Below, piece by piece: positions 1-64,000 of a stretch of 64,000 bases of DNA (within the stretch, counting starts at the first letter, position 1; every line of letters begins with the position of its first letter). Below the pieces are notes generated by a model. The model saw nothing but the letters and a program-made list of their open reading frames with translations. It was not told where the DNA came from and did not search any database. The translations under genes were made by a program, and so were the position numbers. Source of the stretch: a virus; IMG/VR virus record IMGVR_UViG_3300015371_000006, positions 1 through 64,000 of that record; one strand, 5' to 3'.

Positions 1-14
1 AAGGAGGAGAGTTA

Positions 15-30
15 CTCCGCTTGCGCGGAG
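15..30 (-). terminator. Hairpin after recT
   Basis: Perfect 6-bp stem (CTCCGC / GCGGAG on the minus strand) with a GCAA loop, starting two bases after the recT stop. It is a plausible terminator or 3' end stabiliser. The sequence after it is not T-rich, so intrinsic termination is uncertain. Confidence 0.5.
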
Positions 31-31
31 A

Positions 32-973
32 CTAGCCGTCGGCCCCGACGACTTCGGCGTCCACGACCTCTTCCTCGTTCGTGTGCTCGGCGATGAACGC
101 CGCCAGCTCGGCCCGCAGCTTCTTGCGGGCGTCGTCGTCGGCTCCGTCGAGCAGGCCCCGCACCTTTGCCTGCCGCCAGGCGCTGGCGTCGATCTCCCGT
201 GCTCCCTCGACCAGCTCGCGCAGCTCGGCCCCCAGGGCGTCGTCGCCGTAGTCGGGCTCGTCGGGCAGCGCGGTGAGGTTGGTCGACCGGCGGTCGATCT
301 CGTCCTCGCCGACCACGCCGCTGACGCTGAACGCCTTGCGCAGCGCGTACTGCTCGGCCACCTTCAGGATCATCGCCGACTTGTGCGACGACCAGGGCGT
401 CTTGCCGCCTCGGTCGTACTCGCTCAGCGGGGCGAAGTAGAACGTCGGCTCGTGGCCCTCGCGCCGGACCTCTGCCCAGGCACCAACGATGGCCCCTCGG
501 GTCGAGTCGCCGGGCTCGGCGTCGTCCTCGGGGCGCGCGGACTTCCAGCTGTAGACGTGATGGACGTTGCGTGCGCCCTCGTCGTAGCTGACCGTGAACT
601 CGTCGTTCTCATGCACGACGTCGCCGATGATGCCCCGGAAGTCGTCGGACTTGTGCGCCAGCGCCAGCAGCCCGTCGCGGCTGACGATGATCTGGACCGC
701 GCCCTGGATCTTCGCCGCGAACACCTGCTTGGCGAACGGGTCCAGCTCGTAGCGGCCGCAGACTTCCAAGAACATGACGAGTTCCGCGTCGGTGCACTCC
801 TTGGCGACGGTCCGGCGGATCGCCTCCACCTGCTTCGGGTCGAACCCATAGCGCGCAGGCTGCAGGATCGAGTCGGGTCGTTCGTGCAGAATGACGCCCT
901 GCTCCTCGCCCGGTTCGTCGGTCGCGCCGTCGGCGGGTGCCTCGGGCTCGGCCTTGGCCTTCTTCTCAGCCAT
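32..973 (-). CDS. RecT/Bet-family single-strand annealing protein
   Basis: 313 residues. It matches the Redbeta/Bet branch of phage annealing proteins: a central block around residues 65-100 with CGRYELDPFAKQ and QIIVSRDGLLALA, then a tail-side helix around 200-220 (SAMILKVAEQYALRKAF). These proteins coat single-stranded DNA and anneal complementary strands during phage recombination and repair. The N-terminus (residues 1-25) and C-terminus are acidic and probably disordered. No partner exonuclease lies inside the window; it may be beyond the left edge. The ATG at 973 follows an AAGGAGG ribosome site in a leader shared with SSB and DUF932, which suggests coordinated early expression. Confidence 0.9.
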   Translation of the reverse strand: MAEKKAKAEPEAPADGATDEPGEEQGVILHERPDSILQPARYGFDPKQVEAIRRTVAKECTDAELVMFLEVCGRYELDPFAKQVFAAKIQGAVQIIVSRDGLLALAHKSDDFRGIIGDVVHENDEFTVSYDEGARNVHHVYSWKSARPEDDAEPGDSTRGAIVGAWAEVRREGHEPTFYFAPLSEYDRGGKTPWSSHKSAMILKVAEQYALRKAFSVSGVVGEDEIDRRSTNLTALPDEPDYGDDALGAELRELVEGAREIDASAWRQAKVRGLLDGADDDARKKLRAELAAFIAEHTNEEEVVDAEVVGADG

Positions 974-978
974 ATGAC

Positions 979-1012
979 CTCCTTGGTCGGATCGATTGCC
1001 CTCCAGGCTACC
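979..1012 (-). promoter_or_regulatory. Early promoter/leader of recT
   Basis: On the minus strand GGTAGCCT (1005-1012) is followed after about 15 nt by CCGACCAAGGAGG and the ATG. The same two-part arrangement occurs before SSB and DUF932. TAGCCT fits a TANNNT -10 box; no clear -35 is seen. The role as a promoter is inferred. Confidence 0.5.
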
Positions 1013-1025
1013 GCTCGACCAGGAC

Positions 1026-1050
1026 GAAGGCCCCCACGAGGGGGGCCTTC
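1026..1050 (-). terminator. Strong hairpin, end of late lysis operon
   Basis: Perfect 10-bp stem (GAAGGCCCCC / GGGGGCCTTC) with a 5-nt loop. It lies between the lysis genes and the recT promoter, so it probably separates late from early transcription. It is symmetric enough to work in both directions. Confidence 0.7.
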
Positions 1051-1493
1051 AGGAGTCCGGGCGGCGGCCAGTCCGGTCGTCGGCCTTGCGGGCGTCGCCG
1101 GGGTTTGCGGGCGGGGGAGCACACACTGCACCCCGTCCGGCCGGTGTGTCCGATCTACGGACTCGGCGGCACCGTACCACGAGCGAGGGCCCGCCGAAGC
1201 GAGCCCTCTCGCGGCGGTGTCCGGCCCGGTGACGTTGGGCGACGGACGACGACCCGTTGTCACCTTCGCCTTCCTCGTCAGGAAGCCTCCGCTGCGCGCG
1301 ACTGTACCCCAAGAAGAGGCGAAGCCGCCCGAAGGCGGCCCGCCGAGCTTCAGATTCCGTGCGCCACAACCCGACCAAGGGTGTCCCGAGAGGAACATTG
1401 GCGCACGGTCGCGCTCTGCGCCGGATCTTACACGGCCTCGTAGGCGCGCCGTCGAAGAAGCGCTGGACGTTCGCTATTTCCGGGCTGCGCGCC
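1051..1493. other. Non-coding stretch with hairpins
   Basis: About 440 bases with no convincing gene: open frames here are arginine-rich shadows without ribosome sites. On the minus strand there are two more stems, GCCGCC-TTCG-GGCGGC (1324-1339) and GAGGGC...GCCCTC (1185-1208). A TACAGT and a TACGGT hexamer could be -10 boxes. It may encode a small RNA or simply hold termination signals; no tRNA fold was found. Confidence 0.35.
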
Positions 1494-1982
1494 TCAGTCG
1501 ATGTAGATCGGCGTACCCACGGGCACGACGGCGTACAGCTCGATGACGTCGTCGACGTGCATCCGCAGGCAGCCGTGGGACTCCGCGAAGCCGATGCTGG
1601 CGTCGTCTGCGGTCCCGTGGATGCCCACGCCGTCGCTCGGGGCGGTGACGCCCAGCCAGCGCGCCTTCAGCGGGTTGTTCGGGTCGCCGCCCTTGATGAC
1701 CGTCCCGCGCAGCTCGGGGTCCACCCAGGGGCTGTTCGGCATCAGCCAGTCGGGGTCTTTGACCCGCGAGTTGATGATGTAGAGGCCCTTCGGGGTGTTG
1801 AAGCCCGGTGCGCCGATGGCGACCTTGTAGCGCAGGGCCTGATCGAATTCGACGTCGACCTTGTCGCGGGTGTAGAGCGTCAGCACCTTGCGGTCGCGCT
1901 CGCACACCAGCATCTTCTGCGGGGCCGCCGCGATCTTCTCCAGCTCGTGGGCGGCCCGTCGTTCTCCGCGTTGATCGTTCAT
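1494..1982 (-). CDS. L,D-transpeptidase (YkuD domain)
   Basis: 162 residues, almost all one YkuD domain. The signature is clear: HGTADDASIG near residue 120 and SHGCLRM with the catalytic cysteine near 136, then a Gly-Thr-Pro-Ile-Tyr end. Family members make 3-3 cross-links in peptidoglycan or exchange its side chains. No signal peptide or membrane segment is visible, so it must reach the wall through the holin or after lysis starts. Its ATG overlaps the stop of the lysozyme-like gene upstream (ATGA). This is an uncommon member of a phage lysis cassette; it might weaken, remodel or cap cross-links in 3-3 rich actinobacterial walls. Confidence 0.88.
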   Translation of the reverse strand: MNDQRGERRAAHELEKIAAAPQKMLVCERDRKVLTLYTRDKVDVEFDQALRYKVAIGAPGFNTPKGLYIINSRVKDPDWLMPNSPWVDPELRGTVIKGGDPNNPLKARWLGVTAPSDGVGIHGTADDASIGFAESHGCLRMHVDDVIELYAVVPVGTPIYID

Positions 1983-2737
1983 GGGCTCCAGACGTTGACG
2001 TATTTGGTCATGGTGCCGGGGTCGTTGTGCGCGGCGCTACCGAGCGAGTAGTGCTGGCACCACTCCAGCGGCGTCTCGACGGCGTTGCCGTCGGGGAACT
2101 TCGCGCCGATGTTCTTGACCCAGGTCTGCGGCGTCGTCCAGTAGCTCGACAGGCCGCTGACGCCCTTCGTGGCGATCTGGTCGGCCCCGTAGGGATAGTT
2201 GTGACTCAGCATCGCCAGCCGCCACGCCTTCTCGTGCGTCGGTGCTCCGGTCTTGCCGTAGTAGGTGTCCTTGCGTCCGCGCAGCGTCCGGGCGCTGAGG
2301 TTGAGCTGGTAGTAGCCGTCGAAGGCACGCTTGACCACGGCCTCGTCGGCGTAGTCGGCCTCCAGCACCCGACGCTGGGTGTAGCTGCAGTCGACGCCGC
2401 CCGCCACGGTCCAGTTGACCGCCCCGACCAGGTCGCCCGACTCCCCGGTGACCTGCCCGCGCAGCAGCCCTTCGGGCAGGTCGGCGGTGACCCTGCGCTC
2501 CAGCTCCCGCGCCATCGACGACGACGACGCGGGGCCGAAGATCCCGTCGACGGCGAGCCCTTCGTTCGACTGGAACTGGCGGACGGCCTCGTGCGTCGCC
2601 TTGCCGAACAGGCCGTCGGTCGCCAGGCCCCACCCGAGGGCGTTCAGGTTCTTCTGCACGCCCCAGGTGACGATGTTGAAGGTCGGCGACGCCTCCTTGC
2701 GCACCGAGTAGACGGTCGAGGACGGGATCAGCCCCAT
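1979..2737 (-). CDS. Endolysin: peptidoglycan-binding plus lysozyme-like domain
   Basis: 252 residues. Residues about 25-75 form a PG_binding_1 repeat (ATDGLFGKATHEAVRQFQ and VDGIFG). From about 88 on, a lysozyme-superfamily domain begins with GQVTGESGD, where the glutamate is the likely catalytic acid, followed by CSYTQRRV and a helical body. It probably cleaves glycan strands. The start overlaps the stop of the holin candidate (TGATG), and its stop overlaps the transpeptidase start, so the cassette is translationally coupled. Confidence 0.8.
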   Translation of the reverse strand: MGLIPSSTVYSVRKEASPTFNIVTWGVQKNLNALGWGLATDGLFGKATHEAVRQFQSNEGLAVDGIFGPASSSSMARELERRVTADLPEGLLRGQVTGESGDLVGAVNWTVAGGVDCSYTQRRVLEADYADEAVVKRAFDGYYQLNLSARTLRGRKDTYYGKTGAPTHEKAWRLAMLSHNYPYGADQIATKGVSGLSSYWTTPQTWVKNIGAKFPDGNAVETPLEWCQHYSLGSAAHNDPGTMTKYVNVWSP

Positions 2738-3177
2738 CAGTCGCCGCCGGGTCCGTCCTCCGGCGCGATGTCGTCCGGCTGGCTCAGCAGGAAGTCATCG
2801 TCCGCCTCGATGTAGGGGCCGCCCGCCGCGTTATCGGCGGCCGCCGGGCTCTCGTTCTGTTGGATCGGCGGCTGCTTGCGGTGGTAGCGCGACAGCATCG
2901 GGTCGGCCGTCGGCGACGCCAGCTGGGCCTCGTACTTCTGCCACCCGTCGAGCCACTTGTACGCCGCGACGATTGCGCCGGACGTGGCGACGGTGAAGAT
3001 CCCCGCCAGCCAGTTCGGGTCGAGCGGCGGGATGCCGGGGAAGTGCGCGGCAACCCAGGTGGCGACGAAGCCCGCCAGGGATGCGAGCGGCGCTGCCAGC
3101 ACGGCGACGACGCGGTTGGGCGGCCACTGCTCTCGCAGCTTCGCGTAGAGCTTCTGTAGCCAGCTCGGGGATTCCAT
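2737..3177 (-). CDS. Holin candidate, two membrane segments
   Basis: 146 residues. Hydrophobic segments lie around residues 22-45 (VVAVLAAPLASLAGFVATWV) and 57-75 (WLAGIFTVATSGAIVAAYKW), joined by a Pro-rich loop, with a charged acidic C-terminal tail. Size, topology and position between two endolysin genes fit a holin; no family motif proves it. AGGAGG lies 5 nt before the ATG and contains the stop of the upstream endolysin. Confidence 0.65.
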   Translation of the reverse strand: MESPSWLQKLYAKLREQWPPNRVVAVLAAPLASLAGFVATWVAAHFPGIPPLDPNWLAGIFTVATSGAIVAAYKWLDGWQKYEAQLASPTADPMLSRYHRKQPPIQQNESPAAADNAAGGPYIEADDDFLLSQPDDIAPEDGPGGD

Positions 3178-3186
3178 TCGTGCCTC

Positions 3187-4047
3187 CTAGTAGCGGTCTC
3201 CGGCCAGCGCCTTCAGGGTCTTGAACCGGAACTCGCGGTCCTCGTGGTTCCACCCGTGGTCGTCGGCCGTGTCCTTGATCGAGTGCGCTCGCTTGGCGGC
3301 CCACTCGCGGTGGCCCCTGATCTGCTCGCGCTCCTTGTCGGTGATGTTGTCGCCCGCCATCAGCAGCCGGGCGCGGTTGACGTGCTCGCGTTCGTCGTTG
3401 TAGAGCTTGTCCTTGTGGCGCAGCACCCGCCAGGTCTTGCCGCCGACCACGCCGTCTGAGCCGAGGTGGTGGATCAGCTGGAACTCGCGGACGGCGTCGG
3501 CGGTGTTCTCGCCGAAGCTGCCGTCCGCCTTGGGCCGCGTGACTCCCACGTTCCAGCGGTGCAGGTGCTTCTGCATCCGCTTCACAGCGTCGCCCTTGTC
3601 GCCCTTCTTGAGCACCGGGTAGCGGTTCTCTGTGCTGCCGCCGCCGGGGTCGCTGCCGTTCCAGACTCCGGCGCGGTACTTCAGATGCCAGGGCTCCCAG
3701 CTTGCGTCCGACCACTCCTTGGCCCAGCCGAACTGGTGGCCGTATTGGTCGATCAGCGAGCGGACGTAGGGCGGCACGTCGACGGCCAGGCCCCAGCCGT
3801 GGTTGGAGGTGCCGGGGACGGCAGCGTTCTGACACGCGCCGCGACCACACCAGTAGTTGCGCCAGTAGACCTGGCGAGCGTAGGAGCGGTAGCCCGAGTC
3901 GGGGCCGTTGATCTGAATCCACGTCCCGGTTCGGTCGTGGATGTAGTGCGCCATCGCGTTCCAGGCGGCGGCCGCTCCGTTCGCCAGCTGCGTGCCGCCC
4001 ACGATGGGCGATAGCTCGGCGTCGGTCAGGTATCCGTTCGCTGACAC
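3187..4047 (-). CDS. M15-family endolysin (VanY-like) with peptidoglycan-binding domain
   Basis: 286 residues. Residues about 45-125 carry the M15/VanY metallopeptidase signature: SGYRSYARQ, SNHGWGLAVDV (His and Asp zinc ligands) and EPWHLKY (third ligand). A PG_binding_1 domain follows (about 145-215, KADGSFGENTADAVREFQ), then a charged helical tail. Expected activity is cleavage of D-Ala peptide bonds in the stem or cross-link. Start codon is GTG at 4047 with no ribosome site; a TAGGCT -10 ends only 6 nt upstream, so a leaderless mRNA is likely. It is the first gene of the lysis operon. Confidence 0.87.
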   Translation of the reverse strand: MSANGYLTDAELSPIVGGTQLANGAAAAWNAMAHYIHDRTGTWIQINGPDSGYRSYARQVYWRNYWCGRGACQNAAVPGTSNHGWGLAVDVPPYVRSLIDQYGHQFGWAKEWSDASWEPWHLKYRAGVWNGSDPGGGSTENRYPVLKKGDKGDAVKRMQKHLHRWNVGVTRPKADGSFGENTADAVREFQLIHHLGSDGVVGGKTWRVLRHKDKLYNDEREHVNRARLLMAGDNITDKEREQIRGHREWAAKRAHSIKDTADDHGWNHEDREFRFKTLKALAGDRY

Positions 4048-4053
4048 ACGGGA

Positions 4054-4093
4054 AGCCTAATGCCTGCGCCCGCCCGAACGGCGTTTGGGCTTT
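4054..4093 (-). promoter_or_regulatory. Late promoter P5 (lysis cassette)
   Basis: AAAGCCC box at 4087-4093, exactly 26 nt, then TTAGGC at 4055-4060 giving a TAGGCT -10. The GTG start follows 6 nt later. The same box-N26-TTA pattern precedes five other late modules. The box overlaps the stop codon of the upstream gene. An imperfect stem (GCCCGAAC / GTTTGGGC, 4072-4090) overlaps the element and may terminate the tail operon. Confidence 0.65.
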
Positions 4094-4556
4094 AGGTGGG
4101 CCGCGTTTCGCCCGGCTTGAGCGTTTCGCCCGGCGGCGGTGGCTCCTCGGGCGGGGGGTCCGGCAGGCCCTTCTTCAGCGCGGCTTCCGTCTTCGCCAGC
4201 ATGTCCTTGGGCGCTGCCACCATGCCGTGGCTCGGGTCGGGCTTGAAGCCGACGGCTTCGAAGGCCTCCGTCGTCTGCGGCGTGATGTGCGCACGCAGCT
4301 CCTTGATGTCGTGCTCGATTGCCGTCTCGGCGACCACGTTGGCGATCAGGGTCAGCACGCCCGCGCGTCGGGGTTCGTTGCGCATCTCTTCGAACACCCA
4401 GTGGTCGTCGTGGAAGGCGATGGTCACCACTCCGCTGCGCTCTCCCTTTTCCCAGCGGAAGGTGACGTTGTGTCCGTGGCGCTGCTTGTCGACGACCGGG
4501 AAGTCCGAGCGCGACAGGAACCCCTTCGCGTCGGCGATGTCAGCGGGATCTGCCAT
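4092..4556 (-). CDS. Unknown protein in tail operon
   Basis: 154 residues, no family recognised. An alpha/beta N-terminal part (residues 15-105) contains WEKGERSGVVTIAF and ends with a Pro-rich tail (131-154, repeats of PPPE and KPGET). The ATG overlaps the stop of the collar gene (TGATG), so it is translated with it. It could be a fibre-assembly or acetyltransferase-like accessory, but nothing in the sequence fixes that. Confidence 0.7.
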   Translation of the reverse strand: MADPADIADAKGFLSRSDFPVVDKQRHGHNVTFRWEKGERSGVVTIAFHDDHWVFEEMRNEPRRAGVLTLIANVVAETAIEHDIKELRAHITPQTTEAFEAVGFKPDPSHGMVAAPKDMLAKTEAALKKGLPDPPPEEPPPPGETLKPGETRPT

Positions 4557-5146
4557 CAGTGCGCCTTGATGATGTAGTTCAGCGTCGCGTAGTAGCCAGA
4601 GAAGGTGGTGGTGCCCGGCGAGGACGAGCTGGTGCCGGGGGCGGCGCTCCCGACCTTGCCGCCGTGAGTGTGGTCGTAGGACGGAACCAGGGTCGAGCCC
4701 GTGCCGTTGATCGATCTCACTTCGTCCGGGTAGGGCGGCGCGCTGATCGAGTGGGAGTGGCTGTCCACGGTGTGGCTGTGGGAGTTGACCGTGTGGCTGT
4801 GCTTCGGCGTGCGCGATCCCACGGCCAGGCCGTCGCTGTCGCTCAGCGTGTCCACGTCGGCGTGTGTGCCCTTGCCGACGGGCACGCGGCCTCGGAGGTC
4901 GGGCACGGTGAAGTGCGTGGCATCCGAGCCGTAGGGATAGCTCGCGGCGCTGAGCACGGCGTCCAGCGCCGGGTAGTCCGCCTTTAGGTAGCTCGTCGTG
5001 CCGTCGCAGATCAGCCAGCCGGTCGGTGCGCTTGCCCCGGCGAAGGGCAGCACGGCTCCGGCGGGTACCAGCCTGGCCACGGCGTCGGAGGCCAGGCCCG
5101 CGAGCGGGACCGCTGCGTTGGAAGGAAGGTCGCCGACGTTGGTCAT
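4556..5146 (-). CDS. Tail collar domain protein (fibre tip)
   Basis: 196 residues. Residues about 29-90 match the phage tail collar domain: GWLICDGTTSYLKADYPALD, then FTVPDLRGRVPVGKG. Residues about 114-135 hold repeated His-x-His pairs (HSHTVNSHSHTVDSHSHS), typical of iron-binding fibre tips, and DHTHGG follows. Such proteins sit at the distal end of short fibres and often bind receptor. A TATAGGAT -10-like sequence lies 12 nt upstream of the ATG. Confidence 0.85.
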   Translation of the reverse strand: MTNVGDLPSNAAVPLAGLASDAVARLVPAGAVLPFAGASAPTGWLICDGTTSYLKADYPALDAVLSAASYPYGSDATHFTVPDLRGRVPVGKGTHADVDTLSDSDGLAVGSRTPKHSHTVNSHSHTVDSHSHSISAPPYPDEVRSINGTGSTLVPSYDHTHGGKVGSAAPGTSSSSPGTTTFSGYYATLNYIIKAH

Positions 5147-5171
5147 CGCGCGTGTCCAATCCTATAGCCGC

Positions 5172-7088
5172 TCACTGCAGCAGCCCCAGAGTGATCAGGT
5201 CGTCGCGCAGGCCGAGGACGTACTGCGCCAGCTGATTGAGGGTGAAGCCGCTCACCAGGGTGCTGGTCGCCGTCAGGCCCGAGCTGTTGGTCCGGGTGGT
5301 CGGGCGGGCTGCCGGGGTCGCGCCGAAGGCCCCGAAGGTGCTCCCGTTGTGGTCGAACGCGCCGCCGATGGTCAGCGCATCGTTGATGTCCACGCCGGAG
5401 GTGTTGATCTCCATCTTCTCGGAGCCGTTGGCGCTGAAGTGGATCGCGTTCTCGTTGGCCGACAGCTGGTAGAGGCCCGTGTTGAGGTCGCCCGTGAAGG
5501 CAATGCCGGGGTTGCCCACGTTGCCCTTGTCGGCCTGCAGCTGGCCCGCCGTCGAGGTGTTGCCGTCCTTGTCCACCAGCAGGTAGCTCGTGCTCCCCGC
5601 GTTGTTCTGCACGCGGAAGATTGCCGCCGTCGGCGTGGTGTCGGTCCCGCGCCGCACCGACAGCGCGACGGAGTCGGTCCCGACGTGGAAGGAGTTCGTG
5701 AATGTCCAGGTGTTCGCCGCCCCGAGCTGGCCGTAGCGCGCGTCAGATGCGGTGCGGTTCATCGCGTCCGAGCCCGCCGTCGCGTCGGCGAGGTTCGTGA
5801 TCTTGACGCCGTTCCAGGTGACGTTCGCGGTCGGTGCCGCCATCTGGTCGAGCCGCGAGGTCCGCACCTGGGTGTCGAAGTTGCTGATCGTGCTCGCGGT
5901 CTGCGTGCCGGTGTGGTTCGCGCGCGCCAGCGGGTCGGTCGCCAGCTTGCTCAGGGCGATGGCGGCGCTCGCGCTGATGTCGGCGTTCAGGATCGTGCCG
6001 TCGAGGATCTCGGTCGTGGTGACCGCCCCGGCGACGATCTGCAGGTTGGAGAAGGTGCCCGAGAGGTCGCCGCCCGCCGTCGAGCCCGAGCCGATGATCG
6101 AGCCGCCACCGATGGTCAGCGAGCCGCCGATGTCCACGCTGCCGGTGACGGTCAGGTTCTGGTCGATGATCACGTTGTCGGGCGTGCGCCAGGTGTCGGC
6201 GGCGTTGCGGTACCAGACGGTGTCGGCGTTGGCCGAGATGCCCGCCTGGGCCGACGGACCTTCGTCGCCGATGACGACCGCCGCCGAGGAGCCCACGCGC
6301 GCGGTGATGTCCACGGCCGACTGCAGGCTGTCGTCGGTCTTCAGCACGTTGGCGGCGCTGCGATACAGCGTCACGTCGCCGCCGATGGTGATCCCGACGT
6401 CCGCCGTCGTGTCGGAAAGGTTGATCGTGTCCTTGCCGCCGTTGGCGCTGATCACCAGGCCCTCGGTCGAGCTGATCGTGACTCCCTGAGTGGCGAGGAT
6501 GTCGCCGTCGCTGTCCACTCGCAGCGCGGCGGTTCCGGTGCTCTCCTCGACCCGGAAGAGGTCGGCGGTCTGCGAGGCCGCGCCGCGCGCGGTCAGCGCC
6601 ACCTGGCTTGCGTGGTCGGAGGTGGCGAGCAGGGGATAGGTGCTGTTGTGCCGCCAGCCGACGATGGGCCGGAAGGCGGTGATCGCCGACGACACGACGT
6701 CGACGTAGCCGATCTGGCGCTTGATCGCGGTGCCGGGGTCGCCGCCGGAAGCCACGATGGAGAGGTAGAAGTTGTAGTCGGTCGGTGAGTCGGGGTCGCC
6801 GACCACGCCCGTGAAGTCGTTGTCCGACCCGGTGACGTAGACGTCGCCGACGCCGTTGGTCAGGCCGCCCGGTAGCGCCGCCGTGGTCGCGGTCGTGCGG
6901 AAGCGGTAGCGCCCCTCGATGGCGACCGCCGCCTGGCTGTTGCCGCTGCCCGCCGTCGCCTGCAGGGTGGTCGAGTTCTGCACGGTGATCTTCAGGCTCG
7001 GGACCGACGCGCCCAGCACCTCTTGGATCGCGTCGAAGAAGCCCTCGTGGACCGGGTCCAGGTAGTCGAGTTCGATGTGCTGGGTCAT
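5172..7088 (-). CDS. Tail fibre protein
   Basis: 638 residues, rich in Gly, Thr, Ser, Asp and Ala, made of short beta modules. It holds two copies of an LYRxAANVLKTDD-type module (for example VTLYRSAANVLKTDD), which recurs six times in the 10385-13297 fibre, and a DTTPTAAIFRVQ module also shared with it. The C-terminal part reads like a fibre end with a final amphipathic helix (LNQLAQYVLGLRDDL). AGGAGG lies 5 nt before the ATG at 7088; upstream codons in frame are shadow of the next gene. Confidence 0.8.
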   Translation of the reverse strand: MTQHIELDYLDPVHEGFFDAIQEVLGASVPSLKITVQNSTTLQATAGSGNSQAAVAIEGRYRFRTTATTAALPGGLTNGVGDVYVTGSDNDFTGVVGDPDSPTDYNFYLSIVASGGDPGTAIKRQIGYVDVVSSAITAFRPIVGWRHNSTYPLLATSDHASQVALTARGAASQTADLFRVEESTGTAALRVDSDGDILATQGVTISSTEGLVISANGGKDTINLSDTTADVGITIGGDVTLYRSAANVLKTDDSLQSAVDITARVGSSAAVVIGDEGPSAQAGISANADTVWYRNAADTWRTPDNVIIDQNLTVTGSVDIGGSLTIGGGSIIGSGSTAGGDLSGTFSNLQIVAGAVTTTEILDGTILNADISASAAIALSKLATDPLARANHTGTQTASTISNFDTQVRTSRLDQMAAPTANVTWNGVKITNLADATAGSDAMNRTASDARYGQLGAANTWTFTNSFHVGTDSVALSVRRGTDTTPTAAIFRVQNNAGSTSYLLVDKDGNTSTAGQLQADKGNVGNPGIAFTGDLNTGLYQLSANENAIHFSANGSEKMEINTSGVDINDALTIGGAFDHNGSTFGAFGATPAARPTTRTNSSGLTATSTLVSGFTLNQLAQYVLGLRDDLITLGLLQ

Positions 7089-7096
7089 GGAGCCTC

Positions 7097-7636
7097 CTAG
7101 AGCTGGTCGCCGACCAGGCTGACGCCGACGATGAAGCGGGTGCCGCCCGCGAAGATCAGGACGATGGACAGGTGCGCCGGGGTGATCCTGGTCAGCATGT
7201 CGATCAGCTGGCCCGCCCGGAAGTCGGTGCTTTCGAACGGCACCTCGATGGTCAGCTGGTAGTCGACGGCCGTGTTCTCGACGTGCGTCCACTCCTCGGT
7301 CCCGAGCACGGCGCTGATCAGGTTCCACCAGCCGATCCCCGCCCCGGCGCGTCGGCGCTTCCAGGCCGCGAGCACGATGGCCTTGCGCGTCGCCAGCGAG
7401 ATCCCGGTGGGCTCAACCGGCAGGCCCATCATCAGCTCCCACAGCGCGAGCAGTTGGTACTCGTCGTCGGCGGCGTGCGGCCGCAGCTTCTCGCGCACGG
7501 TGTTGAGGTAGTCCTCGATGCGCTGCAGCTCGCGGCTGCTCGCATCGATCAGCGCCTGGATCGCCGGGTCGTCCTGCTCGTAGGGCGGCAGGTCGAGGAG
7601 GACGTCGGTTCCCTTCTCGGAGAGCGTCGCGGGCAT
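7097..7636 (-). CDS. Baseplate/tail protein I-like (YmfQ/DUF2313 type)
   Basis: 179 residues. Length, position right after the J-like protein, and composition (LLDLPPYEQDDPAIQALIDA at the start, WWNLISAVLGT near 100) fit the P2 gpI / YmfQ group that joins the J-like baseplate protein to the fibre. Family assignment rests partly on context. The ATG has no strong ribosome site; a late-type promoter lies just upstream with its -10 ending 8 nt before the ATG. Confidence 0.65.
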   Translation of the reverse strand: MPATLSEKGTDVLLDLPPYEQDDPAIQALIDASSRELQRIEDYLNTVREKLRPHAADDEYQLLALWELMMGLPVEPTGISLATRKAIVLAAWKRRRAGAGIGWWNLISAVLGTEEWTHVENTAVDYQLTIEVPFESTDFRAGQLIDMLTRITPAHLSIVLIFAGGTRFIVGVSLVGDQL

Positions 7637-7645
7637 CTGGTCTGA

Positions 7646-7684
7646 GGGTAAAGCCAGGCGGGCCGTCGCCCTGATTCGGACGGG
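7646..7684 (-). promoter_or_regulatory. Late promoter P6 (baseplate/fibre)
   Basis: CCCGTCC at 7678-7684, exactly 26 nt, then TTACCC at 7646-7651 (TACCCT -10). Only the GTCC half of the box is kept, so it is the weakest member of the family. It sits between the J-like gene stop and the ATG at 7636. Confidence 0.5.
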
Positions 7685-9073
7685 CTAGGTCAGGGTCACG
7701 GTCGTCAGCTCAGGCACCTGAGTGGCGCTCACGGCGAGGTTCGCCGCTGCGGCGTTGAGCTGCACCGAGCTGACGTCGTAGACGCCGGGCACTCGGAAGA
7801 AGCGCGACTCCGTCTTGTTCAGCAGGACGTAGCCCGATCCGGCGGGGCTCTCGGAGCCGGGCGGGTTCTCGCCGCCGGGCGGCAGGTTGTCGATGTATTC
7901 GCTCAGCGCGTTCTCGATGTTCGTGCGGGTGGCGATGGTCCCGCCCGCGCCGTCGAGGCTGTAGCCGTCGGCGTGCGACACGGCCGCGCTCACGGTGACG
8001 GCCAGCGTGGTCGGGGTCTGCACGGTGACGATGGCCCCCACGGGCGCGAGGCCCTTGCCCTGCCCGTGCTGCACCACGTCGGTGCCCGCCGTGACGCTGC
8101 CCGAGCCGCCCGTGCAGCCGGTGAAGGTGGTCGAGGTCACGCCCGTGTAGGTGACCAGGTTCGTGCCGACGTAGACCTTCCCGCTCGGCGAGAAGCCCGT
8201 GGTCGAGACGACGTTGATCGTGCCGACCGGCAGCGTGTGCGAGCCGGTCGTCGTCGTGCTCGCGCTGTAGGGGTCGAGGACGACCTGCAGGCCGTCGCGC
8301 ACGACTGTGCTCACCGGGTCGTTCTCGATGTCGGTCACGACCACGCGCACGGTGCCGCCGCCGTTCCACAGCGGCGCGACGCGGACGTTGCCCACGCCGG
8401 GGAAGGCGAGCGACCAGCGCTCGTAGTCGGCCAGCGATCCCGAGCCCTGCGCGGCGCTGTATTCGAGGATCAGCCGGTCGCGGTACTGCTCGTCTGACTC
8501 GATGTCCGAGCCGCCCGTGATCGATGCCGCGTTGGCGACGGCGCTGATGCCGGTGACCGGGGTCAGCAGCAGGGGGACCGCGCCGGTCGCCACGTTGCCC
8601 GCCGAGCCCGCCTCGGAGGCTTCGACGTTGAGCGTCAGCGTGCCGCCGCTGACCGTGCCGCTCTCGGTGGTGACGAAGCTCACCGGCTCGATTTCAGGGT
8701 CGGTCTGCTCGGTCGAGACCTCGGTGCCCACGGCGACGATGGTCCCGTTCGTGCCGGTGAAGGTGATCTCGCCTGTGGACTTGACCGCCGCCTTGCGCGC
8801 GACCGTGATCGTCTCGCCGTGCTCGTCGAGGTAGTCGCCCCAGGAGAAGGCGACGAAGCTCGCAGCGACGAACTCGGTCGCGGCCATGTCCCACAGCCGC
8901 TCCATCTCCAGCGCGATGGCCTGGGTGACGTCGAAGTAGAAGCCACCGGGGGTGGTGTCGATAAAGGCGTCGTCGCTCGGGTCCACCCCCGCGTTGACGT
9001 CGGCGTCCATGCGGGCGCGGATCGACTCGACGGTTTCGATGCGCAGCGGAATGAAGTCCAGCAAGCTCGGCAT
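7685..9073 (-). CDS. Baseplate J-like protein
   Basis: 462 residues. The N-terminal half follows the baseplate J pattern: PGGFYFDVTQAIALEMERLW, FAFSWGDYLDEHGETI, then a beta region with AGSAGNVATGAVPLLLTPV and SDEQYRDRLILEYS around residues 155-210. J-like proteins form the outer wedge of contractile-tail baseplates. The region around 270-330 looks like an extra inserted beta domain. Overlaps the start of its neighbour at 9073 by a TGATG junction. Confidence 0.9.
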   Translation of the reverse strand: MPSLLDFIPLRIETVESIRARMDADVNAGVDPSDDAFIDTTPGGFYFDVTQAIALEMERLWDMAATEFVAASFVAFSWGDYLDEHGETITVARKAAVKSTGEITFTGTNGTIVAVGTEVSTEQTDPEIEPVSFVTTESGTVSGGTLTLNVEASEAGSAGNVATGAVPLLLTPVTGISAVANAASITGGSDIESDEQYRDRLILEYSAAQGSGSLADYERWSLAFPGVGNVRVAPLWNGGGTVRVVVTDIENDPVSTVVRDGLQVVLDPYSASTTTTGSHTLPVGTINVVSTTGFSPSGKVYVGTNLVTYTGVTSTTFTGCTGGSGSVTAGTDVVQHGQGKGLAPVGAIVTVQTPTTLAVTVSAAVSHADGYSLDGAGGTIATRTNIENALSEYIDNLPPGGENPPGSESPAGSGYVLLNKTESRFFRVPGVYDVSSVQLNAAAANLAVSATQVPELTTVTLT

Positions 9074-9612
9074 CAGATCGGCTCCTCTCCGGTGCTCAGG
9101 GTGGTCTTGAACGTGATGTCGGTTTCGTCGTTCTGCACGACGGTGAACGCGATCTCGACGGCGGCGTCGCCTTCAATCGTGTCGCCGGTCTGGATGACCA
9201 TGTTCTTGACGGCGGTGATCTGCGGGTGGAAGGTCAGCGCGTCCACGATGGCCTCCTCCAGCTCGTGCGTTGTCAGCTCGGGGTGACTGAGGAAGTCCTC
9301 CAGCGGCTGCTCCAGCCCGTAGCCGTCGGGGTGGATCGGGTGTGCCCCCCGGTGTGTGCGGATGCACTTCTCGACCCAGGTCTTCAGCGTCGCCTCTCGC
9401 CGGGTGGTCAGCGGGCCGTGCCCGGCCTTGAGGAAGGTGCCGTTCTTGAAGTCGTAGGCCCAGGACCGGCCGACCGGCGGCACCTCGGGCTCGATGGTGA
9501 GTTCCAGCCCATCGTCGAGCAGCGCGTTCTGCGTGCGCGCCAGCTCGTCCTCCGCGTCGCGGCCTCCCTGGTCAGGGAAGACCTCGTCGATCTTGGTCAG
9601 GGCCTCGGGCAT
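9073..9612 (-). CDS. Baseplate protein, DUF2634/gp25-like
   Basis: 179 residues. Features of the DUF2634/gp25 group: SWAYDFKNGTFLKAG near residue 50, then REATLKTWVEKCIRT and ALTFHPQITAVKNM. Proteins of this kind initiate wedge assembly and sheath polymerisation. It lies directly upstream of the J-like gene, the usual order in myophages. Its ATG abuts the TAG stop of the small coiled-coil gene. Confidence 0.75.
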   Translation of the reverse strand: MPEALTKIDEVFPDQGGRDAEDELARTQNALLDDGLELTIEPEVPPVGRSWAYDFKNGTFLKAGHGPLTTRREATLKTWVEKCIRTHRGAHPIHPDGYGLEQPLEDFLSHPELTTHELEEAIVDALTFHPQITAVKNMVIQTGDTIEGDAAVEIAFTVVQNDETDITFKTTLSTGEEPI

Positions 9613-9843
9613 CTAGCGCTTTGCCTTCGCGCGGCTCTTGCTGCCGTTGGCGGGCTCATCGGTCGCCTCTGCCGTGTCGGAGGTCAGCTCAGCAACCAGG
9701 GCCTCCAGCTCGGCGTTGCGTGCCATCAGCTCGGTGAGCTTCTCGCGCAGCAGGTCGATCTCGACCGACTGCTTGCCGATCTTCTCCCACACGGTCGCCT
9801 CGGGGATACCGGCTTGCGGGGCGGGCTGTTGTTCGTCTGTCAC
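9613..9843 (-). CDS. Small coiled-coil protein
   Basis: 76 residues. A GTG at 9843 with AAGGAG 5 nt upstream is preferred over an in-frame ATG further upstream that has no ribosome site. Residues about 15-55 form a leucine-heptad coiled coil (SVEIDLLREKLTELMARNAE), and the tail is basic (KSRAKAKR). Position before baseplate genes suggests a structural or assembly role; no family recognised. Confidence 0.7.
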   Translation of the reverse strand: MTDEQQPAPQAGIPEATVWEKIGKQSVEIDLLREKLTELMARNAELEALVAELTSDTAEATDEPANGSKSRAKAKR

Positions 9844-9890
9844 GGTTCTCCTTGGGGTCGGGGTTCGCTGAATCCTCGCATGCCTTTCGG

Positions 9891-10382
9891 TCACGCATCA
9901 CGCTCAATCGTTTGCGGAACGGCCGCGTCCACGTTGTCCCGGTCGGGGATGTCGCGGACCCACAGCCAGCTGCCGGTTGTGCTCAGCAGCCTGATCATCG
10001 GGGGATAGAGCACCTGGACGCCCACGATGCGAGTGTCGTCGAGCACGACCACGCGCGCCTTGGTCAGCAGCTCGTGTACGACGCGCTCGCGGTGGCGGCC
10101 GTCTATCGAGCAATCCACGAACGCCAGATCCGCTGCCTGCAGATCGCGCGCGTAGTCGAGGCTGTCCGCCAGGACGTACTCGACGCCCTCGACCGTCTGC
10201 TCGACCGGCCGGTTGTCGACGGTGACCACCCGGCCAGGCCCCGCCGCGCTGCGCAGGCGCTGGGTGCCGTAGCCCTCTCCGGTGCCGGTCTCGACCACCC
10301 GCTCGGGCGCTAGCACGGCGATCAGCGCGTCGAGCAGATCGTAGGTAGCGTCGCAGGATCGGAACTCCATCGCCAACTCCAT
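9891..10382 (-). CDS. Class I methyltransferase-fold protein
   Basis: 163 residues. The glycine-rich motif VVETGTGEGYGTQRL (about residues 24-38) followed by RVVTVDNRP matches the SAM-binding core of class I methyltransferases; LAFVDCSIDGRHR is the likely motif IV region. The ATG at 10382 has GGGAG 5 nt upstream, spanning the TAG of the fibre gene. Sitting just behind a fibre gene, it may modify a surface sugar, a metabolite or the fibre itself. The substrate cannot be read from the sequence. Confidence 0.7.
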   Translation of the reverse strand: MELAMEFRSCDATYDLLDALIAVLAPERVVETGTGEGYGTQRLRSAAGPGRVVTVDNRPVEQTVEGVEYVLADSLDYARDLQAADLAFVDCSIDGRHRERVVHELLTKARVVVLDDTRIVGVQVLYPPMIRLLSTTGSWLWVRDIPDRDNVDAAVPQTIERDA

Positions 10383-10384
10383 CG

Positions 10385-13297
10385 CTACTCCCATCGGTAC
10401 TCGATCCGTGCGTTGAACCACACGGCCGCGTTGTTGGCGAGCGTCGAGACGTTCTTGCACGTCACCGTGTAATGGGCCTTGCTCGAAATCGTGATCGAAC
10501 TCGACGCCGCGTCCTCGTAGTCACTTGCGTTGAGGTTCGTGTTCGTGATCGTCGCCGTGCCAGCAGCCGACCCGAGCGTCGGGACCATCGTGTCCGTCCC
10601 ACCAGCGAACGTCATCGGGTAGAGGGTGAACGTGAGATCGGTGTTTGGATCGGTCGCGTTTGACTCGGCCCATCCGACGAGTCTGAACCGGAGATTCTTC
10701 CCGGCGATTGTTGCGAACGCAGCTGGGTCGATCAGCACGCGCTCGATGAGCTTCCAGTCGTAGTACGTCGTGACCCCGGCCCCCGGCTGGCCGACGAAAT
10801 ACTCGACTCCTGCGGCCGAGTCGAGTGTCATGTCGCGCCCGGCGAATGCATGGAGCACTTGCCAGGTGTCCTCGAAGTTCGCGCCGAGCCGGTCGCGGCT
10901 GAGTTCGGCGGCGGCGGCGTTCACCACGTCGAGCGAGCCGTCCGAGCGGACGCGGAGAAGGTTGTTCGTGTTCGCCGCGTCGCGGACCTGAAGAATGTCG
11001 CCGGTCGGCGCGGTGTCGGTGCCACGGACGACGCGAAGTGGCGGCGCGTCGTTCCCCGCCCGCGAGAGCGTCGTCAGGCCGTCGATTGTGTTCGCGGTGT
11101 TCAGGCCGGGAACGTCGAGCGTCGTGCGCATGGCGCCCACGGAGGTGTCGTCCAGCAGGCTCCGAGCGGTGGAGGTGAGCGAGGTCGTCGTGGCCGCGCT
11201 CGACGACGTGTAGTAGGGCAGCGTGTCGGTGGCCCCGGTGACGTTGACCAGCGCCCTGCCGCCTGCGGTGAGCGCCTGCAGCGTGACCGTGTTGGAGGCG
11301 CTGAAGTACGGGAACGTGTCGGCGGTGCCAGCGGCGTTGACCAGCGCCCGGCCGCCCGCCGAGAAGTCCGTCTGCGAGAAGGTGTCGGTGCCGGTGGAGT
11401 AGGCGAGCTTGTTCGCGCCGGTCGCCAGCCCAGCGAGCGCCGTCAGGGTCGCGTCGAGCGACTGGTAGGTGCCGCTCAGGCCGGTGAGCTGCTCGTAGCG
11501 CACAGCGTCACCGTTCGTAGTGGCGGCGGCGAGGCCGGTGATCTTCTGGCTGTTCATGGCCGCGCCGGAAAGTGCTGTCAGCGCGCCGGTGACCTGGAGG
11601 GCATCATCGGTCTTGAGCGTGTCGGCGGCGCTGCGGTAGAGGTTCGTGTCGCCGCCAAGCGTTAGGCCCGTATCCGCCCCGGTGCTGGTTAGCACCAGCG
11701 CCGTCTTGCCCGACAACTGCCCGGTGATCTGTCCTGCCGCCACAAAGTAGTCGTCGGTCTTGAGGATGTTCGCGCCGTTGCGATAGAGGTTCACGTCCGG
11801 GGCGGTCGAGCCTCCCGCGCCCCACCACATCTTCCCGTCGCCGAGAATCCCGAAGGCGTACTCGGTGTCTCCCGACACATAGAAGTTGCGCAGGATGCCA
11901 TTGCCTGCGCTGTTGATTTGGAGGATGCCGCCGCCGTTCGGGTACAGGACTACGTTCTTCGTGCCATCGCTGGTGAAAAATGTGTCGCTGGTGGCGAGCA
12001 CATCGGCCGAGGCGCGATAGAGACTTGTGTCGGCCGCCTGCCCGAAGTAGAGCGTCGCCGTGCCGGAGTTGTCCCACCCGAGGACGAGGTTCCGGCTCAG
12101 CAGGGCCGAGCCAGACGAATACTGATCGAGGTAGTGAACGCCGCCGCTGCCGAACGTGAGGCTGCTCCCCGTCACGAACGCGTCGTCGGTCTTCAGGACG
12201 CTTGCGGCCGAGCGGTAGAGGTTGGTGTCCGACGTGAACTGGATCAGGGCCGTCGAGGTTTCCCCCGTCATCGTGATCTGCTTCTTGGTGTGCAGGTCAT
12301 CGTCGGTCTTGAGCACGTCGGCTGAGTCGCGGTAGAGGTTGGTGTCGGGAGCGCCGCTGCCCCCACCCCACTCGTGGAGCCCCTGCGTCTTGATCCAGAA
12401 GCGCGGCCAGCTATCGCCGTTCATGATCGCCCCGAGGGCGACCGCGTTCGTCGCGCCGATCCCGTAGATCGTCGCGGCCTGGAACTCGTCGTCGGTGCGC
12501 AGCACGTTGGCCGCCGCCCGGTAGAGGTTCGTGTCCCAGGCCAACCCCACCCCGGACCACTGAATCGTCCCGTCCGCCATGATGCGCAGGCGTAGGTTGT
12601 CGGTCCAGACGCCCACGCCGAGGGCCGCGCCGCCGGTACTGCCCGGCCAGATCTCGGCCCACCCCGCACCGAAGTAGCTGCCATTCTCGGACGCCGCGCC
12701 GGTCGTGTCGTCCTCAATGGTGAGGTACTGGGTGCCCGTCCCGGCCGGGTCGTCCAGACGCACGACCTCGCCCGTGCCCCGGAAGGTCTGCTTCTCGGTG
12801 AAGACCTGCGCCACGTCGAGGAAGGCGTGCGCGCCGCCGCCGCCGGTCACCGAGTCCACGTAGGCGATGGTCGCCATCACGGTGTCGTCCACGGCCACCT
12901 CGTCGGCGTGCACGTTGATCCCGAAGCCCTCGCCCACGTCCAGCACGTCGTTGTCGGGACCGCTGAAGCTGAGCCCGTCGCCTGCAGTGAAGTCCTGGTG
13001 GCCGGTCGCACTCTCCTGGCTGATCACGTCGGTGGCGATCCAGGTCTGGTTGCGCATCCGCTTGACCGTCAGCGTGTCGCCGACCTTGATCCCCTTCTTC
13101 GCGTCGTAGCGCCGCAGCCACTGGCCGAAGACGATGTCCTCGTCGTCCAGCTCGATGTTGCGCCCGTGCAGCTCGCAGCGCAGCGGGTTGTTGTCCATGA
13201 CCTCCGCGTACTCCAGCTCGCGGACCGTGCTGTCCGCCGTCTGGCGCGTGTGCCTGCGCAGCGCGGCGGCGGCGGCTCGGACGCCACTCTCGGCCAT
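10385..13297 (-). CDS. Large tail fibre with LYR repeats
   Basis: 970 residues. The N-terminal 150 residues look like a baseplate-attachment region (QWLRRYDAKKGIKVGDTLTV). Residues about 200-580 contain six copies of a module of the form D-x-N-L-Y-R-x-x-A-x-x-L-K-T-D-D spaced 40-70 residues apart. A shaft region follows (LAYSTGTDTF, GGRALVN twice), and the C-terminal 150 residues form a compact beta domain probably contacting the host. Start at 13297 overlaps the upstream stop (TGATG). Confidence 0.82.
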   Translation of the reverse strand: MAESGVRAAAAALRRHTRQTADSTVRELEYAEVMDNNPLRCELHGRNIELDDEDIVFGQWLRRYDAKKGIKVGDTLTVKRMRNQTWIATDVISQESATGHQDFTAGDGLSFSGPDNDVLDVGEGFGINVHADEVAVDDTVMATIAYVDSVTGGGGAHAFLDVAQVFTEKQTFRGTGEVVRLDDPAGTGTQYLTIEDDTTGAASENGSYFGAGWAEIWPGSTGGAALGVGVWTDNLRLRIMADGTIQWSGVGLAWDTNLYRAAANVLRTDDEFQAATIYGIGATNAVALGAIMNGDSWPRFWIKTQGLHEWGGGSGAPDTNLYRDSADVLKTDDDLHTKKQITMTGETSTALIQFTSDTNLYRSAASVLKTDDAFVTGSSLTFGSGGVHYLDQYSSGSALLSRNLVLGWDNSGTATLYFGQAADTSLYRASADVLATSDTFFTSDGTKNVVLYPNGGGILQINSAGNGILRNFYVSGDTEYAFGILGDGKMWWGAGGSTAPDVNLYRNGANILKTDDYFVAAGQITGQLSGKTALVLTSTGADTGLTLGGDTNLYRSAADTLKTDDALQVTGALTALSGAAMNSQKITGLAAATTNGDAVRYEQLTGLSGTYQSLDATLTALAGLATGANKLAYSTGTDTFSQTDFSAGGRALVNAAGTADTFPYFSASNTVTLQALTAGGRALVNVTGATDTLPYYTSSSAATTTSLTSTARSLLDDTSVGAMRTTLDVPGLNTANTIDGLTTLSRAGNDAPPLRVVRGTDTAPTGDILQVRDAANTNNLLRVRSDGSLDVVNAAAAELSRDRLGANFEDTWQVLHAFAGRDMTLDSAAGVEYFVGQPGAGVTTYYDWKLIERVLIDPAAFATIAGKNLRFRLVGWAESNATDPNTDLTFTLYPMTFAGGTDTMVPTLGSAAGTATITNTNLNASDYEDAASSSITISSKAHYTVTCKNVSTLANNAAVWFNARIEYRWE

Positions 13298-14724
13298 CAG
13301 ACGTCCTCCGGGCCGAGGGCCTCCACGGTGACCAGCAGCTTGTCGGTGCTCAGCGGCGCGAGCTGGGCGAACAGGCGGCGGCTGAGGCTGATCTGCTCGT
13401 CGTCGAGGTCGAGGTCCGCCTCGCGGTGGATGTAGGCGATCACGCTGCGCTCGGTGTTCGCCTCGGTGATCTTGACTCGCTGGCCGACGTAGTCGGTCAG
13501 GTCGCCGTCGAGCTGGGCGATGGCGAAGCTCGCATCCTGGCGCTCGGGATCGAAGCGCGTTCCGTGCCAGCTGGCCTCGACGGTCTTGCGCGTGCGCGGG
13601 TCCGCCGCCACGGTCCCGATGGCCGCCTGGGCGGTGTAGAAGCCGTAGCGGGCCAGGTCCAGGTCGGGCAGGTCCGGTGCTGACCACGGGTAGAAGTAGG
13701 TGGCGAATACGGAAGGCCCGACGATTGCGTAGCTGACCGAGGTCGATGCGTGCGCCGTGCCGGTCCAGCCGCTCTGCGGTGAGCCAGGGTTCGCGCCGCT
13801 GAAGTACGCCGTCGCCGTGGTCGCGTTCTCGACCATCATCCCGTCGGTGTAGAGAATGCCCGTGCCCGAGGAGGAGGGCATGCCGCCGCCGCTGTTGCAG
13901 CGGCCGACGATGGTCCCGGCCAGGTCGCCCCCGACCACAGCCAGCCGGGTCGAGATCCGCTGCCACTGATCGCGCAGCGACGTGTTGGCGGCGTTCAGCA
14001 GGGTCTCGGTCGCGCCCGTGTAGGTGGCGTCGGTGGTGATCCACGGCATCCCGCCGTCCCAGTTGGCAGGCACCCACACGTAGCACGACATCGTGTAGGT
14101 GCCCGCGCTGGGGAAGGTGAAGGTGGCGCTCTGCCACAGGCGCGTGTCGGTGCCCGTGCCGTCGAAGGCGTGCTTGTCGCGGTAGCTGCCCTTGTAGGCG
14201 GGGATCGGCCCGGTCTCAGCCTCGCGGGTGACGACGAAATCGCCCACGCTTGAGAACTTCGCGGCGGTCTCGCCGGTCGGGTTCGTGTAGTAGTTGGTCC
14301 GCTGGCTGGTGCCCGCAGGCAGCGTCGCCGACGGGCCGTCGCTGTAGGTGTCGGTGCCCACCCGGCCGCTCAGGTCGTCCGTGCCGTAGGCGCGAGCCGC
14401 GTTGCCTGCGCCGCCCAACAGGCCGAAGTAGTAGTCGCCGGGCTCGATGGTGCGCGGGGTCGGGAAAGACCAGTCCACCCAGCCTGCCGTCTGCCCCGCC
14501 TCGACGATGACCGGGTCGCTGTAGGCCAGCAAGTCGCCGTCGGCGTCGCGCAGCGTTGCGACGATTTCCTGATCGTTGCCGCCCGCCCGCAGGCCATCCA
14601 CGTAGGCCGTGAGCTTCGCCAGGGTGACCTCCACGTCGATCTCGAAGCTGTCGCTCAGCAGCTCGCGGTCGAGGTCGAGATTCACCGTCGCTGCGCCGGA
14701 GGTTGTGATGCCGAAGAGGTTCAT
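13297..14724 (-). CDS. Tail protein with carbohydrate-binding-like beta domains
   Basis: 475 residues. Two beta-sandwich regions are visible: residues about 20-110 (FEIDVEVTLAKLTAYVDGL, a jelly-roll pattern) and about 140-300 (TFPSAGTYTMSCYVWVPANW), both resembling carbohydrate-binding modules of virion adhesins. The last 100 residues look like a baseplate-attachment domain (DYVGQRVKITEANTERSVIA). It lies between hub and long fibre, so it is probably a fibre connector. Its start overlaps the hub stop. Confidence 0.65.
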   Translation of the reverse strand: MNLFGITTSGAATVNLDLDRELLSDSFEIDVEVTLAKLTAYVDGLRAGGNDQEIVATLRDADGDLLAYSDPVIVEAGQTAGWVDWSFPTPRTIEPGDYYFGLLGGAGNAARAYGTDDLSGRVGTDTYSDGPSATLPAGTSQRTNYYTNPTGETAAKFSSVGDFVVTREAETGPIPAYKGSYRDKHAFDGTGTDTRLWQSATFTFPSAGTYTMSCYVWVPANWDGGMPWITTDATYTGATETLLNAANTSLRDQWQRISTRLAVVGGDLAGTIVGRCNSGGGMPSSSGTGILYTDGMMVENATTATAYFSGANPGSPQSGWTGTAHASTSVSYAIVGPSVFATYFYPWSAPDLPDLDLARYGFYTAQAAIGTVAADPRTRKTVEASWHGTRFDPERQDASFAIAQLDGDLTDYVGQRVKITEANTERSVIAYIHREADLDLDDEQISLSRRLFAQLAPLSTDKLLVTVEALGPEDV

Positions 14725-16049
14725 GCGTGCGTGTGCGCGTCGCGTCGGTGGTTGCGCCGGTCGTCGCTGCCCCCGCCGCCCGGCGCGTAGGGGTCGTAGT
14801 CGTTGCGGACGTGCCCGTGGCGGCAGAAGTCAGGCGCGCGGCGGCCCTTCTTCTTCGCCTCCTTGCAGATCTTCTCGCGGGTCGCGTCGCCTTCCTCGTC
14901 GGTGTAGGGATCGTCGAAGCTCAGCGTCACGTCCATCGTGTAGTCGCCGGGGCTGACCGAGTGCGAGACCGAGCTGACGTAGAGCAGCTCCTTGATGAAG
15001 CCCAGGCCGACCTTGACCGAGTCGCCGCGTCGCAGCGTCACCTCGCCCGCCATCGTCACGCTGACCTCGCGCTTGGGCTCCAGGCGCTCCTTCATCTCGC
15101 GCTGGGCGAGCTTCTTGACCTTGGCCTTGCTGTCGACCTTCTCGTCGATCTCCCAGAAGTTGTGGATGACGCCGAAGCGCTTGCGGATGTCCCTGCTCGC
15201 CTGCACCTCGACTTCGATCTTCTTGTGCTCGCCCTTCTTGCGCTTCGACGAGGCGCGGACGCTGAGCAGCGTGGCGACGTTCTTCGGCAGCATCCGGGTC
15301 ACGTCTGCGCCGAGCAGCTGGCCGCCGAGGATCAGCAGCGTGCGCGAGCGCTTCAACGTCTCGACGTAGAGCTTGCCCTTCTCCATGCGAATGACGAAGC
15401 GCTTGCCCGTTTCTTCGCGCTCCTTCTTGTAGGCCTGGTTGATGATCTTCAGCGGCGAGGTGTTCTGCTCGGTGATCTCGATGCGGGCGTCGCACTTCGC
15501 CAGGTGCCCGACGCCGATCCCGTAGCGCTTGGCGATGTCCTCGACGATCTGGTGACCGAGCCAGCCGTCCTTTTTCTTGTGGCGCGACTTGCCGTCGCCC
15601 TTCTTGTATTCGAAGTCGTCGCGGCTGCGCTTCAGCCACTCCAGCTCGTCGGCCGCCTCCAGGCTGATATCGCCGGAGGCGCTCTGCGTCACGTTCGTGA
15701 CCCGCAGCTCCCACAGCCGGTGCCAGTTGGCCCCCGTGCCGTCCTCGCGCGCGTAGTCGACCTTCAGCTTGTAGCCCTCCTTGATCGTCACCAGGTCTTC
15801 GCGCTCGGGGCTCATGACCGTCAGGCTCGCGGTCTGGATCAGCGCGTCTTCCCAGGTGAGGCTGGTGAGGATCGGGTCCAGGCTGAGCACGTCGCCGCCC
15901 TTCTTCAGGTCGGGTCGCGCGCAGGTGATGTTCCAGTAGAACGACGACTGCTCCAGGGGCTTCTCGTCGCGCTGCCAGTAGTTGCGCAGCTCTTCGTCGT
16001 CCTCGTTGCGGTCCTCGCGGTTGCGGCTGCGCTTGTCGCGGTCGGCCAT
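14721..16049 (-). CDS. Baseplate hub protein (XkdQ/gpD-like)
   Basis: 442 residues. The order of beta-rich blocks (SLTWEDALIQTASLTVMSP, then an ISLEAADELEWLKRS segment, a long charged helix and a C-terminal LSFDDPYTDEE) fits the XkdQ/YqbQ hub group of contractile tails. The gene follows the LysM protein, as in Bacillus PBSX-type tails. The C-terminus has His- and Arg-rich residues (RHGHVRND, RRNHRRDAHTH), unusual for the family. Confidence 0.7.
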   Translation of the reverse strand: MADRDKRSRNREDRNEDDEELRNYWQRDEKPLEQSSFYWNITCARPDLKKGGDVLSLDPILTSLTWEDALIQTASLTVMSPEREDLVTIKEGYKLKVDYAREDGTGANWHRLWELRVTNVTQSASGDISLEAADELEWLKRSRDDFEYKKGDGKSRHKKKDGWLGHQIVEDIAKRYGIGVGHLAKCDARIEITEQNTSPLKIINQAYKKEREETGKRFVIRMEKGKLYVETLKRSRTLLILGGQLLGADVTRMLPKNVATLLSVRASSKRKKGEHKKIEVEVQASRDIRKRFGVIHNFWEIDEKVDSKAKVKKLAQREMKERLEPKREVSVTMAGEVTLRRGDSVKVGLGFIKELLYVSSVSHSVSPGDYTMDVTLSFDDPYTDEEGDATREKICKEAKKKGRRAPDFCRHGHVRNDYDPYAPGGGGSDDRRNHRRDAHTHA

Positions 16050-17002
16050 CAGTCACGCCCCGACTTCTTCGGGATCGTCAGCTTGCGATGCGAGCCCTGT
16101 CCGACCCAGCCCGCCAGCGGGGTGTCGCCGCCCCAGTGGTCGATCCCGTTGCGCGCGGCGATGATCTTCCACTCGCTCGCGGAGCCGTAGAACGCCTTCG
16201 CCAGCTTGGTCAGCGAGGCATTCTCGATCTTGTCCTGGTTGCGCTCGGGGATGCTCTCGCCGCCCTGCTCGACGGTGAACGCGTTGCCGTTGCCCATGAC
16301 GTGGACGATGGCCGGGAGCTTCTCGTGGCGGTCGCGGCCGTAGCGCTTGCGCTTGGTCATCGCGGTCCGGTACTCCGTGAAGCCGAGGTCGAAGTAGCGG
16401 GCGTCGGGCTCGCCGCCGCGCTCGCGCACCGAGTAGGTGCGGATGGTGACCGCCATGTCGATGTCGGGCTTCATCTCCAGCGCCCGGTTCCAGACCACGA
16501 GGTTCAGCGGCTCGCCCACGTCACAGAGCGTGTCGAGGTCACGGGCCACGTTGGCCGGGTGGGGGGCGTCGCCACCGGGCTCGGGCCAGTTGACGCCGGG
16601 GTTGACCACCTCGGTCAGCGGATGGGCGTCGCCTCGGGAGGTGCCGTCGATGGAGTAGCTGCCGCGCTGGTGCGTGCGCCCCCCGGCGATGGACGACCAG
16701 CTCGGGTTGTAGTCGACGACCAGGGAGCTGATCGACAGCGTGCGCAGCACCCGGCCGCCGTCGCGGGTGAACTGGCCCTTGGTCACGGTGTCGTAGTCGA
16801 TCCAGTTGTAGCTGTGGTCCCAGCCGAACTCGTCGAGTGGTGCGACCTGGAAGCGGTAGGGCTTCTTCAGCAGCTTTGGCGAGGTGATGCCGGGGATGCG
16901 GCTCAGGGTCACCGACAGGCCCGACTCCAGGTGGCGGTGATAGCTGCGGTCATCGACCATGCCCTGCGGCTCGTGTGTGCGCCCGCTGCCCTTGTCTGCC
17001 AT
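16049..17002 (-). CDS. LysM-domain baseplate protein (XkdP-like)
   Basis: 317 residues. The last 55 residues form a LysM-like module (ENASLTKLAKAFYGSASEWK, then LTIPKK), typical of XkdP/gp53-type proteins that bind cell wall or organise the hub. The N-terminal 250 residues are beta-rich with FGWDHSYNWIDYDTV. Gene order tape measure, LysM protein, hub is standard for this tail type. TGATG overlaps occur at both ends. Confidence 0.8.
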   Translation of the reverse strand: MADKGSGRTHEPQGMVDDRSYHRHLESGLSVTLSRIPGITSPKLLKKPYRFQVAPLDEFGWDHSYNWIDYDTVTKGQFTRDGGRVLRTLSISSLVVDYNPSWSSIAGGRTHQRGSYSIDGTSRGDAHPLTEVVNPGVNWPEPGGDAPHPANVARDLDTLCDVGEPLNLVVWNRALEMKPDIDMAVTIRTYSVRERGGEPDARYFDLGFTEYRTAMTKRKRYGRDRHEKLPAIVHVMGNGNAFTVEQGGESIPERNQDKIENASLTKLAKAFYGSASEWKIIAARNGIDHWGGDTPLAGWVGQGSHRKLTIPKKSGRD

Positions 17003-20000
17003 CAGACCACCCCGTCGTGGTTGCCGACGCCGTCCATCTCGCGGGCCAGCTCGCCGAAGGCGGCGTGGATCTCGCGCTTGAGCTGGTTCTTGATGTCGCC
17101 GTCGCGGTTGTTCGTGATGTGGATCTGGCCGATGCTGACGCCGCCCATGCCGCCGCCGCCCTTGGTCACGGTGACGGTCTCGCGGCCCTTCTCGCCGACG
17201 CCCAGCAGGGTCGGTCGGTTGGCGGTGAAGCTGCCGCCGTCGCCGAACCATCCGGCGAAGCCAGCGCGCCCACCCGTCGCCAGCCCCTTGCCCGCGCCTC
17301 CGAAGTGGATGTTGGAGCCGGTCAGATAGCGGGTGCCGTACCACGCGCCGATGCCCTGCGAGCTGTAGATCTCCTTGGCCGCTCGGGCGTTGATCAGCGG
17401 GTTGAGCATCGCCTGCACGCCACCCAGCCGCGCGATCAGCTCGTCGTTGAAGCCGTCGGTGATCGCCCACAGGCCGTAGCCGTGCGTGCCGCCGGGGTCG
17501 GTGCCCGCCGAGCCCGGCCGCATCCCCGACTCGCCCTTGGCGATCTGCGCGAAGGTGACGCCCGGCAGCCCCGCCCACTCGGCGATGGAGGCCACGGTGT
17601 TGAACGGCAGCGTCTCGCCGGAGAAGTCCGGGGCCATGTGCATCTGGTAGCTGTGGTTGTAGCGCTGGAACTGAGCCGGAACGCGCCCTGCCGACGCGCC
17701 TCGCACGGCCAGGCCGCCCGCGCCGAGCTTCTTGTTGACGGCGGCCTGCATCCCCGCTGCCATCGCCCTCGACCCTGCGTTCGACATGGCTCCCGGCGCG
17801 CCCCGCAGCTTGCTGCCCGGTGCTTTGACCCGCAGTGCCTTCGGGGTTGCCGCCCGGATCGCCCCGCCGATTCCAGCGATGGCGGCCCCACCCGCGCCGC
17901 CGGGGAAGAAGCCGATGTGGACGTGGTCGCTGTGGCCGCCGATGGAGCCCGGCACCCGCTGGCCCTCATCGATGTAGTAGGGCTCGGGGTCGTAGAAGAG
18001 TTCGTTGATCGAGCCGCTGAAGGCCGACTGCGCGCGTCGCCAGTAGGCGTCCATCAGCGTTGGCGAGCCGCTCACGTCGTAGGCGAGGCCCGAGTAGTGC
18101 AGCGACCCGCTCGCGTGGCCGCTCGACGGGACGCCGCCGCCGTAGGGCGGGGGCCCCTCGCCGACAGCCAGGCCCATGCTCTGCGCCAGCGCCCCGGCCG
18201 CCTGGATTCCCTGGGCCGCGCCCCGGCCGCGCCGCCCGCCTCGGGCGTAGCGCATGCCGTAGGCAGCGTTGCGCTCGCGGATGCGGCCGCCCGCCGCCGG
18301 GATTGCCGAGTGCGGCGTGTGCTCCCCGGCCACCATCCGCCCCAGCGCGCCCTTGGCCCCCAGCATCGTGTCCACGTCGGCTTCGGTGTGGCGGTTGACG
18401 TACAGCTCGCCCGGCGCGGCGTACTCGCCTCCACCCACGCCGACGGTGTCGCGGTGGCCCACGCCGGGGATGCGCCCGCCACCCGCGTATCCCGCGCGAC
18501 CTCCCCGCGCCTTGTTGCCGCCCCCGGCCGTCATGCCGCCCGGCGAGGTGTAGTGCGGGTCGAGGTTGTGGTGCGTGCCCATGATGGAGGCCGGGTCCGC
18601 GCCGCCTTGCTGCAGGTTCATGAACTTGCGCGCCTCGGAGGCCGTGTAGCCCATGCCCTGCAGCTGGTTGAGGACGTACTGCTCAATCTGCGTGCTCGCG
18701 CCCTTGACCTCTGACGCGGCGTCCCACATGCGCGAGCTGATCGCCTTGCCGATGTTCTTCCAGCTCGCCTCGCTGCCTCGGTAGATGCGGCCGTTGACGA
18801 TCTCGACGTTCTCGCCCATGCGCTTGAAGCGATCCTCGATGCCGCTGACCAGCTCGCGGTACTCGTCGCGGAGCTTCGGGTTCTTCTCGGCCGCCTTGCG
18901 CGCCATGTTCAGCGAGGTCTGCGCGACCGTGTCGGCGGCGTCGACGGGGAGCTTCTTCATCTCACCCGTGACGTCGTTGATCATCGCCGTGAACGCCTTG
19001 CCCGCGCCCTGTTCGTCGCGGCGAATGTCGAAGGCTCCGAAGATGTCCTTCCAGGCGTCCTGGGCCTTCTGGTCGGAGATCGCAGCCTGCATCTGCTTGA
19101 TGACCGCCAGGCGTTCCTTGGTTGCGATCAGGCCGCCCTTCAGCGCCTCGCGGTCGTCCTCGTCCGCCGCCGCCATCGCCTTGCGGTAGTTCGCCAGCAT
19201 GAGCGTCGCGCGGATCGACTCCTTGGCGAGCATCGCGTACTGCCCGCCGCCCTGCGGGATGCCCTCGCGCGATTGCGCCAGCAGCTCCTGGCCCTTCGTG
19301 TAGCCCTGCTGGTTCAGCTCCTCGTAGGTCGGCGGTGCCGGGATGATCCCGAGCGTCGCCGCCGAGACGCCACCGGCCGCCTTGCGCCGCCAGTCACCCT
19401 CGGTCTGCGAAGCCCCGCTGAGCGCCGACAGGCCGGTGATCGCCAGCCCGATGGGGCCGAGCAGCCGCGCCGCTGCGCCCCCGGCCATCGCCCCGCCCCT
19501 CAGCAGTCCGCCAGGCAGCGAGCGTGCCGCAGCCCCGACGCCGCCGGGCATGGACAGAGTGGCCCCGAGCCTCGCTGCGCCCATGCGCAGGCCCGGCAGC
19601 ACGCCTCCGGCGCGCCCCGCCACGGCCCCGCCGCCGAGCAGCAGCGGCGCTGCACCAGCTCCGGGCGACGCCTGCCCTGCGGCCGCCGCGCCCCGTCGGC
19701 CGCCGCCGAGCATCAGCGGCAGCGGTAGCGCCCCGCCGCGCATCTTGCTGAAGGTGAAGGCCGCCAGCATCGCGGTCAGCGCGTTGATGTTGCCGATGTT
19801 GATCGAGGCGATGAAGTGGACGATGTCGCCGATGGCGCGGCTGATCGGTCGCATCGCGTCGGCCACGTCCATGACCACCGGAGCGAGGTCGCCGAACAGC
19901 CGGGCGAGATCCTTCGCGCCCTCAACGGAGGTCCGCCAGAAGCGGTTCATCTCCTCGGGGTTCTGGCGCATCCAGCGAGTGCCCTCGCGGATCTTGTTGG

Positions 20001-21171
20001 TCATGTCCTCGACCAGGCCCTGCCCTTCGTCCGCGCCGGAGCCGAACAGCACCCGGACGAAGTTCCAGCTCGCCCGCAGCAGCCGCCACCACTCCGAGGT
20101 CTGTTGCACCAGGCCGTGAACGTCGTCCTGCAGCTGGCCCGCGTTCTCGGTCGCCTCCACCCAGCCGGAGGTGGTCTCGCTCATCCGCATGAACATCTTC
20201 TCCACGTCCGGCGCGACGGCGACGGCGATCCGCGCCAGGATCTGGCCCAGGTCGGCGGCGATGTCGGTCATGAACGGCAGCGTGCGCTCGGCGAGCGTCG
20301 TCATCCGGTTCCAGAAGCGGTCGAACTCGGGTGAGTCCAGGCGACCCAGCAGCTGGTCGACCGCGTCGTTGAACGCGCCCATGATCCGGTTCGCCGAGCC
20401 GCTGAAGAGGCCCAGGCGGCCCGCGATGAAGTCGAGCGCGGAGTTGGCCGCGCCGAACATGGCGCGCTGGCCTGGCTTGATCGCGTTCATCCAGTTCTCG
20501 CGCAGCGAGGTCGTGCGGCCCAGCAGGCCCATCGCCGGACCGACGGCCAGGCCCTGGCTGCGCATCTGTTGCTGCACGCGGTGCAGCTCCTTGGCGGCGT
20601 CCTTGGCCTCGCGGCTCGACGCGCCGTACTGTTGCTGGGCCTGGGTCAGCCCAGCGAAGCTCGTCTTCAGCTCGCCCAGGGAGCTGACCGTGGGCGCGAT
20701 CACCGAGACCAGTCCCGTCAGCGCCACGATCCCCGCGCCGCCGATGGCGGCACCCAGCGCTCCCACTCCCGCCGCCGCCGCGCCCAGCGAGCCCACGAGC
20801 GCGCCGAGCGCGCCTCCCAGGTCAATGATGTAGGGCAGCGCGACGGTGACGGCCGCGACCATGAAGCGCAGCCGTCCGGTAAACAGGTTCAGGGAGTTGG
20901 CCGAGCGGTCCGAGGAGTCGCCGACGTTCGTGATCTGGTCGGAGACACGGCTCATCGTCCGGTCGGTGTCGGTGCCCTGGCGGTCGAGGTCGCGCAGCTT
21001 GCGGTCGGTGTCCTCCATCTGGCGGATCTGCTTGTTCGTCCCGATGTCGTCGAGCGAATCGCCCGCCCCTCGGATCGCCAGGTCGGTGCGCTCGGCCTGC
21101 TCCTGCATGCGGCGCATCGGACCGGAGGCCCGGTCGATGATCTGGAAGATGCCGGTGACTGTTGCGGCCAC
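17002..21171 (-). CDS. Tape measure protein with two cell-wall domains
   Basis: 1389 residues. A coiled N-terminal part is followed by a long hydrophobic stretch (about 95-165) and another at about 460-580, as in tape measures. Two enzymatic domains follow. Residues about 990-1090 are M15-like (SLHYSGLAYDV and HSDHVHIGF, the His/Asp zinc ligands). Residues about 1195-1300 are transglycosylase-like (GESGMRPGS and GYGLWAIT, with the catalytic Glu near 1214). They would open peptidoglycan during DNA entry. The tape length predicts a tail of roughly 150-200 nm. Confidence 0.9.
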   Translation of the reverse strand: MAATVTGIFQIIDRASGPMRRMQEQAERTDLAIRGAGDSLDDIGTNKQIRQMEDTDRKLRDLDRQGTDTDRTMSRVSDQITNVGDSSDRSANSLNLFTGRLRFMVAAVTVALPYIIDLGGALGALVGSLGAAAAGVGALGAAIGGAGIVALTGLVSVIAPTVSSLGELKTSFAGLTQAQQQYGASSREAKDAAKELHRVQQQMRSQGLAVGPAMGLLGRTTSLRENWMNAIKPGQRAMFGAANSALDFIAGRLGLFSGSANRIMGAFNDAVDQLLGRLDSPEFDRFWNRMTTLAERTLPFMTDIAADLGQILARIAVAVAPDVEKMFMRMSETTSGWVEATENAGQLQDDVHGLVQQTSEWWRLLRASWNFVRVLFGSGADEGQGLVEDMTNKIREGTRWMRQNPEEMNRFWRTSVEGAKDLARLFGDLAPVVMDVADAMRPISRAIGDIVHFIASINIGNINALTAMLAAFTFSKMRGGALPLPLMLGGGRRGAAAAGQASPGAGAAPLLLGGGAVAGRAGGVLPGLRMGAARLGATLSMPGGVGAAARSLPGGLLRGGAMAGGAAARLLGPIGLAITGLSALSGASQTEGDWRRKAAGGVSAATLGIIPAPPTYEELNQQGYTKGQELLAQSREGIPQGGGQYAMLAKESIRATLMLANYRKAMAAADEDDREALKGGLIATKERLAVIKQMQAAISDQKAQDAWKDIFGAFDIRRDEQGAGKAFTAMINDVTGEMKKLPVDAADTVAQTSLNMARKAAEKNPKLRDEYRELVSGIEDRFKRMGENVEIVNGRIYRGSEASWKNIGKAISSRMWDAASEVKGASTQIEQYVLNQLQGMGYTASEARKFMNLQQGGADPASIMGTHHNLDPHYTSPGGMTAGGGNKARGGRAGYAGGGRIPGVGHRDTVGVGGGEYAAPGELYVNRHTEADVDTMLGAKGALGRMVAGEHTPHSAIPAAGGRIRERNAAYGMRYARGGRRGRGAAQGIQAAGALAQSMGLAVGEGPPPYGGGVPSSGHASGSLHYSGLAYDVSGSPTLMDAYWRRAQSAFSGSINELFYDPEPYYIDEGQRVPGSIGGHSDHVHIGFFPGGAGGAAIAGIGGAIRAATPKALRVKAPGSKLRGAPGAMSNAGSRAMAAGMQAAVNKKLGAGGLAVRGASAGRVPAQFQRYNHSYQMHMAPDFSGETLPFNTVASIAEWAGLPGVTFAQIAKGESGMRPGSAGTDPGGTHGYGLWAITDGFNDELIARLGGVQAMLNPLINARAAKEIYSSQGIGAWYGTRYLTGSNIHFGGAGKGLATGGRAGFAGWFGDGGSFTANRPTLLGVGEKGRETVTVTKGGGGMGGVSIGQIHITNNRDGDIKNQLKREIHAAFGELAREMDGVGNHDGVV

Positions 21172-21247
21172 GGGTCAGAGCCCCCCGCCTGGCCGTCGGA
21201 CAGCGCCTCTGAGCGGATCTCTCCACTCAGAGGGCCGTCCGGTCGGC
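21172..21247 (-). other. Structured gap between tail chaperone and tape measure
   Basis: 76 bases between the end of the frameshifted chaperone frame and the tape measure ATG. A perfect 8-bp stem (CCTCTGAG 21206-21213 / CTCAGAGG 21226-21233) sits inside a longer imperfect stem (CGGAC ... GTCCG). It could act as partial terminator or translational control for the tape measure. Confidence 0.5.
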
Positions 21248-22185
21248 TTAGCCTGTTCGCGGGTCAGAACGCCGCACGCGGCCTCCGGCTGCCTTCGCGT
21301 CCATCTCGCGTAGGCCGACCGAGAACCCGTAGAGCAGGGACCGCAGGCGGCGCGGGTGCGATGGCAGCGTCGGCTCGCCTGGTGTCGCCCTCGGGATCTC
21401 GACGTAGCCGCGCCATTGGCACAGCGCGCAGGGCTCCATGTTCCCTGAGCGTCGGGTCGCGTAGCACGCCGGGCACTCCTGGCGGTCGGTGAGCGGCCGG
21501 TACTCGCTGTCGAGAGAGTTGTAGAGCTGGAACGGGTCAGCACCATTTCTCCAGGCCATCGCAAGCAGGGCGGCCTCGCCTCCCGCCCTTACGAGTTTCC
21601 CGCCGCAGCGACCTGCTCGACTTCCTGCACGTCGTCATCGTCGAAGCCGCTCAGGCTCATGATGTGTCCCGCGATCTGCGCGATGAAGCCGGGCTTCTTC
21701 TGGAACCGGATGCGCACGCACTCGACGGGATCGAGCGGACCCGTCTTCGCCTCGTGCATCCGTCGCGCTGCCTCCTGCAGGTCGGGATCGACCGTTCCGG
21801 CGGCGACCACCTCCAGGTTGACGCGGTACTCGTCGACGCTGCCGGTGCGCCGGGCCGCGCGGCTCTGCGTCGCGCGCTGGCGGATCGCCCGCATCGTTTC
21901 CATCGAGACCGGGCAGATCGTCCAGGTGATCCACTTCGGCGTCTCGTCGGTGCCGAAGTTCAGCTTCAGCGGCTTGGTCTCGGGGGCTTCGTCCTCGTCG
22001 ATACCGACGAACCACTCCAGGGCGTCGGTCTGCGCCTGCGGCGTCAGCTTCTCAGCGTCCTCCGGCTTGACGGTGGCGGCGGCCTTGACTGCGGCCTTCT
22101 TGTCGCCGGGCTCGCCTACGGGATCGTCGGCGTTGCCAGCCGCTTCACGGAGCGGCTGCCCCGACAGGGTGCTCTCTGGTGCCAT
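21248..22185 (-). CDS. Tail assembly chaperone, -1 frameshift fusion product
   Basis: Predicted long chaperone (gpGT type). The short form's frame ends at 21589, but a G GGA AAC slippery heptamer at 21595-21601 permits a -1 shift into an open frame that runs without a stop to 21248. The extension adds LVRAGGEAALLA and then a region with two CxxC pairs (CPAC, CALC), a likely zinc ribbon. The position just before the tape measure is the classical place for this frameshift. The extension also has an internal ATG at 21559 that could give a separate 103-residue protein. Confidence 0.75.
21589..22185 (-). CDS. Tail assembly chaperone, short form
   Basis: 198 residues, the unshifted product. It resembles the XkdN-type chaperones that precede tape measures: FGTDETPKWITWTICPVSME, a short helical body (TMRAIRQRATQSRAARR) and an acidic C-terminus (SGFDDDDVQEVEQVAAA). 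These proteins coat the tape measure during tail assembly and are not in the virion. The first 40 residues are low complexity. Confidence 0.8.
   Translation of the reverse strand: MAPESTLSGQPLREAAGNADDPVGEPGDKKAAVKAAATVKPEDAEKLTPQAQTDALEWFVGIDEDEAPETKPLKLNFGTDETPKWITWTICPVSMETMRAIRQRATQSRAARRTGSVDEYRVNLEVVAAGTVDPDLQEAARRMHEAKTGPLDPVECVRIRFQKKPGFIAQIAGHIMSLSGFDDDDVQEVEQVAAAGNS
21595..21601 (-). promoter_or_regulatory. Programmed -1 frameshift site GGGAAAC
   Basis: The heptamer is read in frame as G GGA AAC, the exact X XXY YYZ form. Both tRNAs can re-pair after slipping (GGG AAA). It lies one sense codon before the zero-frame stop, and the -1 frame is open across the junction into the 21248 frame. 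Confidence 0.8.
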
Positions 22186-22423
22186 TGCTTGCCTCCTCGG
22201 CAGCTAGTGGGGGTGTCTGTCCGGGCATGCCGTCCGTCCTCGCGGGACGGTCCGTAGTGGCCCTTGTTGAACGTGGTGCGGGTACAGCTTCGGTGTCGTG
22301 GTCGAGCATGCACTCGACCTCCAGCCGCGCCATCGCGGCGTGTAGGTCGCGCTGCCCGTGACTCCGCTTCTCGTCGATGTGCGCCTTGAGGTGGAGCCAC
22401 GCGCGCTCGTAGTCCACGAGCAC
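22145..22423 (-). CDS. Small unknown protein
   Basis: 92 residues from a GTG at 22423, nine bases after the tail tube stop. The helical N-terminal half (YERAWLHLKAHIDEKRSHGQ) looks like a real folded segment, while the C-terminal half is low complexity and overlaps the chaperone start by 41 bases. It fills an otherwise empty gap between tube and chaperone genes. No family recognised. Confidence 0.55.
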   Translation of the reverse strand: MLVDYERAWLHLKAHIDEKRSHGQRDLHAAMARLEVECMLDHDTEAVPAPRSTRATTDRPARTDGMPGQTPPLAAEEASNGTREHPVGAAAP

Positions 22424-22432
22424 GGCTCAGCC

Positions 22433-22996
22433 TCAGCGACCCGACGGGTTCTGCGTCGTGTAGGGGTAGGTGATCGCCGGGAGCTTCGTGACCGGGTTGG
22501 TCTGCCCCGTGCGGACGAAGGCCTCGATGGGCTTCTCGTTCTCGTAGGTGAACGGGAACTCCAGGTCGCGGATGTCGTCGCCGATGTTGAAGCCGAGCGG
22601 CAGTCGCCACAGCAGGCAGCCGTCGAGCTGCCAGCGCTCGACGCCGAGGGCCTCGGGATCGTCGTAGCCGACCAGCAGGCTGAAGGGCCGCAGGACGCTG
22701 TTCTCGGTCCCGCGCATCGCTCGGCGCTCCTCCAGCGTCGTCGATACGAAGCGGTAGACCTCCAGCTCCCACTTGGAGTCGATCTTCTGGCAGCGGAAGG
22801 TGCCCTCTCGCGTGATCCGGCCGGGCTTGTAGCCCTGCTTGCCGGTGCCGACGATGGGGACTTCGATCCGGTTGACCTCGGCGGTGGCCGTGACCTCGGT
22901 GACCTCGGCGAGCAGGTTGCCTGCCAGGTCGCGGGCCTCTCCCCACATGCCGCTGATGCGGAAGAGCCCCTCGTTGTTGATCAGTGGGGAAGGCAT
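22433..22996 (-). CDS. Tail tube protein (XkdM-like)
   Basis: 187 residues. Directly follows the sheath gene, as tube genes do. Beta-rich, with NRIEVPIVGTGKQGYKPGRI and a later LGFNIGDDIRDLEFPFTYEN, a pattern of the XkdM/DUF2001 myophage tube proteins that stack as hexameric rings inside the sheath. Start at 22996. Confidence 0.82.
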   Translation of the reverse strand: MPSPLINNEGLFRISGMWGEARDLAGNLLAEVTEVTATAEVNRIEVPIVGTGKQGYKPGRITREGTFRCQKIDSKWELEVYRFVSTTLEERRAMRGTENSVLRPFSLLVGYDDPEALGVERWQLDGCLLWRLPLGFNIGDDIRDLEFPFTYENEKPIEAFVRTGQTNPVTKLPAITYPYTTQNPSGR

Positions 22997-23025
22997 CTCT
23001 TAGCTCTCCTAGTTCGTCGTTGGCC

Positions 23026-24501
23026 CTAGCCGACGCTGACCGTGAAGTAGACCTGCTCCAGGGAGCGGGCGAACGACACGGTGATCGCGAGGGCGATGAA
23101 CTCGTCTTCGGGGGTTGGCGGTGGATCTTGGTCGATGCTGACCGACCAACCCGACTGGATCGAACCCGACGCCTCGCGCTCGGTGAGCCGGGACTTGACC
23201 TCGGCGATGAGCGCGGTGCGAGTGGCTTCGTTGATGGGCCGCTGGCCGATGATGTTCTCCTCGGCCCAGCGGGTCAGGTCTGCCCCGATGCCGTGCATCG
23301 TGGCGACGTACTTCGGCTGACGGTAGATCAGGTACGGCTTCGACGCATCCGCGTCGGCGTCGCTCGACGTCCAGGTGGTGAGCCCGGTCTTGACGTGGAC
23401 CGGCGCGGTCGCGTGCGAGTCGCGCGCCAGGACGACGACGCCCTCATCGAAGGCGGTCTCCAGGTCGCTGACCGTGGCCCCGACGACGATCTCGACTCCG
23501 GCGAGCCGCGCGTGCGTGAGGCTCTGATGCTCTCCGCGTGCCGCAAGGATGCCCGCGATCCGTGGCGCGAGCTGGGCGGTGCCGATGTCCAGCTCGGTGC
23601 GGTCGGCCCCCAGGTCGAGGTCGCGGATGGTGCCGACGCCCACGTTGATGATGTTCGGCGAGGCGAGCGTGCCCGAGCGGGTGGCCGCCGTGCTGACCGA
23701 CTCCCCGGCGGCCCCGCCGACGACGAGCGTGTGGTACTTGCCCGCGTCGTTGAGGTCATCGGTCCAGGCCGCGAAGGAGGCCAGGATGCCGGAGTCGGTG
23801 AGGTTGTACGGGGCGACGACACCGAAGGGCTCGACTTCGAACGCGGTCATCGCGGCGGTGTAGTCGGCGGCGAGCAGCGTGGTTCCGTCGTTTCCTCCGG
23901 TGAACGCCTGCGAGGCAACCGCCGTCAGCGCGGTGCCCGAGGTGATCGCGCCCGTGTAGTCGACCCAGTCACTGAACTCGCGGATGTCGGCGGCCAGCGT
24001 GGTGATGTCGGTCTGCACGTACTGGTAGCGCTCCAGCAGGACCGCGCCGTCGTAGATCAGCAGCTCGTCGCTCCCGGCCGTGGCCGAGTCCTGCACGGTG
24101 ACCCGAAGGTCGTCGCCGCGCGTGCCCTCGTAGCGCGCCTGCAGCGTGATCGCTGTCGTCGTGCCGTTGGACAGCGCCTTGGTCGACTTCGCCGCAGCGG
24201 AGCCGCCCATGCGGAAGCTGAGCACCTCGCCCGCCCCGCCCTGGCCCACGAGGCCGGAGCCTTCGAACGCCTGGCGGACGGCACGGTAGCCGTCGGTGTC
24301 GTCGGCGTTGCCGTAGATCGCCTGCCACTCGGCGAAGCTTCCCGTCCGCGAGACCTCTTCGAAGGGGCCCCAGTCGTGCGTGAAGGGGATCGCCACGATG
24401 GAGCCGGGGTTGACCGGCACCGGGACGACGGCCCTGGCCTCGAAGTTGAAGTACGCGCCCGGCAGCTTCGGGCGACTTGACTTGCTGAAGATGCCAGCCA
24501 T
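23026..24501 (-). CDS. Tail sheath protein
   Basis: 491 residues. Sheath signatures: an N-terminal LPGAYFNFEARAV and IPFTHDWGPFEEV, a middle VAPYNLTDSGILASFAAW segment, and a C-terminal domain with IGQRPINEATRTALIAEV and AITVSFARSLEQVYF. Contractile sheath proteins define myoviruses. Preceded by a small gene and the P1 late promoter; AGGAGG-like sequence lies just before the ATG (AAGGAGGCC). Confidence 0.92.
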   Translation of the reverse strand: MAGIFSKSSRPKLPGAYFNFEARAVVPVPVNPGSIVAIPFTHDWGPFEEVSRTGSFAEWQAIYGNADDTDGYRAVRQAFEGSGLVGQGGAGEVLSFRMGGSAAAKSTKALSNGTTTAITLQARYEGTRGDDLRVTVQDSATAGSDELLIYDGAVLLERYQYVQTDITTLAADIREFSDWVDYTGAITSGTALTAVASQAFTGGNDGTTLLAADYTAAMTAFEVEPFGVVAPYNLTDSGILASFAAWTDDLNDAGKYHTLVVGGAAGESVSTAATRSGTLASPNIINVGVGTIRDLDLGADRTELDIGTAQLAPRIAGILAARGEHQSLTHARLAGVEIVVGATVSDLETAFDEGVVVLARDSHATAPVHVKTGLTTWTSSDADADASKPYLIYRQPKYVATMHGIGADLTRWAEENIIGQRPINEATRTALIAEVKSRLTEREASGSIQSGWSVSIDQDPPPTPEDEFIALAITVSFARSLEQVYFTVSVG

Positions 24502-24503
24502 GT

Positions 24504-24767
24504 TCAGGCCTCCTTGTCGGGCTCGTCGGTCTTCACGTCACGGTTGAGGAACTTCTCGACGGCGCTCTTGGCCTGGTCGGCCGTCAGCGGGTTGTCGCCA
24601 CCCTTGTCAGCGAGGGCACCGGCCACGACGTGGCGCGGGTGGCCCGTGATGGCGAGCGACTCGTCGAGCAGACGCTCGCGGCTGAACTTGTCGCTGGCGG
24701 CGGGCTCGTCGACGTAGGCCTGATCGGCCTCTGCCTTCGACGCTGCCTTGCTCTTCGACTCTGCCAC
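24504..24767 (-). CDS. Small protein upstream of the sheath
   Basis: 87 residues, GTG start with AAGGAG 7 nt upstream. Mostly helical and charged, with a hydrophobic patch (LAITGHPRHVVAGALADKG) and an acidic end. It is first in the sheath operon and ends two bases before the sheath start. Small proteins with a similar helix-turn composition accompany sheath or capsid genes in many actinophages. Function unknown. Confidence 0.7.
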   Translation of the reverse strand: MAESKSKAASKAEADQAYVDEPAASDKFSRERLLDESLAITGHPRHVVAGALADKGGDNPLTADQAKSAVEKFLNRDVKTDEPDKEA

Positions 24768-24815
24768 CTGGTTCTCCTTCAGCTTTCTCGGGTGCGTGAC
24801 CCTTGTCTTGCCCGA

Positions 24816-24854
24816 CGGTAACAGCGGTTAGGGCACGCAGCCCAAGTGGACTTT
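24816..24854 (-). promoter_or_regulatory. Late promoter P1 (tail module)
   Basis: AAAGTCC box at 24848-24854, exactly 26 nt, then TTACCG at 24816-24821 (TACCGT -10). It shares AAAGTCCAYTTGG with P2. About 48 nt separate the -10 from the GTG at 24767, which has its own ribosome site, so this transcript has a leader. Confidence 0.7.
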
Positions 24855-25394
24855 TCAGGGGGCGTCGAAGCCGACCGTCAAGCGCTCGGCCGTGACGCCG
24901 CCCTGATCGGGCTCGCCGACCCGTCGCCAGGCCAGGCGCAGGTCGCAGGTGACGGTGAACAGCAGCTCCTCGGTCGGGTTCTGCACCCGCTGCACCGAGC
25001 AGTCTCGGACCCGCAGGTAGTCCGGGTAGGAGCGGGCGTCGGTGCCCTCGTCCCACGCCACGTCCTCGTAGTCGAACAGGGGGATGCGACAGGCGTGTCC
25101 GCCCGCCAGGCCGATGCGGAAGGCGTCGGTCATCGTGTTCTCGACCACAGCGGCGAGCCCCAGCGATTCCTGCACCGATTCGCCGGGCTCGGGGAAGACG
25201 TGGACGCTGAAGCTCTGCAGGTTGTCGATGGTGTGGCGGGGGCCGGTCAGGTCGTTGGCGGTCGTGTCCATGACCTGGGCCGCCGGGCGCTTGAAGGTGC
25301 CCTGCTCGGTCAGCAGGCGGACCTCGTAATCGTCGCCCAGCGCGATGGCGACGTAGCGCTTCAGGGAGCGGATGGCATCGAGCGACGTTCTCAT
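24855..25394 (-). CDS. Tail terminator-like neck protein
   Basis: 179 residues. Begins with a helix (SLDAIRSLKRYVAIAL) and continues as an alpha/beta fold with VRLLTEQGTFKRPAAQ and FSVHVFPEPGESVQES. Position between the gp10-like protein and the tail sheath operon, and its size, fit a tail terminator. No strong motif. Start overlaps the previous stop (ATGA). Confidence 0.6.
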   Translation of the reverse strand: MRTSLDAIRSLKRYVAIALGDDYEVRLLTEQGTFKRPAAQVMDTTANDLTGPRHTIDNLQSFSVHVFPEPGESVQESLGLAAVVENTMTDAFRIGLAGGHACRIPLFDYEDVAWDEGTDARSYPDYLRVRDCSVQRVQNPTEELLFTVTCDLRLAWRRVGEPDQGGVTAERLTVGFDAP

Positions 25395-25900
25395 GTCAGC
25401 GTCGCCCAGGGGTTCTGTCGTTCGACCTCGCGGGTCCAGTTGCGCATCACGGGCCGCACGAGGCGCTCCCACGTCGCCTCCAGCCAGTTGGCGCTGATCT
25501 CCAGCATGTGATTGCCCGGCGAGCCGGGGTGCATGACGTAGGAGGCGAAGCGGTCCTGGCCGGTGGCGCGGTCCACCCAATGCAGCGTGCCGCCGGGCGT
25601 CTTCGGGACGATCAGGTACTTGCGGTGCTCGGGGCCGTAGAGGCCGGTGCCGTCGTTGACGTAGGCCGCGTAGTCGGTGTCGTTGTACCACTCTGCCTGC
25701 CAGCCCAGGCCGATGAAGGTCATCGTCCTGACCGCCCGCGAGGTCTGCCAGTTGTCGCGCAGGTCGCCCGTGTCGACCGGGGTGTTCGTCGCCGCGATCT
25801 CGGCGGCCTCGGTGACGCCGACGCGGATCATGTTGCGGATCGCGCGCGGGTTCGGATCGCTGTCGAACCAGGGGGCCAGCTTGCCGCCGATGTACGCCAT
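25391..25900 (-). CDS. HK97 gp10-like tail completion protein
   Basis: 169 residues. TPVDTGDLRDNWQ near residue 40 is the typical HK97-gp10 signature, followed by WYNDTDYAAYVNDGTGLYG. Proteins of this family are neck or tail completion proteins. TGATG overlap with the upstream connector gene; ATGA overlap with the next. Confidence 0.8.
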   Translation of the reverse strand: MAYIGGKLAPWFDSDPNPRAIRNMIRVGVTEAAEIAATNTPVDTGDLRDNWQTSRAVRTMTFIGLGWQAEWYNDTDYAAYVNDGTGLYGPEHRKYLIVPKTPGGTLHWVDRATGQDRFASYVMHPGSPGNHMLEISANWLEATWERLVRPVMRNWTREVERQNPWATLT

Positions 25901-26286
25901 CAGAGCCCCGCCGCATCCAGCTCGTCGAGGCGCTTCAGGGTCGCCGTCCAGCAGATCACCCGGCGGCGCTTTCGGCCTGGCTGCACGTCGCCCTGCACCT
26001 CGTAGTTGTGCGTGCCCAGCTGCTCTGACTCGACCCGCAGGCGGTCGGACGCCTTGATCTCGACCGGGTTGCCCTCGGCGTCGTTGCGCAGCAGCAGCAG
26101 GGTCGGCGTCGGCTCGGTGAACACCCGCCCGTCCTCGCGGCGCTCGCCCGGCTGGTTGAGGGTCAGGCGCGCGCGGATGACCGGGCTTTCGGACGGCGCG
26201 AAGACCGTGGTGCCCTCCACCTTGCGCCCGTCGGCCTGCTTTCGCAGGATGTAGGCCCGGTCGACCAGTGCCGATCCCAGCGCCAT
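25900..26286 (-). CDS. Head closure/neck protein
   Basis: 128 residues, beta-rich: DRAYILRKQADGRKV, then ARLTLNQPGERRED and VEIKASDRLRVESE. The pattern and gene position fit the head-closure (stopper) proteins that seal the connector. No catalytic motif. Context is the main support. Confidence 0.65.
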   Translation of the reverse strand: MALGSALVDRAYILRKQADGRKVEGTTVFAPSESPVIRARLTLNQPGERREDGRVFTEPTPTLLLLRNDAEGNPVEIKASDRLRVESEQLGTHNYEVQGDVQPGRKRRRVICWTATLKRLDELDAAGL

Positions 26287-26289
26287 CGG

Positions 26290-26811
26290 CTACTCCAGCA
26301 GGTAGGGGTAGTCGCCGGGCAGCCCTGCTTGCCCCGGCCGGTCGTCGGAGTGTCGCCAGTCCACCTCGGTGACGGCGAACGCCGGGGCGTTCTGCACGTT
26401 CCAGGTGTCGAGCCACTCGTCCTTCTTGTCGTCGGTCGCCAGGTTCCACAGCAGGTCGTGCAGCAGCGGCCAGGGGTGGATCATCTGCGCCTTGCGCGCG
26501 TCCTCGGCGGCCCGACGGTTCTCGCTGTAGCCGGTCACCGAGAAGCTGACGATCAGATCGAAGTCAGCGGCCGTCTCGATGATGTCGGCCTGGCTGCGGT
26601 AGGCGGTGTGCTCGACCCAGCGCTGGACCGCCTCGGCGGCCAGCGGCTCCAGGGACGTATCGATGGTGTCCAGCTCCTGGCCGGTGACCAGCTCTGTGAA
26701 GGCCACGGCGCGGTCGATCAGCAGTTGCATCTGCTCGGTCGTGGTATAGCCGAGCGAGTCGAAGTCGACCTGGCTCCACTCCTCGATGTCAGCGGGGGTC
26801 GGGATGTCCAT
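26290..26811 (-). CDS. Head-tail adaptor protein
   Basis: 173 residues, mainly helical (YTTTEQMQLLIDRAVAFTEL and LEPLAAEAVQRWVEHTAY). First neck gene after the capsid module, as for gp6/gp15-type adaptors that bind the portal. ATG at 26811 has GGAGAG upstream; an in-frame ATG further upstream lies inside the HNH gene end and is less likely. Confidence 0.68.
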   Translation of the reverse strand: MDIPTPADIEEWSQVDFDSLGYTTTEQMQLLIDRAVAFTELVTGQELDTIDTSLEPLAAEAVQRWVEHTAYRSQADIIETAADFDLIVSFSVTGYSENRRAAEDARKAQMIHPWPLLHDLLWNLATDDKKDEWLDTWNVQNAPAFAVTEVDWRHSDDRPGQAGLPGDYPYLLE

Positions 26812-26840
26812 CGCTCTCCATTGTGCCCCCTGAAACGGCC

Positions 26841-27191
26841 TTACCCCGGTTTCAACCGGCTCCAGACCTCCCTCCACTCACGGGCGTGCTCCAGGCGGTG
26901 GCAGTTCGCGCACAGCGTTTCCAGATTCTCCGGGCGGTTGTTTCGGCGGTTGCGATCACGGTGATGCAGTTCCAGCTGCACCTCGTCCACCGGCTCAAAC
27001 CCACATCGGTCGCAGGTGTCGGAGCGAAGTCTCGGCACAGGCGACCCGTTCCCAGGCCCGCAGCGCCAACGCGGGGTGCCGTCAGCGCCTCTCCGCTTCA
27101 GCCAAATGTGGACCCGCTCTCCGCAGCCCTCGCAATAGGCGGTCCTGCCCTCGGGGTCGACCTCGCGCAGCCGGTGCTTCCACTTCCCCAC
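26841..27191 (-). CDS. HNH endonuclease
   Basis: About 116 residues from a GTG at 27191 (start uncertain, no ribosome site). HNH core: LELHHRDRNRRNNRPENLE then LCANCH, with paired CxxC (CDRCG) completing a zinc site. A second CxxC (CEGCG) lies in the N-terminal part. It sits between the capsid module and neck genes, after a strong hairpin. It could be a free-standing homing endonuclease or a packaging-associated HNH protein; its separation from any terminase favours the former. Confidence 0.85.
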   Translation of the reverse strand: MGKWKHRLREVDPEGRTAYCEGCGERVHIWLKRRGADGTPRWRCGPGNGSPVPRLRSDTCDRCGFEPVDEVQLELHHRDRNRRNNRPENLETLCANCHRLEHAREWREVWSRLKPG

Positions 27192-27222
27192 GCGACCAAC
27201 ACACCAGGCCCCTCGGACGGCG

Positions 27223-27250
27223 AAGGGCTGGGTTTTTACACCCAGCCCTT
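27223..27250 (-). terminator. Hairpin between capsid module and HNH gene
   Basis: Perfect 11-bp stem (AAGGGCTGGGT / ACCCAGCCCTT) with a short A/T-rich loop. It follows the stop of the 27277 gene by about 26 bases and could reduce read-through from capsid genes into the neck genes. Confidence 0.7.
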
Positions 27251-27276
27251 CTGACCGTTCAGACGGAGGACTCCGT

Positions 27277-27687
27277 CTAGGACTTCTTGCTCGACGCCTT
27301 CTTCTTCGGGGCCTCGGCCTCCGGGTCAGCGGCCTTGGCCGCCTCCTTCTCGGCGGTCGATGCCGCCTTGCCGACGCTGTCCGCGAGGATCGCGCCCTTC
27401 TCGACGCGGCCCCCGTTGTCGTGGTCGACGTAGCTGTAGACGACGGTGTCGCCACGGACGGTGTAGCCGAGGAGGTCATCCCCGTCCACTCCGGCCGACT
27501 TGGCGACGTCCGCCTCCTTCAGCTCCTCGGTCGCCTCGGCGTCGACCTGCTTGAGCTGGGCCGCCCCGAGCAGCCCAGCGAAGCGGGTCCGGTTCGCCTG
27601 GATCAGATCCTCGGCGCGGCCGGTTCCCTGGCCGAACTTGTCGGCCAGCTCGTTGAGTGCGTTCTGAGCGTCGTTTCCTGCGGGCAT
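27277..27687 (-). CDS. Capsid-associated protein of unknown role
   Basis: 136 residues. Helical N-terminal half (AQNALNELADKFGQGTG), a small beta segment (LLGYTVRGDTVVYSYVD) and an Ala/Lys-rich C-terminal tail ending KKKASSKKS. Directly downstream of the capsid gene. A TAGGCT sequence lies 34 bases upstream of the ATG, and AGGAGG precedes it. It may be a cement or head-neck protein. Confidence 0.65.
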   Translation of the reverse strand: MPAGNDAQNALNELADKFGQGTGRAEDLIQANRTRFAGLLGAAQLKQVDAEATEELKEADVAKSAGVDGDDLLGYTVRGDTVVYSYVDHDNGGRVEKGAILADSVGKAASTAEKEAAKAADPEAEAPKKKASSKKS

Positions 27688-27729
27688 GTTGGATCGCCTC
27701 CTAGTCGAAGTTCGTCATCCAGCCTATGG

Positions 27730-28806
27730 CTAGGTGACGACGCTCCGGTAGGCCCCGAGGGGATCGACGGTCCCGGTCCCGAAGTCGAACCGCACCTTGA
27801 AGTCGACGCTGTCGACCTCCCAGGTGTACGGATCGTTGCCGCCGCCGCCGCTGACACGGGCCTCCGGGTTCTTGAGCAGCACCTGCGGCTCTTCGCGCCC
27901 GTTGAGGAATCCGATGGCGAATGCGGGGACGTCGTTCGGGTCCGCGAGCAGGTACCAGTTGTTCGCGTCCGACCAGAACGGATCGCGGACGACTGCGTCG
28001 CCGGGCAGGATGCCCTGCAGCGGGTTGTCCGTGCCCTTGTCGAAGATGTTCGCCCCGGCACCAGCGGCCTGCGCGATGGTGGCCGTGGCCCCCGTCAGCT
28101 GGCTGTTGATGATCCGGTTGGCGATCAGCTCCATGCGCACGTTCTGAACGGCGAGCGTGCGGGGGCGGACCGTGATCCGACGACCGTCGGAGTCGAGTCG
28201 GTTCTCCATCGTCGAGATGGCATCGGCGAGCGCGTCCTCTGAGAGGGCGGCCGTGCCGGTGTTCCCGTGGTTGGAGTGGAACAGGGCCGTGCCGTCAGGC
28301 GCGGTCGGGTTCGACTCGATGAACGCGATGATCGCCTCGGTCACGAAGTTGCCCGCTTCGAACCCCATCTCCTCGGGGTTGTCGCGGAGCAGCGCTCCGT
28401 TCTCGTCGTTGATCGCCGCCTGACGAGTGACGCTGTAGACGCCCCCGTAGGTGTCGATCTGCAGCGAGGCCGAGGGACGCTCGGTCCGACGCATCTCCGG
28501 GTACTCGCCCTGGTCGCCGACGTATCCGATCCCTCGGATGCCGTTCAGCCCCTTGATCCGGCGAGCGCGGAAGTCGTTGAGCGACTCCACCCTGCCGTAG
28601 CGGCGGTACTGCGGCTGGACGCGCGTGTAGCCCTTGTAGAGCGACGTGCTGATCGGCCCGTAGAGGAAGGACGGGAAGTCCGCCTTGCTCATGGCCTCTT
28701 GGAGGCTCAGGCCAGCGGCCTCGCCCTCCCTGACCTTCTCGTCGCGCCAGTCGATGAACGCCTCGTAGAGCATGACCGGGCGACCGATGTCTCCGTATCT
28801 GGACAC
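27730..28806 (-). CDS. Major capsid protein (Mu gpT-like)
   Basis: 358 residues. The layout fits the gpT/HK97-fold capsid group: a helical N-arm, LQIDTYGGVYSVTRQAAIND near residue 120, then FVTEAIIAFIESNP and TALFHSNHGNTGT, and the C-terminal LADPNDVPAFAIGFLNGREE strand region typical of gpT proteins. It lies after protease/scaffold and decoration genes in the expected order. Confidence 0.85.
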   Translation of the reverse strand: MSRYGDIGRPVMLYEAFIDWRDEKVREGEAAGLSLQEAMSKADFPSFLYGPISTSLYKGYTRVQPQYRRYGRVESLNDFRARRIKGLNGIRGIGYVGDQGEYPEMRRTERPSASLQIDTYGGVYSVTRQAAINDENGALLRDNPEEMGFEAGNFVTEAIIAFIESNPTAPDGTALFHSNHGNTGTAALSEDALADAISTMENRLDSDGRRITVRPRTLAVQNVRMELIANRIINSQLTGATATIAQAAGAGANIFDKGTDNPLQGILPGDAVVRDPFWSDANNWYLLADPNDVPAFAIGFLNGREEPQVLLKNPEARVSGGGGNDPYTWEVDSVDFKVRFDFGTGTVDPLGAYRSVVT

Positions 28807-28844
28807 TGTGATCGTCTCCTAGTTCTTCGCGGTTGCCTGGTTGC

Positions 28845-29225
28845 TCAGGGCTTCAGATCGAGGTCGATCCGAACCTTGTTGGTCGGGGTGCCACGCTGGC
28901 CCTCGATCTCGACAACCCGCCCGAAGGAGATGTTGCCGGAGGACGTCTCGGTGAGGGCGTTCGTGGCAGCGACGATGTAGACGGGGTCGCCCTTGGCGAA
29001 CCCGCTGACCTCGTCGACCTGCACGATGCCCTTCGTGATGAGGAAGTACTCCTCGTCATCGAGGATGTCGTCCTGTAGCGCGACCGTGCTGTCCCAGCCC
29101 GTTGCGCGCTGCTTGACGGCGACGCCCACGAAGCCAGCCTCTTGGGCGGCCTGGCCGTGCGAGATGGTCGCCGACGTCGAGGTGTTCGTGACGTAGACGC
29201 CACGTCCTGGCCTGTTGTAAGGCAT
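28845..29225 (-). CDS. Capsid decoration protein (DUF2190-like)
   Basis: 126 residues. Beta-barrel pattern: SATISHGQAAQEAGFVGVAV, then VQVDEVSGFAKGDPVYIV, followed by FGRVVEIEGQ, as in DUF2190 decoration proteins. Sits between protease/scaffold and capsid genes. Overlaps the protease stop at 29225. Confidence 0.75.
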   Translation of the reverse strand: MPYNRPGRGVYVTNTSTSATISHGQAAQEAGFVGVAVKQRATGWDSTVALQDDILDDEEYFLITKGIVQVDEVSGFAKGDPVYIVAATNALTETSSGNISFGRVVEIEGQRGTPTNKVRIDLDLKP

Positions 29226-30469
29226 CAGTCCTTCTCCTCAGTGCTCTTGTTGCCGTATGCCTCGTCGGGATCGATCCCGGCCTCTTCCAGCGCCTCGCGC
29301 CAGTAGGGCTTCTCGGCGGTCTCGGCCGCCGGGCTGTCGCCGTCGGTGTCCGACGGTCCCTGATCCTCGACGCGGGTCGGGTTGGCCTCGGCCATGTGCT
29401 CCCGCGCCTCCTCGATGTCGCGCTCGACGCTCTCGCGCAGCGACGCCATCGCGGTCTTCGTGACCTTCTCGTCCTCGACCGTATCCGTGCGGTCGAGCTT
29501 CGGGGTGGGCTCGCGGCCGTCCATGTCGTACTCACCCTTGAGCCGGGTGGACGTCTTGTCGGGCAGCTTCGCCTCCTCGATGAGCTTGTGCGCCTCGTCC
29601 TTCATGTCGCGGAGGGCGAGTTGGCGGTGCGCCTCAGCGGATGCCTCGTTACGGGCCTCCTCACGCGCCTCCTCCAGCTCGCGCTCGTGGCGCTCGCGCT
29701 CCTCGGTCATCTTTTCTTCGACCAGGCTGTTGGCCCGATCCTCGACCAGCTCCTTGACGGCTCGCGAGACTCCGCTGTCCGGGTCGCGCAGCGCCTCTTC
29801 CAGCTGCTTCACGCTGTCGCCTCCTTCGGCGTCGTTGTCCTCGTCTGCCGCCTCGGCCACTTCGGCCTCCTCGGCGTCTTCATCGGGGGAATCGACTTCG
29901 TCGACCATCGCCTCGATGAGGTTGGCTACGCGACCTCCCGCGCCGCCCTCTGACACCCAATCCACCGAGCCCGGAGGCTGGCTTCGGATGCCCTCTACCA
30001 CCCACACCTGTTCGCCATCCTCGATGCTCTCGTGCACGTCGGTGGCCTTGGCGCGGATTGAAGCTTCCAGCAGGTGGGGGTCTTCCTCGATGAGCTTCTT
30101 GACCTGGCCCACGGGCTTGACGGTTGCGACCACAGCGCCCTTGCCGAAGCGGCCCGACGCCGGGACGCTGTCGTCCCACTTGCTCTCGATGATCCGGCCC
30201 CCCAGGTCACGGATCGAACGCGGGAGCCCCCCGGCGGCCTTCTTGGCCTCCGGCGACTGGTGATCGATGTACATCTTCCAGCCGGTGAAGACGTCGGCGT
30301 TCTCCCGCAGCATCTCCGCGCTGTACTTGTGACGCCCGCGCCCCTGCCCGACGGTCGGGCGGATGACGTGGATCAGGACATTGCCTTCAGCGTCGAGACC
30401 AGCGGGGCGGGAGGCCAGCGCCTCCTGCAGCTCGAAAGCCTCGCGCGGGGGGGTTGCCGTAGCGCTCAT
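29225..30469 (-). CDS. Capsid maturation protease fused to scaffold
   Basis: 414 residues. Residues about 15-170 match phage prohead protease-type domains (RHKYSAEMLRENADVFTGWK, MYIDHQ, then HLLEASIRAKATDVHES). Residues about 200-320 are a long charged coiled coil (EERERHERELEEAREEARNE), the scaffold core. The C-terminal portion is acidic. ATG at 30469 has no ribosome site; the TACCCT -10 ends 7 nt upstream, suggesting a leaderless mRNA. Confidence 0.75.
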   Translation of the reverse strand: MSATATPPREAFELQEALASRPAGLDAEGNVLIHVIRPTVGQGRGRHKYSAEMLRENADVFTGWKMYIDHQSPEAKKAAGGLPRSIRDLGGRIIESKWDDSVPASGRFGKGAVVATVKPVGQVKKLIEEDPHLLEASIRAKATDVHESIEDGEQVWVVEGIRSQPPGSVDWVSEGGAGGRVANLIEAMVDEVDSPDEDAEEAEVAEAADEDNDAEGGDSVKQLEEALRDPDSGVSRAVKELVEDRANSLVEEKMTEERERHERELEEAREEARNEASAEAHRQLALRDMKDEAHKLIEEAKLPDKTSTRLKGEYDMDGREPTPKLDRTDTVEDEKVTKTAMASLRESVERDIEEAREHMAEANPTRVEDQGPSDTDGDSPAAETAEKPYWREALEEAGIDPDEAYGNKSTEEKD

Positions 30470-30477
30470 GCCCCGGA

Positions 30478-30516
30478 GGGTAAGGGCATCCGAGCGGCCC
30501 GTTCCAAATGGACTTT
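30478..30516 (-). promoter_or_regulatory. Late promoter P2 (head module)
   Basis: AAAGTCC at 30510-30516, exactly 26 nt, then TTACCC at 30478-30483 (TACCCT -10), start codon 7 nt below. The box overlaps the stop of the upstream gene. It is one of the two best copies of the family. Confidence 0.72.
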
Positions 30517-31003
30517 AGTTGCGGCGGGTCGCCACGGTGAGCGCGCTTCGCATGCTCTCGGCGACCGGCCCGCCGGGCTCGGCGCTGACCCAGGTGCCCA
30601 GGCCCACGCCGTCGTCGGTGCGCAGCACCAGGGCGTCCCATGCCTCCAGGGTCTCGGTGCTGCCGACGACGACGGTGACGTGCTCGGTGCGGTCGGGGTG
30701 CTCGGCGGGCCGAGGCCCGATCCCGAGCAGCGCCTTGCGGTTGGCCTCGGCGTCATCGAGCTGGTAGCTCATCTGAACCCGTGCGGCGAAGTGCGCCCGC
30801 TCATGGACGATCATCGCGGCCAGCTGCGGGAGCGCTTCGTGCTCGGCCAGCTTGCCCTCCAGGGGCACGATGCCGAGCCCGCGCGGGGTGTCGAGGAGCA
30901 GGGTCGGCATCCAGTCGTCCTCGGGTCCGAGCGTCGAGCCGATCCGCGCGACCGAGCCGAGGACGAAGCCGCGCCAGACCTCCAGGGTCATCGGGTCGTC
31001 CAT
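30515..31003 (-). CDS. Unknown protein downstream of ligase
   Basis: 162 residues, no family recognised. Alpha/beta: RGFVLGSVARIGSTLGP, then GLGIVPLEGKLAEHEALPQL and a His-containing HERAHFAARVQMSY (residues about 67-80) that resembles a metal-binding helix without the full HExxH motif. Overlaps the HicA-like gene's stop (TGATG). It ends the ligase operon. Confidence 0.65.
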   Translation of the reverse strand: MDDPMTLEVWRGFVLGSVARIGSTLGPEDDWMPTLLLDTPRGLGIVPLEGKLAEHEALPQLAAMIVHERAHFAARVQMSYQLDDAEANRKALLGIGPRPAEHPDRTEHVTVVVGSTETLEAWDALVLRTDDGVGLGTWVSAEPGGPVAESMRSALTVATRRN

Positions 31004-31227
31004 CAGATGCCCTTCAGCCCGCTGCGGCGAAGCTGCGCGCGGAGGTTCTTGACCGAACGGTGGTCGCTCGGGCTGATCGGCGCGACGACCATGTGCTTGC
31101 CGTCGGGGCTCATCATCTTGATGTGGCCGTTGCCCTTGCGCATCCTCCACTTCGCCTTCCACGCGATCTTGATCAGCTTGTCGACCTCCCGGCAGGCTGC
31201 CTTCGGCCGCTTGGTCTGCGCCGTCAT
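31003..31227 (-). CDS. HicA-like small protein
   Basis: 74 residues. KLIKIAWKAKWRMRKGNGHI, then SPDGKHMVVAPISP and LRAQLRRSGLKG follow the HicA mRNA-interferase fold (a dsRBD-like sheet with a conserved Gly-x-Gly-His). The catalytic His is plausible at HIKMM. No HicB antitoxin gene is adjacent, so it may instead be a stand-alone RNA-binding protein. ATGA overlap with the ligase. Confidence 0.55.
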   Translation of the reverse strand: MTAQTKRPKAACREVDKLIKIAWKAKWRMRKGNGHIKMMSPDGKHMVVAPISPSDHRSVKNLRAQLRRSGLKGI

Positions 31228-32162
31228 GACAGCAGCTCCAGCTTGCAGTCGTCGGCGGGCTTGTCGGGGCGGCGCTTCTTGAACTGGGGGTGGCGGAAGC
31301 CGCCGGTCGGCATCTGCCCCATGTGCGCGACCTCGACGACGGTGCCGATCCAGGCGTCCGGGTTCTTGGTCATCGCCTCGCGGGTCTTCATGTCCATCCC
31401 GCTGCAGCGCCCGGCCTCGACCAGGTTGCCGTCGGCGTCGTGCGCGCCGAAGATGATCGCGCCGACCATCCCAGCGAAGCCGTTCTCGCCCGGCTTGAAG
31501 CCCATGACGATCACGTCGATGGTGTCGGCGGGCTTGATCTTCGTCCAGCCTGCTCCGCGCTTGCCGCTCGCGTAGCGCGCGCGGGTGTCCTTGATGACGA
31601 GCCCTTCGAAGCCCTGCGCGAGGACCGCGTTGAGGCTCGCCTCGGTCGGCTTGACCTGCGGGATCAGGATCGTCCGCTTGAGGTCGGTCTGCGCGAAGAG
31701 GCTTTCGAGCAGCGCCCTGCGCTTCGCGTAGGGCAGCCGCCTCGCGTCGATCCCGTCGAGCGCGATCAGGTCGAAGACCATCAGGCTGATCTTGTCGCGC
31801 GTCGCCTTCGGCTTCGCGCTGCCGCCGCCGAAGGCGCTCTGCGCGATGCCCCACTCGTAGGCGATCTTGCCGTCCTGCATCGTCATGCCGACCGCCTCGC
31901 AGTCGAGCCATGTTCCTGCGGGGAGCCGCTCGGCCAGCTCGGCCTCGTGCTCGGGCAGGCAGCCGGTGTATGCCTTGGCGGTCCGGCTGTAGAGGTGGAC
32001 GCCGTCGTCGGCGATGTGCACGAGCATCCGCCAGCCGTCTAGTTTCGGCTCGGCGGTGAAGTGCGGGGCTGCGTATGGCGCAAGCCCTTGAACCTTCGGG
32101 GCCTCGGCGTTCTGCGCCAGCTTCTCGGCGCTTGTCGGGGCGGTGGTGGTCAGCGTGGTCAT
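31224..32162 (-). CDS. ATP-dependent DNA ligase (LigD ligase-domain type)
   Basis: 312 residues. Adenylation domain with motif I EPKLDGWR (lysine at residue 40), motif III region LDCEAVG, MVFDLIALDG, motif IV EGLVIKD and motif V GWTKIKP. An OB-fold follows and ends with FRHPQFKKRRPDKP, the RxDK motif VI of LigD-type ligases. It seals nicks and breaks in DNA. The ATG at 32162 has AAGGAGG in the CCGACC leader. The gene is divergent from the 32292 operon, shares the TGCTAC palindrome with Ku and is the natural partner of the Ku homologue 1.3 kb away. Confidence 0.92.
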   Translation of the reverse strand: MTTLTTTAPTSAEKLAQNAEAPKVQGLAPYAAPHFTAEPKLDGWRMLVHIADDGVHLYSRTAKAYTGCLPEHEAELAERLPAGTWLDCEAVGMTMQDGKIAYEWGIAQSAFGGGSAKPKATRDKISLMVFDLIALDGIDARRLPYAKRRALLESLFAQTDLKRTILIPQVKPTEASLNAVLAQGFEGLVIKDTRARYASGKRGAGWTKIKPADTIDVIVMGFKPGENGFAGMVGAIIFGAHDADGNLVEAGRCSGMDMKTREAMTKNPDAWIGTVVEVAHMGQMPTGGFRHPQFKKRRPDKPADDCKLELLS

Positions 32163-32181
32163 CGGGAACCTCCTTGGTCGG

Positions 32182-32198
32182 TGCTTCAGATCATAGCA
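32182..32198 (-). promoter_or_regulatory. Operator O1 and -10 of ligase
   Basis: Minus strand TGCTATGATCTGAAGCA, a degenerate copy of the TGCTAC-N5-GTAGCA palindrome. It contains an extended -10 (TGCTATGAT). It lies 20 nt above the ATG. Confidence 0.6.
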
Positions 32199-32204
32199 CA
32201 CCCT

Positions 32205-32221
32205 AGCTACGATCTGTAGCG
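32205..32221. promoter_or_regulatory. Operator O2 between divergent promoters
   Basis: Plus strand AGCTACGATCTGTAGCG; the half-sites GCTAC and GTAGC are perfect with the same 5-nt centre. Its centre is 23 bp from O1. Between O2 and O3 is a short CCCCG/CGGGG hairpin near 32236-32247. Confidence 0.6.
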
Positions 32222-32249
32222 CGCTCCCGGTCCGCCCCGTTGCGGGGTG

Positions 32250-32266
32250 TGCTATCATGTGTAGCA
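32250..32266 (+). promoter_or_regulatory. Operator O3 and -10 of 32292 operon
   Basis: TGCTATCATGTGTAGCA, a near-palindrome containing an extended -10 (TGCTATCAT). It is followed by the shared leader TTCCCGACCAGGAGG and the ATG at 32292. Confidence 0.65.
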
Positions 32267-32291
32267 GTTGTTCCCGACCAGGAGGTTCCCG

Positions 32292-32723
32292 ATGAGCCCT
32301 CGCTCTACCTTCACCGTCCGCTTCTCCGACGCCGCGTATCAGCTCGTCTCCGAGGAGTGCCGTCAGGCCCGCGCCGTCGCGCGGGAGTTCCGCTTCGACC
32401 CGCCCCGGTCGCTGACCAACGCGATCCGGCAGGCCCGCGCGTACCGCGAGGCCGGGGTCGAGGTGCTCTACGTCTACGAGCAGGCGTGGCAGCGCTGCGG
32501 GTCCATCCAGGGCCTCGGCTCGATGGAGGAGCAGGTCGGGCCGACCCGCTACTTCGACCTCGACCGCTCCGAGTTGTCGTCCGACGAGCGCCACCTGCGC
32601 GACTACCACTCCCGCCGGGCGTGGCTGAAGACGACGGCGGTCCGTTGGGGCGACGGCTCGACCCGGCGCGGCAAGCTGCTCGCGCTGCAGGTCGAGTACC
32701 GGACGCTCGGGTTGGAGGTCTGA
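32292..32723 (+). CDS. Unknown protein, first gene of plus-strand operon
   Basis: 143 residues, not recognised. Starts STFTVRFSDAAYQLVSEE and contains LTNAIRQARAYREAGVEV (helix) and WLKTTAVRWGDGS. AGGAGG 7 nt before the ATG inside the shared CCGACC leader. It is expressed from the O3 promoter, opposite the ligase, in the same island as Ku. A DNA-repair accessory is possible but unproven. Confidence 0.7.
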   Translation: MSPRSTFTVRFSDAAYQLVSEECRQARAVAREFRFDPPRSLTNAIRQARAYREAGVEVLYVYEQAWQRCGSIQGLGSMEEQVGPTRYFDLDRSELSSDERHLRDYHSRRAWLKTTAVRWGDGSTRRGKLLALQVEYRTLGLEV

Positions 32724-32724
32724 G

Positions 32725-32997
32725 ATGGCCTCCGATCCCCGCCACCCGCTCGCCCTTCCCGACTCCCCGCTCGCCTGCGTGGTCTGCGAAGGCTTCGGCT
32801 CCGTCTACGTCGACGGGTCCGGCTGCAACGACTACGACTGCGGCGCGTGCGATGCGCTCGGCTTCCACGCCGACCGCGTGACCGCGTTGCAGGTCGAGGC
32901 GCTGTTGGAGGACGAGGCGCGCACCGAGGATGCGTGGCTCGCCGCCGAGGAGGCTTATCTGTTGTCCGTCAACCCGACCGAGGAGGTTCTGTCATGA
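32725..32997 (+). CDS. Small zinc-ribbon-like protein
   Basis: 90 residues. CVVCEGF at about 18-21 and CGAC at about 39-42 form a CxxC...CxxC zinc site. The C-terminal half is an acidic helix (VEALLEDEARTEDAWLAAEE). Begins one base after the previous stop. Function unknown; probably binds DNA, RNA or a protein partner. Confidence 0.7.
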   Translation: MASDPRHPLALPDSPLACVVCEGFGSVYVDGSGCNDYDCGACDALGFHADRVTALQVEALLEDEARTEDAWLAAEEAYLLSVNPTEEVLS

Positions 32998-33245
32998 ACG
33001 CCCCCACTCATTTCGAGGTCAGCCCCGAGGACGGCTCGGCCTACTACGTCATCCCCGCCAACGACCTGTTCCCCGACACCCTCATCCAGGTGCCGCTCGA
33101 CTCTGAGGGCGCGCCGCTGTTTGAGGCGTCCGACGACGACACGTTCTTCGGCGGCGGCGAGGTCGATTGGGCTCGCGGTTTCGAGGACGATGCCGACCGG
33201 GATCGCGTCCAGGCGATCTTCGAAAGGCTGCGGGCCGGTGTTTGA
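32994..33245 (+). CDS. Small acidic protein
   Basis: 83 residues from the ATG at 32994 (ATGA overlap with the previous stop). CCGACC and AGGAGG occur just upstream, inside the previous gene, echoing the shared leader. Sequence has YYVIPANDLFPDTLIQVPLD and an acidic C-terminus. No family recognised. Confidence 0.65.
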   Translation: MNAPTHFEVSPEDGSAYYVIPANDLFPDTLIQVPLDSEGAPLFEASDDDTFFGGGEVDWARGFEDDADRDRVQAIFERLRAGV

Positions 33246-33393
33246 GCGGCCCGTCCACTTCCTGATCTTCCTCGCGGTGTTCTCTGCGCCCGTCGTGCTG
33301 ATCGCGCGGGTGCAGGGGCTGCCGTGGTGGCAGATCGGGGCGTGCTTCGCCGTTGCCGTCGTGCTCGTCGGCCTCCGGCGTTCCGTCCGCTGA
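33238..33393 (+). CDS. Small membrane protein
   Basis: 51 residues from a GTG at 33238, overlapping the previous gene. Two hydrophobic segments (FLIFLAVFSAPVVLIARV and WWQIGACFAVAVVLVGL) separated by a short loop, and a basic C-terminus. Last gene before Ku's own promoter. Probably a two-pass inner-membrane protein. Confidence 0.55.
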   Translation: MFERPVHFLIFLAVFSAPVVLIARVQGLPWWQIGACFAVAVVLVGLRRSVR

Positions 33394-33395
33394 TG

Positions 33396-33412
33396 TGCTA
33401 CAGTCTGTAGCT
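33396..33412 (+). promoter_or_regulatory. Operator O4 upstream of Ku
   Basis: TGCTACAGTCTGTAGCT, the best palindrome of the set (only the outer base differs from perfect). TGCTACAGT may be the -10. The shared leader TTCCCGACCAAGGAGG follows and ends 7 nt before the Ku ATG. Confidence 0.7.
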
Positions 33413-33438
33413 CCAGTTCCCGACCAAGGAGGCCCCTC

Positions 33439-34287
33439 ATGCGAGGCACCCACTCTCAGTTGATCGTCACCACGACCGTCGATGAAGCGACGGGCTCCGA
33501 GGTGCCGCTGTTCCATTTCCCCGTCCAGATCTGCAAGGCCACGTCGGATGCGTCGGAGGTCAAGTTCGACCGCGCCGCTCCGTCGGGCGGCGAGTTGACC
33601 CGGCAGGAGATCGACTCCGTGACCGGCGAGGTCGTCGCGTCCGAGGACGTGCTGCGCGGTGTGCGGACCGGGGATTCGTTCTCCACGATCCCGGCCGAGA
33701 AGATCGCCGAGATCACCGACGCGACCAAGCTCGATGACGTGCGCGTGATCGACACGGTCGAGTTGGACGCGGTCCCGCGTGATCGCGGTGTCGCCCGGTA
33801 CTTCCTGCAGTCGCCCGCCAAGGGCGGGTCGCCGCAGGCGTTCCGGCTCACCTACGAGGCGCTGCTCCCGGCGAAGAAGAAGGGCTCGACGCCCGCTCGC
33901 CCGGCGCTTGCGCTGAAGGTGAAGTTCGGCGGCACGACCCGGCAGAAGTTCGGCATCGTCTACGCCGACGTGGCGACCGAGTCGCTGATCCTGCAGCAGC
34001 TGGTGTTCGGCGCGCAGGTCCGCGAGGCCGACGAGCAGGTCCGCTCGCACCTCGCCGTCCAGGTCGAGGAGCCGATGATCGCCAAGGTGCGGGCCGTGCT
34101 CGACGGGATGCTCGACGAGTCTGCGGACTTCGACGAGCCCGCCGATGATCTGATCCCCGCCCGCGAGGCGCTGATCGAGATCGCCCTGTCCGGGCAGGCC
34201 ATCCCGGCTCCGGTCGCCGAGGCCGAGGTCGCCGCGACCGACAACGTCGAGGCTGCCCTTGAGGCGAGCCTCGCCGCGCTCGCCTAG
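33439..34287 (+). CDS. ku: Ku-family DNA end-binding protein
   Basis: 282 residues, near the length of bacterial Ku (about 270). Conserved order of blocks: FPVQICKATSDASEVKFDRA (residues 27-46), GEVVASEDVLRGV (63-75), a FSTIPAEKIAEI strand-helix, VARYFLQSPAKGG (117-129) and TESLILQQLVFGAQVREAD (176-194). The last matches the Ku beta-barrel end that reads LvL-x-x-L-x-x-x-x-E-VR in the family. The C-terminus ends in a short acidic segment. Bacterial Ku forms a homodimeric ring on DNA ends and recruits ligase. Phage Ku genes are known in mycobacteriophages Omega and Corndog. AAGGAGG precedes the ATG. Confidence 0.85.
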   Translation: MRGTHSQLIVTTTVDEATGSEVPLFHFPVQICKATSDASEVKFDRAAPSGGELTRQEIDSVTGEVVASEDVLRGVRTGDSFSTIPAEKIAEITDATKLDDVRVIDTVELDAVPRDRGVARYFLQSPAKGGSPQAFRLTYEALLPAKKKGSTPARPALALKVKFGGTTRQKFGIVYADVATESLILQQLVFGAQVREADEQVRSHLAVQVEEPMIAKVRAVLDGMLDESADFDEPADDLIPAREALIEIALSGQAIPAPVAEAEVAATDNVEAALEASLAALA

Positions 34288-34310
34288 CGAGCAACCGCAT
34301 CGCATCCGAG

Positions 34311-34336
34311 CGACGGCCCCGCCTTGCGCGGGGTCG
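34311..34336 (+). terminator. Terminator after Ku
   Basis: Hairpin CCCCGC-CTTGC-GCGGGG inside a longer CGAC...GTCG stem, starting 24 bases after the Ku stop. The following GTCGTCTTG is slightly T-rich. Likely ends Ku transcription. Confidence 0.65.
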
Positions 34337-34382
34337 TCGTCGTCTTGTGGTCCCGCCGTCGGGGCGTGCCACCATTCACGCG

Positions 34383-34592
34383 ATGAGCCGCGACCGGGTG
34401 TTTCTCTACGTGCTCGGCGCGCTGTTCGGGTTCATGATCATGTTCGGGGCCGGGGCCATCATCGTGTCGCTGATCCGCGACCCGACCGAGGTGGTGACGC
34501 TGCGCGTCGTCGGTGCGCTGGCGTCGATGTTCTCGGCCGTCGTCGGCCTGATCCTGGGCTACCTGGTCGGGCGCAACGGCAACGGCGGCTAG
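34383..34592 (+). CDS. Small two-pass membrane protein
   Basis: 69 residues. Hydrophobic segments at about 6-28 (VFLYVLGALFGFMIMFGAGA) and 42-62 (VGALASMFSAVVGLILGYLV). No ribosome site; a few bases CACCAT may be a -10. Its TAG stop is part of a CTAG that also holds the stop of the opposing gene, so the two genes converge tail to tail. Confidence 0.6.
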   Translation: MSRDRVFLYVLGALFGFMIMFGAGAIIVSLIRDPTEVVTLRVVGALASMFSAVVGLILGYLVGRNGNGG

Positions 34593-34732
34593 GCCAGCGC
34601 GCAGATGGCGAGCGCGAGGCCGAGCAGGAAGGTCAGCAGTCCGAACGGTCCGGCCTGATCGCCCGCGCCGCCCGCGACCATCAGCAGGTAGCCGACGAAG
34701 CCGACGAGGTAGAGGATCGCGAGCGCCGTCAT
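34589..34732 (-). CDS. Small membrane protein after SSB
   Basis: 47 residues. Mostly hydrophobic: LAILYLVGFVGYLLMVAGGA and FGLLTFLLGLALAICALA. The ATG directly abuts the SSB stop (TAGATG), so it is coupled to SSB. Together with the opposite-strand membrane gene it fills the region between Ku and SSB. Function unknown. Confidence 0.6.
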   Translation of the reverse strand: MTALAILYLVGFVGYLLMVAGGAGDQAGPFGLLTFLLGLALAICALA

Positions 34733-35185
34733 CTAGAACGGGATGTCGTCGTCGCTGCCGGTGACCTCGCCGCCGCCGGTCGCCGGGGGCAGGTCGGCGG
34801 TGTCGGCGGGCACGTCGGAGGTCTGTCCGCTCGCGCCGCTGCCGCCCGCTTCGTTGGGCTTGCCGCCGAGGAAGATCACGTCGTGCGCGACGATCTCGAC
34901 CGCCTGGCGCTTCGTCCCGTCCTTGGCCTCCCACTCGCGCCACTCCAGCCGTCCCTGCAGGCCGACCTTGCGGCCCTTCGCCAGGTACTCAGCGGCGTTC
35001 TCGCCCTGCTTGCCCCACACGGTCACGTCGAAGTAGTTGGGCTTGTCCACCCAATCGTTGCCCTCCTTGCGGCGGGTGTTGCTCGCCACGCGCATGTTGC
35101 AGACGGGGGTGCCGCCTCCGGTGTGGCGCAGCTCGGGGTCGCGGGTGAGATTGCCCGTCAGGACGACGGTGTTCAGCTCAGGCAT
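34733..35185 (-). CDS. ssb: Single-stranded DNA-binding protein
   Basis: 150 residues. N-terminal OB-fold (residues 1-105): LNTVVLTGNLTRDPELR, WVDKPNYFDVTVWGKQGEN and GRLEWREWEAKDGTK. The disordered middle ends in the acidic tip DDDIPF, which docks partner proteins of the replisome. It belongs to the phage's own recombination/replication set with RecT. ATG at 35185 follows AAGGAGG in the CCGACC leader and a GGTAGCCT -10. Confidence 0.93.
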   Translation of the reverse strand: MPELNTVVLTGNLTRDPELRHTGGGTPVCNMRVASNTRRKEGNDWVDKPNYFDVTVWGKQGENAAEYLAKGRKVGLQGRLEWREWEAKDGTKRQAVEIVAHDVIFLGGKPNEAGGSGASGQTSDVPADTADLPPATGGGEVTGSDDDIPF

Positions 35186-35192
35186 CGAGGCC

Positions 35193-35225
35193 TCCTTGGT
35201 CGGGTAACGATGCCAGGAGGCTACC
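35193..35225 (-). promoter_or_regulatory. Early promoter/leader of ssb
   Basis: GGTAGCCT (35218-35225) overlaps the stop of the upstream gene; CCGACCAAGGAGG follows 12 nt later. Same arrangement as recT and DUF932. Confidence 0.5.
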
Positions 35226-35517
35226 GCACAGCGCGGCGGCGGGCGAGTGCTCGGGCGGCTTTCTCTGCCACGGTCTGTAGCGATCCGTTGGCCGCAGCGA
35301 GGCACTCGGCTTCGCTGTCGGTGAGGTAGATCTCAACGCCCGCCCGGCGTGAGCGCGGGCGCTTCGGGTTCGGTCTGCCGCTCGGGTAGGGCAGCGGCAG
35401 GCCCTCATGCTCCAGGCGGGTTTTCTCTGCCCGGCAGCTGGAGCCACAGGCGTGGGCGTCCACGCGCTTGCCGGTGATGTCGCCGCCACAGATGACGCAG
35501 ATGCGGGCCTGCTTCAT
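35221..35517 (-). CDS. Zinc-finger protein
   Basis: 98 residues. N-terminal CVICGGDITG and later HACGSSCRAEK form a four-ligand zinc site (residues 7-28), like a small treble-clef. The middle is basic with RPNPKRPRSRR. The C-terminal helix (DSEAECLAAANGSLQTVAEK) is helical. Overlaps the next gene's start (ATGA). It may bind nucleic acid. Confidence 0.75.
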   Translation of the reverse strand: MKQARICVICGGDITGKRVDAHACGSSCRAEKTRLEHEGLPLPYPSGRPNPKRPRSRRAGVEIYLTDSEAECLAAANGSLQTVAEKAARALARRRAVR

Positions 35518-35837
35518 CCCAGCTGCGGTCGGACGCGCAGGACTTGCTTGCTCGGGAAGGTCTTGCGAACGCCGTTGGGGAAGGTGACCTCCACCTCGCT
35601 GTCGTAGAGCCCCGGTGTGTCCAGGTCGTCGTTGCCCCAGGGCACGGTCGCGCGGTTGCTGTCCACGACGGGCACGTCGCAGGTGACCGTGACGGCCTTG
35701 ACCCCCTCGCGCTGGTCGATTCGGAACACGACCGTTGAGCCGTCGACCAGCGGAACGGGGCCGTTGATGTCTGAGACCTCGATCTCCATCGGCTGGGTGT
35801 CGCCCTGGGTGAGTTCCACAACGGTCGCGTCAGCCAT
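35514..35837 (-). CDS. BppU-like tail protein
   Basis: 107 residues. VVELTQGDTQPMEIEVSDIN and VDGSTVVFRIDQ, then GLYDSEVEVTFPNGVRKTFP, match the N-terminal immunoglobulin-like domain of BppU-type baseplate upper proteins, which anchor adhesins. It lies directly after the giant repeat fibre gene. TAGGGT lies 6 nt before the ATG, so a leaderless start is possible here too. Confidence 0.65.
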   Translation of the reverse strand: MADATVVELTQGDTQPMEIEVSDINGPVPLVDGSTVVFRIDQREGVKAVTVTCDVPVVDSNRATVPWGNDDLDTPGLYDSEVEVTFPNGVRKTFPSKQVLRVRPQLG

Positions 35838-35846
35838 GCCGGAACC

Positions 35847-38800
35847 CTAGCCCGGCTGGCGGATGCGCACAACAGCGCGGTCGTCGATGAGCCCCGCCTG
35901 GGCGGCGGTGTCCTGCGCGCGGGCGCGCGCGCGGGTGTCGATCAGCAGCGCCAGGGCGTTGACCGCCGCCACCATCCGCATCGTCAGCTCGCCCTCCACG
36001 GTCGGGGAGGTGATCGTGGTGAGGATCAGGGCGGCGGTGGTGGCCTGCGCTGCGGCCTCGGCCAGCAGCAGCGTCGTGGGCCCGCTGAGCGTGAGCTGCG
36101 CGTCCGACTGAGCTGCGGCGTGCAGCAGCAGCTTCAGGACCAGGGCGAGCGCCGCCGTCGACTCGCCGTTGGCCGCCGCCAGCACCACGGTCGCGGCCAC
36201 GCCGAGCTGCAGGTCGGCGTCCGAGGTCGCGGTCGCGTCGCTCAGCAGCAGGTCGGCGGCGACGCTCAGCCTCGCCGTTGCGTCGCTCAGGGCGGTCGCG
36301 GGGGCGAGGATCACGGTCGTCGGCGCGGTGATGGCCAGGGAGCCCGACGAGGTCGCAGCGGCGCTCAGATCGACGAACGTCGGCGCGGTGGTGAGTGCGA
36401 GGCTCGCGGTGGACTGGCCTGCAGCCGTCAGCGTCAGCCGCGCCGGGGCGGTGAGCGTCAGGCTCGCGCTCGACGTTGCGGCCGAGCTGCCGAGTGCCAC
36501 CAGGCCGGGCGCGGTCAGCGCCAGGGTGGCCGACGAGCTGCCCGCCGTCGACAGGGTGAGGTACGGGACCGTGTCGGTCTGCACGAACAGCGTCGCGTTC
36601 GACTGGGCGCTCGCCGCGTCGAGCTGCACATAGGTCTGCGCGCGCAGAGCGAGGCTCGCCGCCGAGCTGCCTGACGTGCTCAGCGTCAGCAGCGCCGGAG
36701 CTGTCAGCGCCAAGGTTGCTGAGCTGCTCACCGTCGAGCTGCCGAGCTGCACCGTGGTCGGGGCGCTCAGCGCGAGGGTTGCCGAGCTGCTCGCGGCGGC
36801 TGGGTCCAGCGCCACCTCGGTCTTCGCGGTGAGCTGCAGGGTCGCGGCCGAGGCTGCCGCCGACGACAGCGAGAGGTACGGCACGGTGTCGCTCTGCACG
36901 AAGCACGTCGCCGAGGACTGAGCGTTGGCCGGGTCGAGCGGGATTACCGTCTGCGCGGTGAGGGCCAGCGTCGCGCTGCTTTGCGCGGCTGCCGTGCCGA
37001 GCGGCAGGATGGCCGTCGCCGTCAGGGTCAGCGCAGCGGTGCTCTGTGCTGCGGCGGGGTCGAGGGGCACGGTGGTCGGTGCGGTCAGCGCGAGAGTGGC
37101 GCTGCTCTGCGCGGCCGCCGTGCCGAGCGGCACATAGGTCTGGGCGGTGAGCGCAAGGCTCCCCGTCGACGTCGACGCCGCCGTGCCGAGCACCACGCGG
37201 GCGGCCGCCGAGAGCGCGAGCGTTGCTGAGGACTGCGCCGCAGCCGTGCCGAGCGCCACCGTGGCCGGGGCGGTGAGTGCCAGGGTGGCCGCCGACTGCG
37301 CCGTGGCCGTGCCGAGGGCCACGCGGGTCTGCGCCGTCAACGCCAGGGTGGCACTCGATACCGCCGCCGAGGTGCCGAGCGGGATCTGCGTCTTCGCGGT
37401 GAGCGCCATCGTCGCGCTCGATTGCGCCGTGGAGGTCAGCGTCAGCAGAGCCGGTGCGGTGAGCGTCAGCGTCGCGGTCGAGGTCGCTGCCGCCGTGCCC
37501 AGCGTCAGCAGTGCCGGTGCGGTGAGGGCGAGGGTCGCCGAGGACTGTGCGGCTGCGCTGCCAAGCGCCACCGTCGTCTTCGCCGAGAGCGCGAGCGTGG
37601 CCGAGGACTGGGCGGCGGCCGCGCCGAGCGCGATGGTCGTCTGCGCGGTGAGCGCGAGGGTGGCACTCGACTGCCCGTCGCTCGCCCCCAGCGGGATGAT
37701 CGGGATGGTCGCCGGGATGGTGAGCGCGAGAGTGGCCTGCGCCCTTCCCAGGGTGGGGGTGCCCTGCAGCTCGCCGACGTGAACGTCATCGATGCTCTGC
37801 GCCCCGAAGACGCCGACATAGGCGCGCACCGTGGTCACCGACGAGGTGACCGACTTGCTCAGCACGACCGTCCACGTCGAGCTGGCGGCGGGCTTGTACC
37901 AGACGGTTGCGTCGCCGTTGGCCTCCAGCGAGACGCCGATCTGATCGCCGAGGGACAGCGGGTTGTCCTCGGTGCCGACGCCGTAGCCGTCGGCCGTCCC
38001 GGCCTCGTATGCGTTGACCTGGTACGGAAGGTCGGTGGGCTGGCCGGTCCAGGTGCCGGGCGCGATCTCGACCTCGACGCCGACGTTTGAGTTGCTCGCG
38101 TCGACGATCCCGAAGTACGACCAGATGGTCGGCTCCAGCTCGTCGCCGAGGGTGAAGAAGATCCCCGCCGGGGCGGTGAGGTCGTGCGGCCAGAGGGCGG
38201 CGGAACCGTCCTGCAGGTCGCTGATCGAGTGCAGTTCGTTGCCGCGAATCTCGGCCAGCGTCACCGGGTAGGCGCTGCCCGGCACACTGTCCCATCCAGC
38301 AGGGGGCGATTCGTCGGCGCGATTGAAGTCGTCGACCAGGGGCAGGCGGGCGAAGTCGTCAGCCTCGGTGGCCCCGTTCAGCGTCAGGATCGCCGGGGCG
38401 GTGAGTGCCAGAGTTGCCGAGGACGTGGCCGCTGAGGTGCCCAGCGCCACCTTCGTGGCAGCGGTCAGGGCCAGGGTCGCGCTCGACTGGGCGGCGGCGG
38501 TACCCAGGGCCACCGTGGTCTTCGCCGTCAGCGCCAGGGTGGCGCTGGAGGTGGCCTGGCTGCTTTGCAGCGGGATCGTGGTCTGCGCGGTGAGCGCGAG
38601 GGTCGCGTTGCTGAGCGCGTCGGCCTGCCCGAGCACCACCTTTGCCGGGGCCGTCAACGCAAGGGTGGCGCTCGATTGCGCCGTGCTGGTCGCCAGCGAC
38701 ACCGGAGCCGGGGTCGCCAGCGCCAGGGTGGCGGCCGCGACCGCGCCGCTGGCCTGCGGGAAGATCCAGGCCGACGACTCGTAGGTCCACGGGCTCGGGC

Positions 38801-39536
38801 CGGTCGTGATAACCGTCGTGCCGGTGACCGTGTTTCCGTCGTAGCCGTGGGCGGTGACATCGGCCACCGGAGTGGCGGCCGCGCTCTGATCGAACTCCAG
38901 CAGCTGGGCCGGAGACAGCGCCGCCCAGTCAGAGGTCGCCCGGTTCGTGACCAGGGACTCGATGTTGCCGTCGCTCAGGGCCGAGGTCCACTCGCCCACC
39001 ATCGAGAAGTCGACGGGGTAGTAGGCGATGATCGCCGAAGCGAGCCAGAAGAAGCCCCCCGTATGGTCGTTCGGGTTGCCCATCGTGCCCGCGCCGTCTT
39101 CGTGCGTCCACGCGCCGCCCTTGTAGATGTGGAAACGAGGGGTCGCTGTGCCGCTGGCCTTCGTGACCGCCGCGATCACCCAGCCATCCGAGTCGGTGAT
39201 CGTCGTCGTCGAGGTCCGCGCGGTGCTGCCGACGATGGCGAGGTTCAGCTGGTTGGACGCGTTGATCCGCAGGCTGAGCGCCTCGGCGAAGCCCGAGGTC
39301 GAGTGCAGGATCACGTAGTCCGCCGAGCCTGCGCGCGTGCGCCTGATCAGCGTTGCAATCGTGAACGCGCCGGTCAGGTTGACGGTGTCGCCGGTAATTA
39401 CATCGCTTGAGCCATTGAAGCTCCGGGCGGTGACCGGCGTCACCGTGGTCGGCGTCAGGCCACCTCGCGGGCCCGACATCGGTACGCGCAGACCAGCGCG
39501 TACCGGCTCGTTGCCGCCTGAGCCGATGTTCGCCAT
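35847..39536 (-). CDS. Giant repeat fibre (adhesin shaft)
   Basis: 1229 residues. Residues about 35-240 form a LamG/concanavalin-like domain (GAFTIATLIRRTRAGSADYV). Six 17-21-residue repeats of form AQSSATLALTAxTxVxLG follow (about 260-385), then a second lectin-like insert (about 395-595), then about 28 more repeats to near residue 1170, and a helical end (LLIDTRARARAQDTA). The repeats alternate polar and hydrophobic residues as in a beta-solenoid shaft. It is probably a long side or tail fibre. Copy number may change by recombination. Confidence 0.78.
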   Translation of the reverse strand: MANIGSGGNEPVRAGLRVPMSGPRGGLTPTTVTPVTARSFNGSSDVITGDTVNLTGAFTIATLIRRTRAGSADYVILHSTSGFAEALSLRINASNQLNLAIVGSTARTSTTTITDSDGWVIAAVTKASGTATPRFHIYKGGAWTHEDGAGTMGNPNDHTGGFFWLASAIIAYYPVDFSMVGEWTSALSDGNIESLVTNRATSDWAALSPAQLLEFDQSAAATPVADVTAHGYDGNTVTGTTVITTGPSPWTYESSAWIFPQASGAVAAATLALATPAPVSLATSTAQSSATLALTAPAKVVLGQADALSNATLALTAQTTIPLQSSQATSSATLALTAKTTVALGTAAAQSSATLALTAATKVALGTSAATSSATLALTAPAILTLNGATEADDFARLPLVDDFNRADESPPAGWDSVPGSAYPVTLAEIRGNELHSISDLQDGSAALWPHDLTAPAGIFFTLGDELEPTIWSYFGIVDASNSNVGVEVEIAPGTWTGQPTDLPYQVNAYEAGTADGYGVGTEDNPLSLGDQIGVSLEANGDATVWYKPAASSTWTVVLSKSVTSSVTTVRAYVGVFGAQSIDDVHVGELQGTPTLGRAQATLALTIPATIPIIPLGASDGQSSATLALTAQTTIALGAAAAQSSATLALSAKTTVALGSAAAQSSATLALTAPALLTLGTAAATSTATLTLTAPALLTLTSTAQSSATMALTAKTQIPLGTSAAVSSATLALTAQTRVALGTATAQSAATLALTAPATVALGTAAAQSSATLALSAAARVVLGTAASTSTGSLALTAQTYVPLGTAAAQSSATLALTAPTTVPLDPAAAQSTAALTLTATAILPLGTAAAQSSATLALTAQTVIPLDPANAQSSATCFVQSDTVPYLSLSSAAASAATLQLTAKTEVALDPAAASSSATLALSAPTTVQLGSSTVSSSATLALTAPALLTLSTSGSSAASLALRAQTYVQLDAASAQSNATLFVQTDTVPYLTLSTAGSSSATLALTAPGLVALGSSAATSSASLTLTAPARLTLTAAGQSTASLALTTAPTFVDLSAAATSSGSLAITAPTTVILAPATALSDATARLSVAADLLLSDATATSDADLQLGVAATVVLAAANGESTAALALVLKLLLHAAAQSDAQLTLSGPTTLLLAEAAAQATTAALILTTITSPTVEGELTMRMVAAVNALALLIDTRARARAQDTAAQAGLIDDRAVVRIRQPG
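36010..37745 (-). repeat. Second Ala/Thr repeat array of the fibre
   Basis: About 28 tandem units of 17-21 residues, roughly 51-63 bases each, with consensus SATLALTA-x-T-x-V-x-L-G. Units are diverged at DNA level but still similar enough to recombine. Confidence 0.85.
38375..38745 (-). repeat. First Ala/Thr repeat array of the fibre
   Basis: Six copies of the same unit as in the second array, separated from it by a lectin-like insert of about 200 residues. Confidence 0.85.
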
Positions 39537-40285
39537 TACGACCTACGCTGCGGAATCCACAGCGGCTTGTTCTGCGGGATGGCCAGGGCGTTGCCCATCG
39601 TCGCTGCCCGGAAGCACAGCGCCGTGGTCAGGGTTCGACTGGAGGTCGTGTTCGACGGCGTGATCGTCGCGGTGCCGGTCGAGCCCGAGGCCGTCAGCGA
39701 CTTGTAGCCGATCTCGGTGCCGTGTCCGGTGCCCGTGGTCGTGTGCGCGTCGTAGCCCTCGGTCAGCGTGGCGATGGTGAACGTGTGCGCGGTGTCGTTG
39801 ACGCGCATCCCCATCCCGATCCACAGCGAGTTCGTGTTCGACGGCGAGCAGGCGTTGACGGTGAACGAGGTCGTGCTCGCCTGATCCTGCGCGGTCGCCA
39901 GCGAGCCGTCCAGGGTCTCGATTGCGTAGCGGAACGAGAGAATGCGCGCTCCGGCCGAGTCGCCCGTCGTGCCGGTTGTCAGCGACGACCACTGGAAGGA
40001 GGCATCGTCGGCCGAGCCGCTGGTCGAGGTGGCGATCCGCGTGAAGACGTAGAACTTGCCGCCGCTCGCCGTAGCCGACGCCACCGGGAACCCCGAGACG
40101 GTGTTCCAGCCCGAGGGCGTGGCAGCCGTCGCGCTGTTGCTGCGCGAGTTCGTGATCAGCACCAGCAGGTCGCCCACCAGCCGCGTCGGCGCGGCGGGGG
40201 CGAGGGTCGTCGGCGTCACCACGTTATTCGCGGTGAACGCACCCGAGCCCGCCGCGACGAATTCCGGTGTGTTGGGCCAGGCCAT
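39536..40285 (-). CDS. Virion adhesin-like beta protein
   Basis: 249 residues, beta-rich with N-terminal VGDLLVLITNSRSNSAT and later LSFRYAIETLDGSLATAQDQ. It ends with a short basic segment. Position in the second adhesin cassette and composition suggest a fibre or capsid-surface protein; no family fixed. TGATG overlap with the upstream gene. Confidence 0.6.
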   Translation of the reverse strand: MAWPNTPEFVAAGSGAFTANNVVTPTTLAPAAPTRLVGDLLVLITNSRSNSATAATPSGWNTVSGFPVASATASGGKFYVFTRIATSTSGSADDASFQWSSLTTGTTGDSAGARILSFRYAIETLDGSLATAQDQASTTSFTVNACSPSNTNSLWIGMGMRVNDTAHTFTIATLTEGYDAHTTTGTGHGTEIGYKSLTASGSTGTATITPSNTTSSRTLTTALCFRAATMGNALAIPQNKPLWIPQRRS

Positions 40286-41715
40286 CAGCGCAGCCTCGGC
40301 GCGGCGTTGACGATCAGCGTGCGGTCGGAGGGGCCGGTGGTCGCCACGAACCCCGCCGCCGTCGCCAGCGACAGGATGGTGGCTCCGCTCAGGGCGCTGT
40401 TCCAGACCGCCACCTCGTCCAGCCCTCCGTAGAACGGCGCATTGTTGGGCACGCCCGAGTCGCCGACGGTGAAGTTGCCCCGGTTCCCGGCTGAGCCGTT
40501 GTAGCCGTTGGCGATGCCGACGTTCTGCGTCGTCCCGATTTGCTGGCCGTTGATGTAGAGGCTCGCGGGGCAGGGGTCTACGTCCGTGTAGACGATGGCG
40601 ACGTGGAAGTTGACGCCGAGCGTGATCCCGGTCGAGGCGAACGACCAGCCGACGGCGGTGCCGAAGTTCGCGTCCCAGTTGATGTTGTTGCCCGCCACGT
40701 CGTAGTACAGCTCGGGCGCGTTGACGCCGCTGCCTCCCCAAAAGACGCGGTAGGTGGAGATGTCGTCGAGGCGCGCGATGCCGACGAAGGTGTTCGAACC
40801 TCCGGGCGTGAAGCAGTTGTAGGACGAGGAGCAGCGCGATGACGCCGTGGCGTTCATCGTGATCGCCTGGTCGCCGTCGGAGGGCAGCAGCGAGGTCGCC
40901 TTGCGCGTGACTCCGCTCGCCACGGTCGCGTTGCGAGCGTTGCCGGAGCGGTCCACCATGTCGCCGAAGGGCTCGTCGAGCCGGTAGTAGATCGCCGGGC
41001 TCTGCGCCATGACAGCGGCCGGGTAGGTGGCGGTGAGATCGTCCCAGGCTTCCAGGCCGGTGGTGACCGAAGTGCCCGTGGTCGAGACCTCGTCTGCGGT
41101 GCCGATGGTGTCCTGCACGGCGGTCCCGGTGCTGCTCTGCGTCAGCGGCCAGAAGGCGGCGGGCGTGGACTGCTCCCAGGCGGTGCGCGAGCTGACCAGG
41201 TTCTCCACAGCGGCGTCCGACAGCGCCGACGACCAGTAGCCGAGCGCCTGCATCTGGCCGTCCCAGCCGTTGCCCGCCGAGTCGTTGTCCTGGCCAATCC
41301 AGACCGCACTGGTGGCTCCGATGGCACCCAGGTCGGCCTGCGTCCCGCCGCCGTTCTCATGGACCCAGCTCTGCGTCGTGTAGTCGTAGATGTGGAAGCG
41401 CGGCGTCGAGGTGCCCGTCGCCTTGGTCACGCAGGCCAGGTGCCAGCGACCCGAGACGATGCGAGAGGCAGCGGAGTTGCGCTTGCCCCCGACCGCCTCG
41501 GTGAACAGCGCCACGCTCTCGTCGGCGTCGACCTGGAACGTCCAGGCGTTCGATCCGGCGGGGCCGAAGGCGGCGATCACCTTCGTGTTGGTCACGTCCG
41601 TCGTCTTGATGATGGCGGCGATGGACGAGCCCCCGCCCCACTCAAGGCCCGTGGTTCCGTTGTTGCAGTTGACCTCGGAGTCAGGCCGGACGAACGTGCG
41701 GGCGTAGGTAGCCAC
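40285..41715 (-). CDS. Adhesin with two LamG-like domains
   Basis: 476 residues. Two concanavalin/LamG-like domains, residues about 20-185 (SSIAAIIKTTDVTNTKVIAA, GRWHLACVTKATG, WSSALSDAAVENLVSSRTAW) and about 245-460 (FVGIARLDDISTYRVFWGG, FHVAIVYTDVD, YGGLDEVAVWNSALSGATI). Such domains bind sugars on host surfaces. The first closely resembles the N-terminal domain of the 35847 fibre, so they are likely duplications. Confidence 0.75.
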   Translation of the reverse strand: MATYARTFVRPDSEVNCNNGTTGLEWGGGSSIAAIIKTTDVTNTKVIAAFGPAGSNAWTFQVDADESVALFTEAVGGKRNSAASRIVSGRWHLACVTKATGTSTPRFHIYDYTTQSWVHENGGGTQADLGAIGATSAVWIGQDNDSAGNGWDGQMQALGYWSSALSDAAVENLVSSRTAWEQSTPAAFWPLTQSSTGTAVQDTIGTADEVSTTGTSVTTGLEAWDDLTATYPAAVMAQSPAIYYRLDEPFGDMVDRSGNARNATVASGVTRKATSLLPSDGDQAITMNATASSRCSSSYNCFTPGGSNTFVGIARLDDISTYRVFWGGSGVNAPELYYDVAGNNINWDANFGTAVGWSFASTGITLGVNFHVAIVYTDVDPCPASLYINGQQIGTTQNVGIANGYNGSAGNRGNFTVGDSGVPNNAPFYGGLDEVAVWNSALSGATILSLATAAGFVATTGPSDRTLIVNAAPRLR

Positions 41716-41729
41716 GGCGGGCTACCTCG

Positions 41730-42032
41730 CTACTCGTACCCGCGTCCGAAGTGGACCGGCTTATCCGCTTCCCAGGACTTCTTCTGGTGCTTCGGCGTCT
41801 TGGTCTTGGTTTCCGGGTTCCAGACCTCGACCTCGACCTTGCTGTAGGTCGGGACCATGTGCGTCGTCCAGCCGTTCGGGTTCTCCTCGGTGCAGAGCGC
41901 GAAGTCCTGAATCGGCTGCTCCTCTTCGCCCGTGACCTCGGCGGCCTTCAGCACTACGCCGGTCCAGTAGCCGGTCGGCTTGCCGTTGTCTGCGTGGAAC
42001 TCCGCGCCTTCTGCGAGGTCGCCCAGTTGCAT
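41730..42032 (-). CDS. Small unknown protein in adhesin cassette
   Basis: 100 residues: MQLGDLAEGAEFHADNGKPT and TGYWTGVVLKAAEVTG suggest a small beta fold resembling the short SH3-like modules in the 60068 protein. No catalytic motif. Its C-terminus is Lys-rich. Likely a structural or assembly protein. Confidence 0.6.
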   Translation of the reverse strand: MQLGDLAEGAEFHADNGKPTGYWTGVVLKAAEVTGEEEQPIQDFALCTEENPNGWTTHMVPTYSKVEVEVWNPETKTKTPKHQKKSWEADKPVHFGRGYE

Positions 42033-42035
42033 CGT

Positions 42036-42473
42036 TCACTCGTCCCAGTGGATGTAGAAATCGAAGAATTGCCCGGTACCCGTCGGCAAATTAATGATGA
42101 TCCCGTTGCCGGTACCTGCCGCTCGGATGATCCCATTCTCGCCAAACGTCCAGACCCAACCGGAGCCGATAGCAGCCCCGATGGAGACGTGGCCGAACGC
42201 CGCGCCCACGGCGGTCGAGTCCGACGACTGCGAGGTGAAGGCGGCAGCACCCGGCGTCGAGCCCGGATCGTCGAGCGCCACCTCGGTCAGGCCGCCCGCC
42301 TGCGTGCCGGAGGTCGAGATCAGCAGCAGCGACGCCGCGAAGGCGGTCGTGGTCGTGTTCGTGATCCCGATCTCGCGGATCTTGATCGACTTCGACGCGC
42401 CCGCGCACACGCCCGGTCCGCGCAGCGAAGTCGGGAGGTTCGTGACGCCGCGCCCACCTGCAGAGCAGCGCAT
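42036..42473 (-). CDS. Small virion protein
   Basis: 145 residues. Core SIKIREIGITNTTTTAFAASL and ending TGTGQFFDFYIHWDE, beta-rich, of a type found as small surface proteins of phage virions in fibre cassettes. Not assigned to a known family. Ends three bases before the start of the 41730 gene. Confidence 0.55.
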   Translation of the reverse strand: MRCSAGGRGVTNLPTSLRGPGVCAGASKSIKIREIGITNTTTTAFAASLLLISTSGTQAGGLTEVALDDPGSTPGAAAFTSQSSDSTAVGAAFGHVSIGAAIGSGWVWTFGENGIIRAAGTGNGIIINLPTGTGQFFDFYIHWDE

Positions 42474-42479
42474 GGTGCC

Positions 42480-43010
42480 TCAGTCCAGCGTGATGACTAG
42501 CCCGCCGATGGCGACCGTCGGCGGCGTCTGCGTCGTCGAGATCACCGTCGAGGTCGCGGTGCCCCAAACGATGTTGTCGCCCGCGCCCGAGGACGAGCTG
42601 GCCAGCATCCAGAAGGTCACCGTGCCGCCGCCGGAGGTGACCGCCGGGAAGGTGATCGCCACGTCGTTGGTCACCGAGCCGCCCGAGGCCGCGCTCATGT
42701 TCGTGGAGCTGATCGCCTGGCGGGCGTAGGTGGTGTAGGTCAGCTCGCCCGCCGTGGCGGCCGTCGAGGTGTCGTCGAGCGTCGATGTCCACAGCGCCAG
42801 GTACGGAGCCGGGGCCGTGTAGGTCGCGTTGGCGACGAGGTGGTCGAGCACCTTGTTCTCGACCGCGTTGCCGATGGAAGCGTTGACGAGGCCGAGCGGC
42901 ACTTGCTGCCTGACCAGCGACCAGCCGTAGGGGGTCAGCCGTCCGGGGTTGAGCGTGATCCGGTTCTCGACCGGCTCGACACCCTGCACCGGCTCGATGT
43001 CACTCGCCAT
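42480..43010 (-). CDS. Tail fibre-type protein
   Basis: 176 residues. NAVENKVLDHLVANATYTAP and PYLALWTSTLDD with YTTYARQAISS, then AITFPAVTSGGGTVTFWMLA, follow a common actinophage/Caudovirales fibre protein pattern in which a short N-terminal helix precedes a beta domain. Overlaps the 43000 gene at its start by 11 bases. Confidence 0.7.
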   Translation of the reverse strand: MASDIEPVQGVEPVENRITLNPGRLTPYGWSLVRQQVPLGLVNASIGNAVENKVLDHLVANATYTAPAPYLALWTSTLDDTSTAATAGELTYTTYARQAISSTNMSAASGGSVTNDVAITFPAVTSGGGTVTFWMLASSSSGAGDNIVWGTATSTVISTTQTPPTVAIGGLVITLD

Positions 43011-43305
43011 GCTTTCTCCCTCCGTCCTCGATGGTCGGGCCGGTGAGGGCGTCCCACCCGGCCTTCGTGTTCTTCCAGCCCTTCTTCGCCTTGGTCGCGT
43101 CGCCGTCTGCTTCCAGGTCGGCGAGGATCTCCACCACCTCGTCTACGTCGAGGTCGAGGAAGTCGTCGCGCTCCACCCGCACCATCAGGTCTTCGACGCT
43201 GATGTGGTCGTCGTCGGGGTTGGCGAGGTTCGCCATCACTCGACGGTGGGCGTCGGAGGCGAAGTTGCCGCCGGGGTCCGGTCTGCTTCTGAAGGTGGCT
43301 GCCAT
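43000..43305 (-). CDS. Winged-helix-like small protein
   Basis: 101 residues, mainly helical: ASDAHRRVMANLANPDDDHI, VEDLMVRVERDDFLDLDVDE and VVEILADLEADGDATK fit a winged helix. It opens the second adhesin cassette, under P3, with a possibly leaderless ATG 7 nt below TAGCAT. It could be a structural protein; a transcriptional role is conceivable but unproven. Confidence 0.6.
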   Translation of the reverse strand: MAATFRSRPDPGGNFASDAHRRVMANLANPDDDHISVEDLMVRVERDDFLDLDVDEVVEILADLEADGDATKAKKGWKNTKAGWDALTGPTIEDGGRKHGE

Positions 43306-43313
43306 GAAAGCGA

Positions 43314-43352
43314 TGCTAAGGCACCCTGCGCGCCCGCCTTAGATCGGACTTT
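43314..43352 (-). promoter_or_regulatory. Late promoter P3 (adhesin module)
   Basis: AAAGTCC at 43346-43352, exactly 26 nt, then TTAGCA at 43314-43319 (TAGCAT -10). The ATG at 43305 is 7 nt below. A CTAAGGC/GCCTTAG hairpin (43316-43342) overlaps the element and could stop upstream transcription. Confidence 0.7.
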
Positions 43353-43909
43353 CAGTCCGGTGGGATCGGCGGCGGGTACGCCTTCTCGCAGTCGGCGTAG
43401 ACGGCCTTGACGCGCACCTCGCGGTTCTTGGCGGTCTCGGTGCCGGGGTAGAGCTGCAGGCCCTGGGCTCGCAGCGGCTCCACCATGTCCATGAACCGCT
43501 CCTCGTAGTCGCGGATGGCCTGCTCGGTGGACTCCAGCTCGGTTCCGGTCTGCGACTCGGCGGCGGCGATGTTGCGGGCCTGGGCGTCGAGGATGAACCC
43601 CGCCAGCACGCCCCGGATCGCCGGGTTGCTGCGCGAGCAGGCGTCGCGCTGGGCGTCGACCAGCAGCGTGTCCTGCTCGTTGAGCTTCTTCTCCAGGTCG
43701 TCCTGGGAGTTGACGTTCAGCCGCCAGACGCTGACCACGGCGACCACCAGAATGAAGATGGAGGCGATGGTCCGCCAGCGCTGCCCGTACTCGATGGTGT
43801 CGAAGCGGTCCCTGTTGTGCTGGTGGCCTCTCTCCAGCCGGGCGATGCGCTGCTCGGCCGTCAGCGGCTCAGGTGCGGTGACGGGCTCGGGGGGCTCAGT
43901 CGTTGCCAT
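43352..43909 (-). CDS. Single-pass membrane protein A
   Basis: 185 residues. Cytoplasmic N-terminal coil (TAEQRIARLERGHQHNRDR), one membrane segment about 48-65 (TIASIFILVVAVVSVW), then an outside domain with CSRSNPAIRGVLAGFILDA and a second cysteine near the end (ADCEKAY). A related layout is seen in the 43896 protein, so the two are probably paralogues. A lysis or wall-contact role is possible. Confidence 0.65.
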   Translation of the reverse strand: MATTEPPEPVTAPEPLTAEQRIARLERGHQHNRDRFDTIEYGQRWRTIASIFILVVAVVSVWRLNVNSQDDLEKKLNEQDTLLVDAQRDACSRSNPAIRGVLAGFILDAQARNIAAAESQTGTELESTEQAIRDYEERFMDMVEPLRAQGLQLYPGTETAKNREVRVKAVYADCEKAYPPPIPPD

Positions 43910-44477
43910 CAGACGGCGGCGGGATCGGCTCGCCGGACAGGACGCTCTCGACCAGCGCCTTGCAGTCCTCGGTGTCCTCCAGTTGGCGCTGGACCTCTTC
44001 GAAGCGCTGTTGCAGCGGCGAGTCCTCGGGGATCGACTGGATTACGTCGTTGATCGAGTTCAGCACCTGCACGTCGAAGGCGTCCAGGTTGCTCAGGTCT
44101 GCGCCCGTTCCGAACGGCGGCTGGGCGAGCGAGGCTGCCACCAGCCTCGCCAGCAGCAAGTCCTGGTTGTTGTCGGTGTTGCATCCGCGCTCGATGATCG
44201 AGCTGAAACCAGACGTGCGAGCGGCACGCTCGTCGTTGATCTTGTCGATGGCCTCGGAGTTCTTGCTGATAGCCGCGTATGCCCCGCCGAGGGAGATCAG
44301 CACGGCCCCGAACAGGACGATGTAGCCCCGGAACGCGCGCTTGCGGTAGCGCTCGTGAGCCTCGCGCTCGGCGACGAACTCCGCGATCAGCTTGTCCTCG
44401 CGCCGTCGCTGGAAGTCGACCAGCTCGTCGGTGGTCATCTCCTCGAAAGGCTTGTCGGGCTTCATCTTGTCCGGCAT
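43896..44477 (-). CDS. Single-pass membrane protein B
   Basis: 193 residues. N-terminal charged helix (EEMTTDELVDFQRRREDK), membrane segment about 50-70 (GYIVLFGAVLISLGGAYA), then an outside part with RGCNTDNNQDLLLARLV and EDCKALVESV. The CxxxN pattern after the membrane segment and a second cysteine match protein A. Confidence 0.65.
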   Translation of the reverse strand: MPDKMKPDKPFEEMTTDELVDFQRRREDKLIAEFVAEREAHERYRKRAFRGYIVLFGAVLISLGGAYAAISKNSEAIDKINDERAARTSGFSSIIERGCNTDNNQDLLLARLVAASLAQPPFGTGADLSNLDAFDVQVLNSINDVIQSIPEDSPLQQRFEEVQRQLEDTEDCKALVESVLSGEPIPPPSDGND

Positions 44478-44482
44478 GGGCT

Positions 44483-44584
44483 CTAGGGCTTGACCAGGGT
44501 GAGCACGAGGATGACCGTGACGACAGCAGCGATGTAAAGCTCCACCAGCCGTCCGCCGTGCAATGCCCGCGCCAGCCTATCCAT
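44483..44584 (-). CDS. Very small membrane protein
   Basis: 33 residues: MDRLARALHGGRL, then one hydrophobic stretch (LYIAAVVTVILVLTLV) and KP. The ATG overlaps the stop of the 44584 gene (TGATG). Short single-pass proteins of this sort occur beside holins, but no family can be named. Confidence 0.5.
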   Translation of the reverse strand: MDRLARALHGGRLVELYIAAVVTVILVLTLVKP

Positions 44585-44802
44585 CACTCGATCTCTTCGT
44601 CGAAGCCGTTTCGGCGCTTGCGGTCCCGGAGGTTGAGCGCGATCTGCCCCGCGATTACGTCGGGGAGGCCGAGCAGGCCCGCGATGAGCAGCCCCACCCA
44701 TGAGGGCAGCCCCGGCGGGTTCACGAACACGATGTAGGCCAGGAACAGCAGGCCCGAGCCTCTGCGAATCCAGTCCCAGGTCCGGTCTCCCTGTTCGTTC
44801 AT
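44584..44802 (-). CDS. Small two-pass membrane protein, holin-like
   Basis: 72 residues. Membrane segments about 16-30 (GSGLLFLAYIVFVNP) and 34-55 (SWVGLLIAGLLGLPDVIAG), then a basic/acidic tail (RDRKRRNGFDEE). Size and topology fit a holin or antiholin. It is first of a run of four membrane-protein genes and lies far from the endolysins. Confidence 0.6.
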   Translation of the reverse strand: MNEQGDRTWDWIRRGSGLLFLAYIVFVNPPGLPSWVGLLIAGLLGLPDVIAGQIALNLRDRKRRNGFDEEIE

Positions 44803-44822
44803 TCACAATCCGCCGACCGGCC

Positions 44823-47800
44823 TTATGGCTTCAGCCCGGCCGCCTTGATGACAGCAACCAGGGTATCCGCGTTCTCGACGGCAGGATCGAGGTCAATGCC
44901 CTGGGTTGCGAGTTGCGCAAGGGCGCTCTGCACGGCGGCGGCATTCCAATCGGGGCCGAGCGACTGGGCGGCGTCCGCCAGCCGCTGGTCAGCCTCGGTT
45001 ACCTCGGGCTCGGCGTCCCACTCGTCGGCGCGGTCGACCGCCGCCTTGGCGTCCTTGTATACCTCCGGCGAGTCGTAGCTCTCGCCGGGCGTGGGCTTGA
45101 CCACCAGGTAGGTGCTCTTCGTCTTGACGATCTGCGTCCCGTTCGGCAGCGTCTCGGTGTGGCCGGGCTCGGCGTCGTTCAGCGTGGCGACTCGGTCGCT
45201 CATGTTCGGCGCGGCCGTCGGCGTCGGCTCCTCGGCGGGCGGCTCGCCGTGGTCGGCGAACGCCTTGGCCTCGATCTTCGCCGCCTTCGCGTCGGCCAGC
45301 ACCGAGTCCATGCCCCGCGCCTCCAGCTCGTTGTTGACCTGCTGGGCGGCCCACGGATCTTTGTCCTCGTAGCCGACCATCTGATCGGCGAGGCCCGCCA
45401 GCTTTGCGTCGCTCATCTTCGGGATGTTGCGGAGGTTGCCCTTCGCGGAGTAGGCGGGGCTCACCTTCTGATCGTCGCCCGGCTCGGGCTCGCCGGGGGT
45501 GAAGTCGGGAGTGGTGCCGGGCTTCGGCTGGTCGCCCAGGCCCGCCAGCGGATCTTCGCCGGAGGGCGTCGGCCCGCCCTTGTCCAGCGTCAGGTCGATC
45601 CACCCCACATCGCTCAGCGGCACGCCCTCGGCCTTCAGCGCAGTGGCGATCTCGTCGCGCACGGCGGTGTCGTTGACCTCCGGGTGGTCGGAGGAGATGA
45701 TGTCCATCGTGCCCTTGAGCATCATCTCCCGCTCGCCGGGCTCGGCGTTGACGATGGCCTTGACCATCCGGTCGACCGCCAGGTTGCCCTCGGGGCTGAA
45801 CATGCCCAGGTCCGGCGCGTCGTAGAGGGCCTTATCGGCGGCGTCGGCCTTCGCGCCTGGCTCGATGTAGGAGGCCGGTGGCGCATCCCCTGCCGGGTCG
45901 CCGCTCTTCGCGCCGACCGAGGCCACGCTCTTCTTCAGGAGGTCGTACAGGTCGTCGTCGTTTCCGGCCGTCTGCGCCGCCACGGGTGCCGGGGTGGGCT
46001 TCGGGGCGGGTTCGGGCGCAGAGGCGCTCACAGGCGCTGCCACAGGCGCAGGCGCGCCCGTGGTGAAGCCACGCGACTCCATCTCGGTCTGCACGGCCGC
46101 GTATCCGTCGGGATCGGCGTGCGCGTAGGGGCTCATGTCGGCCCACAGGTTCTTCAGCTTGCCGTCGTTCATCGCCTTGACGTTGCGGATGTTGCCCTTG
46201 GCCGAGCGCACCGGGCTCTCGGGGTTGACGGGCAGCGGGGCGGCCGGGGTGACGCTCCACTCGTCGCTGTAGTCGGGGTGCATGTCGCCGAACGCGCCAG
46301 GCGGCATCCGGTAGTGGAAGATGCGGCGCTTCTCGCCCTGGTACTTCGACGGGGCCGGGTCGGAGGTCAGGATCTCGCCCGTGGAGGGATCGATGGGCTT
46401 GGCGATCACCCAGTTGCCGTTCGCCTTGTGGACGACGTAGCCGTAGCCGTCGTGGATGAACTTCGTCCCGACGGGCACCTCGCCCAGCTCGGTCGAGGAG
46501 GTGTTGGGGGTGAAGCCGTCCGGCACGCTGCCGGGGCTCGCCTGCCCCAGCTTCAAGCCGCCCAGCTCGCTCAGCACCTTCGCGCTCGCCTTCTTGTCGG
46601 AGCCGTTCGCGTACTCATCCCAGGCGGGCAGCAGCACAGCGCTGACGTCCGGCGGTGAGCGGTCGAGTGCGTCGGCGAGCATGACCGCGTTGACGGGGAA
46701 GGTCTGCACCCGGCCGGTGACGCCGCCGGAGCTGATGTTGATTCCGTCGGGCGTGCGCTCCAGCTTCGCGCCGCTGTTGAGCTGCGTCTCGCCGAAGCGA
46801 TCCAGCTCAGCGCCGTTCTTCAGCAGGGTCACCTCGTACTGCGTGCCGACCGCCAGGCCGGGGCTGTACTGGCCGTAGTTCGGGTCGAGCATGTCGGCCG
46901 CTGCGTCGGCGATCTCGTTGTCGAAGCGGTCCTCGTCGCTGTAGAGGCCCCGCGAGGTGCCCTTCGGGTTGCCGTGCACGGTGTCGAGCGCGTCCTCCAG
47001 GCGCTGCAGCAGATCGACGTACTCCTGCGCGCGGTAGTCGTCGTGCTCGGCGACCACCGGGAACCAGTCGCTCTGCACGTCGCCCGCCAGGTCGTCGATG
47101 AACTCGCCGTCGGCGTCCTTGCCCTGCGCCTCCACCTTGGCGATCTCCGTCTCCCACAGCTTCGGGCTCGCCTGGCCATCCTTGCCGAAGATGACGCCCG
47201 TGCCCTTCGCCAGCGGGTGCACGCCCAGGCCCACGCCCTCGTCGACGGCGTCGGGAAGCTTCATCGGGTCCGGCCAGGGGTTCGCCTTCGCCCAGATGCC
47301 CGTGCCCTCGGCCTCCTGGCGCTTCGCCCGCGCAGCGTCGGCCTTGTTCGCGGCGGCCTGCGCCTTCGCCCCGCCCGCGAGGAAGCCGGGGTAGCCGGGG
47401 CTTTGCTGGCCGGGCAGCCGGTAGAGCTGGGCGCGGCCGTCCTTCCACACCTCGACGACGCCCTGCGCCTCGTTGACGTTCACCTCGTCGGCCTTCGGGA
47501 AGTGCTTGGCCTTCAGGTCGGCCTGCAGCTTCTCGCGGCTTTGGGCGGCCTTCGGATCGACCACCTTCATCGCCGGGCTGCGCTGGCCCATCTTGCGGTC
47601 GTCGATCTCGCGGTCGACGGCCTCGTCGCGCGCAGCTTCGTTGGCGAGTTCGTCGTGCAGCTCAGCGACGTCGTCGGGCGTCTTCGCGTCGCCGAAGACG
47701 AAGGTGCCCTCCAGGTCGGTGATGACGTAGCTGTGCTCGTCGTCGCGCGCGATGACGGCGTTCGGTGCGACCGCCACCTCGTCGCCCACGGCCAGCTTCT

Positions 47801-50800
47801 CGGCGGCGTCCAGCGCGTCCTCGCGGCTCAGCGACGAGGAGGGGCTCGCCTGGCCTCCGGCGAAGCGACGCAGGTCGGGGTAGGTGGCGGCGAATTGCGC
47901 GTCGCTCATCGGCCGCCCACGCACGGAGCCCGTGCTGCCGACGGTCTGCGGGTCGCCCTCGTAGATGTACCAGCCGCGTCCGGCTCGCTGGGCGACGACG
48001 CGCCCGCCGGTCAGGCCGGGCTCGGGGCCGGGGCGGTCCCACACGTACTCGTCCAGCTTGCCGCCCCGTTCCTTGCGCACCTCCAGGCGGCCGCTGCCGG
48101 GGCTGCTTCCGGGGCTCCACTGGCCGGTCTTCTGGATCGCCAGCGCAGCTTCGACGGCCGGGCGCGGGACCATCTCCTCGTAGTCGAACTTCAGCATCAC
48201 GGCGTCGCCGTCATCCTCGTCGAGAGCGCTCTGCAGTTGCTCCTTCGTGAAGGCCCAGGCCAGCATCCCCGGCTCGTCGGTGTAGTCGTAGCTCGCCTGG
48301 TCGGTGCGGCCCTGCGGGATGAAGCGCTTGCCTGACTTGTCTGGCGCGGTCGCGCCCAGGCGCGCGTAGATCTCGGGCTTGCCGCCGCTGGCGGTCATGA
48401 ACGCTTCGCTCTCGCGCTTGCCGTCCTTGCCCACCCGGTACGCCTTGCCGTTGGTCGTGATCCCGCCGTAGCCGGAGTTGCCGTAGATCATGAAGCGGTT
48501 GCCGTCGTTGTCGACCGCAGCGGTGCCGTACTTGTCGGCCCAGCTCTGCGAGTCGGCGTTGATCAGCTTGTCCATCGAGCCCCACACGTAGCGGGCCTTG
48601 GAGGTGTCGCCCTCCCAGCCCTTCGTCCAGCCGAGCTTCTTCTTGCCCGTGCCGGGTGACGCCTGGCCGGGGCTGTGCTGACCGCCCATCGAGTCGGTGA
48701 AGCCGGGCGGCGGTTCGACTTCCTGATCGCTGGTCTCGACCTTGTCCAGCGGGACCACGAGCGTGCCGTGGTTGTCGGTCTTGACCCGCAGCTGGCCGAA
48801 CTTGTGGTCGACGACCTCGCCCTGGACGAGATCCTCCTGCCCGCCGATCCTCGCCACCTTCGTGGTGATGTTCGTGCCCACCGGGTAGGCGGCCCTCGCC
48901 GCTGCGTCGCGCTCCTCGCGGCTGAGCTTTCCGCCGGGGCTGGCCTGGCCCAGTGGCCCCGTGGTCACCGGCACCGAACCGCCCGCGTTCTTGAGCTGGC
49001 GCTTCTCGCCCTTGGTCAGCTCGCGCTTCTCGGCGACCCGACTGAGCAGCTGGGCGATCTGCTTGTCCCGCATCTCGGCGTTCGCCGAGGTCCGGCTGCG
49101 GATCTGGCGGATCGAGCGCTGGATCGACTCGTGCTCGGGCGTCCCACCGAGGGTCATCGTGGGGCTGCGCTGACCCAGCGGCGGCATGCTGCTCACGCCA
49201 CCGGACGCCAGCCTGCGGTTGTGAGCGCCCTTCGCCCGCGCGTAGTCGTTGGCCTGCTTGCGGGCGAGGTAGTCCTGGTCGTCGAGGACGGCTTCGGCGG
49301 CTCGGGGCGGGTCGTATCCCTCCCCGACCGAACCGTCGGCGTAGTGGACGTCCACCAGCCCGTCCTCGCGGGCCTTCACCCAGGTCAGGCCATAGCTCTG
49401 CTCCTCGCCGGGCCAGAGGTAGTCGAGGTCGCCGACGATCTCGTCCTTGCTCAGCGCCTCGCCGGGGCTGCGCTGGCCGCCGGGCTTCGCGTCGCGCAGC
49501 TTGACGATCAGGTCGAGATCCTCGGGGTCGATGATCGTCTTGTTGCGCAGTGACTTCGCCAGGTTGCCGAACACCCGGCGGGTGTTCTCCTTGTTGACGC
49601 CGTTCTTCGCCACGTCGGCGGCTAGGTTGCCGTCGGTCATCTTGATCATCGACACCACGTCGTCCATCTCGGCGTCGCTCATGTGCGTGTCGATTCGGCT
49701 GCGCTTCTTCGCCAGCTGCCGCAGCATGTCGTGGTCGCTGAGGCCGGGGCTCGCCTGGTAGCTGTCGGCGCGCATCTTCTCCAGCGCCGCGTCGTAGTCC
49801 AGCTTCGGCAGCTCGGGTGCCTTGCCGGTGGACGGGACGCGCTTGCGGCGTTCCAGGGCTCGCCGCTGCGGCGCGAGGGAGCGCACGGCAGCGTCGGCCT
49901 CCTCGGAGGGCGCGGCCTGCAAGCTCGGCGGGGAGAGCTGCAGCTTGTGGCCCGCGACCATCACCGACTTGCCGTCGGGGGTCACCTTGCCGCGCGAGCC
50001 GCCCAGGCTCACGCTGTCGCCGGGACGCAGCACGCGGCCGCGCCCCTCGGGGGCGAAGGTGCCGTCGGGCAGGCGGCGGATGCGGGCGATCCGGGCGGCC
50101 AGCTCGGAGGTCTTGCGCGCGGCTCCGCGCAGGCTCGCCTCCAGCAGCTCGCAGGCGGCTTCCTGCACGTCGATGTTCGGGTAGCGGCGCTTGACGGCGG
50201 CGCGGACCTTCTTCTTCTCGTCGGCCGATCCGTGCTGGCTTACGCGCGCGAGCGCGTTGCGCGCGTGGGCCTCGTCGTGGATCGGGTAGCGGCGGTCCGG
50301 CAGCGCGAAGTCGGAGTCGGGACGCTTCTTCCGAGCGGCGGCCGTCAGCGTGCCCTCCTCGACCTCCTTCTTGTTCGCGGCCGCCTTGGCCTTGAACTTC
50401 TCGTCGCGGGCCTTGCTCAGGGAGTGGCCGCACTTCTTGCAGTCGGCGTTGCGGGCGCTCTGCTCGGTGCCGCACTCGGGACACTTGACGCTCTGCTCGG
50501 TTGTCTCGTCGCCCTTGCCCTCCTTCTCGGCCTTCGTGTCAGCCTCGGCCAGGCTCTGGTCGCGCTGGGGGTTGCGGGCGTTGCGCTTCTTGCGGCGCTT
50601 GTTGCGCTCGGCATCGGTCAGCTTCGGCTCGGGGGTGGAGGTATCAGCCGCAGGCTTGTTTCCCAGCAGGCGCTTGCGCAGCTTGCGCTTGTCCTGCGGG
50701 GTGAGCGCGCCTGGCGTGACTTGAGCCGCCTCGCCGCCTGAAAGCAGCGCCGTAGCAGTCTGGTGACCCACGATCCCGTCGACCATTAGCCCGTTTTCGC

Positions 50801-52346
50801 GCTGGTATTGCCTGACCGCCTGTTGGAAGCCCTGGCCGCCGCCGCCCACCTTGTCGGCGATGGCCGATCCCAGGCCACCGGAGGCCGAGCGGATGAACTG
50901 GCCGCCGCCGGTCCGGCCCTTCGCGGCGCGCGGGTGCTTCTTTTCGAAGTCGCCTCCGGCCGACTGGCCGTCGCGGCCCTTCGGCTTCTTGCCGTAGTTC
51001 ATCCCCCAGCGCGTGGTCCCGAAGGGCGTCGTGATCGACTTCGTGCGGAACTCCTCCACGTCGGCGATGCTCTCCTCCAGCTTGTCGCCGTTCTTGCCGT
51101 GGCGCTTGAGCAGCGCCCACGTCTCCGGCCCGATGGCCCCGTCGGCCTTCAGCCCGTAGCGGCGCTGGATGCGCTTGACGCCCTTCTCGGTCTCCGGCCC
51201 GAAGCGCCCGTCCGGCCCGGCGTCGCCGACGTAGGTGCCCATCGCACCCATCGCCTCCTGGGCGGCCTTGACGGAGGGGTCGCCCTCGCCCTGTCCGACG
51301 CCCCGGCCCTTCGCCAGCCAGACGTTCGCGCTGGGCGTATCCGTGGGCGTATCCGTGGGCGTATCGTCGGCGTCCGCGTCGCCCTCGGGCTCGCTCGGGT
51401 TCGCCTCCTCATCAGGATTTCCCCCATTGGGGGAACCGGCGCGCAGCTTCTCCACGTCCTCGGGCGAGGTGCCGCGCATGGCGATCCGGGTCTTGTCGCC
51501 CAGCACGCCGTCGGGCTTCAGCTCGTGGTCGCCCTGAAAGCTCTCGACCGCGCCCTTGGTCTCCTCGCCGTACTCCCCGTCGACGCCGACGTCGTAGCCC
51601 AGCGTCTTCAGCCTGGCCTGGGCCTGGCCTACGAGTTCCCCGGACCCTCCCTGCTTGAGGGTCAGCCCGTCGCTATGTGCCTCGGTAGGGCGGCCTCGTG
51701 GGCTACGCGCTTTGACCTTGGACATGCGCCGCTCTGCATCAGCGACCGGGTCGTCCTTGGCCTCGCGTACCTCCCCGCCCAATTCCTTGGCGAGAGCACG
51801 AAGCTCGGTTGCCTCGGTCAGCAGCGCTCTCGCTGCCTGCGCCTGAGCGCGGGGTTCGGCCGGTGGGCCACCCATCTGCACGATCCGCACGGATTCGCTG
51901 AGCGGAGTTTCGATCAGCTCGGGGACGGCCTTGACCAGTCCCGCCTTGCCCGTTGTCCTCGGTTCGCTGAGCGGTCCCAGCGCGCCCTCGATGACGACCA
52001 GCCGCGCTTGCACCTCGCGCAGCACCCGCGCCGCCTCCTCGTCGCTGAGGATCAGGTCGGCGACCTCGGCCTCGGTCAGCTTCTTGCGCGAGTGCTTCAG
52101 TCGCCCCGGATCGAACTTGTCGAGCAGCACGGCGCAGCGGCGGTTCGCGTGATCCTTGCTGAGCCCGTGCTTGACCTGGTCGCGCACGCAGGACGTGAAC
52201 GGGTGCGGTTTCGCCAGGTAGTGCTTCGCCAGCGGCGCGATCTTCTTCGTGTCGCCAGGGGTTACGTCCGCCGTGCCGGGCTTGCTGAAGGTCTCCACCT
52301 CTTCGAGGTCACGCCTCTCGGGCGGCTGTTGCTGCGCCTCGGCCAC
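44823..52346 (-). CDS. Giant multidomain virion-associated protein with GQxSP linkers
   Basis: About 2507 residues from the GTG at 52346, chosen because a late -10 (TACGAT) ends 6 nt upstream. Residues about 35-80 hold a HPFTSCVRDQVKHGL module. Three PG_binding_1-like repeats lie at about 228-291, 358-418 and 504-536; a CPEC/CKKC zinc ribbon at about 620-640; and an actinophage head-protein module (FALPDRRYPIHDEAHARNAL, catalogued as DUF6582 as far as I recall) at about 671-726. Small beta domains joined by about a dozen GQxSP linkers span about 860-1940. Two related SAKGN-type modules lie near 2046 and 2297. Probably a packaged or surface protein. Confidence 0.72.
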   Translation of the reverse strand: MAEAQQQPPERRDLEEVETFSKPGTADVTPGDTKKIAPLAKHYLAKPHPFTSCVRDQVKHGLSKDHANRRCAVLLDKFDPGRLKHSRKKLTEAEVADLILSDEEAARVLREVQARLVVIEGALGPLSEPRTTGKAGLVKAVPELIETPLSESVRIVQMGGPPAEPRAQAQAARALLTEATELRALAKELGGEVREAKDDPVADAERRMSKVKARSPRGRPTEAHSDGLTLKQGGSGELVGQAQARLKTLGYDVGVDGEYGEETKGAVESFQGDHELKPDGVLGDKTRIAMRGTSPEDVEKLRAGSPNGGNPDEEANPSEPEGDADADDTPTDTPTDTPSANVWLAKGRGVGQGEGDPSVKAAQEAMGAMGTYVGDAGPDGRFGPETEKGVKRIQRRYGLKADGAIGPETWALLKRHGKNGDKLEESIADVEEFRTKSITTPFGTTRWGMNYGKKPKGRDGQSAGGDFEKKHPRAAKGRTGGGQFIRSASGGLGSAIADKVGGGGQGFQQAVRQYQRENGLMVDGIVGHQTATALLSGGEAAQVTPGALTPQDKRKLRKRLLGNKPAADTSTPEPKLTDAERNKRRKKRNARNPQRDQSLAEADTKAEKEGKGDETTEQSVKCPECGTEQSARNADCKKCGHSLSKARDEKFKAKAAANKKEVEEGTLTAAARKKRPDSDFALPDRRYPIHDEAHARNALARVSQHGSADEKKKVRAAVKRRYPNIDVQEAACELLEASLRGAARKTSELAARIARIRRLPDGTFAPEGRGRVLRPGDSVSLGGSRGKVTPDGKSVMVAGHKLQLSPPSLQAAPSEEADAAVRSLAPQRRALERRKRVPSTGKAPELPKLDYDAALEKMRADSYQASPGLSDHDMLRQLAKKRSRIDTHMSDAEMDDVVSMIKMTDGNLAADVAKNGVNKENTRRVFGNLAKSLRNKTIIDPEDLDLIVKLRDAKPGGQRSPGEALSKDEIVGDLDYLWPGEEQSYGLTWVKAREDGLVDVHYADGSVGEGYDPPRAAEAVLDDQDYLARKQANDYARAKGAHNRRLASGGVSSMPPLGQRSPTMTLGGTPEHESIQRSIRQIRSRTSANAEMRDKQIAQLLSRVAEKRELTKGEKRQLKNAGGSVPVTTGPLGQASPGGKLSREERDAAARAAYPVGTNITTKVARIGGQEDLVQGEVVDHKFGQLRVKTDNHGTLVVPLDKVETSDQEVEPPPGFTDSMGGQHSPGQASPGTGKKKLGWTKGWEGDTSKARYVWGSMDKLINADSQSWADKYGTAAVDNDGNRFMIYGNSGYGGITTNGKAYRVGKDGKRESEAFMTASGGKPEIYARLGATAPDKSGKRFIPQGRTDQASYDYTDEPGMLAWAFTKEQLQSALDEDDGDAVMLKFDYEEMVPRPAVEAALAIQKTGQWSPGSSPGSGRLEVRKERGGKLDEYVWDRPGPEPGLTGGRVVAQRAGRGWYIYEGDPQTVGSTGSVRGRPMSDAQFAATYPDLRRFAGGQASPSSSLSREDALDAAEKLAVGDEVAVAPNAVIARDDEHSYVITDLEGTFVFGDAKTPDDVAELHDELANEAARDEAVDREIDDRKMGQRSPAMKVVDPKAAQSREKLQADLKAKHFPKADEVNVNEAQGVVEVWKDGRAQLYRLPGQQSPGYPGFLAGGAKAQAAANKADAARAKRQEAEGTGIWAKANPWPDPMKLPDAVDEGVGLGVHPLAKGTGVIFGKDGQASPKLWETEIAKVEAQGKDADGEFIDDLAGDVQSDWFPVVAEHDDYRAQEYVDLLQRLEDALDTVHGNPKGTSRGLYSDEDRFDNEIADAAADMLDPNYGQYSPGLAVGTQYEVTLLKNGAELDRFGETQLNSGAKLERTPDGINISSGGVTGRVQTFPVNAVMLADALDRSPPDVSAVLLPAWDEYANGSDKKASAKVLSELGGLKLGQASPGSVPDGFTPNTSSTELGEVPVGTKFIHDGYGYVVHKANGNWVIAKPIDPSTGEILTSDPAPSKYQGEKRRIFHYRMPPGAFGDMHPDYSDEWSVTPAAPLPVNPESPVRSAKGNIRNVKAMNDGKLKNLWADMSPYAHADPDGYAAVQTEMESRGFTTGAPAPVAAPVSASAPEPAPKPTPAPVAAQTAGNDDDLYDLLKKSVASVGAKSGDPAGDAPPASYIEPGAKADAADKALYDAPDLGMFSPEGNLAVDRMVKAIVNAEPGEREMMLKGTMDIISSDHPEVNDTAVRDEIATALKAEGVPLSDVGWIDLTLDKGGPTPSGEDPLAGLGDQPKPGTTPDFTPGEPEPGDDQKVSPAYSAKGNLRNIPKMSDAKLAGLADQMVGYEDKDPWAAQQVNNELEARGMDSVLADAKAAKIEAKAFADHGEPPAEEPTPTAAPNMSDRVATLNDAEPGHTETLPNGTQIVKTKSTYLVVKPTPGESYDSPEVYKDAKAAVDRADEWDAEPEVTEADQRLADAAQSLGPDWNAAAVQSALAQLATQGIDLDPAVENADTLVAVIKAAGLKP

Positions 52347-52353
52347 GTCGTCA

Positions 52354-52392
52354 TCGTAACCGCGCCCTGGGCGGCTACCCCGGTTGGACTTC
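52354..52392 (-). promoter_or_regulatory. Late promoter P4 (giant protein)
   Basis: GAAGTCC at 52386-52392, exactly 26 nt, then TTACGA at 52354-52359 (TACGAT -10), GTG start 6 nt below. The box lies in the end of the upstream gene. It separates an early-type operon from the late giant gene. Confidence 0.65.
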
Positions 52393-52584
52393 GATCCGTA
52401 GCGGCGTGTTGCCCGGTGCGGTGACGTGGATGATCCGGCGGCGGTGCTCGGTGCGGACCTCGCTGATCTTGATATCGGGGTCGGCGACCAGCGCCTGCTC
52501 GACGCCACTGAAGCCCCGGTTCAGCCGCTCGCGCGTGTCAGGCGGCGACGAGGAGGTCTTCGTCTCGGGCGTCGATGAGTCCAT
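52375..52584 (-). CDS. Small unknown protein
   Basis: 69 residues: N-terminal Ser/Thr/Pro-rich, then FSGVEQALVADPDIKISEVR and RRIIHVTAPGNTPLRIEV, a beta-strand pattern. Its stop lies 29 bases above the giant gene's start and its own ATG overlaps the upstream gene by 47 bases. No family recognised. Confidence 0.6.
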   Translation of the reverse strand: MDSSTPETKTSSSPPDTRERLNRGFSGVEQALVADPDIKISEVRTEHRRRIIHVTAPGNTPLRIEVQPG

Positions 52585-52837
52585 CGATGAGGGCGTTGAT
52601 GTCGAGCGGGGAGCCGATCCCGAGGTAGCAGCTCTCCCACGCCGGTCGGGTGTCTAGGAGGACGCGCTTCCATTCATGGCGGTTCTCCTTGTCGTGGGGC
52701 CAGACGATTCGTTGCTGGGCGATCCGCCAAGCGTGGTCGAAGGCGAGGCCCTTGCGCTTCATCCGCACCAGCTCCTCGCAGAGCTGTCGGGGCGGGGGAA
52801 CGCTCCTACGCCTCGCCTGTTCCAGCTCCGTTGCCAT
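52538..52837 (-). CDS. Small helical protein
   Basis: 99 residues from the ATG at 52837, which has GGAGGG 7 nt upstream. RRSVPPPRQLCEELVRMKRK and FDHAWRIAQQRIVWPHDKEN form helices with aromatic residues, and the C-terminus is acidic (LIDGLIDARDEDLL). It overlaps the genes on both sides. Conserved tandem small genes of this type are common in actinophage early regions; function unknown. Confidence 0.6.
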   Translation of the reverse strand: MATELEQARRRSVPPPRQLCEELVRMKRKGLAFDHAWRIAQQRIVWPHDKENRHEWKRVLLDTRPAWESCYLGIGSPLDINALIDGLIDARDEDLLVAA

Positions 52838-53012
52838 CTCTGCCCTCCAGCTGCAGTCGCGTGTCATTGCGATACGTGCGGATGACGCCGAGGGTGTCGG
52901 TGAGGTCGCGCTCTAGGACCGACAGTGCGCGGTCGCGCTCTGCGGGGTCGGTGAGGGTCGCCTGCGTGCGCTCGACGTGTGCCCGGAGATCCTTCAGCAC
53001 CTGCGGGGCCAT
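52806..53012 (-). CDS. Small helical protein
   Basis: 68 residues: VLKDLRAHVERTQATLTDPA and LSVLERDLTDTLGVIRTY, two helices. No ribosome site is visible. It sits in the 54721 early operon between similar small genes. Function unknown. Confidence 0.55.
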   Translation of the reverse strand: MAPQVLKDLRAHVERTQATLTDPAERDRALSVLERDLTDTLGVIRTYRNDTRLQLEGRDGNGAGTGEA

Positions 53013-53028
53013 GTGCGCGAGATAGTAG

Positions 53029-53229
53029 CTAGCCGTCGGACGGAATGGGGCCGTCTGTCGGAATGTCGGAGTGGTAGATGGAGCGAGTCGCCTGCCAGCG
53101 GTTCGGTGCGTCGTCGAAGACTTGCTCGGCGATGGTGCGCGCCTTGTCCCATCGGTCGCGGTTCTCAGGCGTCACCACGAAGGGCGGGTACTCCTCGGGT
53201 TCGGCCGCTGGCCGGGCCTCATCTGCCAC
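53029..53229 (-). CDS. Small unknown protein
   Basis: 66 residues from a GTG at 53229; upstream codons belong to the neighbour's shadow. YPPFVVTPENRDRWDKARTI and FDDAPNRWQATRSIYHSD make a compact helical unit. It is short and its start is uncertain. Confidence 0.55.
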   Translation of the reverse strand: MADEARPAAEPEEYPPFVVTPENRDRWDKARTIAEQVFDDAPNRWQATRSIYHSDIPTDGPIPSDG

Positions 53230-53255
53230 CCGGCCAGCGTACCGTTCTCGTCGGC

Positions 53256-53789
53256 CTACCCCTTCGGCTCGCGGTTGCCGAGCCGCACGCAGTCGCCGCA
53301 CCACTCGGTGCCGTTGTCGATCACGGCGTCGGGGTCGGTGGTGTCGATCTCGTCGCCGCAGCCGTCGCACATGGCGAAGCCGTGCGGCTCGCGGTCGAGC
53401 ACCGGCCAGTCCCACTCCATCTGGAAGCCGTCGCTCTCGACGCCCTCCCGGCCCTCGCGCTCGATGGCGAGCAGCCTGCCCCACACGGCGCTGTAGGTGC
53501 CCGCGCGCTCGTATCCGCAGCGCTGTCCGACCGCGTTCTTGAAGTTGTCGTAGTCGATGTCCCATGCGAGACGCTCTACGACCTTCGCCCACTCGGCCTT
53601 GGCGAGCACGATCCTTGCGGGGTAGTCCGCGCCCTTGATCCCTTCGATGATCTCCGGGGCCGTGTCGCGCTCCAGCAGCTCGATGAGACGCTCCAGGTCG
53701 GCGCGGGCGCGTGCCCGGACCATCACCAGGGTGTCGTCATCGCGGTGCTCGACGGCGCTGTAGAACCCGATGTCTGTCATCAGCCACAT
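53256..53789 (-). CDS. Conserved phage/actinobacterial protein with zinc ribbon
   Basis: 177 residues. Starts MWLMTDIGFYSAVEHRDDD, a widely shared start in actinobacteria and their phages (function unknown). RARARADLERLIELLE follows. CDGC and CGDC near the end make a zinc ribbon. AGGAGG lies 7 nt before the ATG. Second gene after D in the 54721 operon. Confidence 0.75.
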   Translation of the reverse strand: MWLMTDIGFYSAVEHRDDDTLVMVRARARADLERLIELLERDTAPEIIEGIKGADYPARIVLAKAEWAKVVERLAWDIDYDNFKNAVGQRCGYERAGTYSAVWGRLLAIEREGREGVESDGFQMEWDWPVLDREPHGFAMCDGCGDEIDTTDPDAVIDNGTEWCGDCVRLGNREPKG

Positions 53790-53791
53790 GG

Positions 53792-54196
53792 CTAGGCCTC
53801 CTGCTTCGCGTCGAGGTGCTCGCGCATCTCGCCGAGCCCGCTGAGGGTCGAGTTCTGCATGCCGTTCATGCTCGGCAGCCGCTGCGAGGCGAAGCCGACC
53901 GCGTCGGCCTGCCGCTCCGCAAGGTGCGCCTGCGAGCCCCGGACCAGCCCCAGGATGTAGTCGGTGTCGTCGCCGTCGTCGGTGACGATCTCGACCGGGA
54001 TCGCCCGCAGCTTGCGCGGCTGCAGGACGTAGCCCTCGACCTGGAACGTGGTGCCGTAGCTGAGGTACTTGTGCTCGTTCGCCTCCTCGTCGGTGACCAG
54101 GGTGCTGGTCGCCAGGAAGATGTTGAGGCTGTCCGCTCCGCTGCCCATGAACTCGCGCAGCTCGGCGGTGTCGGTGATGTAGTCGTTGTTGCTCAT
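53792..54196 (-). CDS. Unknown early protein
   Basis: 134 residues: DTAELREFMGSGADSLNIFL, then a beta section (GTTFQVEGYVLQPRKLRAIP) and a helical C-terminal half. It lies between two conserved early genes. No domain recognised. Confidence 0.65.
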   Translation of the reverse strand: MSNNDYITDTAELREFMGSGADSLNIFLATSTLVTDEEANEHKYLSYGTTFQVEGYVLQPRKLRAIPVEIVTDDGDDTDYILGLVRGSQAHLAERQADAVGFASQRLPSMNGMQNSTLSGLGEMREHLDAKQEA

Positions 54197-54211
54197 GTTG
54201 TCCTCTCTGCC

Positions 54212-54721
54212 CTAGACCGCGTACTCGCGGAGGTCGGGCATGGTCGGGTCGTTCATGACCTGCTCGGCGCGGTCCGCGCCCTCTGCGGTCAGTTCCTGCT
54301 TCGGCAGCCGCGCCTTGATGTGGATGTCGAAGCCGTGGGCGGGCCAGAAGCGCCTGCCCTCGTCGTCGACCTCCGGCAGGGTCGCGTCCTCGTCCAGCTT
54401 CAGGACGAAGCCGGGGCTGCAGGGGCACATCGAGCAGCCCGCGTGCTGGTCCCACCGGAGGGTGCCGCTGATGCCCAGCTCGGCGAGCGCCACCTTGGCG
54501 ATCTTCCGGTAGAGCGCCGTCGGGCGGCTCGTCCGGTTCGCCATGTTCTCCAGCAGGTTCTCGCCCTCCGGCCAGACGTAGACGCGGGGGGCCTTGTTCC
54601 GGCTGCGCCAGCTGCGCTCGTAGCGCCTGCCGCTGATCGCCGCCTTGACGTCCAGGCCGTCGGCCGGGGTGCGGCGGGTCTTGATCGTCCGGTATCCGTC
54701 CTTGTCGGTGCGTGTGCTCAT
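54212..54721 (-). CDS. Conserved early protein with Cys cluster
   Basis: 169 residues, first gene of the D-controlled operon. HAGCSMCPCSPGFVLKLDED contains three closely spaced cysteines, suggesting a zinc or iron site. The N-terminal half is basic (RRYERSWRSRNKAPRVYVW). The CxxCxC cluster with following beta strands occurs in other actinophages. ATG at 54721 has AGGAGG in a version of the CCGACC leader. Confidence 0.7.
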   Translation of the reverse strand: MSTRTDKDGYRTIKTRRTPADGLDVKAAISGRRYERSWRSRNKAPRVYVWPEGENLLENMANRTSRPTALYRKIAKVALAELGISGTLRWDQHAGCSMCPCSPGFVLKLDEDATLPEVDDEGRRFWPAHGFDIHIKARLPKQELTAEGADRAEQVMNDPTMPDLREYAV

Positions 54722-54750
54722 CGGGAACCTCCTGTAGTTGGTCGGGCTAC

Positions 54751-54767
54751 TGCTACAGATGGTAGCA
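54751..54767 (-). promoter_or_regulatory. Operator O5 of 54721 operon
   Basis: Plus strand TGCTACAGATGGTAGCA, a perfect pair of TGCTAC and GTAGCA half-sites. On the minus strand TGCTACCAT could be the -10 of the 54721 operon. It also lies just upstream of the plus-strand lyase-like gene. Confidence 0.7.
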
Positions 54768-54798
54768 CATGACGACGGCGGTGATACGGTGGTGCGCA

Positions 54799-55527
54799 AT
54801 GGGGATTGCGGTCGTCAAGCGCGACGTCTGTTCGGTGCCGGACCCGCTTCCGTTCTGGCACGCCGTGGGCGCTGACCGCGTGGACGGCAAGCCCGAGGAG
54901 CAGTCGACGTCGCTCGCCCAGGTCACGCCCAGCCGCATCGACTGGTTCGCCTCCGGGGGCCCCGGCAACCGGCCCTTCCGACGGCTGCGGGTTCTGCCCG
55001 GCGATGAGTGCTTCGGGGAGCGGTGCGAGTTGGGCAACAACGGCCAGCCGACGTTCTTCGTCTATGCGCCCGAGACCTATTCGGTCACCCGCTATCACCT
55101 GCGGCTCGGCCCCTTCCCGCTCGACACCCGGTCGTGGCAGGTGGTGACGCAGTTCAAGCAGGTGCAGCCGCACCCGCGCGAGGACACCAACGGCTCGCCG
55201 ATCCTCGCCATCGAGGCCAACGAGGGGCGCTGGTGGTTGAAGTCGTCGGGCGAGAAGGTGCTCCAGGGGCCGCCCGCAGCGCTCGCGCGGTGGACGTTCC
55301 TGTCGCTGAAGGTGCGCTGGTCGCTGACCGGGGGCCGGGTGCAGTTCATCGTCGACGACTGGCGCTCGGAGGTGCGCTCGATGCGGACGCTGAAGTTCGC
55401 CGCCGAGGCCGGGCGCGGGTTCGCTGCCGGTGATCCGATCCCCTGCCACCTCCGCATCGGTCCGTACCACGCCACGGGGCTGCCCGAGGCCGTGGTCGAC
55501 GTCGCCAACGTCCGCGTGCTGGCCTGA
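54799..55527 (+). CDS. Polysaccharide lyase-like/concanavalin-fold protein
   Basis: 242 residues from the ATG at 54799; an in-frame ATG at 54769 is possible. RFFRLRV-type sequence then GDECFGERCELGNN, YHLRLGPFPLDTRSWQVVTQ, ARWTFLSLKVRWSLTGGRVQ and CHLRIGPYHATG match the heparin-lyase-like Polysacc_lyase family (PF14099 pattern, with Arg-Cys-Glu and a Gly-x-Y end). It could degrade host polysaccharide or bind it. TACGGT lies 8 nt above the ATG, so it may be leaderless. It is the only plus-strand gene in its neighbourhood. Confidence 0.65.
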   Translation: MGIAVVKRDVCSVPDPLPFWHAVGADRVDGKPEEQSTSLAQVTPSRIDWFASGGPGNRPFRRLRVLPGDECFGERCELGNNGQPTFFVYAPETYSVTRYHLRLGPFPLDTRSWQVVTQFKQVQPHPREDTNGSPILAIEANEGRWWLKSSGEKVLQGPPAALARWTFLSLKVRWSLTGGRVQFIVDDWRSEVRSMRTLKFAAEAGRGFAAGDPIPCHLRIGPYHATGLPEAVVDVANVRVLA

Positions 55528-55534
55528 ACGACAT

Positions 55535-55557
55535 GAGCCCGGCGCGTGGCCGGGCTC
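55535..55557. terminator. Bidirectional terminator
   Basis: Perfect 9-bp stem (GAGCCCGGC / GCCGGGCTC) with a GCGTG loop, between the convergent lyase-like gene and DUF932. It can end transcription on both strands. Confidence 0.75.
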
Positions 55558-55600
55558 TGTCGCATAGGGGTGCGCAGTCAGGTCGCGCGACCCTATCGCC

Positions 55601-56632
55601 TCATGCAGCGAGCACCAGGTCCAGACCCTTCTGCTTGAGGTTCTGATCCTCGAAGCTCCGCTGCACCTGGTCGGTGCGCTTCGTGACCCGCCGGAAGTGG
55701 TCGGCGAATTCCGCGACCGCGTTCGCGGCCACCCACTTCGTGCCGGGGCTGTTCCCGGTCGTGTCGCCGTCCGGCGCGGTGCCGTTGAAGAGCGCGTTCA
55801 GCAGCTCGCGGTTGTCCTCGCGGTTGCGGATTGCGATCTTGCGGTCGGCGTCGCGCATCTCGGCCTCCTGCGCCTCGGTGAATCCGATCAGCGGCCGGAC
55901 CACCTTCTTGTCGAAGCGGTCGGGGCTCATCGCCTCGCGGGCGAGTTCGTCGCCGAGCTTCTTCATGGCGGCGTTCCAGTTGAGGGTGATGTCCATGACC
56001 TTGCGGGCCTCGCCCAGCTTCTCGGCCATGTCACCCGTGTGCCGGAACTTGTAGGTGCGGGGGCTGTTCTCCGACTTGGAGAGCGCCCATCCGAGGGTGT
56101 TCGCGCAGACGATCCGCACGTCGGTCGCGGCAGCAGTGACCGCCATCGAGCCGTCGTGCGAGTTGGCGCAGTAGACGTAGCGGGCGATCTCGTCGCCGCC
56201 GATCTCCACCAGCTCGGGGATCTTCGCCAGCACCCACACGCGGCGTCCGTTGCCGAGGCTGCCTGCCGTCTCGATCTCGATCTCGCCGCCGAGCAGCGCG
56301 TCGAGCCAGAGGAAGGCGTCGCGGTTCGGGACCACCTTGTAGTCGTTGCTGACGATCCCGAGGACTTCCGAGGTGTCCTCGCGGATGTTCGCCCGCCAGT
56401 TCGCAGCCTGCACGAGGTTGCTCTCCATCTGCGGGACGAAGATGCCGGGCATGCCCTCCTGCGGGGGGAGCGCGACGAACACGTCGCCCTGGTTGACGGC
56501 CCAGGTCAGCTCGGCCTTCTCCAGCGCCTCGTCGATGGACTTCGGATAGTCGTCGAGGACGACGCCGAGTCCGTGCCAGGGCATGCTGCGGACGCTGAAC
56601 ATGCTGTCCGCTTCCTTGATTCCGTGAGCCAT
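55601..56632 (-). CDS. DUF932 / phage-plasmid protein (TIGR03299-like)
   Basis: 343 residues. N-terminal MAHGIKEADSMFSVRSMPWH and GLGVVLDDYP, then IVSNDYKVVPNRDAFLWLD and RIVCANTLGWALSKSE, are typical of the DUF932/TIGR03299 family found on phages and plasmids. Biochemical role is unknown; the family is often early expressed. ATG at 56632 has AAGGAGG in the CCGACC leader, 28 nt below GGTAGGCT. Confidence 0.9.
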   Translation of the reverse strand: MAHGIKEADSMFSVRSMPWHGLGVVLDDYPKSIDEALEKAELTWAVNQGDVFVALPPQEGMPGIFVPQMESNLVQAANWRANIREDTSEVLGIVSNDYKVVPNRDAFLWLDALLGGEIEIETAGSLGNGRRVWVLAKIPELVEIGGDEIARYVYCANSHDGSMAVTAAATDVRIVCANTLGWALSKSENSPRTYKFRHTGDMAEKLGEARKVMDITLNWNAAMKKLGDELAREAMSPDRFDKKVVRPLIGFTEAQEAEMRDADRKIAIRNREDNRELLNALFNGTAPDGDTTGNSPGTKWVAANAVAEFADHFRRVTKRTDQVQRSFEDQNLKQKGLDLVLAA

Positions 56633-56639
56633 GTTGGCC

Positions 56640-56668
56640 TCCTTGGTCGGTTGACCGGACAGCCTACC
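56640..56668 (-). promoter_or_regulatory. Early promoter/leader of DUF932
   Basis: GGTAGGCT at 56661-56668 then CCGACCAAGGAGG; third copy of the recT/ssb arrangement. An extended -10 (TGGTAGGCT) is present. Confidence 0.5.
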
Positions 56669-56683
56669 AGCAATTTCTTACGG

Positions 56684-56851
56684 CTATTTATTACTGCGGC
56701 TCAGGGTGCCCGCCAGCCGGATCGGGCAGGCGCGCGCGTGTGAGGTCGTCTCGCGGTCGCAGATGCGGCAGTAGTCGCCGAGGCCGGGGTAGCGGCGGTG
56801 GCCGTTGATCCAGATCCAGTAGAACGCGTCGCTCAGCGTGGATCGCCCCAT
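56684..56851 (-). CDS. Small zinc-binding protein
   Basis: 55 residues from the ATG at 56851, which has GGAGGAGG upstream. CRICDRETTSHARACP (residues about 28-43) gives CxxC and His/Cys ligands for one zinc. It overlaps the previous gene by 19 bases. Function unknown. Confidence 0.65.
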   Translation of the reverse strand: MGRSTLSDAFYWIWINGHRRYPGLGDYCRICDRETTSHARACPIRLAGTLSRSNK

Positions 56852-57264
56852 TGCGCCTCCTCCAGCTCGACCTCGCACTCGGGCACGCGCGCGTCGTTGA
56901 GGCCGCGCCGCCAGAACTCCAGCACGCGGATCGGCTCGCTGTTCATCGTCGGGCCGCTTGCGCAGCAGCCCGCGTTGGGCGGGTCGCCGTAGTGCAGCCC
57001 GTTGCCCTTGCGCAGCGCGTTCTCCATCTCGTTGGGGCTCCAGTGGAATCCCTTCGGCCCGAAGTTGCCGGGCGTGTTGCTGATCGCCACCTTGAAGTGC
57101 GTGTGGCAGTTCTGGCAGCGGATCTCCAGCAGCGCGATCTCGTTCGCGTAGATGTGCGCCCCCTCGTCGGGGCCGAACTCGCAGTAGCGGGGCACGCCGT
57201 CCTCGTCCCACCACTTCGGCCGCTCGTCGATGCGGTCGATGATGTCGCGGTAGTGGTGGTGCAT
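56833..57264 (-). CDS. Conserved phage zinc protein
   Basis: 143 residues. YRDIIDRIDERPKWWDEDGV, CEFGPDEGAHIYANEIALLE and CQNCHTHFKVA (zinc) belong to a family I recognise from many actinophages (WWDE-x-G-V-P-R-Y-C pattern); its function is not known. TGATG overlap with the upstream gene. Confidence 0.75.
   Translation of the reverse strand: MHHHYRDIIDRIDERPKWWDEDGVPRYCEFGPDEGAHIYANEIALLEIRCQNCHTHFKVAISNTPGNFGPKGFHWSPNEMENALRKGNGLHYGDPPNAGCCASGPTMNSEPIRVLEFWRRGLNDARVPECEVELEEAQWGDPR

Positions 57265-64000: not shown

Follow-up and report, generated by a model that had tools for sequence, protein, structure and literature searches.

The tail module and its relatives

The window, a stretch of 64,000 nucleotides that makes up positions 1 to 64,000 of the IMG/VR virus record IMGVR_UViG_3300015371_000006 (111,596 bp), carries a tail module in which a chaperone gene is placed between the genes of the tail tube and the tape measure (Table 1). 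A sequence-only reading had taken this gene, starting at 22185, for a tail chaperone just upstream of the tape measure, and both the profile searches and the gene order bore this out. Its product matches PF08890 (XkdN-like tail assembly chaperone) with an E value of 8.4e-11 and 42.4 bits, the curated cut-off being 27, and phrog_389 (XkdN-like) with an E value of 1.4e-12 in the PHROG search. The tape measure gene was recognized by its PHROG tape measure matches (1533, E 2.7e-4; 4070, E 0.01), and the tail must be contractile since a sheath gene is present. These data indicate that the zero-frame ORF encodes an XkdN-like tail assembly chaperone of a contractile-tailed phage.

Table 1. Features of the chaperone locus and its neighbors in the window
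Feature	Position	Strand	Basis
Tape measure gene, 1389 aa, directly downstream of the chaperone	17002..21171	minus	PHROG matches, length, position
T domain encoded in the −1 frame; 117 codons counted from the slipped GGG, followed by a stop	21248..21601	minus	Conservation across 15 related lineages
Putative zinc-ribbon insert, E-CPAC-(11)-CALC-QWRGYVEIP	21392..21478	minus	Four cysteines invariant in four lineages
Conserved stretch of 11 codons in the −1 frame, VRAGGEAALLA, preceding ATG 21559, the first possible start	21560..21592	minus	Comparison with L014
TAA stop of the zero frame, with a single sense codon (TCG) between it and the heptamer	21589..21591	minus	Read directly
Slippery heptamer G GGA AAC, in phase	21595..21601	minus	Read directly; relatives have heptamers at the equivalent place
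Zero-frame tail assembly chaperone, gpG-like, XkdN-like family, 198 aa	21589..22185	minus	PF08890 and phrog_389
Tail tube	22433..22996	minus	PF09393, E 5e-14; phrog_365, E 1.3e-15
Tail sheath	23026..24501	minus	phrog_279, E 1.9e-69

The small ORF that separates tube from chaperone (22145-22423, minus strand) codes for 92 aa and overlaps the chaperone start by 41 nt; it had no match in Pfam or PHROG, and relatives have it in the equivalent position with the pattern DYERAWLxLKxxIxxKxSHGQRDLL...LEVEC. Farther away, the head gene region contains an HNH-endonuclease-like ORF (HHRDRNRRNNRPENLETLCANCHRLEH) at 26841-27479 on the minus strand, which overlaps another ORF (27687-27277), and an ORF resembling ATP-dependent DNA ligase adjoins the structural genes at 31224-32609 (minus strand).

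Relatives were collected from IMG/VR, yielding 19 related contigs that represent 15 distinct lineages. The chaperone as a query retrieved a single one (L002), the tail tube retrieved L003-L011 and then L012-L029, several of which are identical contigs, and the extension of the cysteine-carrying clade described below retrieved L035. The tail tube was thus the useful bait, the extension of the window alone giving no match among viral contigs. No prophage relative was found when genome contigs were scanned with the tail sheath and with the tail tube, and the GenBank phages contained no relative of the window chaperone and only chance-level matches to its extension.

Slip site and coding in the −1 frame

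On the minus strand, the chaperone ORF ends with GCG GCG GGA AAC TCG TAA, in which G GGA AAC is phased as X XXY YYZ. The window contains three copies of GGGAAAC, all of them on this strand. In the −1 frame, the open stretch begins 46 nt before the zero-frame stop ends and runs to a stop ending at 21248; it encodes both CPAC and CALC, and the predicted chaperone-extension fusion is about 312 aa long. Direct reading therefore agrees with what the sequence-only reading had claimed, namely, a correctly phased heptamer with a single sense codon between it and the stop and a −1 frame that continues across the junction into two CxxC pairs.

All 19 related contigs show a chaperone stop followed by a conserved −1 extension starting with the KL[IV]xxGGEA type. 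An in-phase XXXYYYZ heptamer is present near that stop in 12 of the 15 loci, window included, versus 2 in 4,954 codons of background (sheath, tube, tape measure, and other structural genes), a comparison that carries no formal probability, the loci being related by descent. The heptamer sequence varies between lineages as its location stays constant: G GGA AAC in the window, L007, L008, L014-L016, L024, and L035, G GGA AAG in L025-L027, G GGA AAA in L028 and L029, A AAA AAC in L002 and L003, and A AAG GGC in L009 and L010. The L035 junction, G GGA AAC TAG, comes in addition to the 12 counted loci. Loss of the heptamer in close relatives, which had been named beforehand as evidence against slippage, was not seen, for L014-L016 have GGGAAAC and L002/L003 have AAAAAAC.

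In three lineages, the −1 extension is retained and a canonical XXXYYYZ heptamer is absent. L005 has G GGG GAA at the junction (6457-6475), and in L006 (6357-6363) and L011 (6413-6419) the codons GGT and GGC, respectively, directly precede TGA. It is possible that in the latter two a single glycine tRNA slips from GGY to GGG while the stop codon waits; the missing heptamer may also be a sequencing error in these contigs.

The junction was also inspected for stimulators. GGAGGT-like runs are present upstream of the slip site in several relatives, and an internal Shine-Dalgarno stimulator was rejected since anti-SD pairing was no stronger than in synonymous recodings (mean of −6.8 versus −6.6 kcal/mol, z −0.4), that is, nothing beyond codon expectation. 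Downstream, no common or consistent stem-loop was found, with z values from −2.1 to +1.6 against shuffles.

Where coding in the −1 frame begins was examined by comparing the window with L014. Over the 11 codons at 21560..21592, 10 amino acids are identical and 8 third positions are changed. The first start codon of this frame is ATG 21559, where the ORF list begins its second frame, and no ATG, GTG, or TTG was found upstream of it in this frame. These data indicate that conserved coding starts at the slip site, not at ATG 21559. For the whole extension, dN/dS is 0.26 between the window and L014 and ranges from 0.10 to 0.54 in other divergent pairs having a defined value, which argues that the −1 frame is under purifying selection.

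If the extension were instead a separate small gene, translated from ATG 21559 or by termination-reinitiation without any fusion, the in-frame ATG of the window and the one that L002/L003 carry two bases past the zero-frame stop could serve as its start. Yet the ATG is not conserved, the extension of L028/L029 (one lineage) contains no ATG, GTG, or TTG over its whole length, the 11 conserved codons precede the first ATG of the window, and the heptamers would be left unexplained, so we regard a separate gene as very unlikely. It is also conceivable that the heptamer is a chance match and that the −1 frame is open merely through GC bias, many long spurious ORFs being found on both strands of this GC-rich DNA. 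This explanation is refuted by the comparative data, that is, by the recurrence of heptamers at this spot over the background, by purifying selection on the −1 frame, and by homology to known T domains, and the chance that it holds is negligible.

This homology was established with nine GenBank phage records of the XkdN type (L044 and L047-L054, including phiCD27, phiC2, phi OH2, AQ113, and Lietuvens), in every one of which A AAA AAC lies at the chaperone stop or beside it and is followed by a −1 domain starting with KKL. By itself, the −1 extension gave no convincing match in Pfam, PHROGs, or the PDB, and the new T domain did not match that of a single Lachnospiraceae phage; significance was reached only with nine sequences. 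Because the profile of the nine known T domains aligned with that of their new counterparts at an E value of 4e-7 and a probability of 93%, the window extension is identified, at the level of profiles, as the T domain of the XkdN family.

A four-cysteine insert in the extension

In the T-domain alignment, both CxxC pairs belong to an insert that follows the N-terminal helical part (LVRAGGEA...DPFQLYNSLD) and precedes the last helix (PRRLRSLLYGF...). The insert is carried only by the window and three other lineages (L002, L003, and L014-L016), which form one clade with support of 98/97 in a tree built without the insert. No more distant relative has it, nor do the nine XkdN-type GenBank records, and the earlier remark that a zinc ribbon in this extension is unusual thus held up among the phages checked. 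Cysteines C43, C46, C58, and C61 of the extension, arranged as two CxxC knuckles in a CPxC/CxxC pattern, are invariant in the four lineages.

The profile libraries gave no confident zinc family for the insert, the best profile match being PF13248 for one member only (E 0.028). AlphaFold2 modeled the extension as helices followed by a small bubble that contains strands and surrounds the cysteines, and then a long helix, with middling confidence (pLDDT 75.5, pTM 0.52), and a search of the PDB by fold returned no match for the extension. Judging from the spacing and conservation of the cysteines, the insert is probably a zinc-binding ribbon. One may argue that the frameshift is real and that the two CxxC pairs arose by coincidence or form a redox pair rather than a metal site, given that the insert has neither a confident name in the profile libraries nor a structural match and that CxxC..CxxC also occurs in other frames of the window, some of them spurious. 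Coincidence or a redox role is nevertheless unlikely in our view, since the four cysteines and their CPxC/CxxC arrangement are invariant across four lineages whose extensions are only 39-57% identical to that of the window.

Among open-licence papers pairing the tail assembly chaperone with zinc or CxxC, none was found that describes a zinc module in this protein; in two of them, the zinc or CxxC belongs to other genes. The novelty at this locus is the putative zinc-ribbon insert within the T domain, undescribed in the open-licence papers searched.

Proposed mechanism and comparison with known systems

Very probably, the locus employs programmed −1 ribosomal frameshifting in an XkdN-like chaperone gene of a contractile phage, yielding a T domain with a putative zinc-ribbon insert. 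We infer that slippage occurs at G GGA AAC: most ribosomes would stop at TAA and release the 198-aa chaperone, and a minority would slip back one base to produce the fusion, the C terminus of which would be the standard T domain of the family with the putative four-cysteine ribbon inserted. By analogy with lambda gpG/gpGT, the short form would bind the tape measure in many copies, and the few fused molecules would recruit tube subunits through the T domain (PMC5009743). On this view, the insert would act as a module for structure or binding that is found solely in the fused form. Our guess is that it touches the tail tube; the tubes of the insert-carrying clade are the most similar to that of the window (70-78% identity versus 64% or less in others), which is consistent with such a contact and does not show it.

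More tentatively, and with the odds against the full scenario, a contractile-phage clade may have placed a zinc-binding module in the frameshift-only part of its chaperone, such that metal binding is confined to the rare fused form and the module assists in recruiting or selecting subunits of the tube or the tape measure. In addition, the three lineages that lost the canonical heptamer yet keep the extension would hint that slippage can be simpler, in two cases on the glycine codon next to the stop.

These findings confirm a known frameshift rule for a group of phages whose chaperone is unmatched in the GenBank phage collection searched. The T domains with and without the putative metal module offer a natural experiment on T-domain function and on the contacts for tube recruitment. 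Lacking its own start codon, the T domain would be missed by automatic annotation or given a wrong start.

As for known systems, the lambda heptamer is G GGA AAG, the same as in relatives L025-L027. Lambda differs in its non-contractile tail and its chaperone family, and we know of no zinc insert in its gpG/gpGT. The logic is common to both: the −1 slip is placed close to where the chaperone gene ends, with the tape measure gene following (PMC5009743). The g-t frameshift of the haloarchaeal virus HCTV-1, a member of a different virus group likened here by its heptamer alone, uses G GGA AAC (PMC5009743), identical to that of the window.

The XkdN-like (PF08890) phages phiCD27, phiC2, phi OH2, and AQ113 have the zero-frame family, the gene order, and the slip site at the stop in common with the window, and in both the −1 T domain starts with KL[IV] and has an Arg/Tyr-rich final helix followed by Glu. 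They differ in that the slip site of these phages is A AAA AAC and their −1 domain, some 55-70 residues long, lacks CxxC pairs, whereas the window has G GGA AAC, a longer loop, and the putative zinc-ribbon insert. Given that A AAA AAC and a homologous T domain are found in the nine XkdN-type phages, the frameshift appears to be of the well-known gpG/gpGT type, with a mechanism that is already known. Two of their T domains start much like that of the window, that of the Sporosarcina phage Lietuvens with KKLIKAGGEA (L051, 1345-1518) and that of a record labelled MRSA107 with KKLIRAGGEA (L054, 1297-1497), and these could be stepping stones toward the wider XkdN family.
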